64,000 bases of DNA from the NCBI GenBank assembly GCA_019635875.1, contig JAHBYP010000002.1, positions 992,001 through 1,056,000 of the forward strand, written 5' to 3'. Positions 1 to 64,000 of the stretch are shown here, piece by piece. The translations under genes were made by a program, and so were the position numbers. Every line of letters starts with the position of its first letter. Positions within the stretch are counted from its first letter, which is position 1. The notes below the pieces were generated by a model. The model saw only the letters and a program-made list of their open reading frames with translations, ran no database searches and was not told where the DNA came from. The DNA comes from Alphaproteobacteria bacterium. GTDB taxonomy: Bacteria > Pseudomonadota > Alphaproteobacteria > Reyranellales > Reyranellaceae.

Positions 1-102
1 GGAAAAGCCGAGGAACAGCGCGGCGCGCACGACGCCGTGGCGATACGACAGGATCGCTTCGATCCACCCTGGCCGGCGCGCTGTCGCGGCTTCATCGGCC
101 AT
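1..102 (-). CDS. N-terminus of a membrane protein, possibly MFS/AmpG-like (partial)
   Basis: The minus strand opens with ATG at 102 and stays open for 34 codons to the window edge. After a short charged stretch ending in Arg-Arg-Pro-Gly-Trp-Ile, the reading runs into a hydrophobic segment (Val-Val-Arg-Ala-Ala-Leu-Phe-Leu-Gly-Phe-Ser). This resembles the start of the first membrane helix in AmpG-like MFS permeases, but 34 residues are too few to assign a family. The gene continues outside the window. The start and reading frame are seen directly; the transporter idea is inference. Confidence 0.45.
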   Translation of the reverse strand, partial: MADEAATARRPGWIEAILSYRHGVVRAALFLGFS

Positions 103-122
103 GGCATGGCCTATCCATCTTT

Positions 123-249
123 CCTTCTCCCCGCGTATGCGGGGAGAAGGTGCCCGAAGGGCGGATGAGGGGCTTGTTGCTCGGTCGCGAAGCCCCTCAT
201 CCGCCTCGCTGACGCTCGGCACCTTCTCCCCGCCTTCGCGGGGAGAAGG
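123..249. repeat. Intergenic repeat, family A copy 1
   Basis: Two hairpins with arms CCTTCTCCCCGC/GCGGGGAGAAGG (123-150 and 222-249) flank a core carrying CCCCTCATCCG in inverted orientation. The second copy of the family is at 3171-3326. It lies between two same-strand genes, just downstream of the adenosine kinase stop. Confidence 0.85.
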
Positions 250-277
250 GAAGAGCGCCATGGGCGGCCTATCATCG

Positions 278-1258
278 TCAGATCAGGGTCTTCAGCGGAA
301 CCAGCGGACGCGCGCCGACATGGCTGATCACCTCCGCGGCGGCGATGCCGCCGATGCGTGCGCACTCCGCCAGCGGCTTGTTGCGCGTGTAGCCATAGAG
401 AAAGCCGGCGGCGTAGAGGTCGCCGGCGCCGGTGGTGTCGACCACCTTCTCGACCTTCGCCGCGTCGACGACGTGGATCTCGTCGTGGTGCACGATCACC
501 GAGCCCCTCGCGCTGCGGGTCAGCGCCACGATCTTGCCGGTGGCGCGGGCGCGCTGCAGCGCCTCGTCGAAGGTCTTCACCTGGTACAGCGAGAGGATCT
601 CGCTTTCGTTGGCGAACAGGATGTCGATCTGGTCGTGGATGAGCTGGTTGAACTCGTCGCGCCAGCGATCGACGCAGAAGGCGTCCGAGAGCGTGATCGA
701 GACCTTGCGGCCGGCGGCGTGGGCGGCGGCGAAGGCCTTGCGCACCGCGTCCTTGGCGCGCGGCGGGTCCCACAGATAGCCCTCGACATAGGTCACGCTG
801 GCGCCCGCGACCCGCTGCACGTCGATGTCCTCCGGCCCCAGCGTGATGCAGGCGCCGAGATAGGTGTTCATGGTGCGCTGCGCGTCGGGCGTGACGAAGA
901 TCAGCGAACGGGCCGTCGGCGGCCCCTCCGTTGCCGGCGGCGTGTCGAAGGTCACGCCCGCCTGGCGGATGTCGTGGCGGAAGGTCCAGCCCAACGCGTC
1001 GTCGCGCACCTTGCCGATATAGGCCGCCCTGCCGCCGAGCGAGGCGATTCCGGCCACCGTGTTGCCGCAGGAGCCGCCCTGCACCTCGACCGCGTCCTTC
1101 ATCGTGCGGTACAGCGCCTCGGCGCGCGCCGTGTCGATCAGCGACATGCTGCCTTTGGCCATCTTGTTGAGCCGCAGGTACTCGTCGTCGGTCTGCGCGA
1201 AGACGTCGACGATGGCATTGCCGATGCCCAGCACGTCGTGGGTGGCGGAAGCGGTCAT
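278..1258 (-). CDS. Adenosine kinase / PfkB-family carbohydrate kinase
   Basis: A 326-residue ribokinase-like (PfkB) kinase that phosphorylates a nucleoside or sugar hydroxyl with ATP. The N-terminus holds the substrate-site pattern Gly-Asn-Ala-Ile-Val-Asp (about residues 12-18). The C-terminal PfkB signature Asp-Thr-Thr-Gly-Ala-Gly-Asp is at 274-280, with Asp280 as the expected catalytic base. Length and the Gly-Gly-Ser-Cys-Gly-Asn motif match alphaproteobacterial proteins annotated as adenosine kinase, so purine salvage is the likely role; another sugar kinase activity is possible. ATG at 1258 has only a weak Shine-Dalgarno. Family B repeat 1313-1434 separates it from the upstream glycosyltransferase. 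Confidence 0.88.
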   Translation of the reverse strand: MTASATHDVLGIGNAIVDVFAQTDDEYLRLNKMAKGSMSLIDTARAEALYRTMKDAVEVQGGSCGNTVAGIASLGGRAAYIGKVRDDALGWTFRHDIRQAGVTFDTPPATEGPPTARSLIFVTPDAQRTMNTYLGACITLGPEDIDVQRVAGASVTYVEGYLWDPPRAKDAVRKAFAAAHAAGRKVSITLSDAFCVDRWRDEFNQLIHDQIDILFANESEILSLYQVKTFDEALQRARATGKIVALTRSARGSVIVHHDEIHVVDAAKVEKVVDTTGAGDLYAAGFLYGYTRNKPLAECARIGGIAAAEVISHVGARPLVPLKTLI

Positions 1259-1312
1259 TGGGATTGTCTTGTCCGTGGGAGCAGAGGGGCGGGGCGGCTC
1301 AGTCTTAACTTA

Positions 1313-1434
1313 CCTTCCCCCGGAGGGGGAAGGTGGCGCGGAGCGCCGGATGGGGGATGTCGAAGACCGACTCCTCAGTTCGTCTTCTACATCCCCCTTC
1401 CGCCCTTCGGGCACCTTCCCCCTCCGGGGGAAGG
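1313..1434. repeat. Intergenic repeat, family B copy 1
   Basis: Outer hairpins of the type CCTTCCCCC-GGAG-GGGGAAGG flank inner arms carrying CGGATGGGGGATGT and its near inverse. The same unit recurs at 10127-10250 and 27378-27501. It fills the gap between the glycosyltransferase stop and the kinase start. Confidence 0.85.
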
Positions 1435-1440
1435 CAACTC

Positions 1441-3141
1441 TCAGCCGAGCGGCTCGGGCCGGTCGGGCACGGCGACGCGGTCGTCGATGAGGATCAGGCC
1501 GGCCTTGGCGAGCAGCGCGAGCGTCCGGATGGCGCTGTCGCGCCGGCCGCGCTCGACGGTTTCGAGCAGCTCGCCGACCGAGGCGCCGGGCGTTGTCGCA
1601 ACCGCCGTGCGCAAACGCTCGGTCTCGGCCGCCGGCAGGAAGTGCCCGCGGCCGCCCGAGAGCAGCGGCGAGGCCAGGGTGCGGCGCCATGTCTCGGCGT
1701 CCTCGCTGACCGCGCGCACGCGCGAGCGCGCGCCGAAGACGTAGGTCGGGTAGTGACCGAACAGGCGGAACGGGTCGGGATGCAGCGGATTGCCCGCGCG
1801 CGCCGCCGCCGGGGCCATCGCTCGACGTTCGGCGAGCTCGCCCCACAGCGCGCGATAGAGGCCGTAGATTCGCGACCAGCCGAAGGTCTCCTGCGCCCGG
1901 CGCCGCCCGGCCTCGCCCATGCGCCGGCGCAGATCGGCGTTGCCGATCAGCGAGACATAGGCGTCCTCGGCCTTCGCGGCATCGACCGCGACATTGAGCG
2001 CGGCGGCGCCGACATAGGAGTCGTAGCTGTCCAGACCGCCGAAATGGCGATAGGCCATGACGCCGCCGAAGCCCGGCGGGGTCATGGTCGTGGGCACGAG
2101 GAAGCCGTCGATGCCCTCGCGCACCGTCTCGCGATAGCCGTCCCAGTCGGCGACCACCACCGGCAGGCCGGCGGCCATCGCCTCGATCGGCGCCAGGCCG
2201 AAGGTCTCCTGGATGTTGTCGACCAGCGACGTGAAGAGATCGCCCACCGCCCAGATCTCGGCGCGCACTTCGGGGTCGCGGCCATCGAGGAAGTGGCAGC
2301 GCACCGAGGGACAGAATATCGCCGCGCCTTCCCTGAAGCCGCGCTCGATGAAATCGGAGCCGAACCAGCCGGCCTGCACGAGATGGACGGATCTGCCGGT
2401 GCGTTTCGCGGCGGCCTCCAGCGCCTGGTACATCGGCAACGGGTTGGCCTTGGCGTGGAACGCCAGCCGGCCGACGAACAACGCCACGATGTCGTCGTCG
2501 CCGGCGCCGATCTCGCGGCGTCGCCGGACGCGGGCCTCGCGCATCGCCGGCGTGGTGGTGTCGAAGGCATCCGGGTGCACGCCCAGCGGGATCACCGGCA
2601 ATTGCAGGCGGGCGTTCGCCGGGATCGTCGCGCCGAAGCGCTCCGAGAGGTAGGCGGCGTTCTCCTCGACGATGCGCTCGACGACGCGGCGCACGGCATG
2701 CGAGGTGCAGATCACCGCGTCCCATTCCTCGTAGGGCGCGGTGATGTACTGGGCAAGCGCGCGCTGCGCGCCGACCGAGGACAGCGTGTGCGTCACGCCG
2801 CTCAGCGAGTAGGCGCGCGCATCGCCGAAGCGACGCGTCCAGGCCTCGTCGTGCAGCACCGGATCGGGCCGGAACAGGCAGCCGGCCCGAGCCAGGCCCT
2901 GCGCGTCGCCGTGCCGGATCAGGCGGTACGCGCGCTCGCCGACAGCGGGCGCTTCGGCCTCGACCAGCTTGCGGAAGCTGTCGACGTCCTCCTGGCGCGC
3001 GGCATAGACCGAGAGCTCGGTCGAGGGATCGTGACGTGCCAGCGCGCGCAGGAAGGCGTCGCTGGCGACCTGGCGCCCCATCATCCGCTTGTAGGGATCG
3101 AACTCTTCCGCGCGGTAGTAGATCGCGGCGCTCGCCGTCAT
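1441..3141 (-). CDS. Glycosyltransferase, GT4-like (GT-B fold)
   Basis: A 566-residue cytoplasmic retaining glycosyltransferase of the group 1 (GT4) type. The C-terminal nucleotide-sugar domain shows the phosphate-binding region Val-Gly-Arg-Leu-Ala-Phe-His-Ala-Lys and the EX7E motif Glu-Thr-Phe-Gly-Leu-Ala-Pro-Ile-Glu-Ala near residue 310, followed by the usual Gly-Leu-Pro-Val-Val. The last 130 or so residues extend beyond a normal GT4 domain and are predicted helical, of unknown role. Donor and acceptor cannot be read from sequence. No polysaccharide cluster surrounds it; neighbours are a P450 and a PfkB kinase, each separated by a repeat element. The Shine-Dalgarno before ATG 3141 is weak. 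Confidence 0.88.
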   Translation of the reverse strand: MTASAAIYYRAEEFDPYKRMMGRQVASDAFLRALARHDPSTELSVYAARQEDVDSFRKLVEAEAPAVGERAYRLIRHGDAQGLARAGCLFRPDPVLHDEAWTRRFGDARAYSLSGVTHTLSSVGAQRALAQYITAPYEEWDAVICTSHAVRRVVERIVEENAAYLSERFGATIPANARLQLPVIPLGVHPDAFDTTTPAMREARVRRRREIGAGDDDIVALFVGRLAFHAKANPLPMYQALEAAAKRTGRSVHLVQAGWFGSDFIERGFREGAAIFCPSVRCHFLDGRDPEVRAEIWAVGDLFTSLVDNIQETFGLAPIEAMAAGLPVVVADWDGYRETVREGIDGFLVPTTMTPPGFGGVMAYRHFGGLDSYDSYVGAAALNVAVDAAKAEDAYVSLIGNADLRRRMGEAGRRRAQETFGWSRIYGLYRALWGELAERRAMAPAAARAGNPLHPDPFRLFGHYPTYVFGARSRVRAVSEDAETWRRTLASPLLSGGRGHFLPAAETERLRTAVATTPGASVGELLETVERGRRDSAIRTLALLAKAGLILIDDRVAVPDRPEPLG

Positions 3142-3170
3142 GCGCGCAGGGCTGTTGGTTGTGGGTCTTC

Positions 3171-3326
3171 CCTTCTCCCCGCGCAGGCGGGGAGAAGGTG
3201 GCGCGAAGCGCCGGATGAGGGGCTTCGCGGACTCTCGACGACGATCGCCGATGGTGTTGCGCCAGGAAGCCCCTCATCCGCCTCGCTGACGCTCGGCACC
3301 TTCTCCCCGCCTGCGCGGGGAGAAGG
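3171..3326. repeat. Intergenic repeat, family A copy 2
   Basis: Same plan as 123-249: hairpins CCTTCTCCCCGC/GCGGGGAGAAGG at 3171-3198 and 3299-3326 around a core with inverted CCCCTCATCCG arms, here with a longer centre. It sits between the P450 stop and the glycosyltransferase start. Confidence 0.85.
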
Positions 3327-3358
3327 AATGTGTCCGACGCTACATTGAACAACCCGGC

Positions 3359-4579
3359 TCATGCGCCGAGCATCAGGGAGGTGGGGCCGCGCAGGACGAA
3401 GTTGGTCTTCCACCGCACCTGGTCGTCGGCCAGCGCGAGGTCGCGATAGCGCCGCAGCAGCGCCGGCAGCGCGACCTCGACCTCGAGCCGTGCCAGCGGC
3501 GCGCCGAGGCAGAAATGGATGCCGTAGCCGAAGGCGATGTGGCGCGAGGCGTCCTTGCGCCTGATGTCGAAGCGGTCCGGCCCGTCGAAGACGCGGGGAT
3601 CGCGGTTGGCCGAGAGGTGGTAGAGGAAGACGCGCTGGCCGGCCTCGATCGACCTTCCGTGCCACTCGAAGGATTGCAGCGCCACGCGCATGCTCATGAA
3701 CAGCGCGCCGTCGTGGCGCAGCATCTCCTCGACCGTGTTGCGCACCAGGTCGCGGTCGTCGAGGTTGGCGCGCAGGTCGGCCAGCATGTCGGGGTTGCGC
3801 AGCAGCGTGCGCAGGCCGTTGGACAGCAGGTTGGTCGTGGTCTCGTGGCCGGCGAAGAGGAACAGGATCAGGTTGGCCACCAGCTCGTCGTTGCTCAACC
3901 GGTCCTTGCCGTCGCGCGCGTCGATCAGGGCGTCGATGATGGCATTGCCCGGGTTCTCGCGGCGACGCGCCAGGAAGTCCTGCAGATAGGCGCCCATCTC
4001 GCTGGTGGCGACGGCGGCGCGGCGGAACAGATCCTCACCGGTGCCGGCGGTCGAGGTGGCGAAGCCGTCGGACCAGCGCTTCAGATCATCGAGAATGGTC
4101 TCGGGCACGCCGATCAGCTCGGCGATCACCCGCGCCGGCAGCGGATAGGCGAAGGCCGGCACGAAGTCGAAGGTGCCGTGGGCCGGCATCGCCGCCAGCA
4201 GCTCCTCGACGAAGGCGTCGACGCGCGGGCGCAGGCCTTCGATGGCGCTGGGTGTGAAGCCGCGATTGACCAGGCCGCGCAGGCGGGTGTGATCGGGCGG
4301 GTCGCGGAACAGCATGAAGGGATCGAGCAGGCGCCGATAGTCGGCGAAGACCTCGCGGAAGCCGGGCTCGAAGACGCCGGGATCGGGCATGGCGCGGCCC
4401 GGCGTCATGCGCGGATCGTGCAGGCCGGCGCGCACGTCGTCGTAACGCGTCACCAGCCACGCCTTGTAGCGCGGCGACCAGTGCACGCGATCGCGCTCCT
4501 GCAGGTCGCGCAGCGCCGGCAGCGGATCAGGCAGGCGCGACACCGTGCCGGGATCGAAAGTCTTCTCCGCCATCATCAT
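3359..4579 (-). CDS. Cytochrome P450
   Basis: A 406-residue soluble bacterial P450 monooxygenase. The heme-ligand loop FGYGIHFCLG gives Cys357 as thiolate ligand. The I-helix oxygen-activation motif Ala-Gly-His-Glu-Thr-Thr-Thr is near residues 238-244, and the K-helix ExxR is in Glu-Glu-Met-Leu-Arg. No ferredoxin or reductase gene adjoins it, so electrons must come from a partner encoded elsewhere. It starts 25 bases after the stop of the phosphotriesterase-like gene, implying one transcript. Three ATG codons in a row mark the start; GGGAGG lies about 9 bases upstream of 4579. Substrate unknown. Confidence 0.95.
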   Translation of the reverse strand: MMMAEKTFDPGTVSRLPDPLPALRDLQERDRVHWSPRYKAWLVTRYDDVRAGLHDPRMTPGRAMPDPGVFEPGFREVFADYRRLLDPFMLFRDPPDHTRLRGLVNRGFTPSAIEGLRPRVDAFVEELLAAMPAHGTFDFVPAFAYPLPARVIAELIGVPETILDDLKRWSDGFATSTAGTGEDLFRRAAVATSEMGAYLQDFLARRRENPGNAIIDALIDARDGKDRLSNDELVANLILFLFAGHETTTNLLSNGLRTLLRNPDMLADLRANLDDRDLVRNTVEEMLRHDGALFMSMRVALQSFEWHGRSIEAGQRVFLYHLSANRDPRVFDGPDRFDIRRKDASRHIAFGYGIHFCLGAPLARLEVEVALPALLRRYRDLALADDQVRWKTNFVLRGPTSLMLGA

Positions 4580-4604
4580 CGCGCGTGTCCTCCCGGCCGC
4601 GATC

Positions 4605-5657
4605 CTACACGAATGTCAGCAACCGTCGCGGGTTGTCGACCAGGATGGCGTCGATCTCGGCATCCGAATAGCCGCGCTTGCGCATCATCGGCACGACGTT
4701 GCGGAAGATGTGGCCGTAGCCATGGCCGCCGAAGGTGGTCAGCCGCGTGCGGTAGCAGATGTCGTGGCTGATCACGACGCGCTCGAGATGGCCGCGCTCG
4801 ATCAGCGCGCGGATCAGCTTCAGGCGCGTCGCATCGTTGGGCATGTCGATGTCCGACAGGCCATAGTACGCGGCCTCCTGGCCGAACAGGTCGAACTCGA
4901 TGGTGACGCCGGTATCGGCCAGCCTCAGCAGGCGCTCGACGTCGAACACGGTGCGATCGATGTGGCTGATGACGATGCGGGTCGGATCGCCGCCATTGGC
5001 CACGACGAAGTCCGCGACTTCCTGCGGCTGGTCCTCGTGCCGGCCGGGATGGACGTTGATCGAGGCGCCGGTCTCCTTCTGGGCGATCAGCGCCGCGCTC
5101 ATCACGCGCTTCTCCAGCCCGGTCCATGGCGACTGGCAGCCGATCTCGCCGATCATGCCGGCGCGCACCTCGGTGCCCCAGGCGCCGACCTGCACCTGGT
5201 CGACGATCTCGCGCGCGAAATCGTCGACCGACCGGCCCTGATTGCGCGGGTCCTGGTAGTCGTTCACGTAGTAGCCGCAGCCCATGACGATGCTGACGCC
5301 GGTGCCCGCGGCGATGCGCGCTAGGCCCCTCGGATCGGGGCTCAAGCCGCCGCAGGTCAGCTCGACGATGGCGTCGCCGCCCTCGCGCTTCATCGCCTCG
5401 ACCTCGCGCACGGCGACGTCCTCGAGGTCGAGCATGTACTTGCGGCCGGCGCGCGCGATGCCGTGGCCGTAGTTGAGCTGCCAGACATTCTCCAGCGTGA
5501 TCTCCGGCCCGAGATCGTTCTCGTTGCGCGTCGAAGGCGGGCGGATGTCACACAGCACGTGCTCGTGCATCAGCGTGCGGCCGAGCCTCTCGGGCGCGAT
5601 CGGGCCGAGCACGGTCTGGACCTTGCCGCCGAGGTCGGAACGGGTGAGACGGGTCAT
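4605..5657 (-). CDS. Phosphotriesterase-family metal-dependent hydrolase
   Basis: A 350-residue amidohydrolase-superfamily TIM barrel of the phosphotriesterase/lactonase group. The first metal site His31-Glu-His33 is present, with later ligands in Val-His-Pro-Gly-Arg-His, Ile-Ser-His-Ile-Asp and Ile-Ser-His-Asp. Family members hydrolyse lactones, esters or, more rarely, organophosphates; a lactonase-like role is likelier than true phosphotriesterase, but this is inference. AAGGAG lies five bases before ATG 5657. The P450 follows after 25 bases on the same strand, so the two may act on one substrate. Confidence 0.88.
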   Translation of the reverse strand: MTRLTRSDLGGKVQTVLGPIAPERLGRTLMHEHVLCDIRPPSTRNENDLGPEITLENVWQLNYGHGIARAGRKYMLDLEDVAVREVEAMKREGGDAIVELTCGGLSPDPRGLARIAAGTGVSIVMGCGYYVNDYQDPRNQGRSVDDFAREIVDQVQVGAWGTEVRAGMIGEIGCQSPWTGLEKRVMSAALIAQKETGASINVHPGRHEDQPQEVADFVVANGGDPTRIVISHIDRTVFDVERLLRLADTGVTIEFDLFGQEAAYYGLSDIDMPNDATRLKLIRALIERGHLERVVISHDICYRTRLTTFGGHGYGHIFRNVVPMMRKRGYSDAEIDAILVDNPRRLLTFV

Positions 5658-5766
5658 GGATGCTCCTTCGTGCCGCCATCATGCCCGATCAATTCGGCGC
5701 CGCGACACGGATATCGCGTGCCTCACGCGAACCTCATGTTCGCGCCGTTGACCACGAGGTGACGCC

Positions 5767-6225
5767 ATGAGCTTCCGCATCCAGGGCCTGCCGGCCGAGA
5801 GTTTCACCCACCTGTTCGCGATGTCCGACGCGGAGCTTTCGGCGCACGCCGCGGTGCGGCGCGTCGCCGACAACGGCAGCCCGTGCCGGGTCAGCCTGAC
5901 CGACGCGACGCCGGGCGAGGAGGTGATCCTCGTCAACTACGAGCACCACGCCGTCGACTCGCCCTATCGCATGCGCTTCGCGATCTTCGTGCGGGCGGGC
6001 GAAACCACGTTCGACGAGGTCGACACGGTGCCGCAGCAGCTGCGCGGCCGCATGCTCGCCGTCCGTGCCTTCGACAGCAACGGCATGATGGTCGGCTTCG
6101 AGCTGTCCAAGGGCACGGCCGTCGAGACGGCGATCGAGCGACTGCTCGCCAACCAGGCCGCGTCCTACCTGCACATCCACTTCGCCGCGCCCGGCTGCTA
6201 CGCCGCGAAGGTGGTGCGGGCATGA
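5767..6225 (+). CDS. DUF1203 family protein
   Basis: A 152-residue protein matching the DUF1203 family in length and layout: an N-terminal Phe-Arg-Ile-Gln-Gly-Leu-Pro, a central Asn-Tyr-Glu-His-His-Ala-Val-Asp with Pro-Tyr-Arg, and a C-terminal Tyr-Leu-His-Ile-His-Phe-Ala-Ala-Pro-Gly-Cys-Tyr-Ala. The conserved His and Cys residues suggest a binding or catalytic pocket, but no function is established for the family. ATG 5767 has GAGG at suitable spacing. It is divergent from the phosphotriesterase-like gene and convergent with the nitroreductase. Confidence 0.85.
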   Translation: MSFRIQGLPAESFTHLFAMSDAELSAHAAVRRVADNGSPCRVSLTDATPGEEVILVNYEHHAVDSPYRMRFAIFVRAGETTFDEVDTVPQQLRGRMLAVRAFDSNGMMVGFELSKGTAVETAIERLLANQAASYLHIHFAAPGCYAAKVVRA

Positions 6226-6240
6226 GGGTGATCCGTGACC

Positions 6241-6306
6241 TGTCATCCCGAGCGCAGCGAGGGATTCAGGAAGGCGACTGGATCGCTCGCTGCGCTCGGG
6301 ATGACA
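6241..6306. repeat. Palindromic repeat, family C copy 1
   Basis: Inverted arms TGTCATCCCGAGCGCAGCGA and its complement around a short centre. It lies between convergent genes and could act as a two-way terminator. Other copies: 7512, 14193, 23815 and 28362. Confidence 0.85.
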
Positions 6307-6338
6307 GAAGTGTCGTGTCGTGTCTGCGATTGCGCGCG

Positions 6339-7007
6339 CTACGCGCGATGCCAGGCGACGAAGTCCTCGAGCGGGGCGCGCTCGGTGACCAGGTTGTTGG
6401 GCACGGCGTTCTCGTCGGCGTGGCCGATCGCCAGGCCGCAGATGACGATCTCGTTGTCGGGGATCTTCAGCTCGCGGCGGATCGCGGGGTGATGGTTGGC
6501 GAAGGCGGCCTGCGGGCAGGTGTGCAGGCCTTCCTCGCGCGCCATCAGCATGAGGTTGGCGAGGAAGGCGCCGCAGTCGAGCCACTGGCCCTGACCGTGG
6601 GCGCGATCGACGGTCATGATCAGGCCGACCGGGGCATCGAAGAACACATAGTTGCGCCGGTGCTGGCGCGCCATGCCCTCGGCATCGCCCTTGGGGATGT
6701 TGAGCATGCCGTACAGCGCCTTGCCGACCGCGACCTGCCGGCCGCGATAGGGCTCGGGGATCGGCCGCTTGTAGACGTGATACTCCGGCCCCGGCGATTC
6801 GCCCGCCTCCAGCGCGGCCAGCACCGCCGCGCTCAGCCGCTGGCGCGCCGCGCCCATGGTCACATAGAGCCGCCAGGGCTGCAGGTTGACGTTCGACGCG
6901 GCGCGCTTCGATACCTCGATGATGCGGCGGATGGTGTCCTCCGGCACCGGGTCGGGCTTGAAGATGCGCATCGAGCGGCGCGAGAGGATGGCGTCGGAGA
7001 CCTTCAT
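6339..7007 (-). CDS. Nitroreductase-family flavoprotein
   Basis: A 222-residue FMN-dependent NAD(P)H nitroreductase-like oxidoreductase. The N-terminal Ser-Arg-Arg-Ser-Met-Arg phosphate-binding segment, the Ser-Asn-Val-Asn-Leu-Gln-Pro-Trp block near residues 38-45 and the C-terminal Ile-Gly-His-Ala-Asp are characteristic. Cytoplasmic, probably dimeric. Natural substrates of such proteins are quinones, enones or nitro-aromatics; nothing here narrows it. A GGA-containing Shine-Dalgarno (AGGACAG) precedes ATG 7007. Downstream it converges on the DUF1203 gene with a family C palindrome between. Confidence 0.92.
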   Translation of the reverse strand: MKVSDAILSRRSMRIFKPDPVPEDTIRRIIEVSKRAASNVNLQPWRLYVTMGAARQRLSAAVLAALEAGESPGPEYHVYKRPIPEPYRGRQVAVGKALYGMLNIPKGDAEGMARQHRRNYVFFDAPVGLIMTVDRAHGQGQWLDCGAFLANLMLMAREEGLHTCPQAAFANHHPAIRRELKIPDNEIVICGLAIGHADENAVPNNLVTERAPLEDFVAWHRA

Positions 7008-7168
7008 GACTGCTGTCCTGCGAACGGATGGCGATGGATGGACCGCATCTTGCCCGCCACCTCCTGAGCGGCAAGCATCCGGACCGCGTCATTCCGGGAT
7101 GCGGAGCAGGGGGCGATCTGCTGTCGCGCATCCAGTGCGCCGTGCGGCCGCCGTTCGTCGTGACGCTA

Positions 7169-7195
7169 GTGCCGTTTGTGCCGTTTGTGCCGTTA
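7169..7195. repeat. Tandem 9-base repeat, three units
   Basis: GTGCCGTTT occurs twice in tandem (7169-7186), followed by GTGCCGTTA (7187-7195). Confidence 0.9.
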
Positions 7196-7511
7196 CGTCG
7201 CCCTCTTTTACTTTTGAGGGGGAGGGGACCGGCCGCGCCGTGCAGGCGCAGCGGGGTACCGGCGGTCGGAGTTCGGCGCCGTCTCAGCCAGTAAATCGCC
7301 GGGCGGTACCGTCCCTAACGGCACTATCGTCATCCATCGTCACTCATGCGCGCTCCTTTCTCGGTTCGCGCCCAGCAAGCCACGAAAGCCGTGTCCCGTC
7401 GATTTCCACCTCTACGGTTGTCGAAAAGGGCGGTTTGATGCCCATGGCACAAGGTTTTTTTGCCATCCTTACGGATGTCGGATCGAGATCCGGCCGCGTT
7501 GAATCTCCGCC

Positions 7512-7576
7512 GTCATCCCGAGCGCAGTGAGGAATCCAGGGAGTGCGCCTGGATCCCTCGCTGCGCCTGGGATGAC
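7512..7576. repeat. Palindromic repeat, family C copy 2
   Basis: GTCATCCCGAGCGCAGTGAG with an imperfect inverted arm ending at 7576. It lies just past the stop of the hydrolase that ends at 7595 on the minus strand, where it could end that transcript. Confidence 0.8.
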
Positions 7577-7594
7577 AGGTGTCCGGATCGTCCT

Positions 7595-8737
7595 CTAGCG
7601 CCGCACCAGGCTCTGTCTGAGGAACGCGAACAGCCGCTGGCGCGCGATGGTGTTCTCGCGCATCGAGAAGAAGTGGCTGGCCCCTGAGACGATCAGCAGC
7701 TCGGCCTCCTTCCCCAGGCCGCGCAGGGTCTCGGTCATGCGCAGGCTCTGGTCGAGCGGCACGTTCTCGTCCCTGTCGCCGTGCATCATCAGCACCGGCA
7801 CGTCGATCTCGTTGGCATGGTTGATCGGCGAGCGCGCCGCCAGCCCCTCGGCGTCGGCGAGGTCGTCGAGATAGGGCCGCACGAAGGGATTGGCCTCGTA
7901 CCAGCCCGGCAGGTCGGTGGGCGGGAAGAGCGCGGCGACGCAGCGGATCGCCGGCCGGCGCGCCGCCGCCAGGAGCGCCACCTGGCCGCCCATCGAGGCG
8001 CCGATCAGGCCGATGCGGCCGGGATCGACCGAGGGCAGGCGGCGCAGCCAGTCGATGGCGGCGATGACGTCGTCGACCTGGCGGCCGCCCTGGTCGTTGT
8101 CGCCGTCGGAGCCCAGCCAGCCACGCAGCGACAGCGACAGCACCTTGTAGCCGGAATTCGCCGCCAGCTCGGCGAGATGCCGGTCGGTCCAGGCGTTGCG
8201 GCCGAAGCCGTGCAGCAGCAGCAGCGCCGGATGCGGCGGCTGGCCGGCCTCGGGCTTGTAGAGATAGCCGCCGAGCATCACGCCATCGCCCGGCAGGCGC
8301 ACATGCTCGACGCCCTCGATCTCGGGCAGGTCCTGCCAGCGATGGGCGATCTCGAAGCGCGTGCCGTCGGGGCAGCGGAAGGCGAAGCCGTAGTGGCCGG
8401 GCGCGGTGTAGGGCTGCTCGGCCGGCGGCTGGGTGATCTCCGCGCCGATGCCCTGCAGGTGCACGTGCAGCGCATCGACCTGGGCGCGGTCCTGGGCGGC
8501 CAGCGCCAGGATCGCGCCGCCGGTGGCGGCATCGACCGCCGCCTCGCGCAGCATCAGATGCTGGTCGCGTCGCGCCCACAGCACGCGATCGGCGTCGGCG
8601 CCGATGCGCATGAAGCCCAGCAGCGGCAGCCAGCGGCGATGGAACGCCGTCGAGGCGGCGAGGTCGGCGACCTCGATGGTGGCGCCGATGAACGACGCCG
8701 GCGGCCGCGCGAAGGGGGAAGAGCTCGGATTGGCCAT
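7595..8737 (-). CDS. Two-domain VOC (glyoxalase-like) plus alpha/beta hydrolase protein
   Basis: A 380-residue fusion. Residues about 15-133 read as one VOC/glyoxalase-bleomycin fold (opening Ile-Gly-Ala-Thr-Ile-Glu-Val-Ala-Asp; closing Phe-Arg-Cys-Pro-Asp-Gly-Thr-Arg-Phe-Glu-Ile-Ala). Residues about 145-380 are a dienelactone-hydrolase-like alpha/beta hydrolase with oxyanion segment His-Gly-Phe-Gly-Arg, nucleophile elbow Gly-Ala-Ser248-Met-Gly-Gly, acid in His-Gly-Asp-Arg-Asp (321-323) and His355. The hydrolase triad looks complete. The VOC part may bind metal or substrate and feed the esterase, but this is inference. ATG 8737 lacks a clear Shine-Dalgarno. It is transcribed alone. Confidence 0.85.
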   Translation of the reverse strand: MANPSSSPFARPPASFIGATIEVADLAASTAFHRRWLPLLGFMRIGADADRVLWARRDQHLMLREAAVDAATGGAILALAAQDRAQVDALHVHLQGIGAEITQPPAEQPYTAPGHYGFAFRCPDGTRFEIAHRWQDLPEIEGVEHVRLPGDGVMLGGYLYKPEAGQPPHPALLLLHGFGRNAWTDRHLAELAANSGYKVLSLSLRGWLGSDGDNDQGGRQVDDVIAAIDWLRRLPSVDPGRIGLIGASMGGQVALLAAARRPAIRCVAALFPPTDLPGWYEANPFVRPYLDDLADAEGLAARSPINHANEIDVPVLMMHGDRDENVPLDQSLRMTETLRGLGKEAELLIVSGASHFFSMRENTIARQRLFAFLRQSLVRR

Positions 8738-8810
8738 GTCAGCCGTTGGCGGCCGGCCGGCCGCGAGGGCAGTGAATCACCACACAAACATGGCGTCAAA
8801 TCGGCGAACC

Positions 8811-9104
8811 TCAAGGCTGCGGGAATTTGTCGGCGGGTATGAGAGAGGCCGTGTACTGGTGCCTCCCGCCGCAGGAGTACTTCACGCGCTGCGGATTGGC
8901 CTCGTGCTGGCGGACCTCCAGCAGGGCGTTGCCGCCCATGTTCGCGACCACGATGTCCTCGGGCCCGAGATGCCGCGACACCAGGCAGCGGAGCGAAGCA
9001 ATGATCCCGTCGTCCGTGAACCGCTCCTGCTCGATGCCGCACTGGAAGATGACCTGGTTGTCCTCGTAGCCGGTAATGAACCAGTACAGCTGCTCACTTG
9101 CCAT
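8811..9104 (-). CDS. Hypothetical protein, 97 residues, coupled to upstream oxidoreductase
   Basis: I do not recognise this family. It begins Met-Ala-Ser-Glu-Gln-Leu-Tyr-Trp-Phe-Ile-Thr-Gly-Tyr, has no signal peptide or membrane segment, and contains two Cys (in Phe-Gln-Cys-Gly and Leu-Arg-Cys-Leu) plus Tyr-Ser-Cys-Gly-Gly near the C-terminus. ATG 9104 lies three bases after the stop of the preceding oxidoreductase on the same strand, and GAGG sits inside that gene's last codons, so translation is probably coupled. The amino-acid composition looks like real protein. It could be a small accessory or unrelated cytoplasmic protein. Confidence 0.7.
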   Translation of the reverse strand: MASEQLYWFITGYEDNQVIFQCGIEQERFTDDGIIASLRCLVSRHLGPEDIVVANMGGNALLEVRQHEANPQRVKYSCGGRHQYTASLIPADKFPQP

Positions 9105-9107
9105 CGA

Positions 9108-10100
9108 CTACACCCTCACCAGCAGCTTGCCGCGGTTGCGGCCCTGGAACAGCTCGGCCAGCGCCTTGGGCGCGTTCTCGAAGCCCTCGACGATGTCCTC
9201 GGCCGCCTTGATCCGGCCGGCGGCGAGCCAGCCCGCCAGCTCGGCCACGGCCTTGTCGTGCTGGTCGGCGAAATCCATGACGATGAAGCCTTCCATGCGC
9301 AGGCGCTTGACCACCAGCAGGCCCGGCACCGCCGCCGGACCCGGCTCGGGCTTCTCGGCGTTGTATTGCGAGAGGTTGCCGCAGCACACCACGCGGCCCT
9401 TCAGGTTCATCAGGAACAGCGCGACGTTCAGCACCTCGCCGCCGGTATTGTCGAAATAGACGTCGACGCCGTCGGGGCAGGCCTCGCGCAACGCGCGCCG
9501 GACATTGCCGGCCTTGTAGTCGACCGCCGCGTCGAAGCCGAGCTCGCGCGTCAGCCAGGCGCATTTCTCCGGCCCGCCGGCGGTGCCGACGACGCGGCAG
9601 CCTTTGATCCTGGCGATCTGGCCGACGATCGAGCCCACCGCGCCGGCCGCCGCCGAGACCAGCACGGTCTCGCCGGCCCTGGGCTGCCCGACATCGAGCA
9701 GGCCGTGATAGGCGGTGAGCCCGGTGACACCGAGCACGCCCATCAGGTGCTCGGGCTTGTGCCGGCGATCGCGCCTGGTCAGGTCCGCCGCCTTCATCAC
9801 CGCGTGGTCCTGCCAGCCGATCATGCCGTCGACCAGGTCGCCCTTGGCGAAGCCCTCGGCCTTCGACTCCAGCACCTCGCCCATGGCGAAGCCGTGCATC
9901 ATCTCGCCCGGCAGCACCGGCGCCTTGTAGGTCGGCGTCGGCGCCATCCAGGCGCGGTTGGCCGGGTCGAGCGACAGCAAAGTCGTGCGCACCAGCACCT
10001 CGCCAGCGCCCGGCGTCGGCATCGGCACCGTGCGCATCTCGAAATGCTGCGGACCGACCATGCCCGAGGGGCGCTCCTTGAGGATCCATTGCCGGTTCAT
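9108..10100 (-). CDS. NADP-dependent medium-chain oxidoreductase (PTGR/leukotriene B4 dehydrogenase-like)
   Basis: A 330-residue zinc-free MDR protein that reduces alpha,beta-unsaturated carbonyls with NADPH. It has an N-terminal GroES-like domain (Arg-Gln-Trp-Ile-Leu-Lys start, Asp-Pro-Ala-Asn-Arg-Ala-Trp-Met near residue 50) and the nucleotide-binding run Ser-Ala-Ala-Ala-Gly-Ala-Val-Gly-Ser in the Rossmann half; zinc ligands are absent as usual. The open frame continues upstream through a family B repeat, but ATG 10100 has GGGAGG eight bases upstream and aligns with the family, so the longer version is rejected. A 97-residue unknown gene follows three bases after its stop. Confidence 0.92.
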   Translation of the reverse strand: MNRQWILKERPSGMVGPQHFEMRTVPMPTPGAGEVLVRTTLLSLDPANRAWMAPTPTYKAPVLPGEMMHGFAMGEVLESKAEGFAKGDLVDGMIGWQDHAVMKAADLTRRDRRHKPEHLMGVLGVTGLTAYHGLLDVGQPRAGETVLVSAAAGAVGSIVGQIARIKGCRVVGTAGGPEKCAWLTRELGFDAAVDYKAGNVRRALREACPDGVDVYFDNTGGEVLNVALFLMNLKGRVVCCGNLSQYNAEKPEPGPAAVPGLLVVKRLRMEGFIVMDFADQHDKAVAELAGWLAAGRIKAAEDIVEGFENAPKALAELFQGRNRGKLLVRV

Positions 10101-10126
10101 GTCATGCCTCCCAAGCAAGTCTCTTG

Positions 10127-10250
10127 CCTTCCCCCGGAGGGGGAAGGTGGCGCGCGCAGCGCGACGGATGGGGGATGTCTCAACGAAATCGGTGTTCGTC
10201 TTCGACATCCCCCATCCGCCCTTCGGGCACCTTCCCCCTCCGGGGGAAGG
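10127..10250. repeat. Intergenic repeat, family B copy 2
   Basis: Same design as 1313-1434, with end hairpins of the CCTTCCCCC/GGGGGAAGG type. It lies between the aconitase stop and the start of the oxidoreductase, both on the minus strand. Confidence 0.85.
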
Positions 10251-10343
10251 GAGGATCGAGTCACATCAGGCATATGCGACGGCCTTGCAAGCAAGACGGG
10301 GCGGCTTCGCAGCCGCCCCGCCGTCATTGTCGACAGAAGGAGC

Positions 10344-13034
<2,691 letters not shown>

Positions 13035-13195
13035 GTCGTGATGCTCCGGCGTGCGCGCGGGAGGCGCGGGAAAGATCGGCCGGAACATAGGCCGCGCTCC
13101 GGGCGAAGGCAACGCGAGGGACATTCCGTCGTCGACCAGACCGCGATAATGTGCGCCCGCCCTCGCCGGTGGCGCGGTGGCGCGGAGGAGTTGGG

Positions 13196-14167
13196 ATGCG
13201 GTCGGTCTTCGCAGCCTTGCTGACGGTGGTGGTCCTGTCCGCCGGCACGGCATGTGCCCAATCCGATGGCGACAGCCTCGACTGGGATCCAGCGCGACGC
13301 GATTTTCGCAAGCCCGGCGGCACGCCGCCATCAGGCGAGATCGGCGGCGGCGCGATGGCCGGCCTCGACAAGGAGTTGGCGCGGACGGACCTCGCGCCTC
13401 AGAACCGCGCCAACCTCCTGGTCCTGCGCTCGATGCTGTTCCGGTCGGTGGGGCGGGAGTCCGCGTCGCGCCGCGACTTCCAGGAGGCGCTGCGCGTCTG
13501 GCCGGACATCCGCTTCAGGATCCTCGCGGCCACGGCCATGGTCGATGCCAATGCCGGCCGCACGCAGCCCGCCATCGACCAGCTCGACAAGGCGCTGCAG
13601 GAGCGCCCGGGCCAGCCGACCCTGCTGACGGCGCGGGCCCAGGTGCGGCTCATGCTGGGCGACAACGACCTGGCGATCGCCGACCTGTCGTCGCTGGTCG
13701 ACGGCAGCCCCCACGCGCGCTGGCTCAGGGTGCAGGCCTACTACAACAAGGGCAGCCATCGCGAATCGTCCGACGATATCGAGGCGCTGATGCGCGACTG
13801 GAGTGGGGCGGCGCCGGTGCTGCCGATGCTCTGGCGCTTCGCCAACAACGTGAAGCTGCGGCGCGACGCGCGGCGTGCGCTGGCTGCGGACTACCGCGCC
13901 CACGGCGAGCCTGCGGAATGGCCGGCGCCGATCGTGCGTCATCTGCTGGGCCGCATGTCGGCGGGCGATCTCGATGTCGCCGCCGAGACCGATGCCGGTG
14001 CCAGGCGCACGAATGGCCGCTGCCTGTCGGCGCTGTTCCAGGGCCTCGACGCGCTGCGCGGCGGCAACCGCAACCGCGCGCGCGAGCTGTTTCGGCTCAG
14101 CCAGGCGCGCTGTGGCCCCAACAGCTCGGCCAACCTCGCCGCCGCGGCCGAGCTGGGCCGGATGTAG
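13196..14167 (+). CDS. Exported TPR-repeat protein
   Basis: A 323-residue protein with a typical signal peptide (Met-Arg-Ser-Val-Phe then a hydrophobic core, cleavage likely after Ala-Cys-Ala). The mature part has helical repeats resembling TPRs: Ala-x-x-Asp-Phe-x-x-Ala-Leu-x-x-Trp-Pro, Ala-Ile-Asp-Gln-Leu-Asp-Lys-Ala-Leu and Ala-Ile-Ala-Asp-Leu are in register about 35 residues apart. Such proteins scaffold periplasmic complexes; no partner is evident. ATG 13196 was chosen because GGAGGAG lies six bases upstream and it opens the signal peptide, although the frame begins at 13151. It is divergent from acnA. Confidence 0.8.
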
Positions 14168-14192
14168 CCTTGCGTCTGTCGAAGCATCATCC

Positions 14193-14259
14193 TGTCTTCC
14201 CGAGCGCAGCGAGGGATCCAGGCGGTTTCCCTGGATCCCTCGCTACGCTCGGGATGACA
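14193..14259. repeat. Palindromic repeat, family C copy 3
   Basis: Inverted arms of the CCCGAGCGCAGCGAGGGATC type between the convergent TPR and hydrolase genes. A likely two-way terminator. Confidence 0.82.
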
Positions 14260-14266
14260 GTTCCCG

Positions 14267-15070
14267 TCAGCCCTCGGCTATCGTCGCGAACGGGCCGATG
14301 AAGCGGGCGATCTCCGCCAGGGTGCGCTGCGGCTGCTGCAGGTGCGGGGAATGCCCGCAGGCCGGAATCAGCCGCGTCTCGCTGTAGCCGGAGACCTTGC
14401 CGGCGATCAGGCCGAGCTGCAGCTCGCTGCCGTACTCGTCGTCCTCGCCCTGGATCGCCTGCACCGGCACCTGCACGCCGGGCAGCCGGTCCTCGATCGA
14501 CCAGTCCATGAAGGCGGGATCGAGCCAGGCGTCGGCCCACAGGTTGAAGGCGCCGTCGACGTCGCGATGGTACTTCGCCAGCCGCGCACGCAGGTCGCCG
14601 CCGTCATAGGCGGCGCGCGCCTTGCGGATCGAGGCGACGCCTTCGGCCTCGCAGACGACATGCGCCGCCAGGGTGACCACGGCCCGGAGTGATTCAGGGT
14701 CGTGACCGGCGCTGATCAGCGCGACGCTGCCGCCGTCGCTGTGACCGATCAGGATGTGCTCGCCGATGCCTGCGGCCTCGAGCACGCGCGGCAGCACCGC
14801 CTCGGCTTCGATATGCATGTAGGCGATGCCCGGCGGCTTCGGCCACGGCGAGGATTGGCCGTAGGCGGTGCGGTCGTAGGCGAAGCCGGCGAAGCCGGTC
14901 GCGGCGCACAGCTTCGCCGGGAAGTCGCGCCACATCTCGATGCAGCCCAGCCCCTCGTGCAGGAACACCAGCGTCGGGCGCGCATAGCCGTCGTCGCGCG
15001 CGGCGCGCGCGATCCAGCGGCCACGGATGCGGCGGTCGGGCAGGTCGAGGAACAGGTCGTCGGACTCCAT
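14267..15070 (-). CDS. Alpha/beta hydrolase
   Basis: A 267-residue cytoplasmic alpha/beta hydrolase. The oxyanion loop is Leu-His-Glu-Gly-Leu-Gly-Cys, the nucleophile elbow Gly-His-Ser111-Asp-Gly-Gly, a likely acid lies in Gly-Glu-Asp-Asp (about 211-213), and His240 is in Ala-Cys-Gly-His-Ser-Pro-His. The Gly-His-Ser-Asp-Gly-Gly elbow is shared with several ester hydrolases acting on small acyl substrates; the substrate cannot be told. It lies 55 bases after the large helicase-nuclease on the same strand, so co-transcription is possible, but a link to defence is not suggested by the protein. Confidence 0.88.
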   Translation of the reverse strand: MESDDLFLDLPDRRIRGRWIARAARDDGYARPTLVFLHEGLGCIEMWRDFPAKLCAATGFAGFAYDRTAYGQSSPWPKPPGIAYMHIEAEAVLPRVLEAAGIGEHILIGHSDGGSVALISAGHDPESLRAVVTLAAHVVCEAEGVASIRKARAAYDGGDLRARLAKYHRDVDGAFNLWADAWLDPAFMDWSIEDRLPGVQVPVQAIQGEDDEYGSELQLGLIAGKVSGYSETRLIPACGHSPHLQQPQRTLAEIARFIGPFATIAEG

Positions 15071-15125
15071 CGCGCCGGTGTAGCGCCTCGCCTGGCGGGT
15101 CGCCAGCGTTTGCCCCTCGCCGGCC

Positions 15126-18100
15126 TCAGTTGGCCGCGGCCGCGTTCCTGTCGGTGGCGACGATCATCTCGTCGCGCACGACCAGGCGGCCGGCCCTGAT
15201 CAGCTCGCGGGTCCGCTGGTCGACCAGTGCCCGGACGCTCGACGTCAGCGTGATGCCGAGCGTCCGTGCCACGGCGCGCGGCACCTCCTCGTCCAGAAGC
15301 CCGTGGTTCGCGCGGACCAGGGCAATGATGGCATGGTCGACTTCCATCGGCGGGATCGACTCGGCCTTGCGCAGGCTCGCCAGAGAGACGCCGGAGCGGT
15401 CGCGGCACGCCGGTGTCCATTGGACCGGCAGCAGGAAGCGTCCCTCGCCGGAGACCTGCCCGGCGCGCAGGGCGCCCTTGATCGCCGTCGTGACCGCGGC
15501 CTGGATCCTTGGTCCCGACCGCTTCGCGCCCCAGCTAGTGCGAAGCCTGGTGACGACATCGTCCTCGTGGATCGGGCCTTCCTGTTCCACCACGGACACG
15601 ACGGCCTTGCGCAGGTCGGCAGGATCGGCGTCGAGAATCGCGCCGAATGTGCCGGGCGCGGCCAGAGTCGACTCGCGATAGGGAGTCGAGACCTTCCCGG
15701 CGGGCGCCTCGACCGGTGTCGCTTCGCGCGGCAGCGTGGCCGCCGCGAGCAGGTCCTGGGTGGTCGGTTCCGCCTCTCCCTCCTCTTCGCCCATGTCGGC
15801 GAGCTCGCGCCGTGCGGCCTCGATGGCGGCGACGGCGCGCTCGATCTGCCTAGCGGGATCGCGGAACCAGTCGGTGCTCCAGATCCGGTGCAGGTGCCAG
15901 CCGTGATCCTCAAGCACCGTCTGCCTCAGCCGGTCCCGATCGCGCGCCGATCGCGCCGAATGATACGAGGCGCCGTCGCACTCGATGCCCAGCACATAGC
16001 GTCCCGGCCGTTGCGGATCGACCACCGCGAGGTCGATGAAGAAGCCCGCGACGCCGACCTGCGCGCGGACCTGATAGCCGCGCGCCGCCAGCGCGCCCAT
16101 CACCGCCTCCTCGAAAGGCGAGTCGGGCGGCCGCTCGCCGACGCTGGCGACGCCGAAGTCGCCGGTGCGCGCGAAGCGCAGGAACACGCGCAGCGCCGCC
16201 ATGCCGGCGGTCCGGATGCGCTCCGGATCGAAATCCTCGTCGGTCACCGACGAGAAGACCTCGCATCGGCGCCGCGCCCGCGAGATCAGCACGTTGAGAC
16301 GTCGATCGCCGCCGTCGGTGTTCAGCGTCGGGATCGAGCCCGCGAAATAGCCGCTGGCGTCGCGGCCATAGCCGACGGAGAGGAAGATCACGTCGCGCTC
16401 GTCACCCTGCACGTTCTCCAGGTTCTTGACGAAGAACGGCTCGTGCGGATGGTCGTTGAAGAACGTCTCCACGTCGGTGTTGGCCTTGCGGGCCAGTTCG
16501 AGCTGGTCGACGATTGCCTGGCGCTGCGGCTGGGAAAAGGCGGCGACCCCGAGCGTGAGGCCGGGGTTGTTCCTGGCGTGCTGGATCACGGCCTGTGCCA
16601 CGACCTTCGCCTCGATGGCGTTCGAACGCGTGCCGCCGCGGTCGTACACGGCTTCCGGAAGATGGTGGAACGCCAGCCCGAGGCCGGACTCCGATGTCCA
16701 GGGGCTGGGCACGATGAAGAGTCGGCTGTCGTAGAACTCCCGGTTCGACACCGCGATCAGCGAATGATGCCGGCTGCGGTAGTGCCAGCGCAGCATGCGC
16801 TCGGCGACGCCGCTCGCCTTGCACAGCTCGAGGATGCTCTCGATGTTGGCCAGGGGGGCGGTCTCGTCGTCGAAGTCGTCGACGTCGTTCTGGCCGACCC
16901 TCTGGAAGAAGCGGGTCGGCGGCAGCTGGCGCGAATCGCCGACGACTACGAACTGCCTGGCCCGCGCCAGGGCGCCCAGCGAATCCACCGGAGTGACCTG
17001 GCTGGCCTCATCAAAGATGACGACGTCGAAGTCGATCCGTCCCGGCTCGAGGAACTGGGCGATCGACAGCGGGCTCATCATGAAGACCGGCTTGATCGCC
17101 TGCAGCGCCGAGCCGGCCAGCGCGGTGAGCTTGCGCAAGGGCATGTGACCACGCTTCTTGGCGATCTCGTAGCGCACGTGCCTCAGGCCGCCAAACGCGG
17201 TCTCGGTCCTCGGCACCCGGGCGTGGTGGGCGGCGGCCACCTGCCGCCGCGCGAGCGCGATGCGCGACCGATCGGCCATCGCGAACCGGGCGACGACGTC
17301 GTGGTGCCGGTCGCCATCGAACGACGCGAGCTCGGGGCGGGCCACCCATGCCTGCCGGCAAAGCGCTTCGCAGTAGGTGCTCTCGAACGCATCGAGCGCG
17401 TGCGTCGATTCGAGTCGTCCATCCCACAGGGCGGCGACGAATTCCTCGAGGCTCAGATCGTTGGCGCGGCCGGCCTCCCTGCGATAGCCAACCCATTCGT
17501 TGATGCGCTTCGGCCTGTCGCCCCATCCGGCCAGCCGGGCGCCCAGATCCTCGATCGACCAGCGATCGGGGTCCTCCGATCCCAGCCCGGCCGGCGCATC
17601 GAAGCCGACCTCCCCCATGAGCGCGCGCAGCCGTTCCAGGAGGTCGGCAAGATCGGACGCCAGCCTTTCCGTATCGGTCCCCAGTTGGCTCTTGCCGACC
17701 AGCCTGGCGGCGATCATGCGAAGCTCGTCGGGCAGCGACAGCGAGCGCCCCGCTTCCACCCAGCCGAGCCAGGCGCGCGCCACGCTCCAGTCGGTGTGCT
17801 CGCGCCGCCATCGGGCGGCCAGCGCCTCACGCCCGAGGGCGTCCGAATCGCGCAGGGTGTTCAGATCGCGCCGCGCCGAGGAGATGTCGTCGATGAGCCG
17901 AAGACGATCGCCGAGGGAGGATGGCGCATCGACCTTCAGGACGGACCTGACGAGACGCATCGACTGCCGATAGCCGCCGTTCAGGAAGCGCAGCCACGAT
18001 GCGCCATGCGAGGCGATGCTCACGCGCGCGGCCGAAAGGTCCACGCTCCAGGCGGCCTCGACCACGCGATCCGCCAGGCCGGCCTGGGCTTCGGCATGGC

Positions 18101-19898
18101 GCGTCCCGGTTTCGACGAGGTCGCGAATGCGACCGAGATCGCGCGACCAGGCGGGCGAATGCATCGCCTCGGCATCGAGATCCGGCGCCGCGAGGGCGTG
18201 GCGCGCCATGGCGAGAAGTCCGCTTACATCGCCCAGCGTCGTCGGCGGCGGCTGCTGCATCGAGGCAGCGATCGCGCCGGCCTGCGACCCGACGGCCGCG
18301 AGTCGATCGGCGGCGGCGCGGGCGAGATCGCCGATGCGCTCGTAGTCCATCGGCAGCAGCGGCTCGCACCGCGTCTCCCGCCAGGGATGCCGGCTCGGCA
18401 GGCCGATACCCGCGATGAGCCGGCAGAGCGATGCCAGCGCCTCGCGGCGTTCGCCGGCGTCGGCCTGGGTCCAGGCCTCGCAGCCGGGCAGCCGCGGCCG
18501 CGGACTGGCGGCAAGCGGCGCCTGCGGGCGAAGCAGGCGGCCATAGATCTCGTGCGCCGACCAGCCGCTCGCCCCGACCGGTTCGTTGGCGGCGCGCGCA
18601 TGCGCGTTCAGCGTGGTGCGCAGGCCGGACAGGCCGCGGATCAGGTCGTCGTCCTGGGTGTTCTTCGGCGCGCCCAGCTCCAGGGTCGCGCGCAGCTCGT
18701 CGATGATCGCCCGCTTGCTCGCCTTGTTGCTGTGCAGCTCCAGGCACAGCGCGCCCAGACCCGCCTGATCCATGCGGCGTTTCACGACCTCCAGCGCCGC
18801 CCGCTTCTCGGCGACGAAGAGGACGCTGCGTCCGTCGGCGACCAGCGCGGTGAGGATGTTGATGATCGTCTGGCTCTTGCCGGTTCCCGGCGGGCCCTGG
18901 ATGACGAGGTCGACGCCCCGGCGCGCCGCTTCGATGGCGACGGTCTGGCTGCTGTCGGCGTCGACGACGTGGAACGTCGTGGCCGGGGCGATGACGTCGT
19001 CGATCGGCGTGTCGTCGCTCGGCAGGTCGACCGACGCCTCGGTGGTGAGCGGCCGGCCGAGCAGCAGGGACGCCACCTTCTCGTGCCGGTCGATGCGTCG
19101 ATCGTCGGGCCAGTTCGCCGGATCGAGATCGCGGTACATGAGGAACTTCGCGAAGGAGAACACGCCCAGCACGATCGCGTCGGGCCGCACCTCCCAGCCC
19201 GGCATGCCCGAGACGGCCTCGGCGACCCGCCGGAACCAGGCGGCGACATCCAGATCCTCGGCCTCGTCGGCGTCCGGCAGGTCGAGCGCAAACTCGGATT
19301 TCAGCTTCGCCACGAGCGAGAGGTTGATGCCCGGGTCGGTCTCGTCCCACCGGGCGGTGAACCGCGAACGGGCCGAGCGGCGCTGCAGCGTCACCGGCAC
19401 GAGCAGCAGCGGCGCGAAGCGATCCTCCATCGCACCCGCCGCTTCGCGCCACTTGAGCTGGCCGAGCGCCAGATAGAGGATGTTGACGCCCTGCTCCTCG
19501 AGCAGGGTCAGCGCCTCGTCGCGCAGGTCCAGAAGCCGCTTCTCGAGCGCCTTGGCATCGAGGGTCGTCTGCAGGTTCTCGTCGGTGAAGGCGCTCTCGT
19601 CCGGCTCGGCGCGGGGCGCCGGCTGGGTCTCGGTGGCGTCCGAGGCGTCGCCGTCGGCAGGTTCGGCAGCGTCCGGGCGCGCCGCGCTGGCTTTGGCCGG
19701 CGCGAGGGGGTCGGCGACGAAGACCAGGTCACGCTTCTCCTTGACCAGCAGCCGATAGATGTCGGCGCTGCGCTCGTCGCGCATGCGCACCAGCCGGGCC
19801 CTGGGGTCGGCGGGAATCGAAAGCAGGCGATTTCGGGTCGACAGGTCGAGCAGATCGCGCCTCGCCGCGTCGAGACGGGCTGCGATGCTGGACTCCAT
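15126..19898 (-). CDS. Large DUF4011-helicase-Vsr-like nuclease-DUF3320 protein (Hhe-type antiphage candidate)
   Basis: A 1590-residue SF1 helicase-nuclease. N-terminus: DUF4011-like opening (Leu-Asp-Leu-Ser-Thr-Arg-Asn-Arg-Leu-Leu). Helicase: Walker A Gly-Pro-Pro-Gly-Thr-Gly-Lys-Ser near 335-342, a long helical insert, Walker B Asp-Glu-Ala-Ser-Gln near 960, motif III Gly-Asp-Ser-Arg-Gln-Leu-Pro-Pro, motif V Val-Gln-Gly-Asp-Glu-Arg and motif VI Ile-Ser-Arg-Ala-Arg-Arg. A Vsr/MTES_1575-type nuclease spans about 1255-1345 (Ile-Glu-Cys-Asp-Gly-Ala-Ser-Tyr-His; Arg-Ile-Trp-Ser-Thr-Asp-Trp-Phe), followed by DUF3320 near 1400-1460. This order matches the single-gene Hhe defence family as I remember it. 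All helicase motifs look intact. ATG 19898 sits just after a GGGAGAGG run; 27 upstream codons are rejected. Confidence 0.85.
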   Translation of the reverse strand: MESSIAARLDAARRDLLDLSTRNRLLSIPADPRARLVRMRDERSADIYRLLVKEKRDLVFVADPLAPAKASAARPDAAEPADGDASDATETQPAPRAEPDESAFTDENLQTTLDAKALEKRLLDLRDEALTLLEEQGVNILYLALGQLKWREAAGAMEDRFAPLLLVPVTLQRRSARSRFTARWDETDPGINLSLVAKLKSEFALDLPDADEAEDLDVAAWFRRVAEAVSGMPGWEVRPDAIVLGVFSFAKFLMYRDLDPANWPDDRRIDRHEKVASLLLGRPLTTEASVDLPSDDTPIDDVIAPATTFHVVDADSSQTVAIEAARRGVDLVIQGPPGTGKSQTIINILTALVADGRSVLFVAEKRAALEVVKRRMDQAGLGALCLELHSNKASKRAIIDELRATLELGAPKNTQDDDLIRGLSGLRTTLNAHARAANEPVGASGWSAHEIYGRLLRPQAPLAASPRPRLPGCEAWTQADAGERREALASLCRLIAGIGLPSRHPWRETRCEPLLPMDYERIGDLARAAADRLAAVGSQAGAIAASMQQPPPTTLGDVSGLLAMARHALAAPDLDAEAMHSPAWSRDLGRIRDLVETGTRHAEAQAGLADRVVEAAWSVDLSAARVSIASHGASWLRFLNGGYRQSMRLVRSVLKVDAPSSLGDRLRLIDDISSARRDLNTLRDSDALGREALAARWRREHTDWSVARAWLGWVEAGRSLSLPDELRMIAARLVGKSQLGTDTERLASDLADLLERLRALMGEVGFDAPAGLGSEDPDRWSIEDLGARLAGWGDRPKRINEWVGYRREAGRANDLSLEEFVAALWDGRLESTHALDAFESTYCEALCRQAWVARPELASFDGDRHHDVVARFAMADRSRIALARRQVAAAHHARVPRTETAFGGLRHVRYEIAKKRGHMPLRKLTALAGSALQAIKPVFMMSPLSIAQFLEPGRIDFDVVIFDEASQVTPVDSLGALARARQFVVVGDSRQLPPTRFFQRVGQNDVDDFDDETAPLANIESILELCKASGVAERMLRWHYRSRHHSLIAVSNREFYDSRLFIVPSPWTSESGLGLAFHHLPEAVYDRGGTRSNAIEAKVVAQAVIQHARNNPGLTLGVAAFSQPQRQAIVDQLELARKANTDVETFFNDHPHEPFFVKNLENVQGDERDVIFLSVGYGRDASGYFAGSIPTLNTDGGDRRLNVLISRARRRCEVFSSVTDEDFDPERIRTAGMAALRVFLRFARTGDFGVASVGERPPDSPFEEAVMGALAARGYQVRAQVGVAGFFIDLAVVDPQRPGRYVLGIECDGASYHSARSARDRDRLRQTVLEDHGWHLHRIWSTDWFRDPARQIERAVAAIEAARRELADMGEEEGEAEPTTQDLLAAATLPREATPVEAPAGKVSTPYRESTLAAPGTFGAILDADPADLRKAVVSVVEQEGPIHEDDVVTRLRTSWGAKRSGPRIQAAVTTAIKGALRAGQVSGEGRFLLPVQWTPACRDRSGVSLASLRKAESIPPMEVDHAIIALVRANHGLLDEEVPRAVARTLGITLTSSVRALVDQRTRELIRAGRLVVRDEMIVATDRNAAAAN

Positions 19899-19994
19899 TC
19901 CCTCTCCCCCGAAACGATGACCGACGGCCGTGGTGCGACCGCTCTTCCGATGACAGCCCGTCAAGCGCGGTTGGCGCAAGAGCCCGGGGACTGC

Positions 19995-20882
19995 CTATAC
20001 CGGCCGCTCGCCCTTCACCGTGACCCGGTTGCCGCTGCGCGTGTGCGGCCAGTAGTCCCACATCGCGCGGTGCTGGACGCAGCGATTGTCCCAGAAGGCG
20101 ATGGAGTTGGCGCGCCAGCGGAAGCGGCACTGGAACAGCGGATTCTCCATGTGCTCGTAGAGATAGCGCAGGATGCCGTCGCCCTCGTCGCGCGGCACGC
20201 CGACCAGACCGCGGGTGAAGCCGCGGTTGACGTACAGCGCCTTCCTGCCGGTGACGGGATGGGTGCGGATCACCGGGTGCTCGGCGCGCGGGTAGCTCTC
20301 CTTGTCGGCGACGCCGTAGTTCCTGTAGAGACCGCGATAGACCTGCTCGCCGTCGTGGATCGCGGTCATGCCCTCCAGGTACCTCTTCATGCGGTCCGAG
20401 AGCGCCTCGTAGGCGGCGTACATGCTGGCGAACAGCGTGTCACCGCCCTTGGGCGGGCAGGTCCTGATGTAGAGGATGCTGCCCATCGGCGGCTCGACGT
20501 CGCACGAGACATCGGTGTGCCAGCCCTCGCCGTTGGCGCGCGGGCTGTCCTTGTCGGCGTGGATGATCATCAGCTCGGGCTTGCCCGGCTCGTGCGGCGC
20601 GGCCGGATGCACGTGCAGGTCGCCCCACAGGCGGCCGAAGGCGAGGTGCTGATCGGGCGTGATGGTCTGGTCGCGGAAGAAGATCACGCAGTTCTCGGCC
20701 AGCGCGCGGTGCAGCTCGTCGATCGTCTGGTTGGATAGCGGCCGGCTGAGGTCGACGCCGGCGATCTCCGCGCCGATGATCGGCGTCAGCTTGTCGACGG
20801 TGATGCTTTCGTAAGGCCGCTCGTCGTCCGTGACGTGCTTGTAGCGGGGGCCGGCATTGCCGCGCATCTGCGTGCTTTGCAT
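19995..20882 (-). CDS. TauD/TfdA-family Fe(II)/2-oxoglutarate dioxygenase
   Basis: A 295-residue cytoplasmic dioxygenase that couples 2-oxoglutarate decarboxylation to substrate hydroxylation. The iron triad is His122-x-Asp124 (Trp-His-Thr-Asp-Val-Ser) and the distal His in Gln-His-Arg-Ala-Met-Trp-Asp-Tyr-Trp-Pro; the 2-oxoglutarate Arg is in Gly-Asn-Arg-Val-Thr-Val. The C-terminal Tyr-Trp-Pro-x-x-Arg-x-Gly pattern is typical of taurine/alkylsulfatase-type members, but no sulfur genes are near. ATG 20882 follows GGAGGAG at good spacing; a longer upstream reading is rejected. Divergent from the acyl-CoA ligase. A second, distinct TauD lies at 43011-43892. Confidence 0.92.
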   Translation of the reverse strand: MQSTQMRGNAGPRYKHVTDDERPYESITVDKLTPIIGAEIAGVDLSRPLSNQTIDELHRALAENCVIFFRDQTITPDQHLAFGRLWGDLHVHPAAPHEPGKPELMIIHADKDSPRANGEGWHTDVSCDVEPPMGSILYIRTCPPKGGDTLFASMYAAYEALSDRMKRYLEGMTAIHDGEQVYRGLYRNYGVADKESYPRAEHPVIRTHPVTGRKALYVNRGFTRGLVGVPRDEGDGILRYLYEHMENPLFQCRFRWRANSIAFWDNRCVQHRAMWDYWPHTRSGNRVTVKGERPV

Positions 20883-20953
20883 GGGAAACTCCTCCGTGGC
20901 GAGCAGCCTAGGCCCCGGCCGTCCGCCTGCCAACCCGTCGCGGCTCGCGCGTC

Positions 20954-20981
20954 TTGACCGGCTATGGCCTTGTCGCTACCT
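20954..20981 (+). promoter_or_regulatory. Possible sigma-70 promoter of the acyl-CoA ligase/Liv cluster
   Basis: TTGACC (20954-20959), a 16-base spacer and CTACCT (20976-20981) lie about 60 bases upstream of the ligase ATG, in the divergent gap with the TauD gene. The -35 is good, the -10 is poor. Confidence 0.35.
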
Positions 20982-21042
20982 AGCCCCGTCCCGTGGCAAC
21001 GGTCGCCCAAGAGGCCGGCTGCGGGCTGGGAGGGGTTGAGGG

Positions 21043-22992
21043 ATGCCGCAGGCCGCCGCCGGCAGCGACGACACGTTTCCCAAATTGCTGGCCCGCAACG
21101 CCCGCGAGCGCGGCGGGCTTCCCGCCTATCGCGAGAAGGAATACGGCATCTGGCAGAGCCACAGCTGGGCGGACAGCAACGCCCAGGCGCGCGACTTCGC
21201 CGCCGGCCTGGCGGCGCTGGGCTTCGGGCGCGGCGACAAGCTGGTGATCGTCGGCGACAATCGCCCGCGGCTCTACTGGGCGATCTGCGCGGCACAGATG
21301 CTGGGCGGCATCCCGGTGCCGGTCTACCAGGACTCGGTGGCCGCCGAGATGGCCTATGTCGTCGACAATGCGGAAGCCCATTTCGCACTGGGCGAGGACC
21401 AGGAGCAGATCGACAAGCTGCTGGAGATCCGCGCCACCGTGCCGGCGCTGAAGACCATCATCTACGACGACCCGCGCGGCCTGCGCGAGTACACCGACCT
21501 GGTCTCCTACGCCGACACCCAGGCCAAAGGCCGCGCGCTGCAGCTGGAGAAGCCGGGCTTCCTCGACGCGGAGATCGCCCAGGGCAAGGGCTCCGATCCG
21601 TCGATCATGCTCTACACCTCGGGCACCACCGGGCGGCCCAAGGGCGTGGTGCTGACCTACGACAACCTGCGTATCACGGCGCAGAACGCGGCCGAGTTCG
21701 ACGGCCTGGTCGAAGGCGACGAGCTCCTGAGCTACCTGCCGATGGCCTGGGTCGGCGACCACATCTTCAGCTATGCCCAGGGCCTCGCGGTCGGGCTGAC
21801 AGTGAATTGCCCCGAATCGGCGGCCACCGTGATGACCGACCTGCGCGAGATCGGCCCGACCTATTATTTCGCGCCGCCGCGCATCCTCGAGAACCTGATC
21901 ACCACCGTGATGATCCGCATGGAGGATGCCGGGCGGGCCAAACGCGCGATCTTCCGCTATGTCATGGATCTGTCGCGGCGCGTCGGCGGCGCGCTGCTCG
22001 ACGGCAAGCCGGTGGGCATCGGCGAGCGGATCCTCTATCGCCTGGGCGAGCTGCTGGTGATCGGGCCACTGAAGAACACGCTGGGCCTGTCGCGCGTGCG
22101 CGTGGCCTACACGGCGGGCGAGGCGGTGGGGCCCGACATCTTCAACTTCTACCGCTCGCTCGGCATCAACATGAAGCAGCTCTACGGCCAGACCGAGGCC
22201 AGCGTCTTCGTGACCATGCACCCCAACGGCGACGTGCGGCTGGAGACCGTCGGCAAGCCGGCACCGCAGGTCGAGATCAAGGTCAACGATGCCGGCGAGA
22301 TCCTGTTCCGCAGCCCCGGCGTGTTCCTCGAGTACTTCAAGAACCCGGCGGCGACGGCAGAGACCAAGACGGCCGACGGCTGGGTGCATTCCGGCGATGC
22401 CGGCTACCTCGACGAGGCCGGTCACCTGCGCATCATCGATCGCGCCAAGGATGTCGGGAAGCTGGCGGACGGCACGCTGTTCGCGCCCAAGTTCATCGAG
22501 AACAAGCTGAAGTTCTTCCCGCACATCAACGAGGCGGTCGCCTTCGGCGACAACCGCGCCTTCGTCTCGGCCTTCATCAACATCGACCTGGTGGCGGTCG
22601 GCAACTGGGCCGAGAAGCAGGACATCGCCTATGCCAGCTACCAGGAGCTCGCCAGCCATCCCAAGGTGCACGGGCTGATCGCCGGGCAGGTGGCGCAGGT
22701 CAACCGCGACCTCGCCGCCGATCCGAAGATGGCCGGCGCGCAGATCAGGCGCTTCCTGGTGCTGCCCAAGTTGCTCGACGCCGACGACGGCGAGCTCACC
22801 CGCACGCGCAAGGTGCGCCGCGGCTTCATCGCCGAGCGCTACGGCCAGCTGGTCAAGGCGCTCTACGACGGCTCGCAGGCCACCCATATCCGCACCGAGG
22901 TGACCTTCGAGGACGGCCGCAAGGGCGTAGTCGAGGGCGACGTGGCGATCCTCGACGTGCCCGCCGCCACACCACTCCGCAAGGCGGGCTGA
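21043..22992 (+). CDS. Long-chain-type acyl-CoA ligase (AMP-forming), first gene of a Liv-type importer cluster
   Basis: A 649-residue ANL-superfamily ligase making acyl-CoA from a carboxylic acid, ATP and CoA through an acyl-AMP. The P-loop Tyr-Thr-Ser-Gly-Thr-Thr-Gly-Arg-Pro-Lys-Gly is at about 191-201, Tyr-Gly-Gln-Thr-Glu and His-Ser-Gly-Asp-Ala-Gly-Tyr follow, and Ile-Asp-Arg-Ala-Lys-Asp marks the hinge. The Asp-Asn-Arg-Pro-x-Trp N-terminal region is like FACS-type enzymes found beside Liv transporters. The LivG-like ATPase starts six bases after its stop, so they form an operon; the enzyme probably traps an imported aromatic or aliphatic acid as its CoA ester. Substrate is inference. Confidence 0.92.
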   Translation: MPQAAAGSDDTFPKLLARNARERGGLPAYREKEYGIWQSHSWADSNAQARDFAAGLAALGFGRGDKLVIVGDNRPRLYWAICAAQMLGGIPVPVYQDSVAAEMAYVVDNAEAHFALGEDQEQIDKLLEIRATVPALKTIIYDDPRGLREYTDLVSYADTQAKGRALQLEKPGFLDAEIAQGKGSDPSIMLYTSGTTGRPKGVVLTYDNLRITAQNAAEFDGLVEGDELLSYLPMAWVGDHIFSYAQGLAVGLTVNCPESAATVMTDLREIGPTYYFAPPRILENLITTVMIRMEDAGRAKRAIFRYVMDLSRRVGGALLDGKPVGIGERILYRLGELLVIGPLKNTLGLSRVRVAYTAGEAVGPDIFNFYRSLGINMKQLYGQTEASVFVTMHPNGDVRLETVGKPAPQVEIKVNDAGEILFRSPGVFLEYFKNPAATAETKTADGWVHSGDAGYLDEAGHLRIIDRAKDVGKLADGTLFAPKFIENKLKFFPHINEAVAFGDNRAFVSAFINIDLVAVGNWAEKQDIAYASYQELASHPKVHGLIAGQVAQVNRDLAADPKMAGAQIRRFLVLPKLLDADDGELTRTRKVRRGFIAERYGQLVKALYDGSQATHIRTEVTFEDGRKGVVEGDVAILDVPAATPLRKAG

Positions 22993-22997
22993 GCTTC

Positions 22998-23783
22998 ATG
23001 CGCACGCGTCAGTTCAGCGAAACCCTGCTCTCGGTCGACAACATCTCGTTGAGCTTCGGCGGCGTGCGCGCGCTCTCCGACATCAGCTTCGACATCCGCA
23101 AAGGCGAAGTGCGCGCCATCATCGGCCCCAACGGTGCCGGCAAGTCCTCGATGCTGAACTGCATCAACGGCTTCTATCACCCGCAGCAGGGCAGCATCAC
23201 CTACAAAGGCGTGCGCCGAAAGCAGATGCGTCCGCACGAGGCGGCCGAGCAGGGTATCGCGCGGACCTTCCAGAACATCGCGCTGTTCAAGGGCATGTCG
23301 ACGCTCGACAACATCATGACCGGGCGGAACCTGAAGATGCGCAGCGGCATCCTCGCCCAGGCGCTGCACTGGGGCCCGGCGCAGCGCGAGGAGATCGCGC
23401 ACCGCGAGTACGTCGAGCGGGTGATCGACTTCCTCGAGATCCAGCACGTGCGCAAGGTCCCGGTCGGCCAGCTGCCCTACGGCCTGCAGAAGCGCGTCGA
23501 GCTCGGCCGTGCGCTGGCCGCCGAGCCCGAGCTGCTGCTGCTCGACGAGCCGATGGCCGGCATGAACATCGAGGAGAAGCAGGACATGTGCCGCTTCGTG
23601 CTCGAGGTCAACGAGGAGTTCGGCACCACCATCTGCCTGATCGAGCACGACATGGGCGTGGTGATGGACATCTCCGACCGTGTCGTCGTGCTCGACTATG
23701 GCCGCAAGATCGGCGACGGCACGCCCGACGAGGTCAAGGCCAACCCCGACGTCATCGCCGCCTATCTCGGCACGGCGCACTAG
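22998..23783 (+). CDS. ABC transporter ATP-binding protein, LivG type
   Basis: A 261-residue ATPase of the branched-chain amino acid (HAAT) importer class. Walker A is Gly-Pro-Asn-Gly-Ala-Gly-Lys-Ser at 43-50; the signature region is the LivG-like Val-Gly-Gln-Leu-Pro-Tyr-Gly-Leu-Gln-Lys-Arg rather than LSGGQ; Walker B Leu-Leu-Leu-Leu-Asp-Glu-Pro and the switch His in Ile-Glu-His-Asp-Met follow. ATG 22998 follows the ligase stop by five bases; a frame reading in from far upstream is an accident of GC content. It pairs with the LivF-like ATPase at 27524 to energise the LivH/LivM permeases. Confidence 0.93.
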   Translation: MRTRQFSETLLSVDNISLSFGGVRALSDISFDIRKGEVRAIIGPNGAGKSSMLNCINGFYHPQQGSITYKGVRRKQMRPHEAAEQGIARTFQNIALFKGMSTLDNIMTGRNLKMRSGILAQALHWGPAQREEIAHREYVERVIDFLEIQHVRKVPVGQLPYGLQKRVELGRALAAEPELLLLDEPMAGMNIEEKQDMCRFVLEVNEEFGTTICLIEHDMGVVMDISDRVVVLDYGRKIGDGTPDEVKANPDVIAAYLGTAH

Positions 23784-23814
23784 GAGGACGGAAGCGATGT
23801 CATCTCACGTCCTC

Positions 23815-23913
23815 TGTCATCCTGAGCGCAGCGAAGGATCTCGCGGTGTTGCGCCTTGCACGACGCAGTGTCCGTTCGCACCACCGCAAGGTCCTTCGCT
23901 GCGCTCAGGACGA
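23815..23913. repeat. Palindromic repeat, family C copy 4, inside the Liv operon
   Basis: TGTCATCCTGAGCGCAGCGA with inverted arm ending at 23913 and a longer centre than other copies. It lies between the LivG- and LivH-like genes and could form a strong mRNA hairpin at that junction. Confidence 0.8.
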
Positions 23914-23930
23914 CGGCTGGGAGGCTGACG

Positions 23931-24854
23931 ATGGCATTCTTCCTCGAGGTGCTGATCGGCGGCCTGCTGGTGGGCGTACTCTATTCGCTCGTCGCGCTGG
24001 GCTTCGTGCTGATCTTCAAGGCCTCGGGCGTCTTCAACTTCGCCCAGGGCGCCATGGTGCTGACCGCGGCGCTGGCACTGGTGCGCTCGCTCGAGGTCTT
24101 CCAGAAGCAGGGCCTGCCGCTGTGGCTGGCGGTGGTCTGCGCCTTCGTCTTCGCCGCCGCGGTGATGGCGCTGGTCGCCTGGGGCGTCGAGCGGCTGGTG
24201 CTGCGCAAACTGGTGAACCAGGAGGGCATCATCCTGTTCATGGCGACGCTCGGCGTGACCTTCTTCATCGACGGGTTGGCGCAGACCGTGTTCGGCTCCG
24301 ACGTCTATCCCCTCAATCTCGGCGTGCCGAAGGAATCGATCTTCATCCTCGAATCGGTCTTCGATGGCGGCATCCTGGTCAACGAGCTCGACATCTTTGC
24401 CGGCATCGTCGCCGGCCTGCTGGTCGCCGGCCTGGCGCTGTTCTTCCAGCGCACCCGGGTGGGCCGTGCGCTGCGCGCGGTGGCCGACGACCACGCCGCG
24501 GCGCAGTCGGTGGGCATTCCGCTCAACCACATCTGGCTGATCGTCTGGCTGGTCGCCGGCCTGGTGGCGCTGGTCGCGGGCGCAGTGTGGGGCACCAAGC
24601 TCGGCGTGCAGTTCTCGCTCTCGCTGCTGGCGCTGAAGGCGCTGCCGGTGCTGATCCTCGGCGGCTTCACCTCGGTGCCCGGCGCGATCATCGGCGGCCT
24701 CGTCATCGGCGCCGGCGAGAAGCTTGCCGAGGTCTATATCGGCCCGGCGCTGGGCGGCGGCATCGAGATCTGGTTCGCCTTCGTGCTCGCCCTGGTGTTC
24801 CTGCTGTTCCGGCCGCAGGGCCTGTTCGGCGAACGCATCATCGAACGCGTCTAG
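23931..24854 (+). CDS. ABC transporter permease, LivH type
   Basis: A 307-residue inner-membrane permease with about eight hydrophobic segments. The N-terminal Leu-Ile-Gly-Gly-Leu-Leu-Val-Gly-Val-Leu-Tyr-Ser-Leu-Val-Ala, Phe-Asn-Phe-Ala-Gln-Gly-Ala-Met and C-terminal Gly-Gly-Phe-Thr-Ser-Val-Pro-Gly-Ala coupling loop are hallmarks of LivH. ATG 23931 has GGGAGG seven bases upstream; 25 earlier in-frame codons run through the repeat and are rejected. It works with LivM (24868) as a heterodimer. Confidence 0.93.
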   Translation: MAFFLEVLIGGLLVGVLYSLVALGFVLIFKASGVFNFAQGAMVLTAALALVRSLEVFQKQGLPLWLAVVCAFVFAAAVMALVAWGVERLVLRKLVNQEGIILFMATLGVTFFIDGLAQTVFGSDVYPLNLGVPKESIFILESVFDGGILVNELDIFAGIVAGLLVAGLALFFQRTRVGRALRAVADDHAAAQSVGIPLNHIWLIVWLVAGLVALVAGAVWGTKLGVQFSLSLLALKALPVLILGGFTSVPGAIIGGLVIGAGEKLAEVYIGPALGGGIEIWFAFVLALVFLLFRPQGLFGERIIERV

Positions 24855-24867
24855 CGGGAGTGGCAGC

Positions 24868-25977
24868 GTGATCTACCGCGAGGCCGGTCAGTACAAGGTC
24901 AGCTACGCGGCCGACCAGGCCGTGTTCCCGATCGCCCAGGATCGCTGGGTGATCACCACTCTGGTCGTGGTGGCCTTCGCCGTCGGCCTGGTCACCTATG
25001 TCGACCCGAGCTACATCCTGCACACGCTGGGTTGGGAGTATCTGTACAAGGCGATCCTGATACCAACCCTGATCCTCGCCATCGCCGCGATCGGCCTGAA
25101 CATCCTCACCGGCTATTGCGGACAGGTCTCGCTCGGCTCCGGCGCCTTCATGGCGATCGGCGCCTACGCCGCCTACAATTTCTCGATCCGGCTCGACTTC
25201 CTCAGCCCCTATGTGGCGATCGTGCTGGGCGGCTTCGTCTCGGCGGCGGTCGGCATCGTCTTCGGCGTGCCCAGCCTGCGCATCAAGGGTTTCTACCTCG
25301 CCTGCGCGACGCTCGCCGCCCAGTTCTTCTTCGACTGGGCATTCGCGCGCGTGAAGTGGTTCACCAACTACACGCCCTCGGGCTCGGTCAACGCCCCGCC
25401 GCTCGAGCTGTTCGGCTTCGACCTGTCGAGCCCGCACGCCAAGTACCTCACCACGCTGGTCTTCGTCGTCGTCCTGGCGGTGATCGCCAAGAACCTGGTG
25501 CGCGGCCATCTCGGCAGGCAATGGATGGCGATCCGCGACATGGACATCGCCGCCGAGATCATCGGCATCCGGCCGATGTATGCCAAGCTCAGCGCCTTTG
25601 CGGTCTCCTCGTTCTTCCTCGGCATCGCCGGCGGCCTCTACGCGTTCCTGAACCTCGGTTCCTGGGAGCCGCTGGCCTTCGACATCAATCGCAGCTTCTC
25701 GCTGTTGTTCATGATCATCATCGGCGGGCTGGGCTCGATCATGGGCGGCTTTTTCGGTGCCGCGTTCATCTTCATCCTGCCCTTCGTGCTCAACCAGGTG
25801 CTGCCGCCGCTGGGCGCCCTGGTCGGCTGGACGATCAATACCGGGACCGTCGAGCACATCGCCTTCATGATCTTCGGCGCGCTGATCGTGATCGTTTTGC
25901 AGTACGAGCCGCACGGGCTGGCCCGGCTGTGGTCGATCGCCAAGGAGAAGCTGCGCCTGTGGCCGTTTCCGCATTGA
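24868..25977 (+). CDS. ABC transporter permease, LivM type
   Basis: A 369-residue permease. LivM hallmarks include Gly-Leu-Asn-Ile-Leu-Thr-Gly-Tyr-Cys-Gly-Gln-Val-Ser-Leu-Gly and Ile-Gly-Gly-Leu-Gly-Ser-Ile-Met-Gly near the coupling loop. The start is GTG at 24868, supported by GGGAG seven bases upstream and a 13-base gap after the LivH stop; the frame is open earlier inside LivH but that is overlap by chance. About ten membrane segments are expected. Probable partner of LivH in one importer. Confidence 0.92.
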   Translation: MIYREAGQYKVSYAADQAVFPIAQDRWVITTLVVVAFAVGLVTYVDPSYILHTLGWEYLYKAILIPTLILAIAAIGLNILTGYCGQVSLGSGAFMAIGAYAAYNFSIRLDFLSPYVAIVLGGFVSAAVGIVFGVPSLRIKGFYLACATLAAQFFFDWAFARVKWFTNYTPSGSVNAPPLELFGFDLSSPHAKYLTTLVFVVVLAVIAKNLVRGHLGRQWMAIRDMDIAAEIIGIRPMYAKLSAFAVSSFFLGIAGGLYAFLNLGSWEPLAFDINRSFSLLFMIIIGGLGSIMGGFFGAAFIFILPFVLNQVLPPLGALVGWTINTGTVEHIAFMIFGALIVIVLQYEPHGLARLWSIAKEKLRLWPFPH

Positions 25978-26040
25978 GTCAGTAAAGTGTCGTCAACCGC
26001 GGGCCGCCGAGGTCCCGCGATACCAACAAGGAGGAACATG

Positions 26041-27366
26041 ATGGGCATGATCAGGAAGGCGGTGCTCACGGCGGGCGCGCTGGCCGCCGCGGCATCACTG
26101 GCCGGGCCGGCGATGGCGCAGGGCGAGCAGTTCATCCCGAGCCTGGTGTACCGCACCGGCGCCTACGCGCCCAACGGCGTGCCGTTCGCCAACGGCATCG
26201 CCGACTACTACAACATGATCAACACGCGCGACGGCGGCATCAACGGCGTCAAGATCGTCTTCGAGGAATGCGAGACGGGCTACGCCACCGACCGCGGCGT
26301 GGAATGCTACGAGCGCTTGAAGGGCAAGGGGCCGACCGGCGCCGCCTACTTCCTGCCGCTCAGCACCGGCATCACCTTCGCGCTCACCGAGAAGGCACCG
26401 GGCGACAAGGTGCCGATCGTCACCATGGGCTATGGCCGCTCCGAGTCGCGCAACGGCGCGGTGTTCGCCTGGAACTTCCCGCTTTTGGGTACCTACTGGA
26501 CGGCGGCCAACGTCGCCATCCAGCACATCGCCAAGGAGCTCGGCGGGCTCGACAAGCTGAAGGGCAAGAAGATTGCGCTGGTCTATCACGATTCGCCCTA
26601 CGGCAAGGAGCCGATCGCCGCGCTCGAGGTGATGGCCGCCAAGCACGGCTACACCTTCCTGCCGATCGCCGTGCCGCATCCCGGCAACGAGCAGAAGTCG
26701 CAGTGGCTGCGCATCCGCCAGGAGCGGCCCGACTACGTGCTGCTGTGGGGCTGGGGCGTGATGAACTCGACCTCGGTGACCGAGGCCGGCAACGTCAACT
26801 ACCCGCGCGACAAGATGATCGGCGTGTGGTGGTCGGGCGCCGAGCCCGACGTGATCCCGGCGGGCGACAAGGCCGCCGGCTACAAGGCGCTGATGCTGCA
26901 GCACGGCGCCGGCAAGTACGCCGTGCACGCCGACATCGAGAAGCACGTCGTATCGGCCGGCAAGTCGCAGGCCAAGCCGGACGAGATCAGCCACGTCCTC
27001 TACAACCGCGGCCTGGTCAACGCCATGCTCGGCGTCGAGGCGATCCGCACGGCGATGGCCAAGTTCGGCAACAAGCCGATGACCGGCGAGCAGGTGCGCT
27101 GGGGTCTGGAGAACCTCAACCTGACCGCCGACCGCATCAAGGCGCTGGGCTTCGACGGCATGATCGGACCGATCAAGGTCTCCTGCGCCGACCACGAGGG
27201 CTCGCGTCTGAGCCGCGTGCACCAGTGGGACGGAAAGGGGTGGAAGGTGATCTCCGACTGGTACACCGGCGACGACGCGCTGCTGGCGCCGATGGTCAAG
27301 GACACCTCGGCCAAGTACGCCGCCGAGAAGAAGATCACGCCGCGCGACTGCTCCAAGGAGAGCTGA
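26041..27366 (+). CDS. Periplasmic substrate-binding protein of the Liv-type importer
   Basis: A 441-residue exported binding protein (type I periplasmic fold). The signal peptide runs to Gly-Pro-Ala-Met-Ala, with cleavage before Gln-Gly-Glu. Mature features include Arg-Asp-Gly-Gly-Ile-Asn-Gly-Val-Lys, Glu-Cys-Glu-Thr-Gly-Tyr, and Tyr-His-Asp-Ser-Pro-Tyr-Gly-Lys-Glu-Pro. It differs from LivK/LivJ in the Tyr-Lys-Thr/Cys-Glu-Thr region and groups with binding proteins found beside acyl-CoA ligases, so its ligand may be an organic acid. Two ATGs are adjacent (26038 and 26041); 26041 has better spacing (six bases) to AAGGAGG. Confidence 0.9.
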   Translation: MGMIRKAVLTAGALAAAASLAGPAMAQGEQFIPSLVYRTGAYAPNGVPFANGIADYYNMINTRDGGINGVKIVFEECETGYATDRGVECYERLKGKGPTGAAYFLPLSTGITFALTEKAPGDKVPIVTMGYGRSESRNGAVFAWNFPLLGTYWTAANVAIQHIAKELGGLDKLKGKKIALVYHDSPYGKEPIAALEVMAAKHGYTFLPIAVPHPGNEQKSQWLRIRQERPDYVLLWGWGVMNSTSVTEAGNVNYPRDKMIGVWWSGAEPDVIPAGDKAAGYKALMLQHGAGKYAVHADIEKHVVSAGKSQAKPDEISHVLYNRGLVNAMLGVEAIRTAMAKFGNKPMTGEQVRWGLENLNLTADRIKALGFDGMIGPIKVSCADHEGSRLSRVHQWDGKGWKVISDWYTGDDALLAPMVKDTSAKYAAEKKITPRDCSKES

Positions 27367-27377
27367 TCCATCCAATA

Positions 27378-27501
27378 CCTTCCCCCGGAGGGGGAAGGTG
27401 CCCGAAGGGCGGATGGGGGATGTCGAAGCCGGATATCGATGTCGTTGAAACATCTCCCATCCGTCGCGCTGCGCGCGCCACCTTCCCCCTCCGGGGGAAG
27501 G
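27378..27501. repeat. Intergenic repeat, family B copy 3, inside the Liv operon
   Basis: CCTTCCCCC-GGAG hairpins at both ends with inverted CGGATGGG arms, as at 1313 and 10127. It separates the binding protein from the LivF-like ATPase. Confidence 0.85.
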
Positions 27502-27523
27502 TAGTTCCTCGAGAGAGTTCTCC

Positions 27524-28354
27524 GTGACGTCCGTCGCCACAACACCCGCGACCACCACCCCCATCCTCGCCGTCAACAACGTCGAGGTGATCTACAACCA
27601 TGTCATCCTGGTGCTGAAGGGCGTGTCGCTGTCGCTGCCCGAGAAGGGCATCGTCGCGCTGCTGGGCGCCAACGGCGCCGGCAAGTCGACGACGCTCAAG
27701 ACGATCTCCTGCCTGCTGCGTACCGAGCGCGGCGACGTCACCAAGGGTTCGGTCACCTACCGCGGCGAGCGCGTCGACCAGCTCTCGTCCAACGAACTGG
27801 TGCGTCGCGGCGTGATCCAGGTGATGGAGGGCCGCCATTGCTTCGGCCACCTCACCATCGAGGAGAACCTGCTGACCGGCGCCTTCATCCACGGCGGCAA
27901 GAAGAAGCAGATCGCCGAGGACCTCGAGAAGGTCTACCACTACTTTCCGCGCCTGAAGATGCGCCGCGCCAGCCAGGCCGGCTACACCTCGGGTGGCGAG
28001 CAGCAGATGTGCGCCATCGGCCGCGCCCTGATGAGCCGGCCCAATACCGTCCTGCTCGACGAGCCGTCGATGGGCCTAGCGCCGCAGCTGGTCGAGGAGA
28101 TCTTCGAGATCGTGCGCCGGCTCAACGAGGAGCAGGGCGTCTCGCTGCTGCTGGCCGAGCAGAACACCAATATCGCGCTGCGCTACGCGCATTACGGCTA
28201 CATCCTGGAGAACGGCCGGGTGGTGCTCGATGGCAACGCGGCCTCGTTGCGCGAGAACGAGGACGTCAAGGAATTCTATCTCGGCATGTCGGGCGAGGGC
28301 CGCAAGAGCTTCCGCGACATCAAGCACTACCGCCGGCGCAAGCGCTGGCTCTAG
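27524..28354 (+). CDS. ABC transporter ATP-binding protein, LivF type
   Basis: A 276-residue ATPase, last gene of the importer. Walker A Gly-Ala-Asn-Gly-Ala-Gly-Lys-Ser is at 48-55, the LivF signature Tyr-Thr-Ser-Gly-Gly-Glu-Gln-Gln stands for LSGGQ, Walker B ends Leu-Leu-Asp-Glu-Pro-Ser-Met-Gly-Leu-Ala, and the switch position is Gln in Ala-Glu-Gln-Asn. The C-terminal tail is long and very basic (Tyr-Arg-Arg-Arg-Lys-Arg-Trp-Leu). The start is GTG at 27524 with GAGAG upstream. Family B and C repeats flank the gene, so it may be expressed at a different level from the permeases. Confidence 0.92.
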   Translation: MTSVATTPATTTPILAVNNVEVIYNHVILVLKGVSLSLPEKGIVALLGANGAGKSTTLKTISCLLRTERGDVTKGSVTYRGERVDQLSSNELVRRGVIQVMEGRHCFGHLTIEENLLTGAFIHGGKKKQIAEDLEKVYHYFPRLKMRRASQAGYTSGGEQQMCAIGRALMSRPNTVLLDEPSMGLAPQLVEEIFEIVRRLNEEQGVSLLLAEQNTNIALRYAHYGYILENGRVVLDGNAASLRENEDVKEFYLGMSGEGRKSFRDIKHYRRRKRWL

Positions 28355-28361
28355 CGCGCCC

Positions 28362-28430
28362 TGTCATCCCGAGCGACAGCGAGGGATCTTTGCTGTTGCC
28401 CAAAGATTCCTCGCTGTCGCTCGGAATGAC
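28362..28430. repeat. Palindromic repeat, family C copy 5
   Basis: TGTCATCCCGAGCGACAGCG with a near-perfect inverted arm ending at 28430. It lies between the convergent LivF-like and DUF1328 genes, a probable two-way terminator. Confidence 0.85.
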
Positions 28431-28436
28431 GGCGGG

Positions 28437-28601
28437 TCAGTTTCGTCTCATCAGGCCGAACACCAGGCTGATGACGAACAGCACCAGGAAGACCAGGAAC
28501 AGGATACGCGCGATGTCGGTCGCGGCGGCGGCGATGCCGCCGAAGCCGAAGACGGCGGCGATCAGCGCGATGATCAGGAAGGCGATGGCCCATCTCAGCA
28601 T
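28437..28601 (-). CDS. Small DUF1328 (UPF0391) membrane protein
   Basis: A 54-residue protein, Met-Leu-Arg-Trp-Ala-Ile-Ala-Phe start, with two hydrophobic helices separated by [12 protein letters not shown] and a C-terminal Met-Arg-Arg-Asn. This is the exact pattern of the DUF1328/YtjA family of tiny inner-membrane proteins, many of them stress-induced. GGAGAG precedes ATG 28601. It is third in a minus-strand row with YqjE-like and YqjD-like genes (gaps of 15 and 16 bases), consistent with one stress operon. Confidence 0.88.
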
Positions 28602-28616
28602 GGAGCTCTCCGTCTC

Positions 28617-28913
28617 TCAGGGGCGTGCCGACCGCATGACGATCAAAGCGACGAGTCCGGTCACGAGGTAGGCGCTGCCGACGATCAGCGCGGCGTAGAC
28701 CGCGCCCAGGGCGTTCAGCAGCGCGAGGAAGATCGCTGCCGTCAGGAATGCCATGCCGACGGCGACGACCAACGCGATCGCGACGTAGCGGGCCAGCCGC
28801 AACGCGATGCGCCGCGCGACCACGGCGGCGACCGCGACGCCGTACAGCGCCAGCGTTCGCGGCAGCCCCGCCAGGGTGAACGCCGAGGACAGCGCCGTTG
28901 TGACGAGCGACAT
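28617..28913 (-). CDS. YqjE/phage-holin-like membrane protein
   Basis: A 98-residue protein with hydrophobic segments around residues 20-35, 43-64 and 70-92 and almost no other content. This layout resembles YqjE/putative Actinobacterial holin-X family members, which lie next to YqjD-like genes. The function in the family is unknown; a holin role here is unlikely because no phage genes are near. It sits 16 bases after the YqjD-like gene and 15 before the DUF1328 gene. Confidence 0.75.
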   Translation of the reverse strand: MSLVTTALSSAFTLAGLPRTLALYGVAVAAVVARRIALRLARYVAIALVVAVGMAFLTAAIFLALLNALGAVYAALIVGSAYLVTGLVALIVMRSARP

Positions 28914-28929
28914 CGATGCGGCGCGCGGC

Positions 28930-29295
28930 TCAGCGCCGACGCAGCATCAAGGCCAGCAGCGCGCCGACGCCCAGCGCCACCGCGACCGAGGTCAGCGGCC
29001 GCTGGCGGATCGTCTCCTCGAGCATCTCCTCGGTGTCGTGGGCGGCGGTCTTGGCGCGGTCGTAGGCAACATGCGCGGTCTCGCTCACGGTGTCGCGCGC
29101 ACGATGCGCCAGGTCGTCGACCAGCGCCGAGGCCTGCGACAACAGGCGTCGGCCATTGTCGGCGACCGACGAGGCCGTGGCACCCCCCTCCTTGGCCGTG
29201 TCCTCGATCGAGGCGGCGAGGTGGGCGATCTGCTTCTTCATCGCGGCGACCTCACGCGAGAAGTCGCTCATCGACGTCGCTGCGTTGCGGGCCAT
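28930..29295 (-). CDS. YqjD/ElaB/DUF883-like membrane-anchored protein
   Basis: A 121-residue protein with a long helical, Ala/Asp/Glu-rich body (Glu-Val-Ala-Ala-Met-Lys-Lys-Gln-Ile-Ala-His-Leu) and a single C-terminal hydrophobic segment ending Leu-Met-Leu-Arg-Arg-Arg. E. coli YqjD and ElaB, the founding members, bind stationary-phase ribosomes at the membrane; transfer of that role is inference. ATG 29295 was chosen because GGAG lies seven bases upstream; the frame extends 66 codons further without support. It is the first gene of a three-gene stress row, with an EcfG-type promoter 74-98 bases upstream. Confidence 0.8.
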   Translation of the reverse strand: MARNAATSMSDFSREVAAMKKQIAHLAASIEDTAKEGGATASSVADNGRRLLSQASALVDDLAHRARDTVSETAHVAYDRAKTAAHDTEEMLEETIRQRPLTSVAVALGVGALLALMLRRR

Positions 29296-29368
29296 GAGTC
29301 GTCTCCGGTTTGCGCTTGTGACGAACGGCCGGCGCCGGCGTCGCATGGCCGACCTTTCATGGGCGGAT

Positions 29369-29393
29369 AACGCGACCGCTCCGCCGACGTTCC
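29369..29393 (-). promoter_or_regulatory. EcfG-type general stress promoter
   Basis: Read on the minus strand, GGAAC (29389-29393), a 16-base spacer and CGTT (29369-29372) match the alphaproteobacterial EcfG sigma-factor consensus exactly. Transcription would begin about 65-70 bases before the YqjD-like start. Confidence 0.7.
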
Positions 29394-29445
29394 CGCGTGC
29401 CGCGGATGTGGCGGTTTCTTGCCGGGACGTGCGAAAAATGGCGCC

Positions 29446-29559
29446 ATGGCCGACGATCCCGCCGTCTCTCTCATCGACTGGTCGACCACGCACGGCCCGC
29501 GCGGCGTCGCGGCGCCACGGGAGCCGTCCATGCCGGATCCGATTGTGGGCGCCGCATGA
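29446..29559 (+). CDS. Possible 37-residue leader ORF overlapping the zinc peptidase start
   Basis: ATG 29446 opens 37 codons (Met-Ala-Asp-Asp-Pro-Ala-Val-Ser-Leu-Ile) ending in a TGA that overlaps the peptidase ATG as ATGA. The peptidase itself has a weak Shine-Dalgarno, so coupled translation would make sense. There is no strong Shine-Dalgarno for this small frame either, and no family is recognised. Confidence 0.35.
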   Translation: MADDPAVSLIDWSTTHGPRGVAAPREPSMPDPIVGAA

Positions 29560-30236
29560 TCTTCGTCGTTCTCGGTCTGCTGCTGGTGGCGCTGATCGTG
29601 GCGCCGCAATGGTGGATCCGCTACACCCTGCGCCGGCACGGCGACGAGCGCGCCGACTTCCCCGGCACCGGCGGCGAGCTGGCGCGCCACCTGCTCGATC
29701 GTGCCGGGCTCGGCGACGTGAAGGTCGAGGTCACGCCGCAGGGCGATCACTACGACGGCGCGGCGCGCGCCGTGCGGCTGACGCCGGGCGTGCATGACGG
29801 GCGCTCGGTGACCGCGGTGGCGGTGGCCACGCACGAGGTCGGCCATGCGCTGCAGCACGCCGAGGACATGCCGATCTTCCACTGGCGCAGCCGGCTGGCG
29901 CGCGTCGGTCTGGTGGTCGAGCGGGCAGGCAGCGTGATCCTGCTGCTGACGCCGGTGCTCGGCCTGATCACGCGCGCCCCCGCGGTCGTGTTCTTCGAGC
30001 TGGGCATCGGCCTGGCCCTGCTGGGCAGCCGCGTGGTGATGCACCTGGTCACCCTGCCGGTCGAGCTCGACGCCAGCTTCCGCCGCGCCCTGCCGATGAT
30101 CCGCGACGAGGGCTACCTGCCGGTAGCCGACGTGCCGGCCGCGGCCTCGGTGCTCAAGGCCGCCGCCTGGACCTACGTCGCCGGCGCGCTGATCAGCCTG
30201 ATCGACATCACGCGCTGGATTCGCGTGCTGCGCTGA
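29556..30236 (+). CDS. YugP-type membrane zinc metallopeptidase
   Basis: A 226-residue membrane protein of the neutral zinc metallopeptidase (YugP) family. A membrane segment at 1-20 is followed by a Tyr-Thr-Leu-Arg-Arg stretch; the zinc motif His93-Glu-Val-Gly-His97 lies in Ala-Thr-His-Glu-Val-Gly-His-Ala-Leu-Gln-His, followed by two or three membrane helices and the conserved Leu-Pro-Val-Glu-Leu-Asp-Ala-Ser. Natural substrates are unknown. ATG 29556 is the family-like start; 53 codons upstream in frame are not protein-like. The start overlaps the stop of a 37-codon ORF. Confidence 0.88.
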   Translation: MIFVVLGLLLVALIVAPQWWIRYTLRRHGDERADFPGTGGELARHLLDRAGLGDVKVEVTPQGDHYDGAARAVRLTPGVHDGRSVTAVAVATHEVGHALQHAEDMPIFHWRSRLARVGLVVERAGSVILLLTPVLGLITRAPAVVFFELGIGLALLGSRVVMHLVTLPVELDASFRRALPMIRDEGYLPVADVPAAASVLKAAAWTYVAGALISLIDITRWIRVLR

Positions 30237-30278
30237 ACGGCGAAGACGCTACTATCGCGGCATCCGCAGGAGAGGCCC

Positions 30279-31517
30279 ATGTCGAAATACTACGACACCC
30301 TGGAAACCCGCGATCCGGCCGAGCGCGAGAAGGCGCAGATGGCCGTCCTGCCGGCGCAGATCGCACATGCCAGGGCCAACTCGCCGTACTTTGCCGAGAG
30401 CCTCAAGGACATCGATCCGTCGGGCGTCGCCAGCCGCGCCGCGCTGGCCAGGCTGCCGGTGCTGCGCAAATCGACCCTGGGCGCGCTGCAGAAGGCCAAG
30501 CCGCCGATGGGCGGACTGCTGGGCGTGCCGATGAGCCAGATCCGCCACATCTTCATGTCGCCCGGACCGATCTTCGAGGTCGATACCGACGAGAAGGACT
30601 TCTTCCGCGGCGCGCGCGGCATGTACGCCGCCGGCTTCCGCGCAGAGGACATCGTGCACAACACCTACTCGTACCATCTGACGCCGGCCGGCATGATGAT
30701 GGAGTCCTCGATCCGCGCCATCGGCTGCGCCGTGATTCCGGCCGGAATCGGCAACACCGAGCTGCAGCTTGATGCCATCGAGCTGGTCAAGCCTACGGCA
30801 TACGTCGGCACGCCCTCGTTCCTGCGCATCCTGCTGGAGAAGGCCAGGGAACTGGGCCGCGATGTCTCGTCGATCAAGAAGGCGGTGGTCGGCGCCGAGG
30901 CCTTCCCGCCGGCCTTGCGCAAGGAGTTCAACGAGCGCGGCATCTTCGCGCTGCAGGGCTACGGCACCGCCGATCTCGGCAGCATCGCCTACGAGAGCGA
31001 GGCGATCGAGGGCATGATCCTCGACGAGGGGGTGATCGTCGAGATCGTGCGTCCCGGCACCGGCGATCCCGTGCCCGAGGGGGAGGTCGGCGAAGTCGTG
31101 GTAACGACCTTCAACAAGGCCTATCCACTGGTGCGCTTCGGCACCGGCGATCTTTCCGCCGTTCTGCCGGGCATCAGCCCCTGCGGCCGCACCAACACCC
31201 GCATCAGGGGTTGGATGGGCCGTGCCGACCAGCGCACCAAGGTCAAGGGCATGTTCGTCGATCCCGAGCAGGTGATCGCCGTGCAGAAGCGCCATCCCGA
31301 GCTCGCCAAGGTGCGCCTGGTGGTCGACTGGGTCGACAAGCAGGACGTCATGACCCTGCAGGCCGAGATCGCCGGCGGCGGCTCGGCCGACCTGGCGAAG
31401 GCAATCGAGGCCAGCATCCAGAACCTGTGCAAGGTGCGCGGCGGCGTGAGCTTCGTGGCACCGGGCAGCCTGGCCAACGACGGCAAGGTGATCGCCGACG
31501 TGCGCAAGTACGACTGA
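30279..31517 (+). CDS. Phenylacetate-CoA ligase-like adenylating enzyme
   Basis: A 412-residue ANL enzyme resembling PaaK. It keeps the N-terminal Pro-Ala-Gln-Ile-Ala-His-Ala-Arg-Ala-Asn-Ser-Pro-Tyr-Phe region, Tyr-Gly-Thr-Ala-Asp-Leu-Gly in place of the adenylate loop, Phe-Gly-Thr-Gly-Asp-Leu-Ser, and the C-terminal Met-Gly-Arg-Ala-Asp-Gln-Arg-Thr-Lys-Val-Lys-Gly hinge. The usual Ser-Ser-Gly-Thr-Thr-Gly-Lys P-loop is replaced by Met-Ser-Pro-Gly-Pro-Ile-Phe, as in short PaaK-like groups. An aromatic acid is the likely substrate. An SDR starts eight bases after its stop, so the two form an operon. Confidence 0.88.
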   Translation: MSKYYDTLETRDPAEREKAQMAVLPAQIAHARANSPYFAESLKDIDPSGVASRAALARLPVLRKSTLGALQKAKPPMGGLLGVPMSQIRHIFMSPGPIFEVDTDEKDFFRGARGMYAAGFRAEDIVHNTYSYHLTPAGMMMESSIRAIGCAVIPAGIGNTELQLDAIELVKPTAYVGTPSFLRILLEKARELGRDVSSIKKAVVGAEAFPPALRKEFNERGIFALQGYGTADLGSIAYESEAIEGMILDEGVIVEIVRPGTGDPVPEGEVGEVVVTTFNKAYPLVRFGTGDLSAVLPGISPCGRTNTRIRGWMGRADQRTKVKGMFVDPEQVIAVQKRHPELAKVRLVVDWVDKQDVMTLQAEIAGGGSADLAKAIEASIQNLCKVRGGVSFVAPGSLANDGKVIADVRKYD

Positions 31518-31525
31518 GGCGGCCC

Positions 31526-32320
31526 ATGGATCTCGGCATCTCCGGCCGGCGCGCGCTGGTCACCGGCTCGACCGGCGGCATCGGCTACGCCATCGCCAAG
31601 GGCCTGGCGGTGGAAGGCGCCGAGGTCGTGATCGTCGGCCGCACGTCCGCCACCGTGGAGGGCGCCCTGGCCCGGCTGCGCGCCGCGGTGCCGCAGGCGC
31701 GGGTCAGCGGCGTGGTGGCCGACGCGGCCACCGCGGCAGGCGCGCAGGCGGTGTTCGCCGCCGTGCCCGACCTCGACATCCTGGTCAACAACCTCGGCAT
31801 CTTTGGCCGCCGGCCGGTCTTCGAGATCACCGACGACGAATGGCGCCGCATCTTCGAGGTCAACGTCATGAGCGGTGTGCGCTTCGCCCGCCGCTACGCC
31901 CCGGATATGGCGCGGCGCGGCTGGGGCCGGGTGGTGTTCGTCTCCAGCGAATCGGCGCTGAACATCCCGAAGGAGATGATCCACTACGGCATGACCAAGA
32001 CGGCGCAGCTCAGCGTCATGCGCGGCCTGGCGATCGAGCTGGCCGGGACCGGGGTCACCGTCAACGCCCTGCTGCCGGGCCCGACCCACACCGAGACCAC
32101 CGATCGCCTGCGCGCCGAACGGGCCAGGGCGGCGGGCGTCACCGTGGCGCAGGTCGAGACCGACTTCTTCGCCAATTTCCGGCCGACCTCGCTGCTGCGC
32201 CGCTTCACGTCGGCCGACGAGGTGGCGGCGCTCGGGGTCTATCTTTGCAGCCAGGCCGCATCCGGAACCTCCGGCTCGGCCATGCGGGTCGATGGCGGCG
32301 TGGTCAACCAGATCATGTAG
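31526..32320 (+). CDS. Short-chain dehydrogenase/reductase (SDR)
   Basis: A 264-residue classical SDR. Cofactor loop Thr-Gly-Ser-Thr-Gly-Gly-Ile-Gly is at 14-21, Asn-Asn-Leu-Gly follows in the centre, and the catalytic Ser (Val-Ser-Ser-Glu-Ser) and Tyr-x-x-x-Lys (Tyr-Gly-Met-Thr-Lys) are present. The C-terminus Arg-Val-Asp-Gly-Gly-Val-Val matches 3-oxoacyl-ACP-reductase-like SDRs. With the PaaK-like ligase just upstream it may oxidise or reduce a CoA-linked intermediate, but this is inference. ATG 31526 has GAGG upstream. Confidence 0.92.
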   Translation: MDLGISGRRALVTGSTGGIGYAIAKGLAVEGAEVVIVGRTSATVEGALARLRAAVPQARVSGVVADAATAAGAQAVFAAVPDLDILVNNLGIFGRRPVFEITDDEWRRIFEVNVMSGVRFARRYAPDMARRGWGRVVFVSSESALNIPKEMIHYGMTKTAQLSVMRGLAIELAGTGVTVNALLPGPTHTETTDRLRAERARAAGVTVAQVETDFFANFRPTSLLRRFTSADEVAALGVYLCSQAASGTSGSAMRVDGGVVNQIM

Positions 32321-32789
32321 GCGGGTGGCGGTCGGGCGGCGGAGGCGACCATGTGAAACCATGGCAATCCGACAATCGTGCGGGGTGGAAATGATCGCCC
32401 TGCACCCGATTTGTTGTCGGCCACCACCGATCCGCCCCATTTCTGCTGAAGATGGTGGACCAAGCACAGTGCCGGGCCGCGGGCGATCCCCGGCAAGGCT
32501 ATCAGCAACGCCGTCGATGGGCGGCGTTCGATTTGGGGGAGGATCGGGCATGACAACGACGCGCCGCGCGCTTGCGGGAGGGCGCTTTCACGTGTCTGTC
32601 CTGGCGGCTGCCGATGGTGGTCGGGGCGCCTGTGCCCGGCCTTCCGGTCATGGCTGTGCGACAGCAAATCCGCTGGCGGACCGGCCGCGTCTGCCGTACA
32701 TCCTGTCCCGCTGGCGAACCGTGACGCGCGAGGCTTTCGTGATGTCGACCCGTCGGTTAACCCCTTTTCCCAGGCAGGAGCCTCGGCCC
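32321..32789. other. Intergenic interval of 469 bases with gene debris
   Basis: No intact gene. A plus-strand frame runs through into the downstream methyltransferase but has no protein-like content before 32790. The minus strand holds the TctC-like relic (32395-32478). The remainder shows no hairpin or repeat I can support; the methyltransferase promoter must lie in its right half. Confidence 0.5.
32395..32478 (-). pseudogene. Relic of a Bug/TctC-type tricarboxylate-binding protein
   Basis: Minus-strand translation gives Leu-Gln-Gln-Lys-Trp-Gly-Gly-Ser-Val-Val-Ala-Asp-Asn-Lys-Ser-Gly-Ala-Gly. This is the signature strand-loop of Bug-family receptors (usually Leu-x-x-Lys-Trp-Gly-Gln-Pro-Val-Val-Val-Asp-Asn-Arg-Pro-Gly-Ala-Gly). 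Only about 28 codons are recognisable and the flanking frame does not continue the family, so it is a decayed remnant. Confidence 0.55.
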
Positions 32790-33665
32790 ATGTGGCGCTC
32801 CCTCAAGATGATCGCGGTGGCGCTGGTTGCAGTCACCACGGCTGGCGCCGCCATGGCCCAGCAGTTCAAGACCATCACGCCCGCGCAATTGCCTCACCCG
32901 GACAATCTCAACCGCGCCAGCTACATCGAGTGGATGAAGGCCAATCGCGGCGAGAGCGAGAAATGGCTCGGCCAGCGTTGGGACCGGTACGTGCAGGTCG
33001 TGCGCGTCGGCGACATCAAGACCGAGAAGATGAAGCGCACCTTCCTGATGACGCCGCGCGAGGTCTTCGCCGCCGGCAATCCGCCGGTGCGCGAGCGCGG
33101 CTACGAGCACGCCTTTCTCGACATGGGCTACGGCGTGACCATGTCCGGTCCGCACCTGCAGAGCCGCATGACCGATGTGCTGGACGTCAAGCCGGGCGAG
33201 AAGGTGCTGGAGATCGGCACCGGCTCGGGAACCCAGGCGGCCATCCTGTCGTACCTCACGGACAAGGTGTTCTCGATCGAGATCATCGCGCCGCTGGCGG
33301 TCCGGACCCAGGGCGTCTACGACCGTGCGATCGCCAACGGCTACGCCGAGTTCAAGAACATCAAGGTCAAGCAGGCCGACGGCTACTACGGCTGGCAGGA
33401 GCATGCGCCGTTCGACAAGATCATCGTCACCGCCGGCATCGACCACGTGCCGCCGCCGCTGCTCAACCAGCTCAAGCCGGGCGGCATCATCGTCATCCCG
33501 GTCGGCCCGCCGGGCGCGCAGCGCGTGATCAAGATGATCAAGCAGCAGGCCGCCGACGGCACCATGACCATGACCCGCGAGGACATCTACGGCGGCAAGA
33601 TCGTCCCCTTCGTGCCGTTCACCAAGCTGGTCGACGGACAGATCAAGGGCTCGCACAACCGCTGA
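32790..33665 (+). CDS. Exported protein-L-isoaspartate O-methyltransferase-like protein
   Basis: A 291-residue class I SAM methyltransferase of the PCMT type. SAM motif I is Val-Leu-Glu-Ile-Gly-Thr-Gly-Ser-Gly-Thr-Gln near 137-147; Ile-Ile-Val-Thr-Ala-Gly-Ile-Asp and Gly-Gly-Ile-Ile-Val-Ile-Pro-Val-Gly-Pro are the usual later blocks. Unlike standard Pcm, it begins with a signal peptide (Met-Trp-Arg-Ser-Leu-Lys, hydrophobic core, Ala-Met-Ala cleavage), so it would act outside the cytoplasm, where SAM is normally absent. ATG 32790 has GGAG nine bases upstream; the frame is open further but not protein-like. A terminator follows the stop. Confidence 0.88.
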   Translation: MWRSLKMIAVALVAVTTAGAAMAQQFKTITPAQLPHPDNLNRASYIEWMKANRGESEKWLGQRWDRYVQVVRVGDIKTEKMKRTFLMTPREVFAAGNPPVRERGYEHAFLDMGYGVTMSGPHLQSRMTDVLDVKPGEKVLEIGTGSGTQAAILSYLTDKVFSIEIIAPLAVRTQGVYDRAIANGYAEFKNIKVKQADGYYGWQEHAPFDKIIVTAGIDHVPPPLLNQLKPGGIIVIPVGPPGAQRVIKMIKQQAADGTMTMTREDIYGGKIVPFVPFTKLVDGQIKGSHNR

Positions 33666-33684
33666 CGCCTGGATCGATGTCGCG

Positions 33685-33725
33685 AGCCCCCGCGCCGTTC
33701 CCGACGGTCGCGGGGGCTTTCGCGT
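33685..33725 (+). terminator. Rho-independent-like terminator
   Basis: Ten-base arms AGCCCCCGCG (33685-33694) and CGCGGGGGCT (33709-33718) with a 14-base loop, followed by TTCGCGTTCT. It lies 20 bases after the PCMT-like stop. Confidence 0.75.
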
Positions 33726-33790
33726 TCTAGCCAGCTTTCCCCTCGAGCCGGCTCCCAGGCCGGCCAACCAAGACACTGGGTTTTCCGACG

Positions 33791-36409
33791 ATGGCCAGCG
33801 CCGCCCGTTCGTACGCCGAGGTCGATTTCGACAACCGGCCCACGCTCAGCTTCTACCTCTCGGTCGGCCTCGTCGCCGGCGCCATCATCGCCCTGCAGAT
33901 CGGCATCATGCGGCTGTTCTCGGTCGGCAGCTGGGCGCATTTCGGCTCGCTGGTGGTCAGCCTGGCGATGTTCGGCTTCGGGCTCACCAGCGCCATCATG
34001 TGCGTCGGCAAGACCTGGTTCGAGCGCCACTGGCGCGGCACGGTGAAGATCGCGCTTCTGCTGTTCGGCCCGATGATGGTGGCCTCCAGCCTGGTCGCCC
34101 AGCTGGTGCCGTTCAACGCCATCTTCCTGGTCTCCGACCCGATGCAGAAGTGGCGGCTGTTCGCCAATTTCATCCTCTATTTCCTGCCCTTCCTGTGCGG
34201 CGCCTTCTATCTCGGCGTCGTGTTCCTCAGGGCGCAGAAGACCTTCAATCGCGTCTACTTCGCCGACCTCGCGGGCTCCGGCGGCTGCGGGCTGATGTTC
34301 CTGCTGGCGATGTACGTCTTCACGCCCGAGGACCTGGTGGTCGCGCCGCTGGCGTTGTGGCTTGTGGGTACCGTCCTGTGGTTCGTCGCCGTCGGCGACA
34401 GGCGCGGAATCGCCCAGACGGTTGTTGCGGCAATCCTTGCCGTCGGCGCGCATTTCCTGCTGCCCGGCATGCTGGGCACGCCCAAGCTGTTCGTCTCCGA
34501 GTACAAGGGCGTGTCCTACGCGCGCAACTTCCCCGACGCGCAGCGCGTCTACAAGACGACGTCGCCGTTCGGGTTCATGGAGGTCTATTCGTCCTCCTAC
34601 CTGCACTTCGCGCCGGGGCTCAGCGACAACGCCGGCTTCAACCTGCCGAAGATGCCGAGCAATGCCTATCTCGGCCTCTACCTCGACAGCGAGGGACCGA
34701 CCGGCGTGATGAAGGATCTGCCGTCCGACGAGATCGGTTATTTCCGCTTCCTGTCGATGTACTACCCGTATGTGCTGAAGAAGGATCCCGATGTCTTCGT
34801 CGTGCAGTTCGGCGGCGGCATCTCGACCAAGGTGGCGCTGCGCTCCGGCGCCAGGCGCGTGACGGTGGCCGAGGGCAACCCGATGCTGCTGCGCGCTTTC
34901 CTCGGCGACACGCCGCTGCGCTCCTTCACTAGCGACATCCTGCGCGAGAAAGGCGTCGAGGTGATCGACTACGACGGCCGCCTGTACGCCGCCGGCACCA
35001 CCGCGCGCTTCGACATCGTCGATCTCAGCCTCGCGGACTCCGCCGGCCTGTCCTCGCCCGGCGGCTTTCCGATCGTCGAGAAATTCGGCTACACGCGCGA
35101 GGCCATGCGCAACTACATGCGCGTGCTCAAGCCTGGCGGACTCCTGTCGGTGACGCTCTGGAACAAGGAAGAGCCGCCCAAGTCGGTGCTGAAGCTCTAT
35201 GCCACCATGGTGGCGGCAGCGCGCGACATAGATGGCGGCGAGGTGAAGGGTCGCTTCTTCGCGACCTCGACCTATCTGTCGACCGCGACGGTGCTCTACA
35301 AGCGCGGCGACTTCACGCCCGAGGAGATCGAGGCGCTGCGCAAGCATTCGCGCCTGATGTCGTTCGACGAGATCTACTATCCCGGCATCGCCTACGACGA
35401 CGGCCCGCGCGCCGAGACCTTGAGGGGCTATCGCGCGCAGTTCTTCGGTGACGGCTCGCAGGATCCGGCCGACGGCAAGGAGCCGGCGCCGGCTGCCGCG
35501 CCGACCACCAATCCGGCGGTGCCCGTCATGCCGGCGACCATCATGGGCCGTATCGCCTGGCACCACCTGATTCATGGCGGCTGGGACAAGATCGCCGACG
35601 CCTACGTCTTCGACACGCGCGTGCTGACCAACCACCAGCCGTACTTCGCCGCCTACATCAAGGTGAAGGATCTCTGGGCGTTCACCGACCGGCTCGAGAC
35701 GGTGCAGGACGAGTGGGGCTACTTGCTGCTGTGGGCGACGCTCGGCATCGCCGCGATCGCGGCGCTGTCGCTGGTACTGTTCCCCGTGGTGTTCGGCTGG
35801 CGCACGATCTTCAGCCACTACCCCGGCAAGTTCAGCACCATGATCTATTTCCTGTGCCTGGGGCTGGGCTACATCATCGTCGAGGTCGGCATGATCAGCC
35901 ATTTCATCCTGGCGTTGAGCAACCCGACGGTCTCGGCCTCGGTGCTGATCACCGGCATGCTGGTATTCTCCGGCCTCGGCAGCTTCGTGTCGGAACGCTA
36001 TCTTGCGCGCGCGCGTACGGTGATGCCCAGGGTGTTCCTCGCCATCGGCGCGATCCTCGTTGCCTACGCCTTCCTGCTCGATTCCGTGCTCGACACCATC
36101 GGCACCTGGCCCTACGTGCTGCGCATCGTCGCCTGCCTGGCGCTGATCTTCCCGCCCGCCTTCCTGATGGGCTTCCCGATGCCGGTCGCGATGACCACGC
36201 TGGGCCGGCTGGGCAAGGACCACATGTTCCTGTGGGCCTGGGGCATCAACGGCAGCTTCTCGGTGCTGGGCGCCGCACTGGTGCCGATCATCTCGACCTC
36301 GTTCGGCCTGCCGGCCGTCGTGCTGGTCGGCGCCGTCGCCTATGTCGTGGCGCTGCCGGCCTTCTTCCGTGTCCTGCTGCCGCTGCCCGGGCGGCCGGCA
36401 GTCGCGTGA
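33791..36409 (+). CDS. Polytopic membrane protein with a spermidine-synthase-like domain
   Basis: An 872-residue inner-membrane protein. About six hydrophobic segments lie within residues 20-240. A soluble middle part (about 260-600) resembles a spermidine-synthase Rossmann fold: Val-Gln-Phe-Gly-Gly-Gly-Ile-Ser then Val-Thr-Val-Ala-Glu-Gly-Asn-Pro, and Val-Leu-Lys-Pro-Gly-Gly. Six or more further helices end the protein. Acidic active-site residues of true SpeE are not all obvious, so catalysis on polyamines is doubtful; the fold identification is from family resemblance. No speD is nearby. It follows the exported PCMT-like gene across a terminator. Confidence 0.8.
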   Translation: MASAARSYAEVDFDNRPTLSFYLSVGLVAGAIIALQIGIMRLFSVGSWAHFGSLVVSLAMFGFGLTSAIMCVGKTWFERHWRGTVKIALLLFGPMMVASSLVAQLVPFNAIFLVSDPMQKWRLFANFILYFLPFLCGAFYLGVVFLRAQKTFNRVYFADLAGSGGCGLMFLLAMYVFTPEDLVVAPLALWLVGTVLWFVAVGDRRGIAQTVVAAILAVGAHFLLPGMLGTPKLFVSEYKGVSYARNFPDAQRVYKTTSPFGFMEVYSSSYLHFAPGLSDNAGFNLPKMPSNAYLGLYLDSEGPTGVMKDLPSDEIGYFRFLSMYYPYVLKKDPDVFVVQFGGGISTKVALRSGARRVTVAEGNPMLLRAFLGDTPLRSFTSDILREKGVEVIDYDGRLYAAGTTARFDIVDLSLADSAGLSSPGGFPIVEKFGYTREAMRNYMRVLKPGGLLSVTLWNKEEPPKSVLKLYATMVAAARDIDGGEVKGRFFATSTYLSTATVLYKRGDFTPEEIEALRKHSRLMSFDEIYYPGIAYDDGPRAETLRGYRAQFFGDGSQDPADGKEPAPAAAPTTNPAVPVMPATIMGRIAWHHLIHGGWDKIADAYVFDTRVLTNHQPYFAAYIKVKDLWAFTDRLETVQDEWGYLLLWATLGIAAIAALSLVLFPVVFGWRTIFSHYPGKFSTMIYFLCLGLGYIIVEVGMISHFILALSNPTVSASVLITGMLVFSGLGSFVSERYLARARTVMPRVFLAIGAILVAYAFLLDSVLDTIGTWPYVLRIVACLALIFPPAFLMGFPMPVAMTTLGRLGKDHMFLWAWGINGSFSVLGAALVPIISTSFGLPAVVLVGAVAYVVALPAFFRVLLPLPGRPAVA

Positions 36410-36413
36410 TGCC

Positions 36414-37538
36414 GTGGCGGCGCGCACGCGACGCGCGCTGATGGCGGCCGTGGCCGGCCTGCTCGCCGGCGGCCTCGCCGCCGGCGCGTTCGCGCGGCCA
36501 TCCAAGCAGCGGCCGCCCAATCAGCGGCCGATCCGGCTGCGGCCCGCCGACCCCCTGGCGGTCGTCAGGACGCCGGTGACGCGCCTTCAGGCCTTCAAGT
36601 ACGGGCCTTTTCCCTACAGCGGGCCGGCGGAGGACGGGCGGCGGCCGTTCTACGATGTGGCTGACGGCCGCAAGCGCCGCGGGCGTCGTACACCATCCGG
36701 CGAGGTGCTTTGGGAGGACACGACCTTCGGCGACAATCGCGTGCTGCTGCACGTGCCGGCGGGCTTCGATCCGCGGCGGCCGGCGCTGATGGTGTTCTTC
36801 TTCCACGGTCACGGCTCGATCATTGAGCGCACGGTGACGGCCGACACCGGTCTGCTGCGCCAGCTCGCCGAGTCGGGGGCCAACGCGGTGCTGGTCGCGC
36901 CGCAATTCGCCTATGACGCCGCCGATTCGAGTCCGGGCAAATTCTTGCGTCCCGGTGCCTTCGCCAGGTTCATCGACGAGACGGCGGCGAGGCTCGCCCA
37001 GCTGATGACGCCGTCGGGCACGAGCCTTCGGCCGCTGTCGGGCGTGTTCAACAAGGCGCCGGTGATGCTGGTGGCGTTCAGCGGCGGCTACAAGCCGGCC
37101 GCCTACGTGCTGACGCGCGGCGGCGCGGCGCATCGCATCCACAGTCTCGTGCTGCTCGACGCGCTGTACGACGAGGAGGACAAGTTCGCAGCCTGGTTCG
37201 CCCGCGCGCGGCCGCGCTCCTTCCTCGCCAGCCTGTACACGGAATCGACGGCAGCGAATCAGACGAAGCTGCGCAACCTGCTGGCGAGGCGCCGGATCGC
37301 CAGCACCTCGTCCTTGCCCGCGAGCCTCTCGCGCGGCACCGCGGCGTTCGTCGCATCGGGCAGCATCGACCGGCATGCGCGCTTCGTGCTCGAGGGCCCG
37401 CCGCGCGACCCGGTCAAGACGATCCTGGCGGCGACCCCGGGCTATCGCATGAAGCCCGAGCCGCCGCCGGCCAGGCCGGCGAAGCCGCCGACCAAGCCGG
37501 TTTCAAAGCGTCAGCGCGGACGACCGGCGAAGCGCTGA
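36414..37538 (+). CDS. Exported protein of unknown family with hydrolase-like features
   Basis: A 374-residue protein starting at GTG 36414: Ala-Ala-Arg-Thr-Arg-Arg-Ala-Leu gives the charged n-region of a signal peptide that continues to Gly-Ala-Phe-Ala. Starting at ATG 36441 would lose that n-region. The body has Val-Phe-Phe-Phe-His-Gly-His-Gly-Ser and Val-Ala-Phe-Ser-Gly-Gly-Tyr, which look like an oxyanion loop and a nucleophile elbow of an alpha/beta hydrolase, but I cannot name the family. The last 35 residues are Pro/Lys/Arg-rich. The start lies three bases after the upstream stop, so translation may be coupled; the 3' end overlaps the helicase gene by 28 bases. Confidence 0.65.
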   Translation: MAARTRRALMAAVAGLLAGGLAAGAFARPSKQRPPNQRPIRLRPADPLAVVRTPVTRLQAFKYGPFPYSGPAEDGRRPFYDVADGRKRRGRRTPSGEVLWEDTTFGDNRVLLHVPAGFDPRRPALMVFFFHGHGSIIERTVTADTGLLRQLAESGANAVLVAPQFAYDAADSSPGKFLRPGAFARFIDETAARLAQLMTPSGTSLRPLSGVFNKAPVMLVAFSGGYKPAAYVLTRGGAAHRIHSLVLLDALYDEEDKFAAWFARARPRSFLASLYTESTAANQTKLRNLLARRRIASTSSLPASLSRGTAAFVASGSIDRHARFVLEGPPRDPVKTILAATPGYRMKPEPPPARPAKPPTKPVSKRQRGRPAKR

Positions 37539-38953
37539 CGATCGTCGCGGCGCATGAAGTTCATGCCGCTCAGCGCGTGACCGCCCTCGCGACGCGGCGG
37601 CTGGCTGCCGTTGCGCTGATGCGACCGCTCGGCCTGGGCGTGCTCGCCGCGCGGCGCGTCGGCGCGCTCCTGCCGCTGCGGCCTTCCGTGCTTGTGGCCA
37701 TGCTGCGGCGGGTGGCCATGCTTGCCCTGGCCGCCGCCATGACGCCGCTGCTGGTGCTGCGGACGCTTGCTCTGCGCCGGGCGGGGGGATTGCTCCCGCG
37801 TGCCGGGCTCGGGCGCGGCGACCGGCGCGCCGCTGCGGTCGGTGCGCGCGATGGTCATGCGGATCGTGCGCTCGATGTCGCGCAGATAGGCACGCTCCTC
37901 GTGGTCGCAGAACGAGATCGCGATGCCGGTGGCGCCGGCGCGCGCCGTACGGCCGATGCGGTGCACGTAGCTCTCGGGAATGTTCGGCAGGTCGAAATTC
38001 ACGACATGCGTGACACCCTCGACGTCGATGCCGCGGGCGGCGATGTCGGTGGCGATCAGCGCCCGGCAGGTGCCATCGCGGAACGCGCCGAGGGCGCGCT
38101 CGCGCTGGCCCTGGCTCTTGTTGCCGTGGATCGCCGCCGACTCGATGCCGGCACCGGCGAGGTAGCGCACGACCTTGTCGGCGCCGTGCTTGGTGCGGGT
38201 GAAGACCAGCACGCGCTGCATGGTCGGATCGCCGAGCAGCTCCACCAGCATCTCGCGCTTCTGCGCGGTCTCGAGCAGGATCACGCGCTGCTCGACCTTC
38301 TCGACGGTCGTGGCGACGGGCGTGACGGCGACGCGCGCCGGATCCGTCAGCAGGTCGTCGGCGAGCAGCCCGATCTCCTTCGGCATGGTGGCCGAGAAGA
38401 ACAGGTTCTGCCGCTTCGATGGCAGGCAGCGCACCAGATGGCGGATCGGCTTGATGAAGCCGAGGTCGAGCATCTGATCGGCCTCGTCGAGCACGAAGAT
38501 CTCGACCAGGTCGAGCCGCGCCGTGCGCTGCTCGAGGTGATCGATCAGCCGGCCCGGCGTGGCGACCAGGATGTCGACGCCGCCCTGCAGGGCGCGCACC
38601 TGACCGCCGTAGCCGACACCGCCGAAGATCACGGCGACCGACATGTTGAGGAACCGGCCATAGGCGCGAAAGCTGTCGGCGATCTGGCTGGCGAGCTCGC
38701 GCGTCGGGCTCAGGATCAGGGCGCGGCAACCGCCGCGCGGCGCGCGCTTGGGAGCGCCGGCGAGGCGATGCAGGATCGGCAGCGCAAAGGCCGCGGTCTT
38801 GCCGGTGCCGGTCTGGGCGATGCCCAGCAGGTCGCGGCCGGCGGCGACGTGCGGAATGGCCTGCGCCTGGATCGGCGTGGGCGTGGTGTAACCCTCGGCG
38901 GCCAGGGCGCGCAGCAGCGGCTCGGCAAGACCAAGGTCGGTGAAATTCGTCAC
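37511..38953 (-). CDS. DEAD-box RNA helicase, RhlE-like
   Basis: A 480-residue RNA helicase. Q motif near residues 24-31, Walker A Ala-Gln-Thr-Gly-Thr-Gly-Lys-Thr at 46-53, Asp-Glu-Ala-Asp at 156-159, Ser-Ala-Thr at 187-189 and motif VI His-Arg-Ile-Gly-Arg-Thr-Ala-Arg are all intact. After about residue 385 the tail is low-complexity, rich in His, Gln, Arg and Gly, as in RhlE-type RNA chaperones. Two GTG starts are possible: 38980, and 38953, which gives Val-Thr-Asn-Phe-Thr-Asp-Leu-Gly as in relatives; 38953 is preferred. A role in RNA remodelling or cold growth is a family inference. Confidence 0.92.
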   Translation of the reverse strand: MTNFTDLGLAEPLLRALAAEGYTTPTPIQAQAIPHVAAGRDLLGIAQTGTGKTAAFALPILHRLAGAPKRAPRGGCRALILSPTRELASQIADSFRAYGRFLNMSVAVIFGGVGYGGQVRALQGGVDILVATPGRLIDHLEQRTARLDLVEIFVLDEADQMLDLGFIKPIRHLVRCLPSKRQNLFFSATMPKEIGLLADDLLTDPARVAVTPVATTVEKVEQRVILLETAQKREMLVELLGDPTMQRVLVFTRTKHGADKVVRYLAGAGIESAAIHGNKSQGQRERALGAFRDGTCRALIATDIAARGIDVEGVTHVVNFDLPNIPESYVHRIGRTARAGATGIAISFCDHEERAYLRDIERTIRMTIARTDRSGAPVAAPEPGTREQSPRPAQSKRPQHQQRRHGGGQGKHGHPPQHGHKHGRPQRQERADAPRGEHAQAERSHQRNGSQPPRREGGHALSGMNFMRRDDRQRFAGRPR

Positions 38954-39204
38954 TAAGTGTACTTTCTCAAACGCAATCACCGGCCCGCGCGACCGAAAAG
39001 GACGACGCGGCTCGTTCCGGTGGAACTTTCGATAGACGCCTTGCGTGTCAGGCGGCTGGCTTCTTGATAGTTTGTATCCAGCTGGACGGCCGACTCTGCT
39101 CGGCGCTCACGCGGCTGAATGCTCAAGGCTGCTGAGGCAGCGGCGTGCTTCTCTCACGAGGCGCGTGTCGGGTCAAGCGACTCGCCGTCGCGGGCTGAAG
39201 TATC

Positions 39205-40524
39205 ATGTCCACGATGAACGCACTCCACATCTCCGCGCCGTGGTGGAAGCCCGACGCCGGCCGCACCTTGCTGATCCGAGGCGGCCGGCCGCTGGTCGGC
39301 ACCTATTCGATCAGTGGCGCCAAGAATGCGGCGCTGCCCCTGATGGTCTCGGCGCTGCTGACACCGCACCTCGTGACGCTGCACAACCTGCCGGCCAATC
39401 TCGATGTCGCGGTGCTCTCGGCGCTGCTGCAGCGGCTGGGCGCGAACCTCGGCTGGTCCAATGGCACGGCGGGACTGTCGCTCACCATCTGTGCCGACCG
39501 CGTGCACGCTGCCAGGATCGATCGCGAGCTGGTGGCGCGCATGCGCGCCTCGGTGCTGCTGCTGGGCGCGATGCTGGCGCGCTGCGGTGAGGCCAGCCTG
39601 CCGCTGCCCGGTGGCGATGCCATCGGCCTGCGTGGCATCGACTTCCACATCGCCGGCCTGCGCGCCATGGGCGCCACGGTCGAGCTCGAGGGTGGCCTGA
39701 TCCACGCCCGTGCGCCGCACGGTCTGAAGGGTGCCGAGATCGGCCTGCCGCTGCCCTCGGTGGGCGCGACCGAGAACCTGCTGCTGGCCGCGGTGCTGGC
39801 GAGCGGCCGCACAATCATCCGCAACGCCGCGCGCGAGCCGGAGATCACCGACCTTGCGTCCTGCCTGATCGCCATGGGCGCACGCATCGGCGGCCTCGAT
39901 ACGCATGTGCTGACAATCGATGGCGGCCGGCCGCTCGCCGGCGCGGTGCATACGGTGATGCCCGATCGCATCGAGACCGGCACGCTCGCCTGCGCGGCGG
40001 CGATCACCGGCGGTACGCTGAACCTGCGCAACGCGCGCCTCGACCTGCTGGGCGCGGCCGGGCCGGCGCTGCAGGCGGCCGGCGTCGAGCTGGAGACGGT
40101 CGATGGTGGCGTGGTGGCGCGCCGCGCGGCGGGCGGCACCGTAGGCGTCGACGTCACGACGCAGCCCTATCCCGGCTTCGCCACCGACCTGCAGGCGCCG
40201 TTCATGGCGCTGATGGCCACGGCGCAGAGCGCCAGCGCGATCACCGAGGCGATCTTCGAGCAGCGCTTCCGTCATGTCGACGAATTGCGCCGCATGGGCG
40301 CCAACATCGTCGTGCGCGGGCGCACCGCGCTGGTGCGCGGCGTGCCGATGCTCGGCGCTGCCGCGGTCACCGGCACGGATGTCCGGGCCGCGGCGGCACT
40401 GGCAATCGCCGCCCTGGGCGCGCGGGGCGAGACCGTGCTCGACGGCCTCGACCACCTCGACCGCGGCTATGACGGCATGGCCGCCCGGCTGGCCGCCTGC
40501 GGCGCCGATGTAAGCCGCGCCTGA
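39205..40524 (+). CDS. murA: UDP-N-acetylglucosamine 1-carboxyvinyltransferase with Cys-to-Asp active site
   Basis: A 439-residue EPSP-synthase-fold enzyme that adds enolpyruvate to UDP-GlcNAc, the first step of peptidoglycan precursor synthesis. Ser-Gly-Ala-Lys-Asn-Ala-Ala-Leu-Pro (Lys22 region), Asn-Ala-Ala-Arg-Glu-Pro-Glu-Ile, Pro-Asp-Arg-Ile-Glu-Thr-Gly-Thr and Thr-Asp-Leu-Gln-Ala-Pro-Phe (catalytic Asp region) are kept. The loop that carries Cys115 in E. coli reads Pro-Gly-Gly-Asp138-Ala-Ile-Gly. Asp at this place, as in mycobacterial MurA, removes the fosfomycin target. The N-terminus is about 20 residues longer than E. coli MurA. Whether it is the only copy is unknown. Confidence 0.92.
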   Translation: MSTMNALHISAPWWKPDAGRTLLIRGGRPLVGTYSISGAKNAALPLMVSALLTPHLVTLHNLPANLDVAVLSALLQRLGANLGWSNGTAGLSLTICADRVHAARIDRELVARMRASVLLLGAMLARCGEASLPLPGGDAIGLRGIDFHIAGLRAMGATVELEGGLIHARAPHGLKGAEIGLPLPSVGATENLLLAAVLASGRTIIRNAAREPEITDLASCLIAMGARIGGLDTHVLTIDGGRPLAGAVHTVMPDRIETGTLACAAAITGGTLNLRNARLDLLGAAGPALQAAGVELETVDGGVVARRAAGGTVGVDVTTQPYPGFATDLQAPFMALMATAQSASAITEAIFEQRFRHVDELRRMGANIVVRGRTALVRGVPMLGAAAVTGTDVRAAAALAIAALGARGETVLDGLDHLDRGYDGMAARLAACGADVSRA

Positions 40525-40526
40525 GT

Positions 40527-41069
40527 CTATCGTTCCGGCAGACCCAACGCGCGCAACTCGTCGCGGCGCAGCGCGAGCTCGTCGCGCAGGAAGAACTCGT
40601 CGAGCTGTGGCGGTTTGACGGGGGTGCCCGACAGCATGGCGTGCGCCTGGCCGCGATGGTGGATCTGATGGACGAAAAGATGGGCCAGCACGTCGGCGAC
40701 GCGTTCGACCGGCGCCTCGCGGCCCGGTCGCTTCATCGCCACGGGAACCGCCAGCCTCGCCTCGGTCAGGCCGTCGCAGAACGCCAGCAGGCGCCGGTCG
40801 CTGGCACGCTGCGCGGTGTCGAGGGCGGCGAAATCCTCGTGCGGCACGAAGGCATGGGCGCGCTCGACGGCCGCCTCCCGCATGTCCTCGAGCGAATCGA
40901 TGTAGTAGCCGTCGACCATCAGGATGTGGTTGAGCGTGGCGCGGATCGAGGGGAAGAAGCTGGTGCGCTCGGCCGCGTACTCCTCCGGTGCGAGTTGGCC
41001 GCAGGCGCTCAGCAGCCGGTGGTTCGACCACGCGTTGTTGCGGGCCATGGCGCGCAGGTGCTCGATCAC
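40527..41069 (-). CDS. DinB-family protein
   Basis: A 180-residue four-helix DinB-superfamily protein. Conserved features are His-Leu-Arg-Ala-Met-Ala-Arg-Asn-Asn-Ala-Trp-Ser-Asn near the N-terminus, Thr-Leu-Asn-His-Ile-Leu, and His-Gln-Ile-His-His-Arg-Gly-Gln near the C-terminus, supplying the usual three metal-binding His. DinB proteins are thiol-dependent transferases or of unknown activity; the name comes from damage induction in Bacillus. The start is GTG 41069: its GTGA overlaps the ogt stop by four bases, so the two genes are translationally coupled. It converges on murA with only two bases between stops. Confidence 0.85.
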   Translation of the reverse strand: MIEHLRAMARNNAWSNHRLLSACGQLAPEEYAAERTSFFPSIRATLNHILMVDGYYIDSLEDMREAAVERAHAFVPHEDFAALDTAQRASDRRLLAFCDGLTEARLAVPVAMKRPGREAPVERVADVLAHLFVHQIHHRGQAHAMLSGTPVKPPQLDEFFLRDELALRRDELRALGLPER

Positions 41070-41545
41070 AGCAGCAACGCGCCTTCGAAAGCCAGCAGGC
41101 GGCGCTTGGTCTCGGTGCCGCCGCGCCCGCTGTAGCCGCCCATCCGGCCGCCGGCGGCCATCACCCGGTGGCAGGGGATGATCACCGGTATGGGATTGGC
41201 GCCGCAGGCCTTTCCGATGTCCCGGGCGTCGCCCTGGCGGGGGTCGCGGCCGACCGCCACGGTCATCTCGCCATAGGTCATGGTCGCGCCATAAGGGATT
41301 TTGCACATTATCTGCCATATCTCTTTGTCCGCGACCGAGCCCTTGGGCAGCAGCGGCAGGTCGAAGACCTTTAGCTTGCGGTCGAAATACGCCTGCAGCT
41401 GGCGCCGTGCCTCCTCGACGATCGGATCGCCATCGCGGATCAGCGGGTCGCCGAAGTCGGGCGCGATCCACTTGACCTTGGTGATCGCGGTGCCGTCGCC
41501 CTCGACCGACAGCCGGCCGATCGGGGTATCGAGATAGGCTGTCAT
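41066..41545 (-). CDS. ogt: Methylated-DNA--protein-cysteine methyltransferase
   Basis: A 159-residue suicide repair protein that takes methyl groups from O6-methylguanine. The acceptor is Cys125 in Ile-Pro-Cys-His-Arg-Val, followed by Gly-Gly-Tyr-Ser-Gly-Arg-Gly-Gly-Thr-Glu-Thr-Lys-Arg; the DNA-binding wing Pro-Tyr-Gly-Ala-Thr-Met-Thr-Tyr-Gly-Glu precedes it. Length fits the Ogt type without an Ada regulatory half. Co-transcribed with the DinB-family gene through a four-base overlap, so the pair may be a small DNA-damage or alkylation response unit. Confidence 0.95.
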   Translation of the reverse strand: MTAYLDTPIGRLSVEGDGTAITKVKWIAPDFGDPLIRDGDPIVEEARRQLQAYFDRKLKVFDLPLLPKGSVADKEIWQIMCKIPYGATMTYGEMTVAVGRDPRQGDARDIGKACGANPIPVIIPCHRVMAAGGRMGGYSGRGGTETKRRLLAFEGALLL

Positions 41546-41593
41546 GGGGCCACGCTAGCCCCGGCGGCCGCAATTTGCCAACATGGCGACATC

Positions 41594-42991
41594 ATGGCTT
41601 CGACCTCGCGTCCGCTGTTGATCCCTCGCCGTGCCGCCCTGCTGGGCGGCGCGTCGCTTCTGCTGTCGCCGGCGGCGCTCGCCCAGCGGCAGCAGGGCAC
41701 CCGCCAGGTGCCACGCCTGCCGGTCAGCCGCATTCCGCCGATCATCTTCGTGCACGGCAACGGCGATACCGCGGCGTTGTGGAACACCACAATCTGGCGC
41801 TTCGAGTCCAACGGCTACCCGCGCAACATGCTCGCGGCGATCGACTTCAGCTATCCGTCGGCGCGCAGCGATGACTCGAAGCCGCAGCCGTTCCGCTCCT
41901 CGACCACCGAGCAGCGTGACGAACTGGCGGCATTCGTGCGCCAGGTCATGGCCCAGACCCGCCGGCGCAAGGTGGCGCTGGTCGGATCCTCGCGCGGCTG
42001 CAACACCATCCGCAATTACGTCAAGAACGGCGGGGGCGCCGAATTCGTCTCGCATGTCGTGCTGTGCGGCGGCACCAACCATGGCGTGATCGTCTCCGAT
42101 ACGATGCTGGTCGGCAGCGAGTTCAACGGCGCCGCGCCGTTTCTCAAGCAGCTCAACGCCGGCGAGAGCGAGGTCGTGCCGGGCCCGGCCTTCATGACGC
42201 TGCGCAGCGACAAGTTCGACAAGTATGCCCAGCCCGATGGCCAATTCATCGGTCAACCGGGCAAGCCGACCGGCATCGGTTACGATGCGCCGGAACTGAA
42301 GGGTGCCAGCAACGTCGTGCTGCCCGGCCTCGACCATCGCGAAGTGGCGTTCCACAAGCTGGCCTTCGCCCGGATGTTCGAGTTCATCGTCGGCCGGGCG
42401 CCGACCAGTACCTTCATCGCCGCCGAGCGCGAGGTCGTGCTCGACGGCAAGGTCACCGGCATCGCCGACGGCGTCTACACGAACCTGCCGGTGGGCGGTG
42501 CCACGGTGGAAATCTGGGAGATCGATCCCAAGACCGGCGCGCGCCATATCCGGCTGGCGGCGCATCGCAGGATCACCGGCGCTGACGGGATGTGGGGGCC
42601 GTTCAGGACCAACCCCGAGGCGTACCTCGAGTTCATGATCACCGTATCAGGCAGCCCGATCACACACATCTACCGTTCGCCCTTCACCCGCTCCTCCGAC
42701 ATCGTGCATCTGCGGCCCGGCCGGTTCGGGCGCGACGACGAGAAGGCCGGCGCGGTGGTCTATATGAGCCGGCCGCGCGGCTATTTCGGCCACGGCCGCG
42801 ACAAGTTCACGCTCGACGGGAAGGTGCCGCCCGGCATCAACGAGGGCGTGCCAGGCACGTCGATCGGCCGGCTGACCTTCGAGGCGTCGCCGGAGCGTAC
42901 GATCAAGGCGGTGTTCAACAACGAGGAGATCGCCGCGCGCAATTGGCCGGTGAAGGAAGGCCATCTGGTGATCGCGGAGTTCCACAACTGA
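41594..42991 (+). CDS. Exported two-domain lipase, AFL-like
   Basis: A 465-residue exported protein. Arg-Arg at 12-13 in Pro-Arg-Arg-Ala-Ala-Leu-Leu-Gly-Gly suggests Tat export. Residues about 45-270 are an alpha/beta hydrolase: Phe-Val-His-Gly-Asn-Gly-Asp oxyanion loop, Gly-Ser-Ser133-Arg-Gly elbow, and His248 in Gly-Leu-Asp-His-Arg before Met-Phe-Glu-Phe-Ile. The acid residue is not obvious. From about 275 a beta-rich domain follows (Ser-Pro-Ile-Thr-His-Ile-Tyr-Arg-Ser-Pro-Phe-Thr-Arg), resembling the C-terminal barrel of the Archaeoglobus lipase AFL. So a lipase or long-chain esterase is likely. Start ATG 41594. Confidence 0.75.
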   Translation: MASTSRPLLIPRRAALLGGASLLLSPAALAQRQQGTRQVPRLPVSRIPPIIFVHGNGDTAALWNTTIWRFESNGYPRNMLAAIDFSYPSARSDDSKPQPFRSSTTEQRDELAAFVRQVMAQTRRRKVALVGSSRGCNTIRNYVKNGGGAEFVSHVVLCGGTNHGVIVSDTMLVGSEFNGAAPFLKQLNAGESEVVPGPAFMTLRSDKFDKYAQPDGQFIGQPGKPTGIGYDAPELKGASNVVLPGLDHREVAFHKLAFARMFEFIVGRAPTSTFIAAEREVVLDGKVTGIADGVYTNLPVGGATVEIWEIDPKTGARHIRLAAHRRITGADGMWGPFRTNPEAYLEFMITVSGSPITHIYRSPFTRSSDIVHLRPGRFGRDDEKAGAVVYMSRPRGYFGHGRDKFTLDGKVPPGINEGVPGTSIGRLTFEASPERTIKAVFNNEEIAARNWPVKEGHLVIAEFHN

Positions 42992-43010
42992 TCAGGCCCG
43001 GGAGGCGGAC

Positions 43011-43892
43011 ATGGACCAGCATGATGGTCATGGCGTTGCCAGCTCGATCCGCGTGGTGCCGACAGGCGCGGCGCTCGGCGCCGACATCGAAGGCATCGAC
43101 ATCGCAAGGCCGCTCGACGCGGCGACACTCGCGACCATCCGCCAGGCCTGGTCAGATCACCTGGTATTGCGCTTCCGCGGCCAGACGCTCGACGACGAGC
43201 AGCTGAAATCGTTCAGCGCCCAGTTCGGCACGCTCGATCACGCGCCGTTGCCCGCCGCCAAGGACGGGCATCGCGTGGAGCCGAGCTACATCTCGGTGAT
43301 CTCCAACATCGTGCAGGACGGCAGGCCGATCGGCGGCCTGGGCGCTTATGAATCGCTGTGGCACACCGACATGTCCTATGTCGATCGCCCGCCGATGGCG
43401 AGCGCGCTCTACGCCATCGAGGTGCCGCCCTCCGGCGGCGACACCGGCTTTTCCAACCAGTATCTCGCCTACGAATCGCTGCCCGAGGACATCAGGCGGC
43501 GGCTCGACGGGCTGAAGCTGCGCCACGATTCCAGCCTCAACAGCGTCGGCGAGCTGCGCCGCGGCTTCACCGAGGTCACCGATCCGCGCCAGACGCCGGG
43601 CGCGCTGCATCCGCTGGTGCGCACCCACCCCGTCACCGGGCGCAGGGCGCTCTATCTCGGCCGCCGTCGCAATGCCTATATCGACGGCCTCGATCTGGCG
43701 GACAGCGAGTCGCTGCTCGACACGCTTTGGGAAGCCGCGTCCGATGCGCGCTTCACCTGGTACCAGCAATGGCGCGTCGGCGATCTGGTGATGTGGGACA
43801 ATCGTTGCACCCTGCACCGGCGCGACGCGTTCGATCCCACGACGCGACGCCTCATGCACCGCACGCAGTTCGCGGGCGAAGCGGTGAGGTGA
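43011..43892 (+). CDS. TauD/TfdA-family dioxygenase, second copy
   Basis: A 293-residue Fe(II)/2-oxoglutarate dioxygenase, not a close copy of the one at 19995. The triad is His118-x-Asp120 (Trp-His-Thr-Asp-Met-Ser) and the His in Thr-Leu-His-Arg-Arg-Asp-Ala-Phe-Asp; the 2-oxoglutarate Arg is in the C-terminal Arg-Leu-Met-His-Arg-Thr. GGGAGG lies seven bases before ATG 43011. It follows the lipase by 19 bases and may be co-transcribed. Substrate unknown. Confidence 0.9.
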   Translation: MDQHDGHGVASSIRVVPTGAALGADIEGIDIARPLDAATLATIRQAWSDHLVLRFRGQTLDDEQLKSFSAQFGTLDHAPLPAAKDGHRVEPSYISVISNIVQDGRPIGGLGAYESLWHTDMSYVDRPPMASALYAIEVPPSGGDTGFSNQYLAYESLPEDIRRRLDGLKLRHDSSLNSVGELRRGFTEVTDPRQTPGALHPLVRTHPVTGRRALYLGRRRNAYIDGLDLADSESLLDTLWEAASDARFTWYQQWRVGDLVMWDNRCTLHRRDAFDPTTRRLMHRTQFAGEAVR

Positions 43893-43894
43893 GG

Positions 43895-43921
43895 CTTCCT
43901 GGGACCCCCGGCGTCCCGAAG
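43895..43921. terminator. Hairpin between convergent TauD and MscS genes
   Basis: CTTC-GGGAC pairs with GTCCC-GAAG around a seven-base loop (a two-base bulge on the left arm). No T-run follows. A two-way terminator is plausible by position. Confidence 0.4.
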
Positions 43922-43923
43922 AA

Positions 43924-46032
43924 CTAGCCCGCCGCCGGCTCTGGCTTCGCCATGACCTGGCGTGCGGCGACCACGGCGGCCGGATCCGTGCCGGCGCCTT
44001 CGGCGAGCAGCGCCATCGGCCGGGCGAACTTGATGCCGGCTTCGTCGAACGCCTTCTTGATCATGGCGTAGCCCCGGCGGCGGATGGCGAACTGCTCGCC
44101 CGGCTTGGTCATCAACTTCAGCCGGATCTCGATCGCCGAATCGCTGAACTTCTCGACGCCCTGCATCTTGAGCGGCTGCAGGATATGGGGCTTGAAGTCG
44201 GGGATCTCGGCCAGCTCCTTGCCGACGCGCTTGATGATCTTCTTTGCTTCGTCGATATTGCTGTCGTAGGTGATGCCGATCGTCAGTTTGTCGATCACCC
44301 AGTCGCGACTGCTGTTCTGCACCGCGCCGAGCACGCCGAACGGCACGGTGTAGAGCGAGCCCCTGTGGTGGCGCAGCTTGATCGAGCGCAGGCTGAAGGA
44401 TTCGACCCTCCCCTTGTAGGCGCCGGCCTGGATGTACTCGCCGATGCGGAATGCGTCGTCGAGCAGGAAGAACATGCCGCTTATGATGTCGCGCACCAGG
44501 GTCTGCGCGCCGAAGCCCAGCGCCACGCCGACGACACCGGCACCGGCGATCAGCGGCCCGATCTCCACGCCCAGCGCCGACAGCGCCATCATGATCGCCA
44601 CGGCGACGACCACGATGGCGAGGATGTTGCGGAAGATCGGCAGCAGCGTGTTCAACCGCGCGCGGCGGCGCGCCTCCTCCTCGTCGACTGGTCCGTCGCC
44701 TCGCGCCTCGGCCAGCCTGCGGTCGATCACGGCGCGCAGGATCTGCCAGACGAGATCGGCAACCAGGCCGATCACCACGGCGCTGGCGACGCCGCGCGTC
44801 AGGCGCGTCCACACCGAATCGCCCGATGTGAGCTCACCGATCTCGACGCCCCAGGCGCGTGCCAGCAGGAACACGGCACCGACCACGATCAGCGCCCGCA
44901 GGCCGCGCTCCAGGACCACCGTACCGACACCCGGGACCTCGCCGGCCATGGTCTCGGTGCCAGGCGGGCGCAGCAGGTGGCTCACGGAACGGCCGGTCAC
45001 GCGGATCAGCAGCGGCGCGCCGACCAGGACCAGCAGGCTCCAGAACATCGGCATGACGTCGCCGACGCGCAGCAGCCACATCGCGACAACGAAGGCGGAG
45101 AGGCCCCAGTTGGCCGCCAGCCGACGAACGTGCTGGCCGTGATCGGCGACGCGACGCCGCCAGATCGCCTCCAGCGCGATCCCCACCAGGCCCAGCGCCG
45201 TGGTCGCGCCGATCAGGCGCCGCGCCTCGGACGAAAGGCCCAGCGTCTTGAGCAGGGTCAGGCTCACGGCGGTGAAGGCGAACCAGGCGACGAAGATCAC
45301 CAGCCGGCGATGCCAGAAGCGTGCGCCGTCCTCGTCCATCGGCACGATGCGAAACCGCGGAAAGCCCGGCGACAGCAGGAAGTTGCCGGCGACGAAGGCC
45401 AGGCGGGCGACCAGAAAGGCCATGAGATAGGCCAGCACGATCTCGCGCAGGAGCGGCGGCCAGTTGAAGGCGAGGAAGGCACCGACGCTGCCGGCCGCGA
45501 AGGCGGCAAGCCAGACAAGGCCGAAGGCTAGCCGGGCCAGCACCACCAGCAGGCGCTCGCGCACCGTGTGCAGCGGCAGATGGGCGATCCACTGCCGGAT
45601 GCGCTCGGTACGCCGCCAAAACAGGTAGGCCACGCCGTAGCCGAGCGCGGCGAAGGCGGCGATCAGCAGCACCAGTTCGACCTCGCCGCGCTCCTCGAAC
45701 TCCAGCCGCAGAATCTCGAAGGCGCGGCCGAGCTCGTCGGGCAGGCGCGGCGCGGCGGCGCTCATCGCCTGCACCTGGTTGCGCACCCGCGTCATCTGTC
45801 CGGTGATGACGCTTGACAGGCTGGCGTCGGACACCGCCGGCTCGGGCTTGGGCTTTTCGGCGGCGCGCTTCTCCAGCCAGGTGCGGATCTCGGGATCGGC
45901 CAGCAGATCGAGCAGCAGGCGGACCTTCGGCGAGGAAGCGTCGGGCGCCTTGCCGCTCTGCGCGGCCACCGGCGTGCCGAATGCCATCAGCAACGCGAGC
46001 ACGGCAACAGCGCGCGCCAGAATCGGCACCAT
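43924..46032 (-). CDS. Mechanosensitive channel, large MscS type
   Basis: A 702-residue membrane protein. A signal peptide (Ala-Phe-Gly-Thr-Pro-Val-Ala-Ala) and a periplasmic stretch of about 100 residues precede roughly ten membrane helices. The last holds the MscS pore pattern Gly-Ala-Gly-Val-Val-Gly-Val-Ala-Leu-Gly-Phe-Gly-Ala-Gln, followed by Asp-Ile-Ile-Ser-Gly and the cytoplasmic beta/alpha domain (Gly-Ile-Thr-Tyr-Asp-Ser-Asn; Phe-Ala-Ile-Arg-Arg-Arg). It resembles YnaI/MscM-like extended channels that release solutes on hypo-osmotic shock. It converges on the TauD gene. ATG 46032 has GGGGGA upstream. Confidence 0.92.
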   Translation of the reverse strand: MVPILARAVAVLALLMAFGTPVAAQSGKAPDASSPKVRLLLDLLADPEIRTWLEKRAAEKPKPEPAVSDASLSSVITGQMTRVRNQVQAMSAAAPRLPDELGRAFEILRLEFEERGEVELVLLIAAFAALGYGVAYLFWRRTERIRQWIAHLPLHTVRERLLVVLARLAFGLVWLAAFAAGSVGAFLAFNWPPLLREIVLAYLMAFLVARLAFVAGNFLLSPGFPRFRIVPMDEDGARFWHRRLVIFVAWFAFTAVSLTLLKTLGLSSEARRLIGATTALGLVGIALEAIWRRRVADHGQHVRRLAANWGLSAFVVAMWLLRVGDVMPMFWSLLVLVGAPLLIRVTGRSVSHLLRPPGTETMAGEVPGVGTVVLERGLRALIVVGAVFLLARAWGVEIGELTSGDSVWTRLTRGVASAVVIGLVADLVWQILRAVIDRRLAEARGDGPVDEEEARRRARLNTLLPIFRNILAIVVVAVAIMMALSALGVEIGPLIAGAGVVGVALGFGAQTLVRDIISGMFFLLDDAFRIGEYIQAGAYKGRVESFSLRSIKLRHHRGSLYTVPFGVLGAVQNSSRDWVIDKLTIGITYDSNIDEAKKIIKRVGKELAEIPDFKPHILQPLKMQGVEKFSDSAIEIRLKLMTKPGEQFAIRRRGYAMIKKAFDEAGIKFARPMALLAEGAGTDPAAVVAARQVMAKPEPAAG

Positions 46033-46102
46033 GAGTCCCCCTGTACTTGGTCCGCAACGGACGGCCGATTCTTCTCCCTGCCGCCGACCGACTCAAGGAC
46101 GC

Positions 46103-49100
46103 TCAGGCGGCCGGCGCGCTTTCGATCTCCGCTGCGACCAGCCGGGTCTCGGCCGCCAGCGGCCCGAGCGCGTCCCGGCAGCTGGCCCGGTCGGCCGCCT
46201 TGCCGGCGCTCTCCAGCCGCAAGGCCACATCGGCGATGCGCCGCGCCCCGACCGCCAGGGCGGCGCCCTTCAGCTTGTGGGCGGCGGCCGCGATGCTCGC
46301 GAGATCGCCGCATGCCATCGCCCGTTCGATCTCCTCGTGCACCTCGCGGGCAGTCGTCAGGAAGCTGTCGAACAGGGCGCGGATCGCCACGTGGTCGTCG
46401 CCCATCCAGGCCGACAAGATCGAACGATCGAGGATAGGGGAACCGGCTTCCGTCGTTGCCGTCGCGACAGGCAGGCTGCGTGGCGTCTTGTTCGCCGGCA
46501 GCCAGCGCTGCAGTGTGACGCGCAGGCTATCGAGCGCCACGGGCTTGGCGAGATAGGCGTCCATGCCGGCGGCGCGACAGCGCTCGTCCTCGCCGCGCAT
46601 CGCATTGGCCGTGACGGCGACGATCGGCGTGCGCTGCCGGCTTCCCTCGGCCTCCGCAATGCGCATGCGGGCGGTCATCTCGAAGCCGTCCATGTCGGGC
46701 ATGTGGACGTCGGCGAAGACGATGGCGTAGTCGCCCCGCCGCCAGGCGGCGAGGCCTTCGCGTCCATCGACCGCCGTGTCGGCCTCGACGCCCAGCGCGC
46801 GCAACTGGCCCTGCAGGACGTCGCGATTGACCGGGTGGTCGTCGACCACCAGCACCCGCGCGCTGGCGAGGCCGGTGGGCGAGGGTGCCGGCCCGGCCGA
46901 TGCGTCGCCCGCCGACGGTGCAGAGTGCAGCGAGTCGGCGGGCGCGGCTCTCAGCTCCAGGGTGACGGTGAAAGTCGAGCCCATGCCGGGCCGGCTGTCG
47001 GCCGCGACGTCGCCGCCCATCGCCTGCGCCAGACGGCGCACGATCGACAGGCCCAGGCCGGTGCCACCATAGCGTCGTGTCGTCGAGCTGTCGGCCTGGG
47101 CGAACGGCTGGAACAGACGCGCCATCTGCGCCGGGCTCATGCCGACGCCGGTATCCTCGATGCTCAGCGACACGCGCGTGCGGCCGTCGCCCAGCGGCTC
47201 GGTGCGTGCCTTGACCATGGCGCCGCCGCGCTCGGTGAACTTCAGCGCATTGCCCAGCAGGTTGAACAGGATCTGCCGCACGCGCGTCGGATCGCCGAGC
47301 AGAGAGTCGGCTGAGCCCGGCGCCACCGCGGCGACCAGCGACAGACCCTTGCGCGAGGCCTGCGGGCGGAAGGTCGCCACGGTGCCGTCGACGATGCCCG
47401 ACAGCGAGAACGGCACTTCCTCGAGGTCGAGCGCGCCGGCCTCGATCTTCGAGAAGTCGAGCAGCTCGTCGATGATGCGCAGCAGCGCCGTGGCCGACTC
47501 GCGCATGGTCGCGACGGTGCCGCGCTGCGCCTCGCCCAGGCCCTGCGCCTCCAGCACGTCCATCATGCCCAGCACGCCGTTCATCGGCGTGCGGATCTCG
47601 TGGCTCATGGTGGCGAGGAAGGTCGACTTGGCCTGGTTGGCCGCCTCCGCCTCGGCGCGCGACTTCTCCGCCGAGCCCAGCGCCTTCTCCAGCTCGCGTT
47701 GCCGGCGCCGTTCCTGGGAGACGTCGGTGACCAGCACGACCTTGCGGTCGTCGTCGGCGCCGCGCATCAGCACGCGCGCCCAGCGCTGCGGGGCATAGGA
47801 AATCAGCGCCGGCTCGCCGCGACGAAGCGTGGCGACCTGCTCGGCGACCCAGGTGTCGGCGCGGCCGGGTGGCGCGGCGCCGGCCTTGGCGGCGTGCGCC
47901 GCGCCATCGACCAACGAGGTGCCCGGCGTGATGATCCCGGGCTGATGACCCATGAAGCCGCGATAGGCCTCGTTGCACTGCAGCAGCCGCTCGTCGGCAT
48001 CGAGGAAGGCGATGCCGTCGACCATAGCCTCCATCGCCAGCAACAGGCGCTGGCGCGCCTCGTTGGCCTCGTCGCGCGCCGCCTCGGCGCTCTCGCGTGC
48101 CTCTTCCAGCTCGGTGACGTCGCGATGCATGACGAGGCGACGACCGTCGCGCAGCACCTTGAGCGAGAACTGCAGGCGCTTGTCGCCGCGACGCACCAGG
48201 ATCCAGCCGTCGCTGCCGGTCTCGAACATCCTGCGCCTGACGGCGACGATCTCGGCCTTCTGCTTGTCGTCCAGCGGCCCGAAATCGCCGCGCGCGATCT
48301 GGAAGTCGAGGATCGCCCAGGCGTCGGGCAACTTCTGCAGCATCTCGCGGCTGATGCCGTGCAGCTTGACCAGCGGTTCGTTGACGAAAGCCCAGCGTCC
48401 GTCCGCCTCGTAGAGCAGGGTGGCGTCGGGCATCTCGTCGAGAACGGTCTGCATCGCCTGGCCCGCGGTCTCGGCCGCCTCGCGCGCATTCTGCAGCTCG
48501 GTGACGTCGCGCTGCATGCTGACGCGCCGTCCGTCGGGCAGAACCTTCACCGCGATCTGGATCGAGCGACCTTCCCGCTGAATCAGCTGCCAGTCGGTGC
48601 CGTCGCGGAAGCCGGTCAACCGCCGCTCGATTTCCGCCTCGCGCTCCGTGGCATCGATCGGTCCCCAATCGCCGCGCTCGGCCTGAAACTCGAAGACTTC
48701 GCGCAGGGAAGGCTTGGCATCGAACGTGCTGCGATCGACGTTGTGGAACCGCAGGATCGCGTCGTTGACCAGCACGAAGCGGTCATTGGCATCGACCAGC
48801 GCCACGCCGTCGCTCATCGCATCGACGATCGTCTCGAGCGTCTGCCGGCTGGCCTGGGCCTCGTCGAGGGCGCGGCGCGTCTCGGCCAGCGCGGCCTCGT
48901 GACGTTCTGTAAGCTCGGCGTTGTGCAGCTCGGTGGCGAACTGCAGCCGCGCTCGGCGCTGCTCGCCGCGTGCCATTGCGGCGAGCAGACCCCAGTAGAG
49001 AATGGTCGCCGCCGCCGCGAGCACGATCAGGCCGCGCTCGCCGATCGAGATCAAGCCGGCCGAGAGGCAGACCAGGGTGGCGCCGGCATAGGCGTTGAAC

Positions 49101-49519
49101 ACGGCGCCGTCGAGTGGCCGCGATGGTGCGGCAATCGCCGTGATACAGATGATAAGGCAGATCGCCAGCCGCTCTTCCGGAAAGGGCAGGGTGACCAGCA
49201 AGCCGCCGCCCAGACCATAGGCGATGCCGTTGAACAGCGCGACGACGACCAGCAGCAGGCGCCAACGTTGGATCGACAGGCGCGCGGGATCGCGACGCCA
49301 CGCCTGGCCGAGCACGAAGAAGGCGAGATTGCACGCGGCGTGGAGAACGGCCGGCGCCGCGACCATCCAGAGCGGCGCCGATCCCCAGTAGACCGCGTAG
49401 AGCAGGGGCCACAACGTCAGCGACCAGACGCGGACCGTCAACGGCACCTCGATCAGCCGGCGCACCATCTCGCGGCGCAGCTGCCCCGGGTCCGCCCGCT
49501 CGAGAGTGGTCGTACTCAT
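46103..49519 (-). CDS. Hybrid sensor histidine kinase with PAS domains, receiver and Hpt
   Basis: A 1138-residue inner-membrane phosphorelay protein: about six membrane segments in residues 27-185, three PAS-like regions of which two are near-duplicates (each ending Asp-Val-Thr-Glu-Leu), HisKA with phospho-acceptor His near 639 (Met-Ser-His-Glu-Ile-Arg-Thr-Pro), HATPase, receiver with Asp near 935 (Phe-Ala-Asp-Val-His-Met-Pro-Asp-Met-Asp-Gly) and a C-terminal Hpt with His near 1080 (His-Lys-Leu-Lys-Gly). No output domain, so an external regulator is needed. ATG 49519 has GGGGAGA eight bases upstream; the frame extends far upstream without sense. Divergent from the Asn-Gly repeat gene. Confidence 0.92.
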   Translation of the reverse strand: MSTTTLERADPGQLRREMVRRLIEVPLTVRVWSLTLWPLLYAVYWGSAPLWMVAAPAVLHAACNLAFFVLGQAWRRDPARLSIQRWRLLLVVVALFNGIAYGLGGGLLVTLPFPEERLAICLIICITAIAAPSRPLDGAVFNAYAGATLVCLSAGLISIGERGLIVLAAAATILYWGLLAAMARGEQRRARLQFATELHNAELTERHEAALAETRRALDEAQASRQTLETIVDAMSDGVALVDANDRFVLVNDAILRFHNVDRSTFDAKPSLREVFEFQAERGDWGPIDATEREAEIERRLTGFRDGTDWQLIQREGRSIQIAVKVLPDGRRVSMQRDVTELQNAREAAETAGQAMQTVLDEMPDATLLYEADGRWAFVNEPLVKLHGISREMLQKLPDAWAILDFQIARGDFGPLDDKQKAEIVAVRRRMFETGSDGWILVRRGDKRLQFSLKVLRDGRRLVMHRDVTELEEARESAEAARDEANEARQRLLLAMEAMVDGIAFLDADERLLQCNEAYRGFMGHQPGIITPGTSLVDGAAHAAKAGAAPPGRADTWVAEQVATLRRGEPALISYAPQRWARVLMRGADDDRKVVLVTDVSQERRRQRELEKALGSAEKSRAEAEAANQAKSTFLATMSHEIRTPMNGVLGMMDVLEAQGLGEAQRGTVATMRESATALLRIIDELLDFSKIEAGALDLEEVPFSLSGIVDGTVATFRPQASRKGLSLVAAVAPGSADSLLGDPTRVRQILFNLLGNALKFTERGGAMVKARTEPLGDGRTRVSLSIEDTGVGMSPAQMARLFQPFAQADSSTTRRYGGTGLGLSIVRRLAQAMGGDVAADSRPGMGSTFTVTLELRAAPADSLHSAPSAGDASAGPAPSPTGLASARVLVVDDHPVNRDVLQGQLRALGVEADTAVDGREGLAAWRRGDYAIVFADVHMPDMDGFEMTARMRIAEAEGSRQRTPIVAVTANAMRGEDERCRAAGMDAYLAKPVALDSLRVTLQRWLPANKTPRSLPVATATTEAGSPILDRSILSAWMGDDHVAIRALFDSFLTTAREVHEEIERAMACGDLASIAAAAHKLKGAALAVGARRIADVALRLESAGKAADRASCRDALGPLAAETRLVAAEIESAPAA

Positions 49520-49541
49520 GGACGCATTCTCCCCGGGACGC

Positions 49542-49638
49542 GTATCGCGACCGTATCGTGGCGAGGCATCTCTGTATCGTCTGTATCGCGGCGATACGCA
49601 CGAAACCGCAAACCCTGTCCGTGACATGCCGACGATAC
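49542..49638. promoter_or_regulatory. Cluster of six GTATCG/CGATAC sites in the divergent promoter region
   Basis: GTATCG lies at 49542-49547, 49553-49558, 49574-49579 and 49583-49588; CGATAC lies at 49592-49597 and 49633-49638. The fourth and fifth form the palindrome GTATCG-CGG-CGATAC. The first two are 11 bases apart, one helix turn, as in OmpR-type direct-repeat sites. The same palindrome occurs at 62993-63007. Confidence 0.6.
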
Positions 49639-49720
49639 GGCAGGCCGGCAGCTTGGTGCCATCGCGGGCGGCGCTCTGCCGGCACCGCGGGGACGAAGCC
49701 CCGGACCAAGGAGAACCATC

Positions 49721-50086
49721 ATGTTCAAGGCGATCACTCTGTCCGCCGCGCTGCTGGCATCCGTCGCCATCGCCCCGGCCCGTTCCTCGACCGTCGAGAA
49801 CGGCATGAAGGCCAACGGCTTTCGCTTCAACGGCATCGAGCTGAACGGCTTCCAGTGGAACGGCTTCCGGTGGAACGGCCACCAGTGGAACGGTCACCAG
49901 TGGAACGGCTTCCAGTGGAATGGCCTCCGGTGGAACGGCTACCGGTGGAACGGGCTGCAGCTGAATGGCATGCGGCTCAACGGTCCAGTCTTGCAGACTG
50001 TCCAGCTCAACAACGTACAACTGGGCGAGATCGACCTCGCCGTGCCCGCGCCCCTGCGGTTGGTGGCGATCGAGCTGCCGGAGTGA
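49721..50086 (+). CDS. Exported protein with exact five-residue Asn-Gly repeat (x-x-Trp/Leu/Phe-Asn-Gly)
   Basis: A 121-residue secreted protein. A signal peptide (Met-Phe-Lys-Ala-Ile-Thr, hydrophobic core to about residue 20) precedes a repeat in which Asn-Gly occurs 13 times at exactly five-residue spacing, from Asn27 to Gly88. The residue before Asn is Trp in seven units, otherwise mostly Leu or Phe. A non-repeat tail of about 33 residues ends Ala-Ile-Glu-Leu-Pro-Glu. It is related in spacing to pentapeptide-repeat beta helices but with a Trp-Asn-Gly core that I do not know from a characterised protein. AAGGAG precedes ATG 49721 and a five-base-pair stem-loop (49688-49703) precedes that. 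Divergent from the hybrid kinase. Confidence 0.85.
   Translation: MFKAITLSAALLASVAIAPARSSTVENGMKANGFRFNGIELNGFQWNGFRWNGHQWNGHQWNGFQWNGLRWNGYRWNGLQLNGMRLNGPVLQTVQLNNVQLGEIDLAVPAPLRLVAIELPE
49799..49984 (+). repeat. 15-base coding repeat array
   Basis: The array encodes the Asn-Gly pentapeptide units. The central units share CAGTGGAACGGC with small changes, so copy number could vary by slippage. Unit length 15 bases keeps the frame. Confidence 0.85.
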
Positions 50087-50148
50087 CACATGTGGGCGGC
50101 CCGCGATGCGGCGCGCCGCCTCTGCGGGCCGCGTACGGGGAGAGCGCC

Positions 50149-50406
50149 ATGACATCGACCGCCCCGCCCCGCCCCGTATGGCGGGGCTATGCCGGTATCG
50201 CCGCCGCCGTGGCGGTCGCGGCCTACGCCGCGCATGTCGGCAGCGCTGCGCTCAAGCGCCTCGTCGACGGAGCGGCGTTGGACTGGAGGGTGTTCGCCCA
50301 ATCCTCGATCGACACCGCCTATCTGATGGTGCTGCCGATCCTGGCGGCGATCCTCGTCGTCGAGGTCTGCGTCCTCGGCTGGCGTGCCAGCCCTAGCGCG
50401 GGCTGA
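50149..50406 (+). CDS. Small membrane protein next to the Asn-Gly repeat gene
   Basis: An 85-residue protein of no family I know. A short Pro/Arg start is followed by a hydrophobic segment (about 15-30), a basic/acidic turn and a second segment (about 55-76) rich in Leu, Ile and Val, ending Trp-Arg-Ala-Ser-Pro-Ser-Ala-Gly. GGGGAGAG lies before ATG 50149, and the frame before it is not protein-like. It sits 62 bases after the repeat protein on the same strand, so the two may be co-expressed; it might anchor or export the repeat protein, but nothing proves it. Confidence 0.7.
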   Translation: MTSTAPPRPVWRGYAGIAAAVAVAAYAAHVGSAALKRLVDGAALDWRVFAQSSIDTAYLMVLPILAAILVVEVCVLGWRASPSAG

Positions 50407-50569
50407 TCGCCGAGTGCTCGAGGTCGCATCGCCCGGATGTCTTCGATCTCGCGGCCGTCCGCTGCTTGATACCTGGATCGTCTTCGTGGTGGGGTTTACC
50501 GGCCTGCGGCAGGCGTGGGCCGTCGATTCCTGACTTGCGTCGCGTCGTGCTAGACTGGCATCGACGGAC

Positions 50570-51277
50570 ATGGACACACGCCAGCATATCGTGGTGGTTG
50601 AGGACGAGGCGGCGCAGCGGCAGCTGCTCGTCGACTATCTTGGCCGCAACGGCTTTCGCGTCAGCGGCGCCGACGGCGGGGCCGCCTTTCGCAGGCTGAT
50701 CGAGCGCGACCCGCCGGTGCTGGCGCTGCTCGATGTCGGCCTGCCGGGCGAGGACGGTTTCGTCCTGGCGCGCTGGCTGCGCGAGAAGAACGGCCGCATC
50801 TGCATCATCATGGTCACCGCCGCCAGCGACACGGTCGACCGCATCGTCGGCCTGGAGACCGGCGCCGATGACTACATCCCCAAGCCGTTCGATCCGCGCG
50901 AGCTGCTGGCACGCGTGAAGAGCGTGCTGCGCCGCGCCAGCGGCGCGGCCGTGCCGTTGTCGGGGCGGCGCGTGCGCATGGGGCGGCGCATCCTCGACCT
51001 GGAGCGCCGCGTGCTGATCGATCCCGACGGCAGCGAGGAGACGCTGGCGTCGAGTGAATACGATCTGCTGCGGCTCTTCGCCGAGAATCCCAACCGGCCG
51101 CTGGCGCGCGACTGGCTGCTGGAAAGCGCCGCGCATCGCGAGATGGAGGCCTTCGACCGCGCCATCGACCTGCGCATCACCCGCATCCGCCGCAAGATCG
51201 AGAAGGACCCGGCGCACCCCGACGCCATCCGCACCGTGCGCGGCGTCGGCTACATGTTCGTGCCGGTGAAGGATTGA
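50570..51277 (+). CDS. OmpR-family response regulator
   Basis: A 235-residue regulator. Receiver: acidic pair Glu11-Asp12, phospho-acceptor Asp55 (Leu-Leu-Asp-Val-Gly-Leu-Pro-Gly), Thr83 and Lys105. A winged-helix output domain (about 130-230) ends with Val-Arg-Gly-Val-Gly-Tyr-Met-Phe. It has no kinase of its own beside it; the nearest is the hybrid kinase 1 kb away across the Asn-Gly repeat genes. It may bind the GTATCG sites in that promoter region, which is inference. No strong Shine-Dalgarno precedes ATG 50570. Convergent with the MocR gene, family D palindrome between. Confidence 0.93.
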   Translation: MDTRQHIVVVEDEAAQRQLLVDYLGRNGFRVSGADGGAAFRRLIERDPPVLALLDVGLPGEDGFVLARWLREKNGRICIIMVTAASDTVDRIVGLETGADDYIPKPFDPRELLARVKSVLRRASGAAVPLSGRRVRMGRRILDLERRVLIDPDGSEETLASSEYDLLRLFAENPNRPLARDWLLESAAHREMEAFDRAIDLRITRIRRKIEKDPAHPDAIRTVRGVGYMFVPVKD

Positions 51278-51280
51278 TCT

Positions 51281-51339
51281 GGGAGCGCCGGCGTCTCGCC
51301 GGCCCTGCTCATGATGCCGGCGAGACGCCGGCGCTCCCA
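51281..51339. repeat. Palindromic repeat, family D copy 1
   Basis: GGGAGCGCCGGCGTCTCGCC with a near-perfect inverted arm ending at 51339. It lies between convergent genes and supplies the last ten or so codons and the stop of the MocR gene, so it arrived into or beside that coding end. Confidence 0.88.
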
Positions 51340-52760
51340 AGGACCCTGGCCATGCCCGCGACGGCGCGTCGGATGGCGCGCTCGTCGAAAGCGGCGACGC
51401 CCAGCACCAGCCCCGGATCGCCGCCCGGCCGTATCCTGTAGCGCGACAGCGCCGCGCATTCGATGTCGGCCGCGGCCAGCCGCCGCGCGACGGCGACATC
51501 GGAGGATCGGCCCGGCAGCCAGCCCACGATGTCGAGGCCGGCCGCCGCGTCGTCGACAACCAGGCGTTTTCCCAGCAGGCGGTGGCTCTCCGTGCGCAAC
51601 AGCGCGTGGCGCGTGGCGTAGATCTCGCGCAGGCGACGGACGTGGCGGTTGAAGTGGCCACCCTCGATGAAACGCGCCAGGGTCGCCTGCTCGAGGCTGG
51701 GCGCGAAACGCAGGCTGAGCGACAGCAGCGCGCGCACGGGCTCGAGCAGGCGGGGTGGCAGCACGACGTAGCCCAGCCGCAGCGCCGGCAGCAGCGTCTT
51801 GCTGAACGAGCCGACATGTATCACCCGGCCGTCGGTATCGAGGCCCTGCAGCGCTGCGATCGGCCGCGCGCCGTAGCGGAACTCGCCGTCGTAGTCGTCC
51901 TCGACGATCCAGGCGCCGGCGTGCCGCGCACGCTCGATCAGCGCGCGGCGGCGCGGCAGCGACAGCGTCATGCCCAGCGGGCTCTGGTGCGCCGGCGTCA
52001 CGCTGATCAGGCGCGGAGGCGGGGCGTCGGCAGCGGGCAGCGCGATGCCATCGCCGTCCACGGCCATCGGCACGATCGCGGCACCGGCGGCGAGCCAGCC
52101 GGCGCGGCTGCCGGGATAGCCGGGGTCCTCGACCCAGACGGTGTCGCCGCGTTCCAGCGTGGCGCGCGCAATCAGGTCGAAGCCGGCCTGCGCGCCCGGC
52201 ACGATGGCGACGTGATCGGCATCGCAGCGCACGCCTCGCGTGGTCGCGAGATAGGCCGCCAGGGCGGCGCGCAGCGGCCGATAGCCGAGCGGCTCGGCAT
52301 CGCCCAGCAACATGTCGTCGGCGCTGCGCCACAAGCCGCCCGCCAGTCGCGCCCAGGTGCGACGGGGAAACAGCGAGACGTCAGGCAGGTTGGCGCGAAA
52401 CGGTCGAGGCGCGGTTCGCTCGGCCTGCGGGAACGGCACGGACAACGCCGGCCGCAGCGGCGGGGGCTTGCCGCGCGAGCGCGCCGGGGGCGGTGTTGCC
52501 TCGAGCGCGCTGCGCACGTAGGTGCCGGCACCGTGGCGACTCTCGATGAAGCCGTCGGCGCGCAGTTGCTCGAAGACCGCGACCACGGTCCCGCGCGAGA
52601 CCTCCTCGCGAAGCGCCAGCTCGCGGGAGGCCGGCAGACGGACACCGGCCGACAGGCCGCCGCTGGCGATGGCGGCGCGCAGGGAGCCGTAGAGGCGAGC
52701 GAACTTGGTGCTGGAGTGGTCCAATGATCTTCCACAAAGTGGTCGAACAGGATGAACCAT
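51309..52760 (-). CDS. MocR/PdxR-type transcription factor (GntR helix-turn-helix plus aminotransferase-like domain)
   Basis: A 483-residue regulator. The N-terminal GntR winged helix has Arg-Leu-Pro-Ala-Ser-Arg-Glu-Leu-Ala and Ser-Arg-Gly-Thr-Val-Val-Ala-Val-Phe. The aminotransferase class I-like effector domain has the PLP Lys321 in Gly-Ser-Phe-Ser-Lys-Thr-Leu-Leu-Pro. Such proteins sense PLP or amino compounds and often control a divergent operon, here the NTF2-like/epimerase pair. The C-terminus Gly-Ser-Ala-Gly-Val-Ser-Pro-Ala-Ser is encoded by the family D repeat. ATG 52760 is used; an in-frame TTG at 52724 is possible. Confidence 0.93.
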   Translation of the reverse strand: MVHPVRPLCGRSLDHSSTKFARLYGSLRAAIASGGLSAGVRLPASRELALREEVSRGTVVAVFEQLRADGFIESRHGAGTYVRSALEATPPPARSRGKPPPLRPALSVPFPQAERTAPRPFRANLPDVSLFPRRTWARLAGGLWRSADDMLLGDAEPLGYRPLRAALAAYLATTRGVRCDADHVAIVPGAQAGFDLIARATLERGDTVWVEDPGYPGSRAGWLAAGAAIVPMAVDGDGIALPAADAPPPRLISVTPAHQSPLGMTLSLPRRRALIERARHAGAWIVEDDYDGEFRYGARPIAALQGLDTDGRVIHVGSFSKTLLPALRLGYVVLPPRLLEPVRALLSLSLRFAPSLEQATLARFIEGGHFNRHVRRLREIYATRHALLRTESHRLLGKRLVVDDAAAGLDIVGWLPGRSSDVAVARRLAAADIECAALSRYRIRPGGDPGLVLGVAAFDERAIRRAVAGMARVLGSAGVSPAS

Positions 52761-52805
52761 AACCGGCTACACGGAAGGCGTCGACTTCGAGGATGGAGCA
52801 CGTCG

Positions 52806-53246
52806 GTGGACCAGGCCCTGATCGATCTCACCCAGCGTCATGTTGCGGCCGAGAACGCGCACGACATGGAGGCCACGCTCGCCACCCTGCACGCCGATTG
52901 CGTGTTCGAGGATTTCGCCATGGGCCGGGTCTGGCGCGGCCATGCGGGCGCCACGGCGCACTACCGCGACTGGTGGAGCGGGCTGGATACCGAGGTGCTC
53001 CCGCGCGGCCGGCGCGCCTTCCTCAACGATGGGTCGATGATCGCCGAGACCGGCTTCCGCTGCCGCCACATCGGCACTTTCCTCGGCGTCCCGGCCACCG
53101 GCCATGTCTTCGAGCTGCCCTTCGTCGTGGTCGTGAGCTACCGCGACGGGCTGATGCATGGCGAACGATTCTACTACAGCCTCGATCGCCTGCTCGCCGG
53201 GCTCGGTGCCGCGACGCGGCCGCAATACGCGGGGCAGACGGCATGA
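52806..53246 (+). CDS. NTF2/SnoaL-like fold protein
   Basis: A 146-residue NTF2-like alpha-beta cone: an N-terminal helix pair (Leu-Ile-Asp-Leu-Thr-Gln-Arg-His), Trp-Arg-Gly-His-Ala-Gly-Ala-Thr-Ala-His, then strands with Phe-Arg-Cys-Arg-His-Ile-Gly-Thr-Phe and Gly-Glu-Arg-Phe-Tyr-Tyr. Members are isomerases, hydrolases or binding proteins. GTG 52806 is preferred: GGAG lies about nine bases upstream, and the longer frame is basic and unlike the family. The downstream epimerase starts at ATGA overlapping its stop, so they are coupled. Divergent from the MocR regulator. Confidence 0.8.
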   Translation: MDQALIDLTQRHVAAENAHDMEATLATLHADCVFEDFAMGRVWRGHAGATAHYRDWWSGLDTEVLPRGRRAFLNDGSMIAETGFRCRHIGTFLGVPATGHVFELPFVVVVSYRDGLMHGERFYYSLDRLLAGLGAATRPQYAGQTA

Positions 53247-54085
53247 GCCTGGCGGTCGCGGTCGTCGGTGCCGGCGGCGTCTACGGCCGGCATCTGGTAC
53301 CGCGCCTGTTGATGCGTGGCCATCGCGTGCGCGCCCTCGTGCGACGGCCAGGCTCGACGCCGCCGGGCGCCGAGACGCATGTCGCCGACATCTTCGATGA
53401 CTTGGCACTGCGCCGCGCGCTCGAGGGTTGCCATGCCGTGGTGAACCTCGCGACAGCGGTGCCGCGACCGGACCAGCCGGCGGATTTCACCCGGAACGAC
53501 CGCATCCGGCGCGAGGGCACGGCGACTCTGGTCGCCGCCTGTCGCGATGCCGGCCGGCCACGGCTGATCCAGCAGGGCATCGCCATGGTGCATGCCGGGG
53601 GCGGCGAGACCCTGCTCGACGAGGCCGCGCCGATGCACCCCGGCCCGGCGACGGCCTCGGCGATCGAGATGGAGGCCATGGTGCGCGACAGCGGGCTCAG
53701 CCATCTCATCCTGCGTGGCGGCTTGTTCTATGGTCCCGGCACGGGCCGCGAGGCGCAGTGGCTCGCGGCGGCGCGCGCAGGCACGCTGGCGATCCCCGGC
53801 GACGGGTCGGATTTCGCATCGCTGATCCACGTCGCCGACATGGCCGAAGCCACGGCCCTGGCGGTCGATGCGCGCAATGCGACGGGCGCTCTGCTGGTGA
53901 TCGACGACCATCCGGTGCGCTGGCGCGATCTCTACACGCGCATCGCCAGCCTGACCGACGCCCCGCCGCCGCCGACGGGCGCGCCGGTTCGCCTGCCGTC
54001 GTTCCGCTGCAGCAATGCCGCGGCGCAAGCCGCTCTGGGCTGGCGGCCGTTCTACGCCGACTACCGCGCCGGGCTCGCCGCCTGA
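53243..54085 (+). CDS. NAD-dependent epimerase/dehydratase-family protein
   Basis: A 280-residue extended-SDR-type protein. The Rossmann entry Val-Val-Gly-Ala-Gly-Gly-Val-Tyr-Gly is at 7-15, and Asn-Leu-Ala-Thr-Ala-Val is in the centre; the usual Tyr-x-x-x-Lys is not evident (Ala-Ser-Ala-Ile-Glu-Met-Glu stands near the place), so it may be an atypical member that binds NAD(P) without classic catalysis. ATG 53243 overlaps the NTF2-like stop (ATGA). Substrate unknown; the pair is a candidate target of the divergent MocR regulator. Confidence 0.85.
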   Translation: MSLAVAVVGAGGVYGRHLVPRLLMRGHRVRALVRRPGSTPPGAETHVADIFDDLALRRALEGCHAVVNLATAVPRPDQPADFTRNDRIRREGTATLVAACRDAGRPRLIQQGIAMVHAGGGETLLDEAAPMHPGPATASAIEMEAMVRDSGLSHLILRGGLFYGPGTGREAQWLAAARAGTLAIPGDGSDFASLIHVADMAEATALAVDARNATGALLVIDDHPVRWRDLYTRIASLTDAPPPPTGAPVRLPSFRCSNAAAQAALGWRPFYADYRAGLAA

Positions 54086-54184
54086 CCCCTACCAAAGTCG
54101 TGCGGCGCCGGACACGCTTGAACGCATACCTTGGCCGTGTAACGTGCGCCCTCGTACGTGCGAGAACGCCCAAGGGAGGGGATC

Positions 54185-56122
<1,938 letters not shown>

Positions 56123-56125
56123 GCC

Positions 56126-56189
56126 TTTGGGAGCGCCGGCGTCCCGCCGGCTCTTCTCGTGAGGCCGGCGGGACGCCGGCGCTCCCAAA
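56126..56189. repeat. Palindromic repeat, family D copy 2
   Basis: TTTGGGAGCGCCGGCGTCCC with inverted arm ending CTCCCAAAG at 56189. The near-identical partner of 51281-51339 lies between convergent acs and YcaQ-like genes. A strong two-way terminator candidate. Confidence 0.9.
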
Positions 56190-56191
56190 GA

Positions 56192-57403
56192 CTACTTTGC
56201 CAATGCGCGGCCCAGCGAACCCGCCGGCGTGATGGCGACGGCCTCGAGCTGCAGCCAATCGGCCATCAGACGCAGCTCGGCGCGCAGGGGCCCGGCGATC
56301 TCGGCCGGCCTGGCGCCGTCCTCGAGATGCGCGGCATGCACCAGCAGGCGGCTGTTGGCGCGGTCGGCCTTGAGGTCGACGCGCGCGACCAGGCGGTCGC
56401 CGAGCAGGAAGGGCAGCACGTAGTAACCGAACTGACGCTTGTCGACCGGCGTATAGATCTCGATGCGGTAGCGGAAGCCGAACAGGCGCTCGGCACGATC
56501 GCGTTCCCACACCAACGGGTCGAAGGGCACGAGCAGGGCGCGCGCCTCGATCCTGCGCGCGAAATGCGCCCGCGGGTCGAGATAGGCGGCGTGCGACCAG
56601 CCCTCGACCTTCACCGGCAGCAGGTCTCCGGCCTCGACCAGCTCGGCGAGGCGCGCCTTCGTGTCCTCGGGCCGCAGGCGGAAGTAGTCACGCAGGTCGT
56701 ATTCGGTGGCGACGCCCAGGGCCCGCGCCGCGGTGCGCAGAAGCGTGCGCTGTGCGTCGCCGTCATCGGGCGTCGGCAGGGCGAGGACCTCCGCCGGAAT
56801 CACGCGTTCAGTGAGGTCATAGACCCGCTCGAAGGCGCCACGCCGGCCGGATGTCGTCACCTGGCCGGCGATGAACAGCCATTCGAGTGCCTGCTTGCCC
56901 TCGCTCCAGCCCCACCATTTGCCGGCGCTCTTGCCGCCTTCGCTCAGGTCGGCGGCGGAGAGCGGGCCGCGATCCTCGATCTGCCGGCGCACCGCATCGA
57001 TGAAGGCGCGCCGCTCCTGGCCGTAGCGCACCACCCAGCCCTTGAAGCCGGCGGTGCCCAACGCGGCGCGCGCCATGCGCCAGCGCAGTGACGGTTGCGT
57101 GTCGAGCGGAATCAACGAGGCCTCGTGGCCCCAGTACTCGAACAGCGAGCGCTTGCGGCCTCCCCAGGCCAGCCGGTCGAGCATCGCCGTGTCGTATGGC
57201 CCCAGCCGGGAAAACAGCGGCAGGTAGTGTGCACGTACCAACACATTGACTGAATCGATCTGCAGCAGGCCCAGGCGATCAATCATGCGGCGGATCTGGC
57301 GCATCCCGACCGGGCCGTCCGGCCGAGCCTCGGCAAAACCCTGTGCGGCCAGGGCGATGCGTCGAGCGGTCGCGGCCGAGAGGGTTTCGCGTCTGCGTGC
57401 CAT
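56192..57403 (-). CDS. YcaQ-family DNA glycosylase (HTH_42)
   Basis: A 403-residue HTH_42 protein similar in length to E. coli YcaQ (410), which unhooks interstrand crosslinks. Gln48-Ile-Asp50 in Leu-Leu-Gln-Ile-Asp-Ser-Val-Asn-Val matches the family Gln-x-Asp catalytic motif, followed by Val-Arg-Ala-His-Tyr-Leu. Later blocks include Leu-Phe-Glu-Tyr-Trp-Gly-His-Glu-Ala, Asp-Leu-Thr-Glu-Arg-Val-Ile-Pro and Phe-Gly-Phe-Arg-Tyr-Arg-Ile-Glu-Ile-Tyr. A DNA-damage role in this organism is inference. It is convergent with acs; the CPBP gene starts divergently 90 bases beyond its start. Confidence 0.88.
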   Translation of the reverse strand: MARRRETLSAATARRIALAAQGFAEARPDGPVGMRQIRRMIDRLGLLQIDSVNVLVRAHYLPLFSRLGPYDTAMLDRLAWGGRKRSLFEYWGHEASLIPLDTQPSLRWRMARAALGTAGFKGWVVRYGQERRAFIDAVRRQIEDRGPLSAADLSEGGKSAGKWWGWSEGKQALEWLFIAGQVTTSGRRGAFERVYDLTERVIPAEVLALPTPDDGDAQRTLLRTAARALGVATEYDLRDYFRLRPEDTKARLAELVEAGDLLPVKVEGWSHAAYLDPRAHFARRIEARALLVPFDPLVWERDRAERLFGFRYRIEIYTPVDKRQFGYYVLPFLLGDRLVARVDLKADRANSRLLVHAAHLEDGARPAEIAGPLRAELRLMADWLQLEAVAITPAGSLGRALAK

Positions 57404-57492
57404 GGCTAGGGCGCTCCCACGATCCCGGTCGCGCTGTCAATCGTCATGCTGGGCGACCGTTCACTTGCCGGATCGGTACTGGTCGAGGCACC

Positions 57493-58542
57493 ATGGCGGT
57501 CGCGGGGCACGAAGAATTCGTTGGGGGGAGAATGCTCAGGACCGACCTGTCGCGCGCGAACAGCCTCGTGCAGATGGCTGGCCGCGCCCGTCGCGTCACG
57601 CCATGGTACATCGCTCCGTTCGTCGCGATCCTGATCTTCGGCGGTGTCGCGCAATTCACCGATCCGTTCGGCTACAAGCCGCCGCAGGACATGCCGGCCG
57701 CCACGCTGTGGGGCGGCCTGGTGCAGTTCCTGGCGCCGATCGCGTCCAAGCCGATCGGCGTGTGGCTCCAAGGCATCTCCGAGCGCAGCTACGCGACCTG
57801 GATGCTGCCGTTCTTCATGCTGGTCGGTTTTTCCATCGCCTGGCTCCTGCTCTATCTCTGGGTCCGCCTGGTCGAGTGGCGGCCGTTCCACACCATCGGC
57901 CTGGGGCTGAGCCGCTCGGGGCCGACGGTGCTGTTCGGGATCCTGCTGGCGCTGCTGATGAGTTCGCTGGTCATGGTGGGGTTGATGATCGGCGGCCAGC
58001 TGCAGCCGCGCGTCGCGGCGCCGGGCACCACCGGCAGCGTGGCGCTGGCCGGCATCCTCTTCATGCTGGTGGCCTTCACGGTGCAGGCGTCGAGCGAGGA
58101 GGCGCTCTACCGCGGCTTCCTGATGAACGTGATGGCCTATCGCGCCGGGATCGCCGCGGGCATCGGCGTCAGCACGCTGCTGTTTGCGCTGGCGCATTCG
58201 CGAAACCACGGCTTCGACGCGCTGGCTGCTGCCAACCTGGTGCTGTTCGCGCTGTTCGTGGCGCTGCTGTCGCTGCGCACCGGCTCGATCTGGGCCGCCT
58301 GCCTCTGGCACACGGTGTGGAACTGGTCGATCGCCAATGTCTGGGGTCTCGCCATCAGCGGCGAGCCGCCGGATGGCGGCTCGATCATGGCCTGGGAATC
58401 CAAGGGCATGAAGCTGTGGACCGGCGGCGACTGGGGCCCGGAAGGCGGCCTGGCGACGACGATCGTACTGGCGCTGGGCGTGGCGGCGCTGTTCGTCTGG
58501 CGCGGGCTGGGCGAGCCTGTGGCGAAAGAGGCCACCGCCTAG
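57493..58542 (+). CDS. CPBP-family intramembrane metalloprotease
   Basis: A 349-residue membrane protein. Motif 1 Glu202-Glu203-x-x-x-Arg207 (Ser-Ser-Glu-Glu-Ala-Leu-Tyr-Arg-Gly-Phe), motif 2 Phe-Ala-Leu-Ala-His-Ser and motif 3 His-Thr-Val-Trp-Asn-Trp are those of CAAX-protease/bacteriocin-processing (CPBP, Abi) proteins. About eight membrane segments. Substrates in bacteria are mostly unknown; some confer bacteriocin immunity, but no bacteriocin gene is near. ATG 57493 has GAGG four bases upstream; ATG 57532, after a run of G but with almost no spacing, is an alternative. Confidence 0.85.
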   Translation: MAVAGHEEFVGGRMLRTDLSRANSLVQMAGRARRVTPWYIAPFVAILIFGGVAQFTDPFGYKPPQDMPAATLWGGLVQFLAPIASKPIGVWLQGISERSYATWMLPFFMLVGFSIAWLLLYLWVRLVEWRPFHTIGLGLSRSGPTVLFGILLALLMSSLVMVGLMIGGQLQPRVAAPGTTGSVALAGILFMLVAFTVQASSEEALYRGFLMNVMAYRAGIAAGIGVSTLLFALAHSRNHGFDALAAANLVLFALFVALLSLRTGSIWAACLWHTVWNWSIANVWGLAISGEPPDGGSIMAWESKGMKLWTGGDWGPEGGLATTIVLALGVAALFVWRGLGEPVAKEATA

Positions 58543-58596
58543 GAACGGCGCTCTGCTATAGTGCGCGGACCCTCTGTCAAGAAACGGTTCGCCTCG

Positions 58597-59238
58597 ATGC
58601 GTTCCCTCGTGCCTTTGCTTGTCGCCGCCGTTCTGTCGGCGACCGCCGCCCTCGCCCAGACCCCGCCGCCGCCCGCGGCAACGACGCCCGCTCCGGCACC
58701 TTCGGCCGCGGTCCCGCCCGCTGTGTCGCCGGCGCCTGTGGCGAAAACCGAGATCCTGTGGGACGAGGAGGCGGCGCTGGTGATTGGCGATCATCCCCTG
58801 ATCTGGCGGCGCCTTGCCAAGGTCAAGGGCAACAAGCGCGGCACGCTCAAGATCGTCGACGAAGGCGGCCTGTGGAAGATCAGCGGCCGCCACCAGGGCC
58901 AGACGGCGGACACCAAGGACGACTACGTCGCCATCAAGGGCACGATCACGGCGATCACGTCGGGGACCTTCGTGGTCAACGGCGAGATCGAGTTCCACGC
59001 CGCCAAGTTGAACAAGGGCGCCGTCTGCCGGATCACCGGCGAGTCACGCTTCTATCGTCGCGGCAACGAGCAGATCTGGCGCATGCAGGACGGCAAGAAC
59101 CCCTGCAGCGGCCCGAAGGAAGCGTTGGATATCGCGTTCCGGCCTGATCAGGTCGCCGCGCAGCGCAAGCCGACGCGGGCCACGCCGACGCCGGTGCCGC
59201 CCAAGGTCGCGCCCGCGTCACCGACCGTCAGGGAGTAG
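58597..59238 (+). CDS. Exported protein of unknown function
   Basis: A 213-residue protein with a signal peptide (Met-Arg-Ser-Leu-Val-Pro-Leu-Leu, cleavage after Ala-Leu-Ala) and a Pro/Ala/Thr-rich linker of about 35 residues. A globular part of about 130 residues opens Thr-Glu-Ile-Leu-Trp-Asp-Glu-Glu-Ala and has two Cys (in Val-Cys-Arg and Asn-Pro-Cys-Ser) that could form a disulfide; a second Pro/Thr/Arg-rich tail ends it. No family recognised. ATG 58597 is preferred over GTG 58561 because it opens the signal peptide directly. TATAGT at 58557-58562 may be its -10 element. The SAM methyltransferase follows after nine bases. Confidence 0.72.
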   Translation: MRSLVPLLVAAVLSATAALAQTPPPPAATTPAPAPSAAVPPAVSPAPVAKTEILWDEEAALVIGDHPLIWRRLAKVKGNKRGTLKIVDEGGLWKISGRHQGQTADTKDDYVAIKGTITAITSGTFVVNGEIEFHAAKLNKGAVCRITGESRFYRRGNEQIWRMQDGKNPCSGPKEALDIAFRPDQVAAQRKPTRATPTPVPPKVAPASPTVRE

Positions 59239-59247
59239 GAAACAACG

Positions 59248-60117
59248 ATGGCCGACGACCGCACCGGCGAGTGGCACAGTGCGCAGGTCGCCTACTGGAG
59301 CGGTGCTGGCGGCGAGAGCTGGCTGAAGGGCGCGGCGCGTACCGAGGCGGCGGTCGCGGGGCTGGGCGAACGGGCGATAGCGGCTGCCGCGGTGCGCGCC
59401 GGCGAGCGGATCATCGACATCGGCTGCGGCACGGGACCGACGACACAGGCGCTGGCGCGCGCGGCGGCGCCCGGCGGCCGGGTCCTGGGTTGCGACGTCT
59501 CGCCCCTGCTCATCGACGAGGCGTGGCGTCGGGCATTGTCTGCAGGGACCAGCAATGTGCGCTTCGTCGCCGGCGACGCATCAACCTATGCCTTCGAGCG
59601 CGGCGCCGCCGATCTGCTTTTCTCGCGTTTCGGCGTGATGTTCTTCGGCGATCCGGCTTTGGCCTTCCGCAACATGCGCGGTGCATTGAAGCCCGGCGGT
59701 CGCGCGGTGTTCCTCGTCTGGCGGCCATTCAAGGAGAACAGCTGGGCCTTCGTGCCCTTCGCCGCCGCCGGGCCGATATTGCCTCAGATGCCACGGCCGG
59801 AGACGGACGAGCCCGGCCCGTTCTCCTTCGGCGATCCGGAGCGGCCGCGCAGCCTGCTGGGCCAGGCCGGCTTCGCCGATATCGCCATCGATCCACTCGA
59901 CGACACCATCGCGCTGTCGACCGGCGGGCTCGACGAGGCGGTCGCCGCGGCCGTCGAGGTCGGTCCGCTGTCACGCCTGTTGCGCGAAGCATCCGACGAC
60001 GTCCGCGCCCGGGCGACCGACGCGGTGCGCGCTGCCTTGGCGAAGCATCTGACGCCGCAGGGCGTTGCATTGCCCGCCGCCTGCTGGCTGATCAGCGCGC
60101 GCAACCCCGCCACATAA
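59248..60117 (+). CDS. Class I SAM-dependent methyltransferase
   Basis: A 289-residue methyltransferase with motif I Ile-Ile-Asp-Ile-Gly-Cys-Gly-Thr-Gly-Pro-Thr-Thr near 55-66, Cys-Asp-Val-Ser-Pro motif II, Phe-Val-Ala-Gly-Asp-Ala-Ser and Leu-Lys-Pro-Gly-Gly-Arg motif III. It resembles UbiE/SmtA-type enzymes acting on small molecules. It follows the exported unknown protein by nine bases, so they are likely one transcript. Substrate unknown. Confidence 0.9.
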   Translation: MADDRTGEWHSAQVAYWSGAGGESWLKGAARTEAAVAGLGERAIAAAAVRAGERIIDIGCGTGPTTQALARAAAPGGRVLGCDVSPLLIDEAWRRALSAGTSNVRFVAGDASTYAFERGAADLLFSRFGVMFFGDPALAFRNMRGALKPGGRAVFLVWRPFKENSWAFVPFAAAGPILPQMPRPETDEPGPFSFGDPERPRSLLGQAGFADIAIDPLDDTIALSTGGLDEAVAAAVEVGPLSRLLREASDDVRARATDAVRAALAKHLTPQGVALPAACWLISARNPAT

Positions 60118-60194
60118 TCCGCCGCTCAGCTTTTCTCGCGTGACGCCCCGATCCGCCGCCGCTAGGTGCATATGCACACATTCGGGAGCGGCGC

Positions 60195-61583
60195 GTGACT
60201 GAAGTGGCTTCGATGGCCGGACGGACGTCCGCCGCGCTGTCGCGCGAGCGCGCCATCCTCGACGCGCCGATCGTGCCCACCATCCTGCGGCTGGCGGCGC
60301 CGAATGCGCTGATCGTGCTGGTGCAGGCCGCCGTCGTCGTCACCGAGACGGTGTTCGTCGGCACGCTGGGGCGCGACGCGCTGGCGGCCAACGCGATGGT
60401 CTTTCCCTTCCTCGTGCTGATGCAGACCATGTCGACCGGCGCCATGGGCGGCGGCGTGTCCTCGGCGGTGGCGCGCGCGCTGGGCGCCGGCGACCTCGAG
60501 CGCGCCCGCGCCGTGGCGCTGCACGCCATCATCATCGCGCTCGGCTTCGGGTTGTTCTTCACCGGCTTGATGCAGGCGCTGGGTCCGGCGATCTACCGCG
60601 CGCTGGGTGCGCAGGGCCGCGTGCTCGAGCTGGCGCTGACCTACTCCGACCTGCTGTTCGCCGGCATCGCGCTGCTGTGGATGCAGAACACGCTGGTCAG
60701 CCTGGTACGCGGCACCGGCAACATGAAACTGCCCACGGCGATCATGCTGGGCTCCTCGATGCTGCAGATCGCGCTCGGCTATGTGCTGACCATCGGCGTC
60801 GGCCCGCTGCGCCCGATCGGCATCGGCGGCATCGCGCTGTCGCTGCTGATCGCCGCCGCCGCGGGATCGCTGGCGACGCTGGCGATCCTGCTGGCGCCAG
60901 GCGCGCGGGTGCGCCTGGCGGTGACAGGCGTGCGACCGCGGCCGGCGCTGTTCCTCGACATCCTGCGCGTGGGTGGCGTGGCGATCTTCTTCTCGCTGCA
61001 GAACGCCTTCGCGGTGCTGGTGATGTCGGGCCTGGTCGCGGGCTTCGGCGCCGCCGCGGTCGCCGGCTATGGAATCGGCGCGCGCCTCGAGATGCTGCAG
61101 ATCCCGATCGCCTTCGGCTTCGGCGCGGCGCTGGTGCCGATGGTCGGCATGAATGTCGGCGCCGGCCAGATCGGGCGCGCGCGCCGCATCGCGCTGATCG
61201 GCTCGCTGATGGCCGGCGCGGCATCCGGCCTCATCGGCCTGATCTTCGCTCTGGCGCCCGCGCTGTGGTCCGGCCTCTACACCGCCGACGCCGCGGTGCA
61301 GGCAGCCACCGCCACCTACCTCACGCGCGTCGGCCCCACCCTGGGCGCCTTCGGCTTCGGCATCTGCCTCTATTTCGCAACGCAGGGCTCCGGGCGCGTG
61401 CTGGGCCCGGTGCTCGCCGCGACCGGGCGCCTCGGGCTGATCGGCCTGGGCGCATGGGCCGTGCTCGCGGCGGGATGGGGATACGACTGGCTGAGCTGGA
61501 TGGTCGCAGGCGCCATGGGTGCCTATGGCCTGCTGGCCTTCGCGGTCCTGCGCCTCTCGACCTGGCAGCGGCCGGGCGGCTGA
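60195..61583 (+). CDS. MATE-family multidrug exporter
   Basis: A 462-residue transporter with twelve predicted membrane helices in two related halves. The first half begins Pro-Thr-Ile-Leu-Arg-Leu-Ala-Ala-Pro and contains Thr-Glu-Thr-Val-Phe-Val-Gly-Thr-Leu-Gly; the second repeats Leu-Arg-Val-Gly-Gly-Val and Ala-Gly-Tyr-Gly-Ile-Gly. MATE pumps expel cationic drugs by proton or sodium antiport. The start is GTG 60195 with GGGAG seven bases upstream; an upstream ATG gives no better protein. No regulator is beside it. Confidence 0.92.
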   Translation: MTEVASMAGRTSAALSRERAILDAPIVPTILRLAAPNALIVLVQAAVVVTETVFVGTLGRDALAANAMVFPFLVLMQTMSTGAMGGGVSSAVARALGAGDLERARAVALHAIIIALGFGLFFTGLMQALGPAIYRALGAQGRVLELALTYSDLLFAGIALLWMQNTLVSLVRGTGNMKLPTAIMLGSSMLQIALGYVLTIGVGPLRPIGIGGIALSLLIAAAAGSLATLAILLAPGARVRLAVTGVRPRPALFLDILRVGGVAIFFSLQNAFAVLVMSGLVAGFGAAAVAGYGIGARLEMLQIPIAFGFGAALVPMVGMNVGAGQIGRARRIALIGSLMAGAASGLIGLIFALAPALWSGLYTADAAVQAATATYLTRVGPTLGAFGFGICLYFATQGSGRVLGPVLAATGRLGLIGLGAWAVLAAGWGYDWLSWMVAGAMGAYGLLAFAVLRLSTWQRPGG

Positions 61584-61647
61584 GCCGGGAACGTCGGCGC
61601 ATCCGGGGCGTTGTTCGAAGTTCCCCGTCCCCGCCGGAAGAACCATC

Positions 61648-61833
61648 ATGTCGTCGTCACAGTCCCGTACAGCGTCGGTCATCACTGATCCCTCGGTGAT
61701 CGAGGAGATCAAGACCACGGTCTATGTCGACAGCGCGCGACTCAAGGTCCTGTCGCAGGAAAGCCGGATCCACGTGGCCGACGAGGCGCATCCGCCCGGC
61801 AACGTCAGCGCGCCGCCGGAGGAATCCGTCTGA
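61648..61833 (+). CDS. Small hypothetical protein, 61 residues
   Basis: Starts Met-Ser-Ser-Ser-Gln-Ser-Arg-Thr-Ala-Ser-Val-Ile-Thr-Asp and ends Pro-Pro-Glu-Glu-Ser-Val. It is polar, with one short helix-prone run and no membrane segment. GGAAG precedes ATG 61648. The 3' end overlaps the convergent DUF1272 gene by 29 bases. I do not recognise it; coding character is moderate. Confidence 0.5.
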   Translation: MSSSQSRTASVITDPSVIEEIKTTVYVDSARLKVLSQESRIHVADEAHPPGNVSAPPEESV

Positions 61834-62116
61834 TCCGCAGCGAGTGTGCGGCGATCTCGTCGCGACTCCAGGACAAATTGCGGCGCGTCGTCGAGGGCGG
61901 GCGCTTGAGCACGCAAAGTCCCGGCCGCCATTCGTTGGCCGGCCGTATCGGACGCGGCGCGAAGCCGCCGCCGCAGTTCGGGCACACGTTGTGCAGCACC
62001 GTGTCGACGCAGGCGGCGCAGAAGGTGCACTCGTAGCTGCAGATGCGCGCCTCCTCCGACGCCGGCGGCAGGTCCTTGTCGCAGCATTCGCAGTTTGGCC
62101 GCAGCTCGAGCGCCAT
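61805..62116 (-). CDS. DUF1272 zinc-ribbon protein
   Basis: A 103-residue protein of the DUF1272 family: Met-Ala-Leu-Glu-Leu-Arg-Pro-Asn-Cys-Glu-Cys-Cys-Asp-Lys-Asp-Leu-Pro start, Ile-Cys-Ser-Tyr-Glu-Cys-Thr-Phe-Cys, and Cys-Pro-Asn-Cys-Gly-Gly-Gly, giving enough Cys for two zinc sites. Family function is unknown. ATG 62116 is preferred with AGAGGA upstream; nine upstream codons are rejected. The C-terminal 30 residues are basic and probably not part of the family core. Confidence 0.88.
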   Translation of the reverse strand: MALELRPNCECCDKDLPPASEEARICSYECTFCAACVDTVLHNVCPNCGGGFAPRPIRPANEWRPGLCVLKRPPSTTRRNLSWSRDEIAAHSLRIRRIPPAAR

Positions 62117-62203
62117 CGTCCTCTCCCTCGCGTGGACAGGCACGACGTAGGCCGGTTGCGCGCCGGCGGAAATGACAAAGACCCGGCGATTTCTGCCAGG
62201 GTG

Positions 62204-62893
62204 CTACGGCTGCAGGCGGTAGCCGCCCTTGTCGGTCAGCAGGATCTGCGCCTGGGCGGGATCCTTCTCGATCTTCTGGCGCAGGCGGTAGATGTGCGTC
62301 TCCAGCGTGTGCGTGGTGACGCCGGCGTTGTAGCCCCAGACCTCGCCCAGCAGCTGGTCGCGGCCGACCGATCGCGGCCCGGCGCGGTAGAGGTATTTCA
62401 GGATCGAGGTTTCCTTCTCGGTCAGCCGTACCTTCTTCTTGCCGTCGTTCTCGACCAGCATCTTGTTGGCGGGCTGGAACTCGTAGGGACCGATCTGCAG
62501 GATCGCGTCCTCGCTGCGCTCGTGCTGGCGCAGATGGGCGCGCAGGCGCGCCAGCAGCACGTTGATGCGGAACGGCTTGGTGACGTAGTCATTGGCGCCC
62601 GAATCGAGGCCGAGGATGGCGTCGGCATCCGAATCGGCACCGGTGAGCATGATGATCGGCGCGCGCACGCCCTGGCGGCGCATCAGCCGGCAGATGTCGC
62701 GGCCGTCGGCGTCAGGCAGGGCGACGTCGAGCAGGATGGCGTCGTAAAGCGCCGCCTTGGCCTTCTCCAGACCCTCGGCGCCTGTCGCCGCCGCCGTGGT
62801 GACGAAGCCGTCATAGAGATCGAGCTGCTCCGCCAGCACGGCGCGCAGCGCCGCATCGTCGTCGACCAGCAGGATCTTCTTGCCTTTGGTCAT
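62204..62893 (-). CDS. OmpR-family response regulator, second copy
   Basis: A 229-residue regulator. Receiver: Asp11-Asp12-Asp13, phospho-acceptor Asp56 (Leu-Leu-Asp-Val-Ala-Leu-Pro-Asp), Lys106. The winged helix (about 130-225) ends Lys-Gly-Gly-Tyr-Arg-Leu-Gln-Pro. It resembles alphaproteobacterial regulators without a neighbouring kinase gene; none is beside it here. ATG 62893 begins Met-Thr-Lys-Gly-Lys-Lys-Ile-Leu-Leu-Val; a longer start (26 codons) is possible. The GTATCG palindrome is 100 bases upstream. Confidence 0.93.
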   Translation of the reverse strand: MTKGKKILLVDDDAALRAVLAEQLDLYDGFVTTAAATGAEGLEKAKAALYDAILLDVALPDADGRDICRLMRRQGVRAPIIMLTGADSDADAILGLDSGANDYVTKPFRINVLLARLRAHLRQHERSEDAILQIGPYEFQPANKMLVENDGKKKVRLTEKETSILKYLYRAGPRSVGRDQLLGEVWGYNAGVTTHTLETHIYRLRQKIEKDPAQAQILLTDKGGYRLQP

Positions 62894-62992
62894 GGCACCA
62901 TCGAGTACGGGTTCAAGGGGCGAGACGGATGCAAGGCGATGGAACGACATGCTTATACCATCCTGTGACACGGCACGGCCATGGTGCGCCGT

Positions 62993-63007
62993 GTATCGTC
63001 CCGATAC
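62993..63007. promoter_or_regulatory. GTATCG-TCC-CGATAC palindrome upstream of the second regulator
   Basis: The same GTATCG-N3-CGATAC palindrome as at 49583-49597, here about 35-40 bases upstream of a TATAAG (minus strand, near 62950-62955) that could be the -10 element. It falls where an activator would bind. Confidence 0.55.
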
Positions 63008-63031
63008 GCCTCACGTTGTTTCACGGATCGG

Positions 63032-63904
63032 TCAGGGCAGCATCAACTCGTGCAGCGCCGGCCAGGCGGGTCCGTGCGGCTCGAACAGGCGGTCGAGCAC
63101 CGAGAAATGGTTGTCGCCGGGCGTCTCGATCACCGCGACCGGCGCCACCCCGGCATCGGCAAGCGCCCGGGCGTAGTCGCGGGTCTGGCGCACCAGCTCG
63201 GGCAGCTCGGCGGCGCCCACCACCAGCACCGTCGGCGGCGCGAGCCGCGCGATATGGTGGATCGGGCTCAGCCGGCGCGCCTCCTCGGCGTCCATGCGGC
63301 AGGCGTCGTTGAGGTAGCACAGCCGGATCGGCTCGAGATCGTAGAGGCCCGACAGCGGCAGGGCGCCGGCGATCGCCGCGGCGGGCAGTCCGTAGGCGGT
63401 CCAGTCGGTGTGCGCCAGGGTGGCGGCGATGTGCCCGCCGGCGGAATGGCCGCTGACGGTGATGCGGCGCGGATCCAGCCCGATCGATGCGGCATTGCCA
63501 TGCAGCCAGATCACCACCTGGCGCACCTGCTCGACCAGCTCGCTCATGGTGACGAAGGGACACAGATCGTAGGTCGCCGCGATGTAGAGCGCGCCGGCCT
63601 CGCACACCTGCGGCGCGGGAAAGCTGTAGGCGTCCTTGTGATTGCCCTGCCAGTAGCCGCCGTGGAAATAGAGCAGCGCCGGCCACCCGCCGGCCGGCGC
63701 CGGCCCGGCGGGGCGGAACACATCGAGGCGCTGGCGCGGCGAGGCGCCATAGGCGACGTCGAGCCGGCAGGGCACCGACCGTCGGGCCGCCACGCTGTCG
63801 GCCTGCCAGCGATCGACGTAGCGCTGGAAGTCCGGCGTGTGGTTGCGGTTGTTGTAGGCGGCGTCGAGCCCGGCGCGGTCGAAGGAACGGTAAATCGCGG
63901 TCAT
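63032..63904 (-). CDS. Kynurenine formamidase-like alpha/beta hydrolase
   Basis: A 290-residue alpha/beta hydrolase. His81-Gly-Gly-Tyr-Trp85 oxyanion loop, Gly-His-Ser154-Ala-Gly-Gly elbow and His266 in Gly-Asp-Asn-His-Phe-Ser give a complete triad, in the arrangement used by KFA/BD-FAE-type enzymes. The tryptophan pathway itself is not represented nearby, so an arylformamidase or carboxylesterase role is inference. AAGGGG precedes ATG 63904, and its first bases overlap the stop of the preceding gene as ATGA, indicating an operon. Confidence 0.85.
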   Translation of the reverse strand: MTAIYRSFDRAGLDAAYNNRNHTPDFQRYVDRWQADSVAARRSVPCRLDVAYGASPRQRLDVFRPAGPAPAGGWPALLYFHGGYWQGNHKDAYSFPAPQVCEAGALYIAATYDLCPFVTMSELVEQVRQVVIWLHGNAASIGLDPRRITVSGHSAGGHIAATLAHTDWTAYGLPAAAIAGALPLSGLYDLEPIRLCYLNDACRMDAEEARRLSPIHHIARLAPPTVLVVGAAELPELVRQTRDYARALADAGVAPVAVIETPGDNHFSVLDRLFEPHGPAWPALHELMLP

Positions 63905-64000
63905 GATAACCCCTTGATACCGAAGGCCCATTCGGCTCGGCCGGCGATCTCGCTGGGCGAGCGATGCGTCCTGCCGGCCGCGTGACTTGCGCGCCTCCAT
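63901..64000 (-). CDS. C-terminus of the preceding operon gene (partial)
   Basis: A minus-strand frame enters from the window edge and ends at TGA 63901-63903, overlapping the hydrolase ATG as ATGA. Its last residues, Ser-Pro-Ser-Glu-Ile-Ala-Gly-Arg-Ala-Glu-Trp-Ala-Phe-Gly, look like real protein. No family can be named from about 32 residues. Confidence 0.5.
   Translation of the reverse strand, partial: WRRASHAAGRTHRSPSEIAGRAEWAFGIKGLS

Follow-up and report, generated by a model that had tools for sequence, protein, structure and literature searches.

The window analysed here, 64,000 nucleotides of a genome of the family Reyranellaceae, carries a murA gene in which the active-site Cys of the enzyme is replaced by Asp. 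The gene is an accessory MurA paralogue: a Cys-type MurA is encoded elsewhere in the same genome, and the organism does not depend on the Asp-type copy alone. It belongs to a clade marked by an N-terminal Pro-Trp-Trp tail and is under purifying selection. We consider it rather likely that the product functions as an enolpyruvyl transferase, escapes fosfomycin and other thiol-directed inhibitors, and backs up the Cys-type MurA.

Identity, residues and fold of the Asp-type MurA

The gene and its elements are listed below with their positions in the window; residue equivalences come from an alignment to E. coli MurA (NC_000913 b3189).

39205..40524, + strand: murA paralogue of Asp type, 439 aa, UDP-GlcNAc 1-carboxyvinyltransferase family (TIGR01072, PF00275, AlphaFold2 and PDB matches)
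39238..39246, + strand: Pro-Trp-Trp, residues 12–14, in a clade-specific N-terminal extension (27/27 clade members compared)
39322..39324, + strand: Lys40, equivalent to E. coli Lys22
39607..39636, + strand: catalytic loop PGGDAIGLRG (E. coli 112–121), with the clade changes C115D, A119L and P121G
39616..39618, + strand: GAT codon of Asp138, at the E. coli Cys115 position
40186..40188, + strand: Asp328, equivalent to E. coli Asp305
40462..40464, + strand: Arg420, equivalent to E. coli Arg397

The window protein scores 474 bits against the MurA equivalog model TIGR01072, above its cut-off of 392.7, and also matches PF00275 in a Pfam search. Its AlphaFold2 model has a mean pLDDT of 91.8, with values below 50 only in loop 137–142. 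When this model was used in a structure search, the first 43 of the 50 PDB rows listed were MurA (TMq 0.85–0.92), with NikO at 0.86 and AroA/EPSP synthases at 0.57–0.79 in the same listing, which points to a MurA fold rather than to that of an EPSP synthase.

The initial annotation had read the loop as P-G-G-D-A-I-G, with Asp in place of the active-site Cys and the equivalents of Lys22, Asp305 and Arg397 retained, and the alignment bears out both readings. The equivalents of Asn23, Asp49, Arg91, Arg120, His125, Arg331, Asp369, Arg371 and His394 are likewise identical to those of E. coli MurA, with the catalytic set Lys22, Asn23, Arg91, Arg120, Asp305, Arg331, Asp369 and Arg397 thus kept in full; Lys160 and Val161 are replaced by Leu and Pro. 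Ten residues of E. coli MurA are given as the least mutation-tolerant in the accessible text of a deep mutational scan (PMC9842644), and nine of them are identical in the window protein, Cys115 being the only exception. Asp138 does not result from chance or from a sequencing error, since Asp is present in all 21 full-length window-type matches from the family (one of which, in G051, has an in-frame stop elsewhere) and Cys in all 29 Cys-type family loci compared.

Elsewhere in the window, a dispersed repeat of about 130 bases occurs at 10123–10250 and 27376–27501. A query containing it matched four genomes of the same genus 79–88 times each, the matches listed being mostly to the repeat, and one copy folds as a long, highly stable hairpin (−101.4 kcal/mol, z −11.9); the repeat is MITE- or REP-like. 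Two long ORFs near an rhlE-like helicase gene (33791–36406 and 36342–37535, + strand) have no NCBIfam or Pfam match and are either shadow ORFs in GC-rich DNA or unannotated genes.

A second, Cys-type MurA and the distribution of both types

The assembly that contains the window is 100% complete with 0.43% contamination, and searching it revealed a stronger MurA match at C10:80813-82084, with 575 bits and the loop PGGCAIG. This gene sits in a dcd-murA-DUF2948-hisG-hisD locus, between dcd and DUF2948-hisG-hisD, with the names of its neighbours backed by the family models TIGR02274, PF11164, TIGR00070 and TIGR00069; dcd lies immediately upstream of murA in 11/11 alphaproteobacterial Cys-type loci compared. 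Two weaker matches in the genome are AroA-type EPSP synthases, both over the TIGR01356 cut-off (L003 1489-2952 on C2 and L004 679-1971 on C4, both on the − strand, with 331.5 and 354.3 bits). The initial annotation had predicted intrinsic fosfomycin resistance on the supposition that the Asp-type enzyme is the only MurA, and had named an essential Cys-type copy as one thing that would overturn it. The Cys-type gene rules out the sole-MurA reading for this genome, and with it intrinsic resistance by way of a sole Asp-type MurA. That the Cys-type copy is the essential one is suggested by its presence in 67/75 genomes of the family, partials counted, against 23 for the window type.

The 23 window-type genes in the 75 Reyranellaceae genomes comprise 21 full-length copies, one in two pieces (G009) and one partial at a contig end (G047); one genome of the family encodes an Asp-type protein with the same sequence as that of Reyranella soli. 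Twenty of the 23 genomes also carry the Cys type, at 51–56% identity. The other three, G003, G055 and G060, have the window type only, and they also lack dcd, and G003 hisD as well, so they are read as assembly gaps and a real loss of the Cys-type copy is discounted. In G009, the Asp-type copy (C40, L055 1400-2800) is broken by a stop at the first Trp of Pro-Trp-Trp and by a frameshift, and a full-length Cys-type gene is present elsewhere; in G051 (L170, L082), the copy carries its single in-frame stop. The Asp-type gene is either dispensable in these two genomes or wrongly assembled there.

The clade is also found in named Acetobacteraceae and Acidocellaceae. Among 80 loci kept from 130 in GTDB genomes, 12 belong to it, with 69–87% identity: two Reyranella (one a MAG), Limobrevibacterium, Plastoroseomonas, Acidisphaera, two Acidisoma, a MAG filed under Rhodovastum and MAGs with no genus name. 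When 120 loci, some genes among them occurring twice, were aligned together with two reference proteins, Asp stood in 21 rows, Cys in 100 and a gap in 1. Nine genomes stand behind 9 of the 12 loci, and eight of these also have a Cys-type MurA. The exception is Acidisphaera sp. S103 (G095, a draft isolate assembly), where the clade member is the only MurA found; in this draft, dcd lies in the middle of a contig of 391 kb, and the 20 kb of sequence read about it contain no match to MurA. Plasmid carriage was also considered: 122 plasmid records have a MurA match, all below 60% identity, and seven examined out of 30 listed are of the Cys type, two of them annotated beside DUF2948.

Asp-type MurAs occur more widely in Alphaproteobacteria. 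An Asp-loop pattern matched 14/385 genomes of the class, and 13 of these matches, the window genome included, are MurA; as the pattern fixes one codon set, 13/385 is a lower bound. The match in G210 was rejected, since locus L202, where it lies, does not match MurA. Six genomes yielded no MurA but the Asp type: G422, G123 (two contigs, 100% complete), G346, G216, G103 and G234 (79% complete). It adjoins dcd in G422, G123, G250, G346, G103 and G234, so the gene at the usual place carries Asp in these six. Several other arrangements were observed. G427 (94% complete, 6% contaminated) has two Asp-type MurAs, at C23:3777-5057 and C82:49391-50671, with no Cys type found. In G140, with coordinates C55:28643-29908 and C39:165459-166718, the Asp type stands beside DUF2948-hisG-hisD and a Cys-type copy lies elsewhere, the reverse of the window genome. 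G250, whose dcd-linked MurA is of the Asp type, also encodes a highly divergent MurA-like protein (C3:352745-353968, L233), 37% identical to the Cys type and with the loop PGGCKLG.

Clade-specific residues, descent and selection

When 27 clade members were compared with 53 Cys-type alphaproteobacterial MurAs, 24 columns proved to be fixed (≥95%) in the clade for a residue that ≤5% of the Cys-type proteins have. They include C115D, A119L, V161P, R391G and the N-terminal Pro-Trp-Trp, a region of gaps in all 53 Cys-type proteins. At P121, the end of the catalytic loop, 25/27 members have Gly and 2/27 Ala. The tail, whose blocks are modelled by AlphaFold2 at pLDDT 68 and 81, is present in L231 (G356), just outside the 27, and absent from L232 (G119), which among the Asp rows of the branch lies outermost. 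At the catalytic positions checked, every clade member with a residue there (26 or 27 of 27) has the same one. Position 119 is Ile or Leu in 35/42 Asp rows against 1/58 Cys rows, a coupling that is not significant, with only 3 independent pairs on well-supported branches.

Two trees were used. The first omits L007, L234, L228, L225, L227, L085, L017, L083 and L226, which are duplicates or partials, and the second also L233, which has a long branch. In the first, 32 Asp rows, L231 and L232 among them, form a branch with an SH-aLRT of 99, and the stem of the clade measures 0.42–0.67 changes per column. Asp/Cys changes within Alphaproteobacteria number six on the first tree and five on the second, where an AU test does not reject a single Asp clade (p 0.143).

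The Asp-type gene is under purifying selection: compared with its nearest orthologue, that of G003, the window gene has a dN of 0.088 and a dS of 0.43, a ratio of about 0.2, and against G004 and G011 the ratio is about 0.3, compared with about 0.25 for the Cys-type copies. Taken relative to the Cys type, the median replacement rate of the Asp type reaches 1.42 for the 28 pairs within Reyranellaceae and 1.25 for the 15 pairs inside the second group, but 0.85 for the 48 pairs between the two groups, with a mean identity of 67.6% for the Asp type versus 65.4% for the Cys type. With all 91 pairs pooled, the dN ratio between the copies has a median of 0.99 and a range of 0.64–3.45; the pattern shows at the level of the groups. 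Uniform vertical descent fits these ratios poorly and transfer between orders fits them, and the clade has therefore probably been exchanged between orders.

The gene neighbourhood offers little guidance to function. The window locus and its congener L075 have neighbours in common, as do L077, L082 and L083 with one another. Between the groups, the matches are weak and differently placed: a methyltransferase gene at 48–49% (window, L075 and L078), a dioxygenase at 32–34% (window, L075 and L079) and one pair at 41% (L076/L085). Among the matches listed in these comparisons (genes matching at least 2 other loci in one, up to four rows per pair of loci in the other), no neighbourhood is kept between genera, and a conserved neighbourhood was set aside as a clue.

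Proposed function, alternatives and known systems

According to the mechanism that we propose, the window enzyme would make enolpyruvyl-UDP-GlcNAc as an ordinary MurA does, with Asp138 taking over the general-acid role of Cys115. As it lacks a thiol at the site, neither fosfomycin nor other thiol-directed MurA inhibitors nor PEP could become covalently attached to it. If expressed beside the Cys-type MurA of the dcd locus, it could keep peptidoglycan synthesis running when the latter is blocked; a promoter scan, a weak test in this group, returned no sigma-70-like site. The precedent invoked by the initial annotation, that of active and fosfomycin-insensitive Asp-type MurAs, finds backing in the accessible text of two papers. 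E. coli C115D and the Asp-type enzymes of mycobacteria, chlamydiae and Borrelia are described as active and fosfomycin-resistant (PMC4790336), and an Asp-type MurA from soil conferred fosfomycin resistance on E. coli clones (PMC8066302). E. faecium C119D is a further precedent (PMC5652432, from the portion available). By analogy, fosfomycin insensitivity of the window enzyme is plausible. The sequence of the target does not in itself imply whole-cell resistance; nor does the Cys-type copy alone rule it out, as E. coli, in which the soil enzyme gave resistance, has its own Cys-type MurA. The clade member found as the only MurA of S103 counts in favour of a working enzyme, as do the other alphaproteobacteria whose sole MurA found is of the Asp type. 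Counted against it are the interrupted copies of G009 and G051 and the nonviability of C115D in E. coli in vivo, as given in the accessible text of PMC9842644.

Fosfomycin itself may not be the selecting agent. The importer model TIGR00881 (printed '2A0104'), which we take to be that of the GlpT/UhpT-type family, is above its cut-off in 0/75 genomes of the family and in 2/14 controls; this weakens the case for fosfomycin as the agent, and if whole cells are insensitive, poor uptake may be the cause. Natural inhibitors directed at Cys115 include cnicin and 6-tuliposide B (PMC9346081, from the part available).

The main rival reason for the substitution is the loss of the dormant complex, in which PEP is attached to the Cys and UDP-MurNAc occupies the site (available text of PMC9975281; titles of PDB entries 3su9, 3swd, 3swe and 8d84). 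The Asp would then serve regulation and not drug escape, providing a MurA free of this brake for use under particular conditions. The importer result suits such a role, which we nevertheless hold to be unlikely: C. difficile C116D was crystallised with UDP-N-acetylmuramic acid present, according to the title of 6q0a, so that an Asp enzyme may still bind it, and among the matches listed no regulatory neighbour is kept between genera. A decaying or functionless duplicate is very improbable, given the dN/dS of about 0.2 to the nearest orthologue and the catalytic residues checked, identical in 26 or 27 of 27 clade members, even if two of the 23 family copies are interrupted, unless by assembly errors, and the within-group median replacement rate is 1.25–1.42 times that of the Cys-type copies.

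The long stem branch and the 24 clade-specific columns, tail included, would also suit a different job, with another UDP-sugar as acceptor or with a protein partner engaged through the Pro-Trp-Trp tail, such as one that ties the enzyme to LpxC or uncouples it. In P. aeruginosa, LpxC is activated by MurA, and a subset of Rhodospirillales is predicted to have interacting pairs (available portion of PMC9995270). Yet the catalytic and substrate residues checked are all retained, and the sole MurA found in the S103 assembly should make the peptidoglycan precursor, which leaves a different job quite improbable. The positions assigned to P. aeruginosa Gly58 and Glu406 from the offset in numbering give no clean division between the two copies, and LpxC coupling was set aside; at the latter position, 17 of the 26 clade members with a residue there have Glu, and the window protein has Ala.

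Returning to a working backup enzyme, the published results on the Cys-to-Asp change in E. coli disagree between in vitro and in vivo, and differ in vitro as well: C115D is fully active according to the accessible text of PMC4790336 and more than 10-fold less efficient as cited in that of PMC5652432. The two paralogues of the window genome thus form a natural pair for asking what else the change needs in vivo. A bolder reading, doubtful at present but worth stating, takes the clade for a self-contained Asp-MurA that has spread horizontally. Permissive or regulatory parts, namely A119L, P121G and their neighbours together with the Pro-Trp-Trp tail, would let Asp115 work in vivo, and the enzyme would provide environmental alphaproteobacteria with a natural bypass around MurA inhibitors directed at the thiol. 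If true, the role given to the loop and tail would explain why C115D is active in vitro and yet reported as nonviable in E. coli, and a mobile bypass would add to the environmental pool of fosfomycin-insensitive targets seen in soil libraries. As a drug-sensitive MurA can be accompanied by an accessory one of the Asp type, predicting fosfomycin resistance from one murA gene is unsafe either way.

Among the matches listed in a search of titles and abstract openings of the open-licence literature, no Asp-type second MurA was found for Reyranellaceae or Acetobacteraceae, which is weak evidence of novelty. Asp-type MurA as such is already known, from soil libraries included; what seems to be new is the accessory, tailed clade. 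The MurAs of M. tuberculosis, C. trachomatis and B. burgdorferi likewise have Asp at the Cys115 position and are reported as active and fosfomycin-resistant (PMC4790336, accessible text); compared by description, the window enzyme differs from these three in being a second copy beside a Cys type and in its N-terminal tail and P121G. AEW1_Fos01, which is Mucilaginibacter-like and comes from a soil metagenome, is also an Asp-type MurA that gave fosfomycin resistance in E. coli clones and is about 92% identical to a Mucilaginibacter MurA (PMC8066302, accessible text, the comparison with the window protein again being by description). The laboratory mutants E. coli C115D, E. cloacae C115D and C. 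difficile C116D have the same substitution (available text of PMC4790336; titles of 3v4t, 4e7g and 6q0a), whereas the window enzyme is natural and carries co-occurring changes at 119, 121, 161 and elsewhere. Two MurA homologues per genome are also described for Firmicutes as MurAA/MurAB (MurA1/MurA2, MurZ; PMC12077105, from the part available); unlike in those pairs, one of the two copies in the window genome has Asp for the catalytic Cys and is accessory, being present in 23/75 genomes of the family.

What the first reader, a model, noticed from the sequence alone, without database searches (positions are those of the whole stretch)
49721..50086. Secreted protein built on a 13-fold exact Asn-Gly pentapeptide frame with a Trp-Asn-Gly core
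From Asn27 to Gly88, Asn-Gly recurs every five residues without a slip, and seven of the residues before Asn are Trp. A pentapeptide-repeat beta helix normally stacks Leu or Phe; stacked Trp with Asn-Gly turns would make an unusual ladder on an exported small protein. The 15-base DNA unit also allows copy-number change. It is divergent from a hybrid kinase and next to a two-helix membrane protein and a regulator, so it may be the output of a signalling module.
Basis: partly seen in the sequence, partly recalled or inferred. Interest (0 to 1): 0.72.

Follow-up and report, generated by a model that had tools for sequence, protein, structure and literature searches.

The report
Regulated exported Asn-Gly repeat peptide
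A bacterium of the Reyranella family carries a small exported protein built from a repeated five-residue unit; it belongs to an undescribed, fast-changing peptide family that sits inside a conserved sensor-regulator module, shares its control DNA with bacteriocin-like peptides, and almost always occurs with one uncharacterised partner protein (ADYC), although what it does is unknown.

Summary
In detail: ORF 49721-50086 has 13 Asn-Gly at exactly five-residue spacing (best of 100,000 shuffles: 3), seven preceded by Trp. It is coding (GC3 0.90) and has homologues. It belongs to an undescribed family: signal peptide, variable N-[G/A] pentapeptide frame, conserved C-terminal [AG]IELP tail. Trp is not conserved. 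Neither sequence profiles nor AlphaFold2 support a pentapeptide beta helix, though the alignment was shallow.

The signalling-module idea is strongly supported. In many Reyranellaceae the gene lies between a divergent hybrid kinase and an OmpR-type regulator. A conserved leader (CCATCGACGGACGGCATCCCGCC) and tandem direct-repeat operators precede it, and the operator class matches a residue in the regulator's recognition helix. The same leader precedes double-glycine peptides with a C39 exporter, and Pro-rich exported proteins.

The family co-occurs with an ADYC-domain (PF20032) protein: 20 genomes have both, 1 only ADYC, 2 only NG, 52 neither (Fisher P 6e-15, uncorrected for relatedness). The pair recurs on Rhizobium and Neorhizobium plasmids, where strains differ by one 15-bp unit.

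Best reading: a regulated, rapidly evolving exported repeat peptide acting outside the inner membrane with ADYC; molecular activity unknown.

The parts
49721..50086 (+). CDS of exported Asn-Gly pentapeptide-frame protein, 121 aa
   Evidence: homologues
49721..49786 (+). signal peptide (residues 1-22, approximate)
   Evidence: by eye, aligned with MFKTI...APAQA of relatives
49799..49984 (+). 13 in-register NG pentapeptides (residues 27-88)
50057..50083 (+). conserved C-terminal tail RLVAIELPE (family consensus [AG]IELP)
   Evidence: alignments
49659..49682 (+). diverged copy of the leader motif CCATCGACGGACGGCATCCCGCCG (here CCATCGCGGGCGGCGCTCTGCCGG), probably at the 5' end of the mRNA
   Evidence: own-genome profile hit weak, 15 bits, E 0.17
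49592..49607 (+). operator 1: GATAC-gcac-GAAACC half-site pair
   Evidence: anchored comparison of promoters
49621..49640 (+). operator 2: GTGACATGCCGACGATACGG, about three helical turns downstream of operator 1
49572..49588 (-). second GATACAgacGATACA direct repeat, oriented towards the kinase gene
   Evidence: sequence
46103..49519 (-). divergent hybrid histidine kinase (N-terminal hydrophobic segments by eye, PAS x3, HisKA, HATPase, receiver, Hpt)
   Evidence: Pfam; homologues divergent from NG genes
50149..50406 (+). 85-aa two-helix ORF, probably the truncated N-terminus of a fatty-acid-hydroxylase-family (PF04116) gene that sits next to NG genes elsewhere
50570..51277 (+). OmpR-type response regulator (receiver + Trans_reg_C)
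   Evidence: orthologues 75-94% identical

Best explanation
The gene encodes an exported, rapidly evolving repeat peptide that is an output of the adjacent two-component system. Signal: the hybrid kinase (signal unknown) phosphorylates the OmpR-type regulator. Control: the regulator binds two tandem direct-repeat operators upstream of the -10 box and switches on a transcript with a conserved leader (inferred from matched operator and recognition-helix classes). Export: Sec moves the peptide across the inner membrane (inferred). Action: outside, the N-[G/A] pentapeptides form an extended, probably unstructured multivalent chain whose unit number and side chains change quickly, while the invariant C-terminal IELP tail is the docking or recognition element for the exported ADYC-domain partner, with which the peptide acts in the envelope or outside the cell. 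The shared control cassette with microcin-like peptides suggests a bacteriocin-like or signalling role. Shown: the family, the conserved module, the promoter and leader, and the ADYC association. Inferred: regulator binding, export, tail-ADYC contact, biological role.
For: Family with signal peptide, frame and tail in 22 of 75 family genomes, one other family and rhizobial plasmids. Regulator orthologues 75-81% identical about 1.1 kb downstream and homologous kinases divergent in many species. Anchored promoters: class GATAC beside window-type regulators (recognition helix IDLRITR), class GCAAC/GAAACC beside regulators with IDIR[VI]LR, class GACAC beside the own genome's second module (IDLRIKR). 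The leader scan found NG proteins, Pro-rich exported proteins and double-glycine peptides; one double-glycine cluster adjoins kinase, regulator, HlyD and a C39-peptidase ABC exporter. ADYC co-occurrence 20/1/2/52, Fisher 5.8e-15; 23 of 32 ADYC genes lie within 2 kb of an NG gene; ADYC is in none of the four genomes with the leader but no NG protein. Class-wide, ADYC is in 3 of 385 genomes; the only one outside the family, G182, also has the only convincing NG protein outside the family. Synonymous exceed non-synonymous differences (19:4; last 25 residues of a tandem pair 10:1).
Against: In the window ADYC is not adjacent; two copies lie elsewhere in the genome. The window's leader copy is diverged and weak. 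Fisher's test ignores relatedness. No experiment shows regulator binding, export or a tail-ADYC contact. The AlphaFold2 alignment was shallow, so a fold that forms only on binding or in multimers is not excluded. Some NG genes lie beside other regulators (HTH-TPR, winged-helix-TPR, adenylate cyclase) or beside none (L002, L003).
Confidence: 0.55

Rival explanations
1. It is a secreted pentapeptide-repeat beta-helix protein with a Trp/Phe ladder and Asn-Gly turns, working like the envelope protein YjbI.
For: Exact five-residue period; Gly at a turn-like position; YjbI is a precedent for a secreted pentapeptide-repeat protein in alphaproteobacteria (PMC12864828).
Against: Pfam 13.5 against a 38-bit cut-off; AlphaFold2 pLDDT 44.6 with no secondary structure; unit number falls to 2-5 in several members, too few for a helix; no Cys pairs as described for YjbI.
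Confidence: 0.12
2. It is the precursor of a modified peptide (RiPP-like): the repeats are the modified core, the IELP tail is the recognition sequence, and ADYC or a neighbour is the modifying or processing enzyme acting at Asn-Gly.
For: Variable core with conserved tail, near-obligate partner protein, shared control with leader-processed peptides.
Against: No radical-SAM or other known RiPP maturase was noticed among the called genes of the modules listed, though this was not an exhaustive search; ADYC has no known activity and its predicted fold was unusable.
Confidence: 0.2
3. It is a structural or matrix repeat protein (surface coat or filament former) induced by envelope stress; ADYC and the lipid hydroxylase are other envelope-remodelling outputs.
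For: Repetitive exported protein next to FA_hydroxylase-family genes in several loci and encoded beside several kinds of signal-transduction proteins.
Against: Patchy presence, 2-16 units and shared control with C39-exported peptides fit a small peptide better than a scaffold.
Confidence: 0.2

Closest known systems
Pentapeptide-repeat proteins (PF00805, PF13599), e.g. secreted YjbI
   Same: Five-residue period, exported, alphaproteobacterial precedent
   Different: Conserved N-[G/A] rather than A(D/N)LXX, no profile match over cut-off, no predicted beta helix, no Cys pairs
ADYC-domain proteins (PF20032)
   Same: Almost always encoded in the same genome as the NG protein and usually next to it
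   Different: A separate partner protein, not a homologue; function undescribed (no paper found)
Class II microcin-like double-glycine peptides with C39 ABC exporter
   Same: Same leader motif, operator class and two-component module type in sister loci
   Different: NG proteins carry a Sec-type signal peptide, no double-glycine leader and no C39 exporter nearby
Pentapeptide MXKDX repeat proteins (TIGR02953)
   Same: Small proteins with variable tandem pentapeptides (family description from memory)
   Different: Different unit, no significant match (best E 0.15); IELP tail and ADYC partner not tested there

Membership tests
Pentapeptide-repeat protein (Rfr beta helix) | Score over the Pfam pentapeptide cut-offs | tested here: not met
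   PF13599 13.5 against 38 bits
Pentapeptide-repeat protein (Rfr beta helix) | Right-handed quadrilateral beta helix | tested here: inconclusive
   AlphaFold2 pLDDT 44.6, no secondary structure, shallow alignment; argues against but does not exclude
YjbI-type secreted pentapeptide-repeat protein | Two conserved cysteine pairs flanking the helix | tested here: not met
   No Cys in the window protein; feature from PMC12864828
Class II microcin / double-glycine bacteriocin | Double-glycine leader and C39-peptidase exporter | tested here: not met
   NG members have Sec-type signal peptides; the exporter was seen only in a double-glycine locus
NG/IELP exported peptide family (defined here) | Signal peptide, N-[G/A] at five-residue spacing, C-terminal [AG]IELP tail | tested here: met
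NG/IELP exported peptide family (defined here) | ADYC protein in the same genome | tested here: met
   Own genome has two ADYC genes; 20 of 22 NG genomes in the family
Radical-SAM cyclophane RiPP (GrrA/OscA type) | Match to the precursor family and an adjacent radical-SAM maturase | tested here: inconclusive
   TIGR04260 E 6.6 in one member; no such gene noticed near the loci, not searched exhaustively

The most novel reading that the evidence does not exclude
A new kind of two-partner exported peptide system: a hypervariable N-[G/A] pentapeptide chain with an invariant IELP recognition tail plus a dedicated ADYC protein that binds, modifies or processes it, plugged as exchangeable cargo into a regulator/leader cassette that also drives microcin-like peptides, for competition or communication between bacteria.
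Probability: 0.3. Interest if true: 0.82.

Novelty: new variant of a known kind. Interest (0 to 1): 0.6.

Why it matters
It gives an uncharacterised domain (ADYC, PF20032) a first likely functional partner, describes a repeat-peptide family found in no library searched here, and defines a two-component regulon of small exported peptides in a little-studied bacterial family, with operator classes that track a recognition-helix residue and can be tested directly.

Tried and rejected
Pentapeptide beta helix: not supported by profiles or AlphaFold2. ADYC fold: model too poor (pLDDT 43.8), so no fold search was made; no solved relative by sequence. RNA hairpin in the leader (CGGC-N5-GCCG): one covarying pair in 6 of 33 sequences, but RNAalifold does not find it; treated as unproven. 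Rfam: only chance microRNA-like hits. Chance explanation: rejected. Antisense extension of the kinase ORF over the gene: rejected by codon-position GC and by kinase homologues that start near 49519. Class-wide NG hits other than G182 are weak (E 1e-6 to 1e-4, several with stop codons) and were not counted. Memory lead not testable here: myxobacterial ADYC proteins with N-terminal LNG repeats (a fusion of the two partners).

Full report
Observation. The ORF at 49721-50086 is as described: 13 Asn-Gly pairs, every five residues from Asn27 to Gly88, seven preceded by Trp. Shuffling never gave a run above 3. Third-position GC of 0.90 and homologues with the same start, frame and tail show that it is a gene. 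Export is inferred from the signal peptide in every member, read by eye.

The family. The own genome (G000) has four members: the window gene, L002, L003, and a short one in a second kinase-regulator module...TDNGLGATNGLIGTNGLDSTNGRDSGARHGHILMIELPKE. In the family, 22 of 75 genomes have members; named contigs show that it is Reyranella and relatives. The constant parts are a signal peptide of about 22 residues, N-G (or N-A) every five residues, and a C-terminal [AG]IELP tail. The variable parts are the number of units (in-register runs of up to 16, some members with only 2-3), their other residues, and even the period (six in the module-2 paralogue). Trp before Asn recurs in a few members (L009, L010, L022, L048) but is not conserved. 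No Pfam, NCBIfam or PHROGs family matches over its cut-off.

The neighbourhood. A hybrid kinase divergent from the gene and an OmpR-type regulator about 1 kb downstream are found in many species, the regulator 75-81% identical. The regulator family is in 69 of 75 genomes, NG proteins in only 22, so the cargo comes and goes: the same-genus genome G001 has the kinase (76%) and regulator (94%) back to back, with no peptide and no ADYC. Other NG genes lie beside other regulators: HTH-TPR, winged-helix-TPR, adenylate cyclase.

Promoter and leader. Aligned on the leader, the promoters show two half-site pairs about 32 bp apart and a TAnnTT-like -10 box just before the leader. Three operator classes (GATAC, GCAAC/GAAACC, GACAC) go with three regulator groups that differ in the recognition helix (IDLRITR, IDIR[VI]LR, IDLRIKR). 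This is the strongest evidence that the regulator controls the peptide gene. The window promoter fits the GATAC class; its leader copy is diverged (15 bits; the other two own-genome leaders score 39 and 33 bits). A further GATACA direct repeat faces the kinase gene, which suggests autoregulation.

The regulon. The leader motif scan returned three kinds of small exported products: NG proteins, Pro-rich signal-peptide proteins, and double-glycine peptides (for example MIAKIRELNLDDVKAVSGG..., four in tandem). The tandem cluster lies next to kinase, regulator, HlyD and an ABC exporter with a C39 peptidase domain (Pfam E 9e-35), as in class II microcin systems. So the cassette delivers exported peptides of several types.

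The partner. A gene of about 255 codons beside many NG genes encodes an ADYC-domain protein (PF20032, E 1e-40). ADYC is in 21 of 75 genomes, 20 of them shared with NG (Fisher 5.8e-15, not corrected for relatedness); 23 of 32 ADYC genes are within 2 kb of an NG gene, and a further one (L206) adjoins a short NG-like peptide missed by the search; none of the four genomes with the leader but without NG has ADYC. Class-wide ADYC is rare (3 of 385), and the one genome outside the family that has it also has an NG protein (L033). On Rhizobium and Neorhizobium plasmids the gene after ADYC encodes a signal peptide, an N-A-[IL] pentapeptide array and a VELP tail. Two Rhizobium strains have 8 units and a third has 9, differing by one in-frame 15-bp unit: copy-number change is real.

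Structure. AlphaFold2 on the mature protein with 16 rows gave pLDDT 44.6 and no secondary structure, the tail being the best part. With a shallow alignment this is not proof of disorder, but it gives no support to a stacked-Trp beta helix.

The two-helix ORF. It matches only two other places in the family, both just downstream of NG genes in R. aquatilis, where it aligns with the N-terminus of FA_hydroxylase-family proteins; similar hydroxylases lie beside NG genes in other species. In the window it is probably a remnant.

Mechanism. Shown: family, conserved module, matched operators, shared leader, ADYC association. Inferred: regulator binding, export, tail-ADYC contact. Unknown: the signal, the target, and whether the peptide is modified or processed. 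A bacteriocin-like or signalling role is the favoured guess because of the shared regulon; a coat or matrix role remains open.

Noticed in passing
window 50149-50406; L196 4545-5534, L193 4099-5124, L197 1575-2615, L198: The 85-aa two-helix ORF resembles the N-terminus of fatty-acid-hydroxylase-family proteins encoded beside NG genes in other species; in the window it looks like a truncated remnant.
   Followed up: yes
L271 5899-11948 (same locus as L083): Kinase-regulator module with four double-glycine peptides that share the leader motif, a fifth peptide, HlyD and a C39-peptidase ABC exporter: a microcin-like system in Reyranella.
   Followed up: partly
L077, L085, L090, L106: Pro-rich exported small proteins under the same leader and GCAAC operators, next to class-B regulators.
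   Followed up: partly
window 49540-49588: Several GTATCG/CGATAC direct repeats facing the kinase gene, suggesting autoregulation.
   Followed up: no
L274 7526-7972, L196 8210-8638, L275 900-1340, L276 6102-6548: An exported protein of about 145 aa, no Pfam match for the two scanned (L274, L196), just upstream of class-B regulators.
   Followed up: partly
window 51279-51340: Near-perfect palindrome (CTGGGAGCGCCGGCGTCTCGCCGGC...GCCGGCGAGACGCCGGCGCTCCCA) between the regulator and the next gene; it gives spurious microRNA hits in Rfam. Perhaps a dispersed repeat.
   Followed up: no
G000:C1:548475-549026 (L189 7335-8180, -): A second ADYC gene in the own genome with no NG gene or kinase next to it.
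   Followed up: partly
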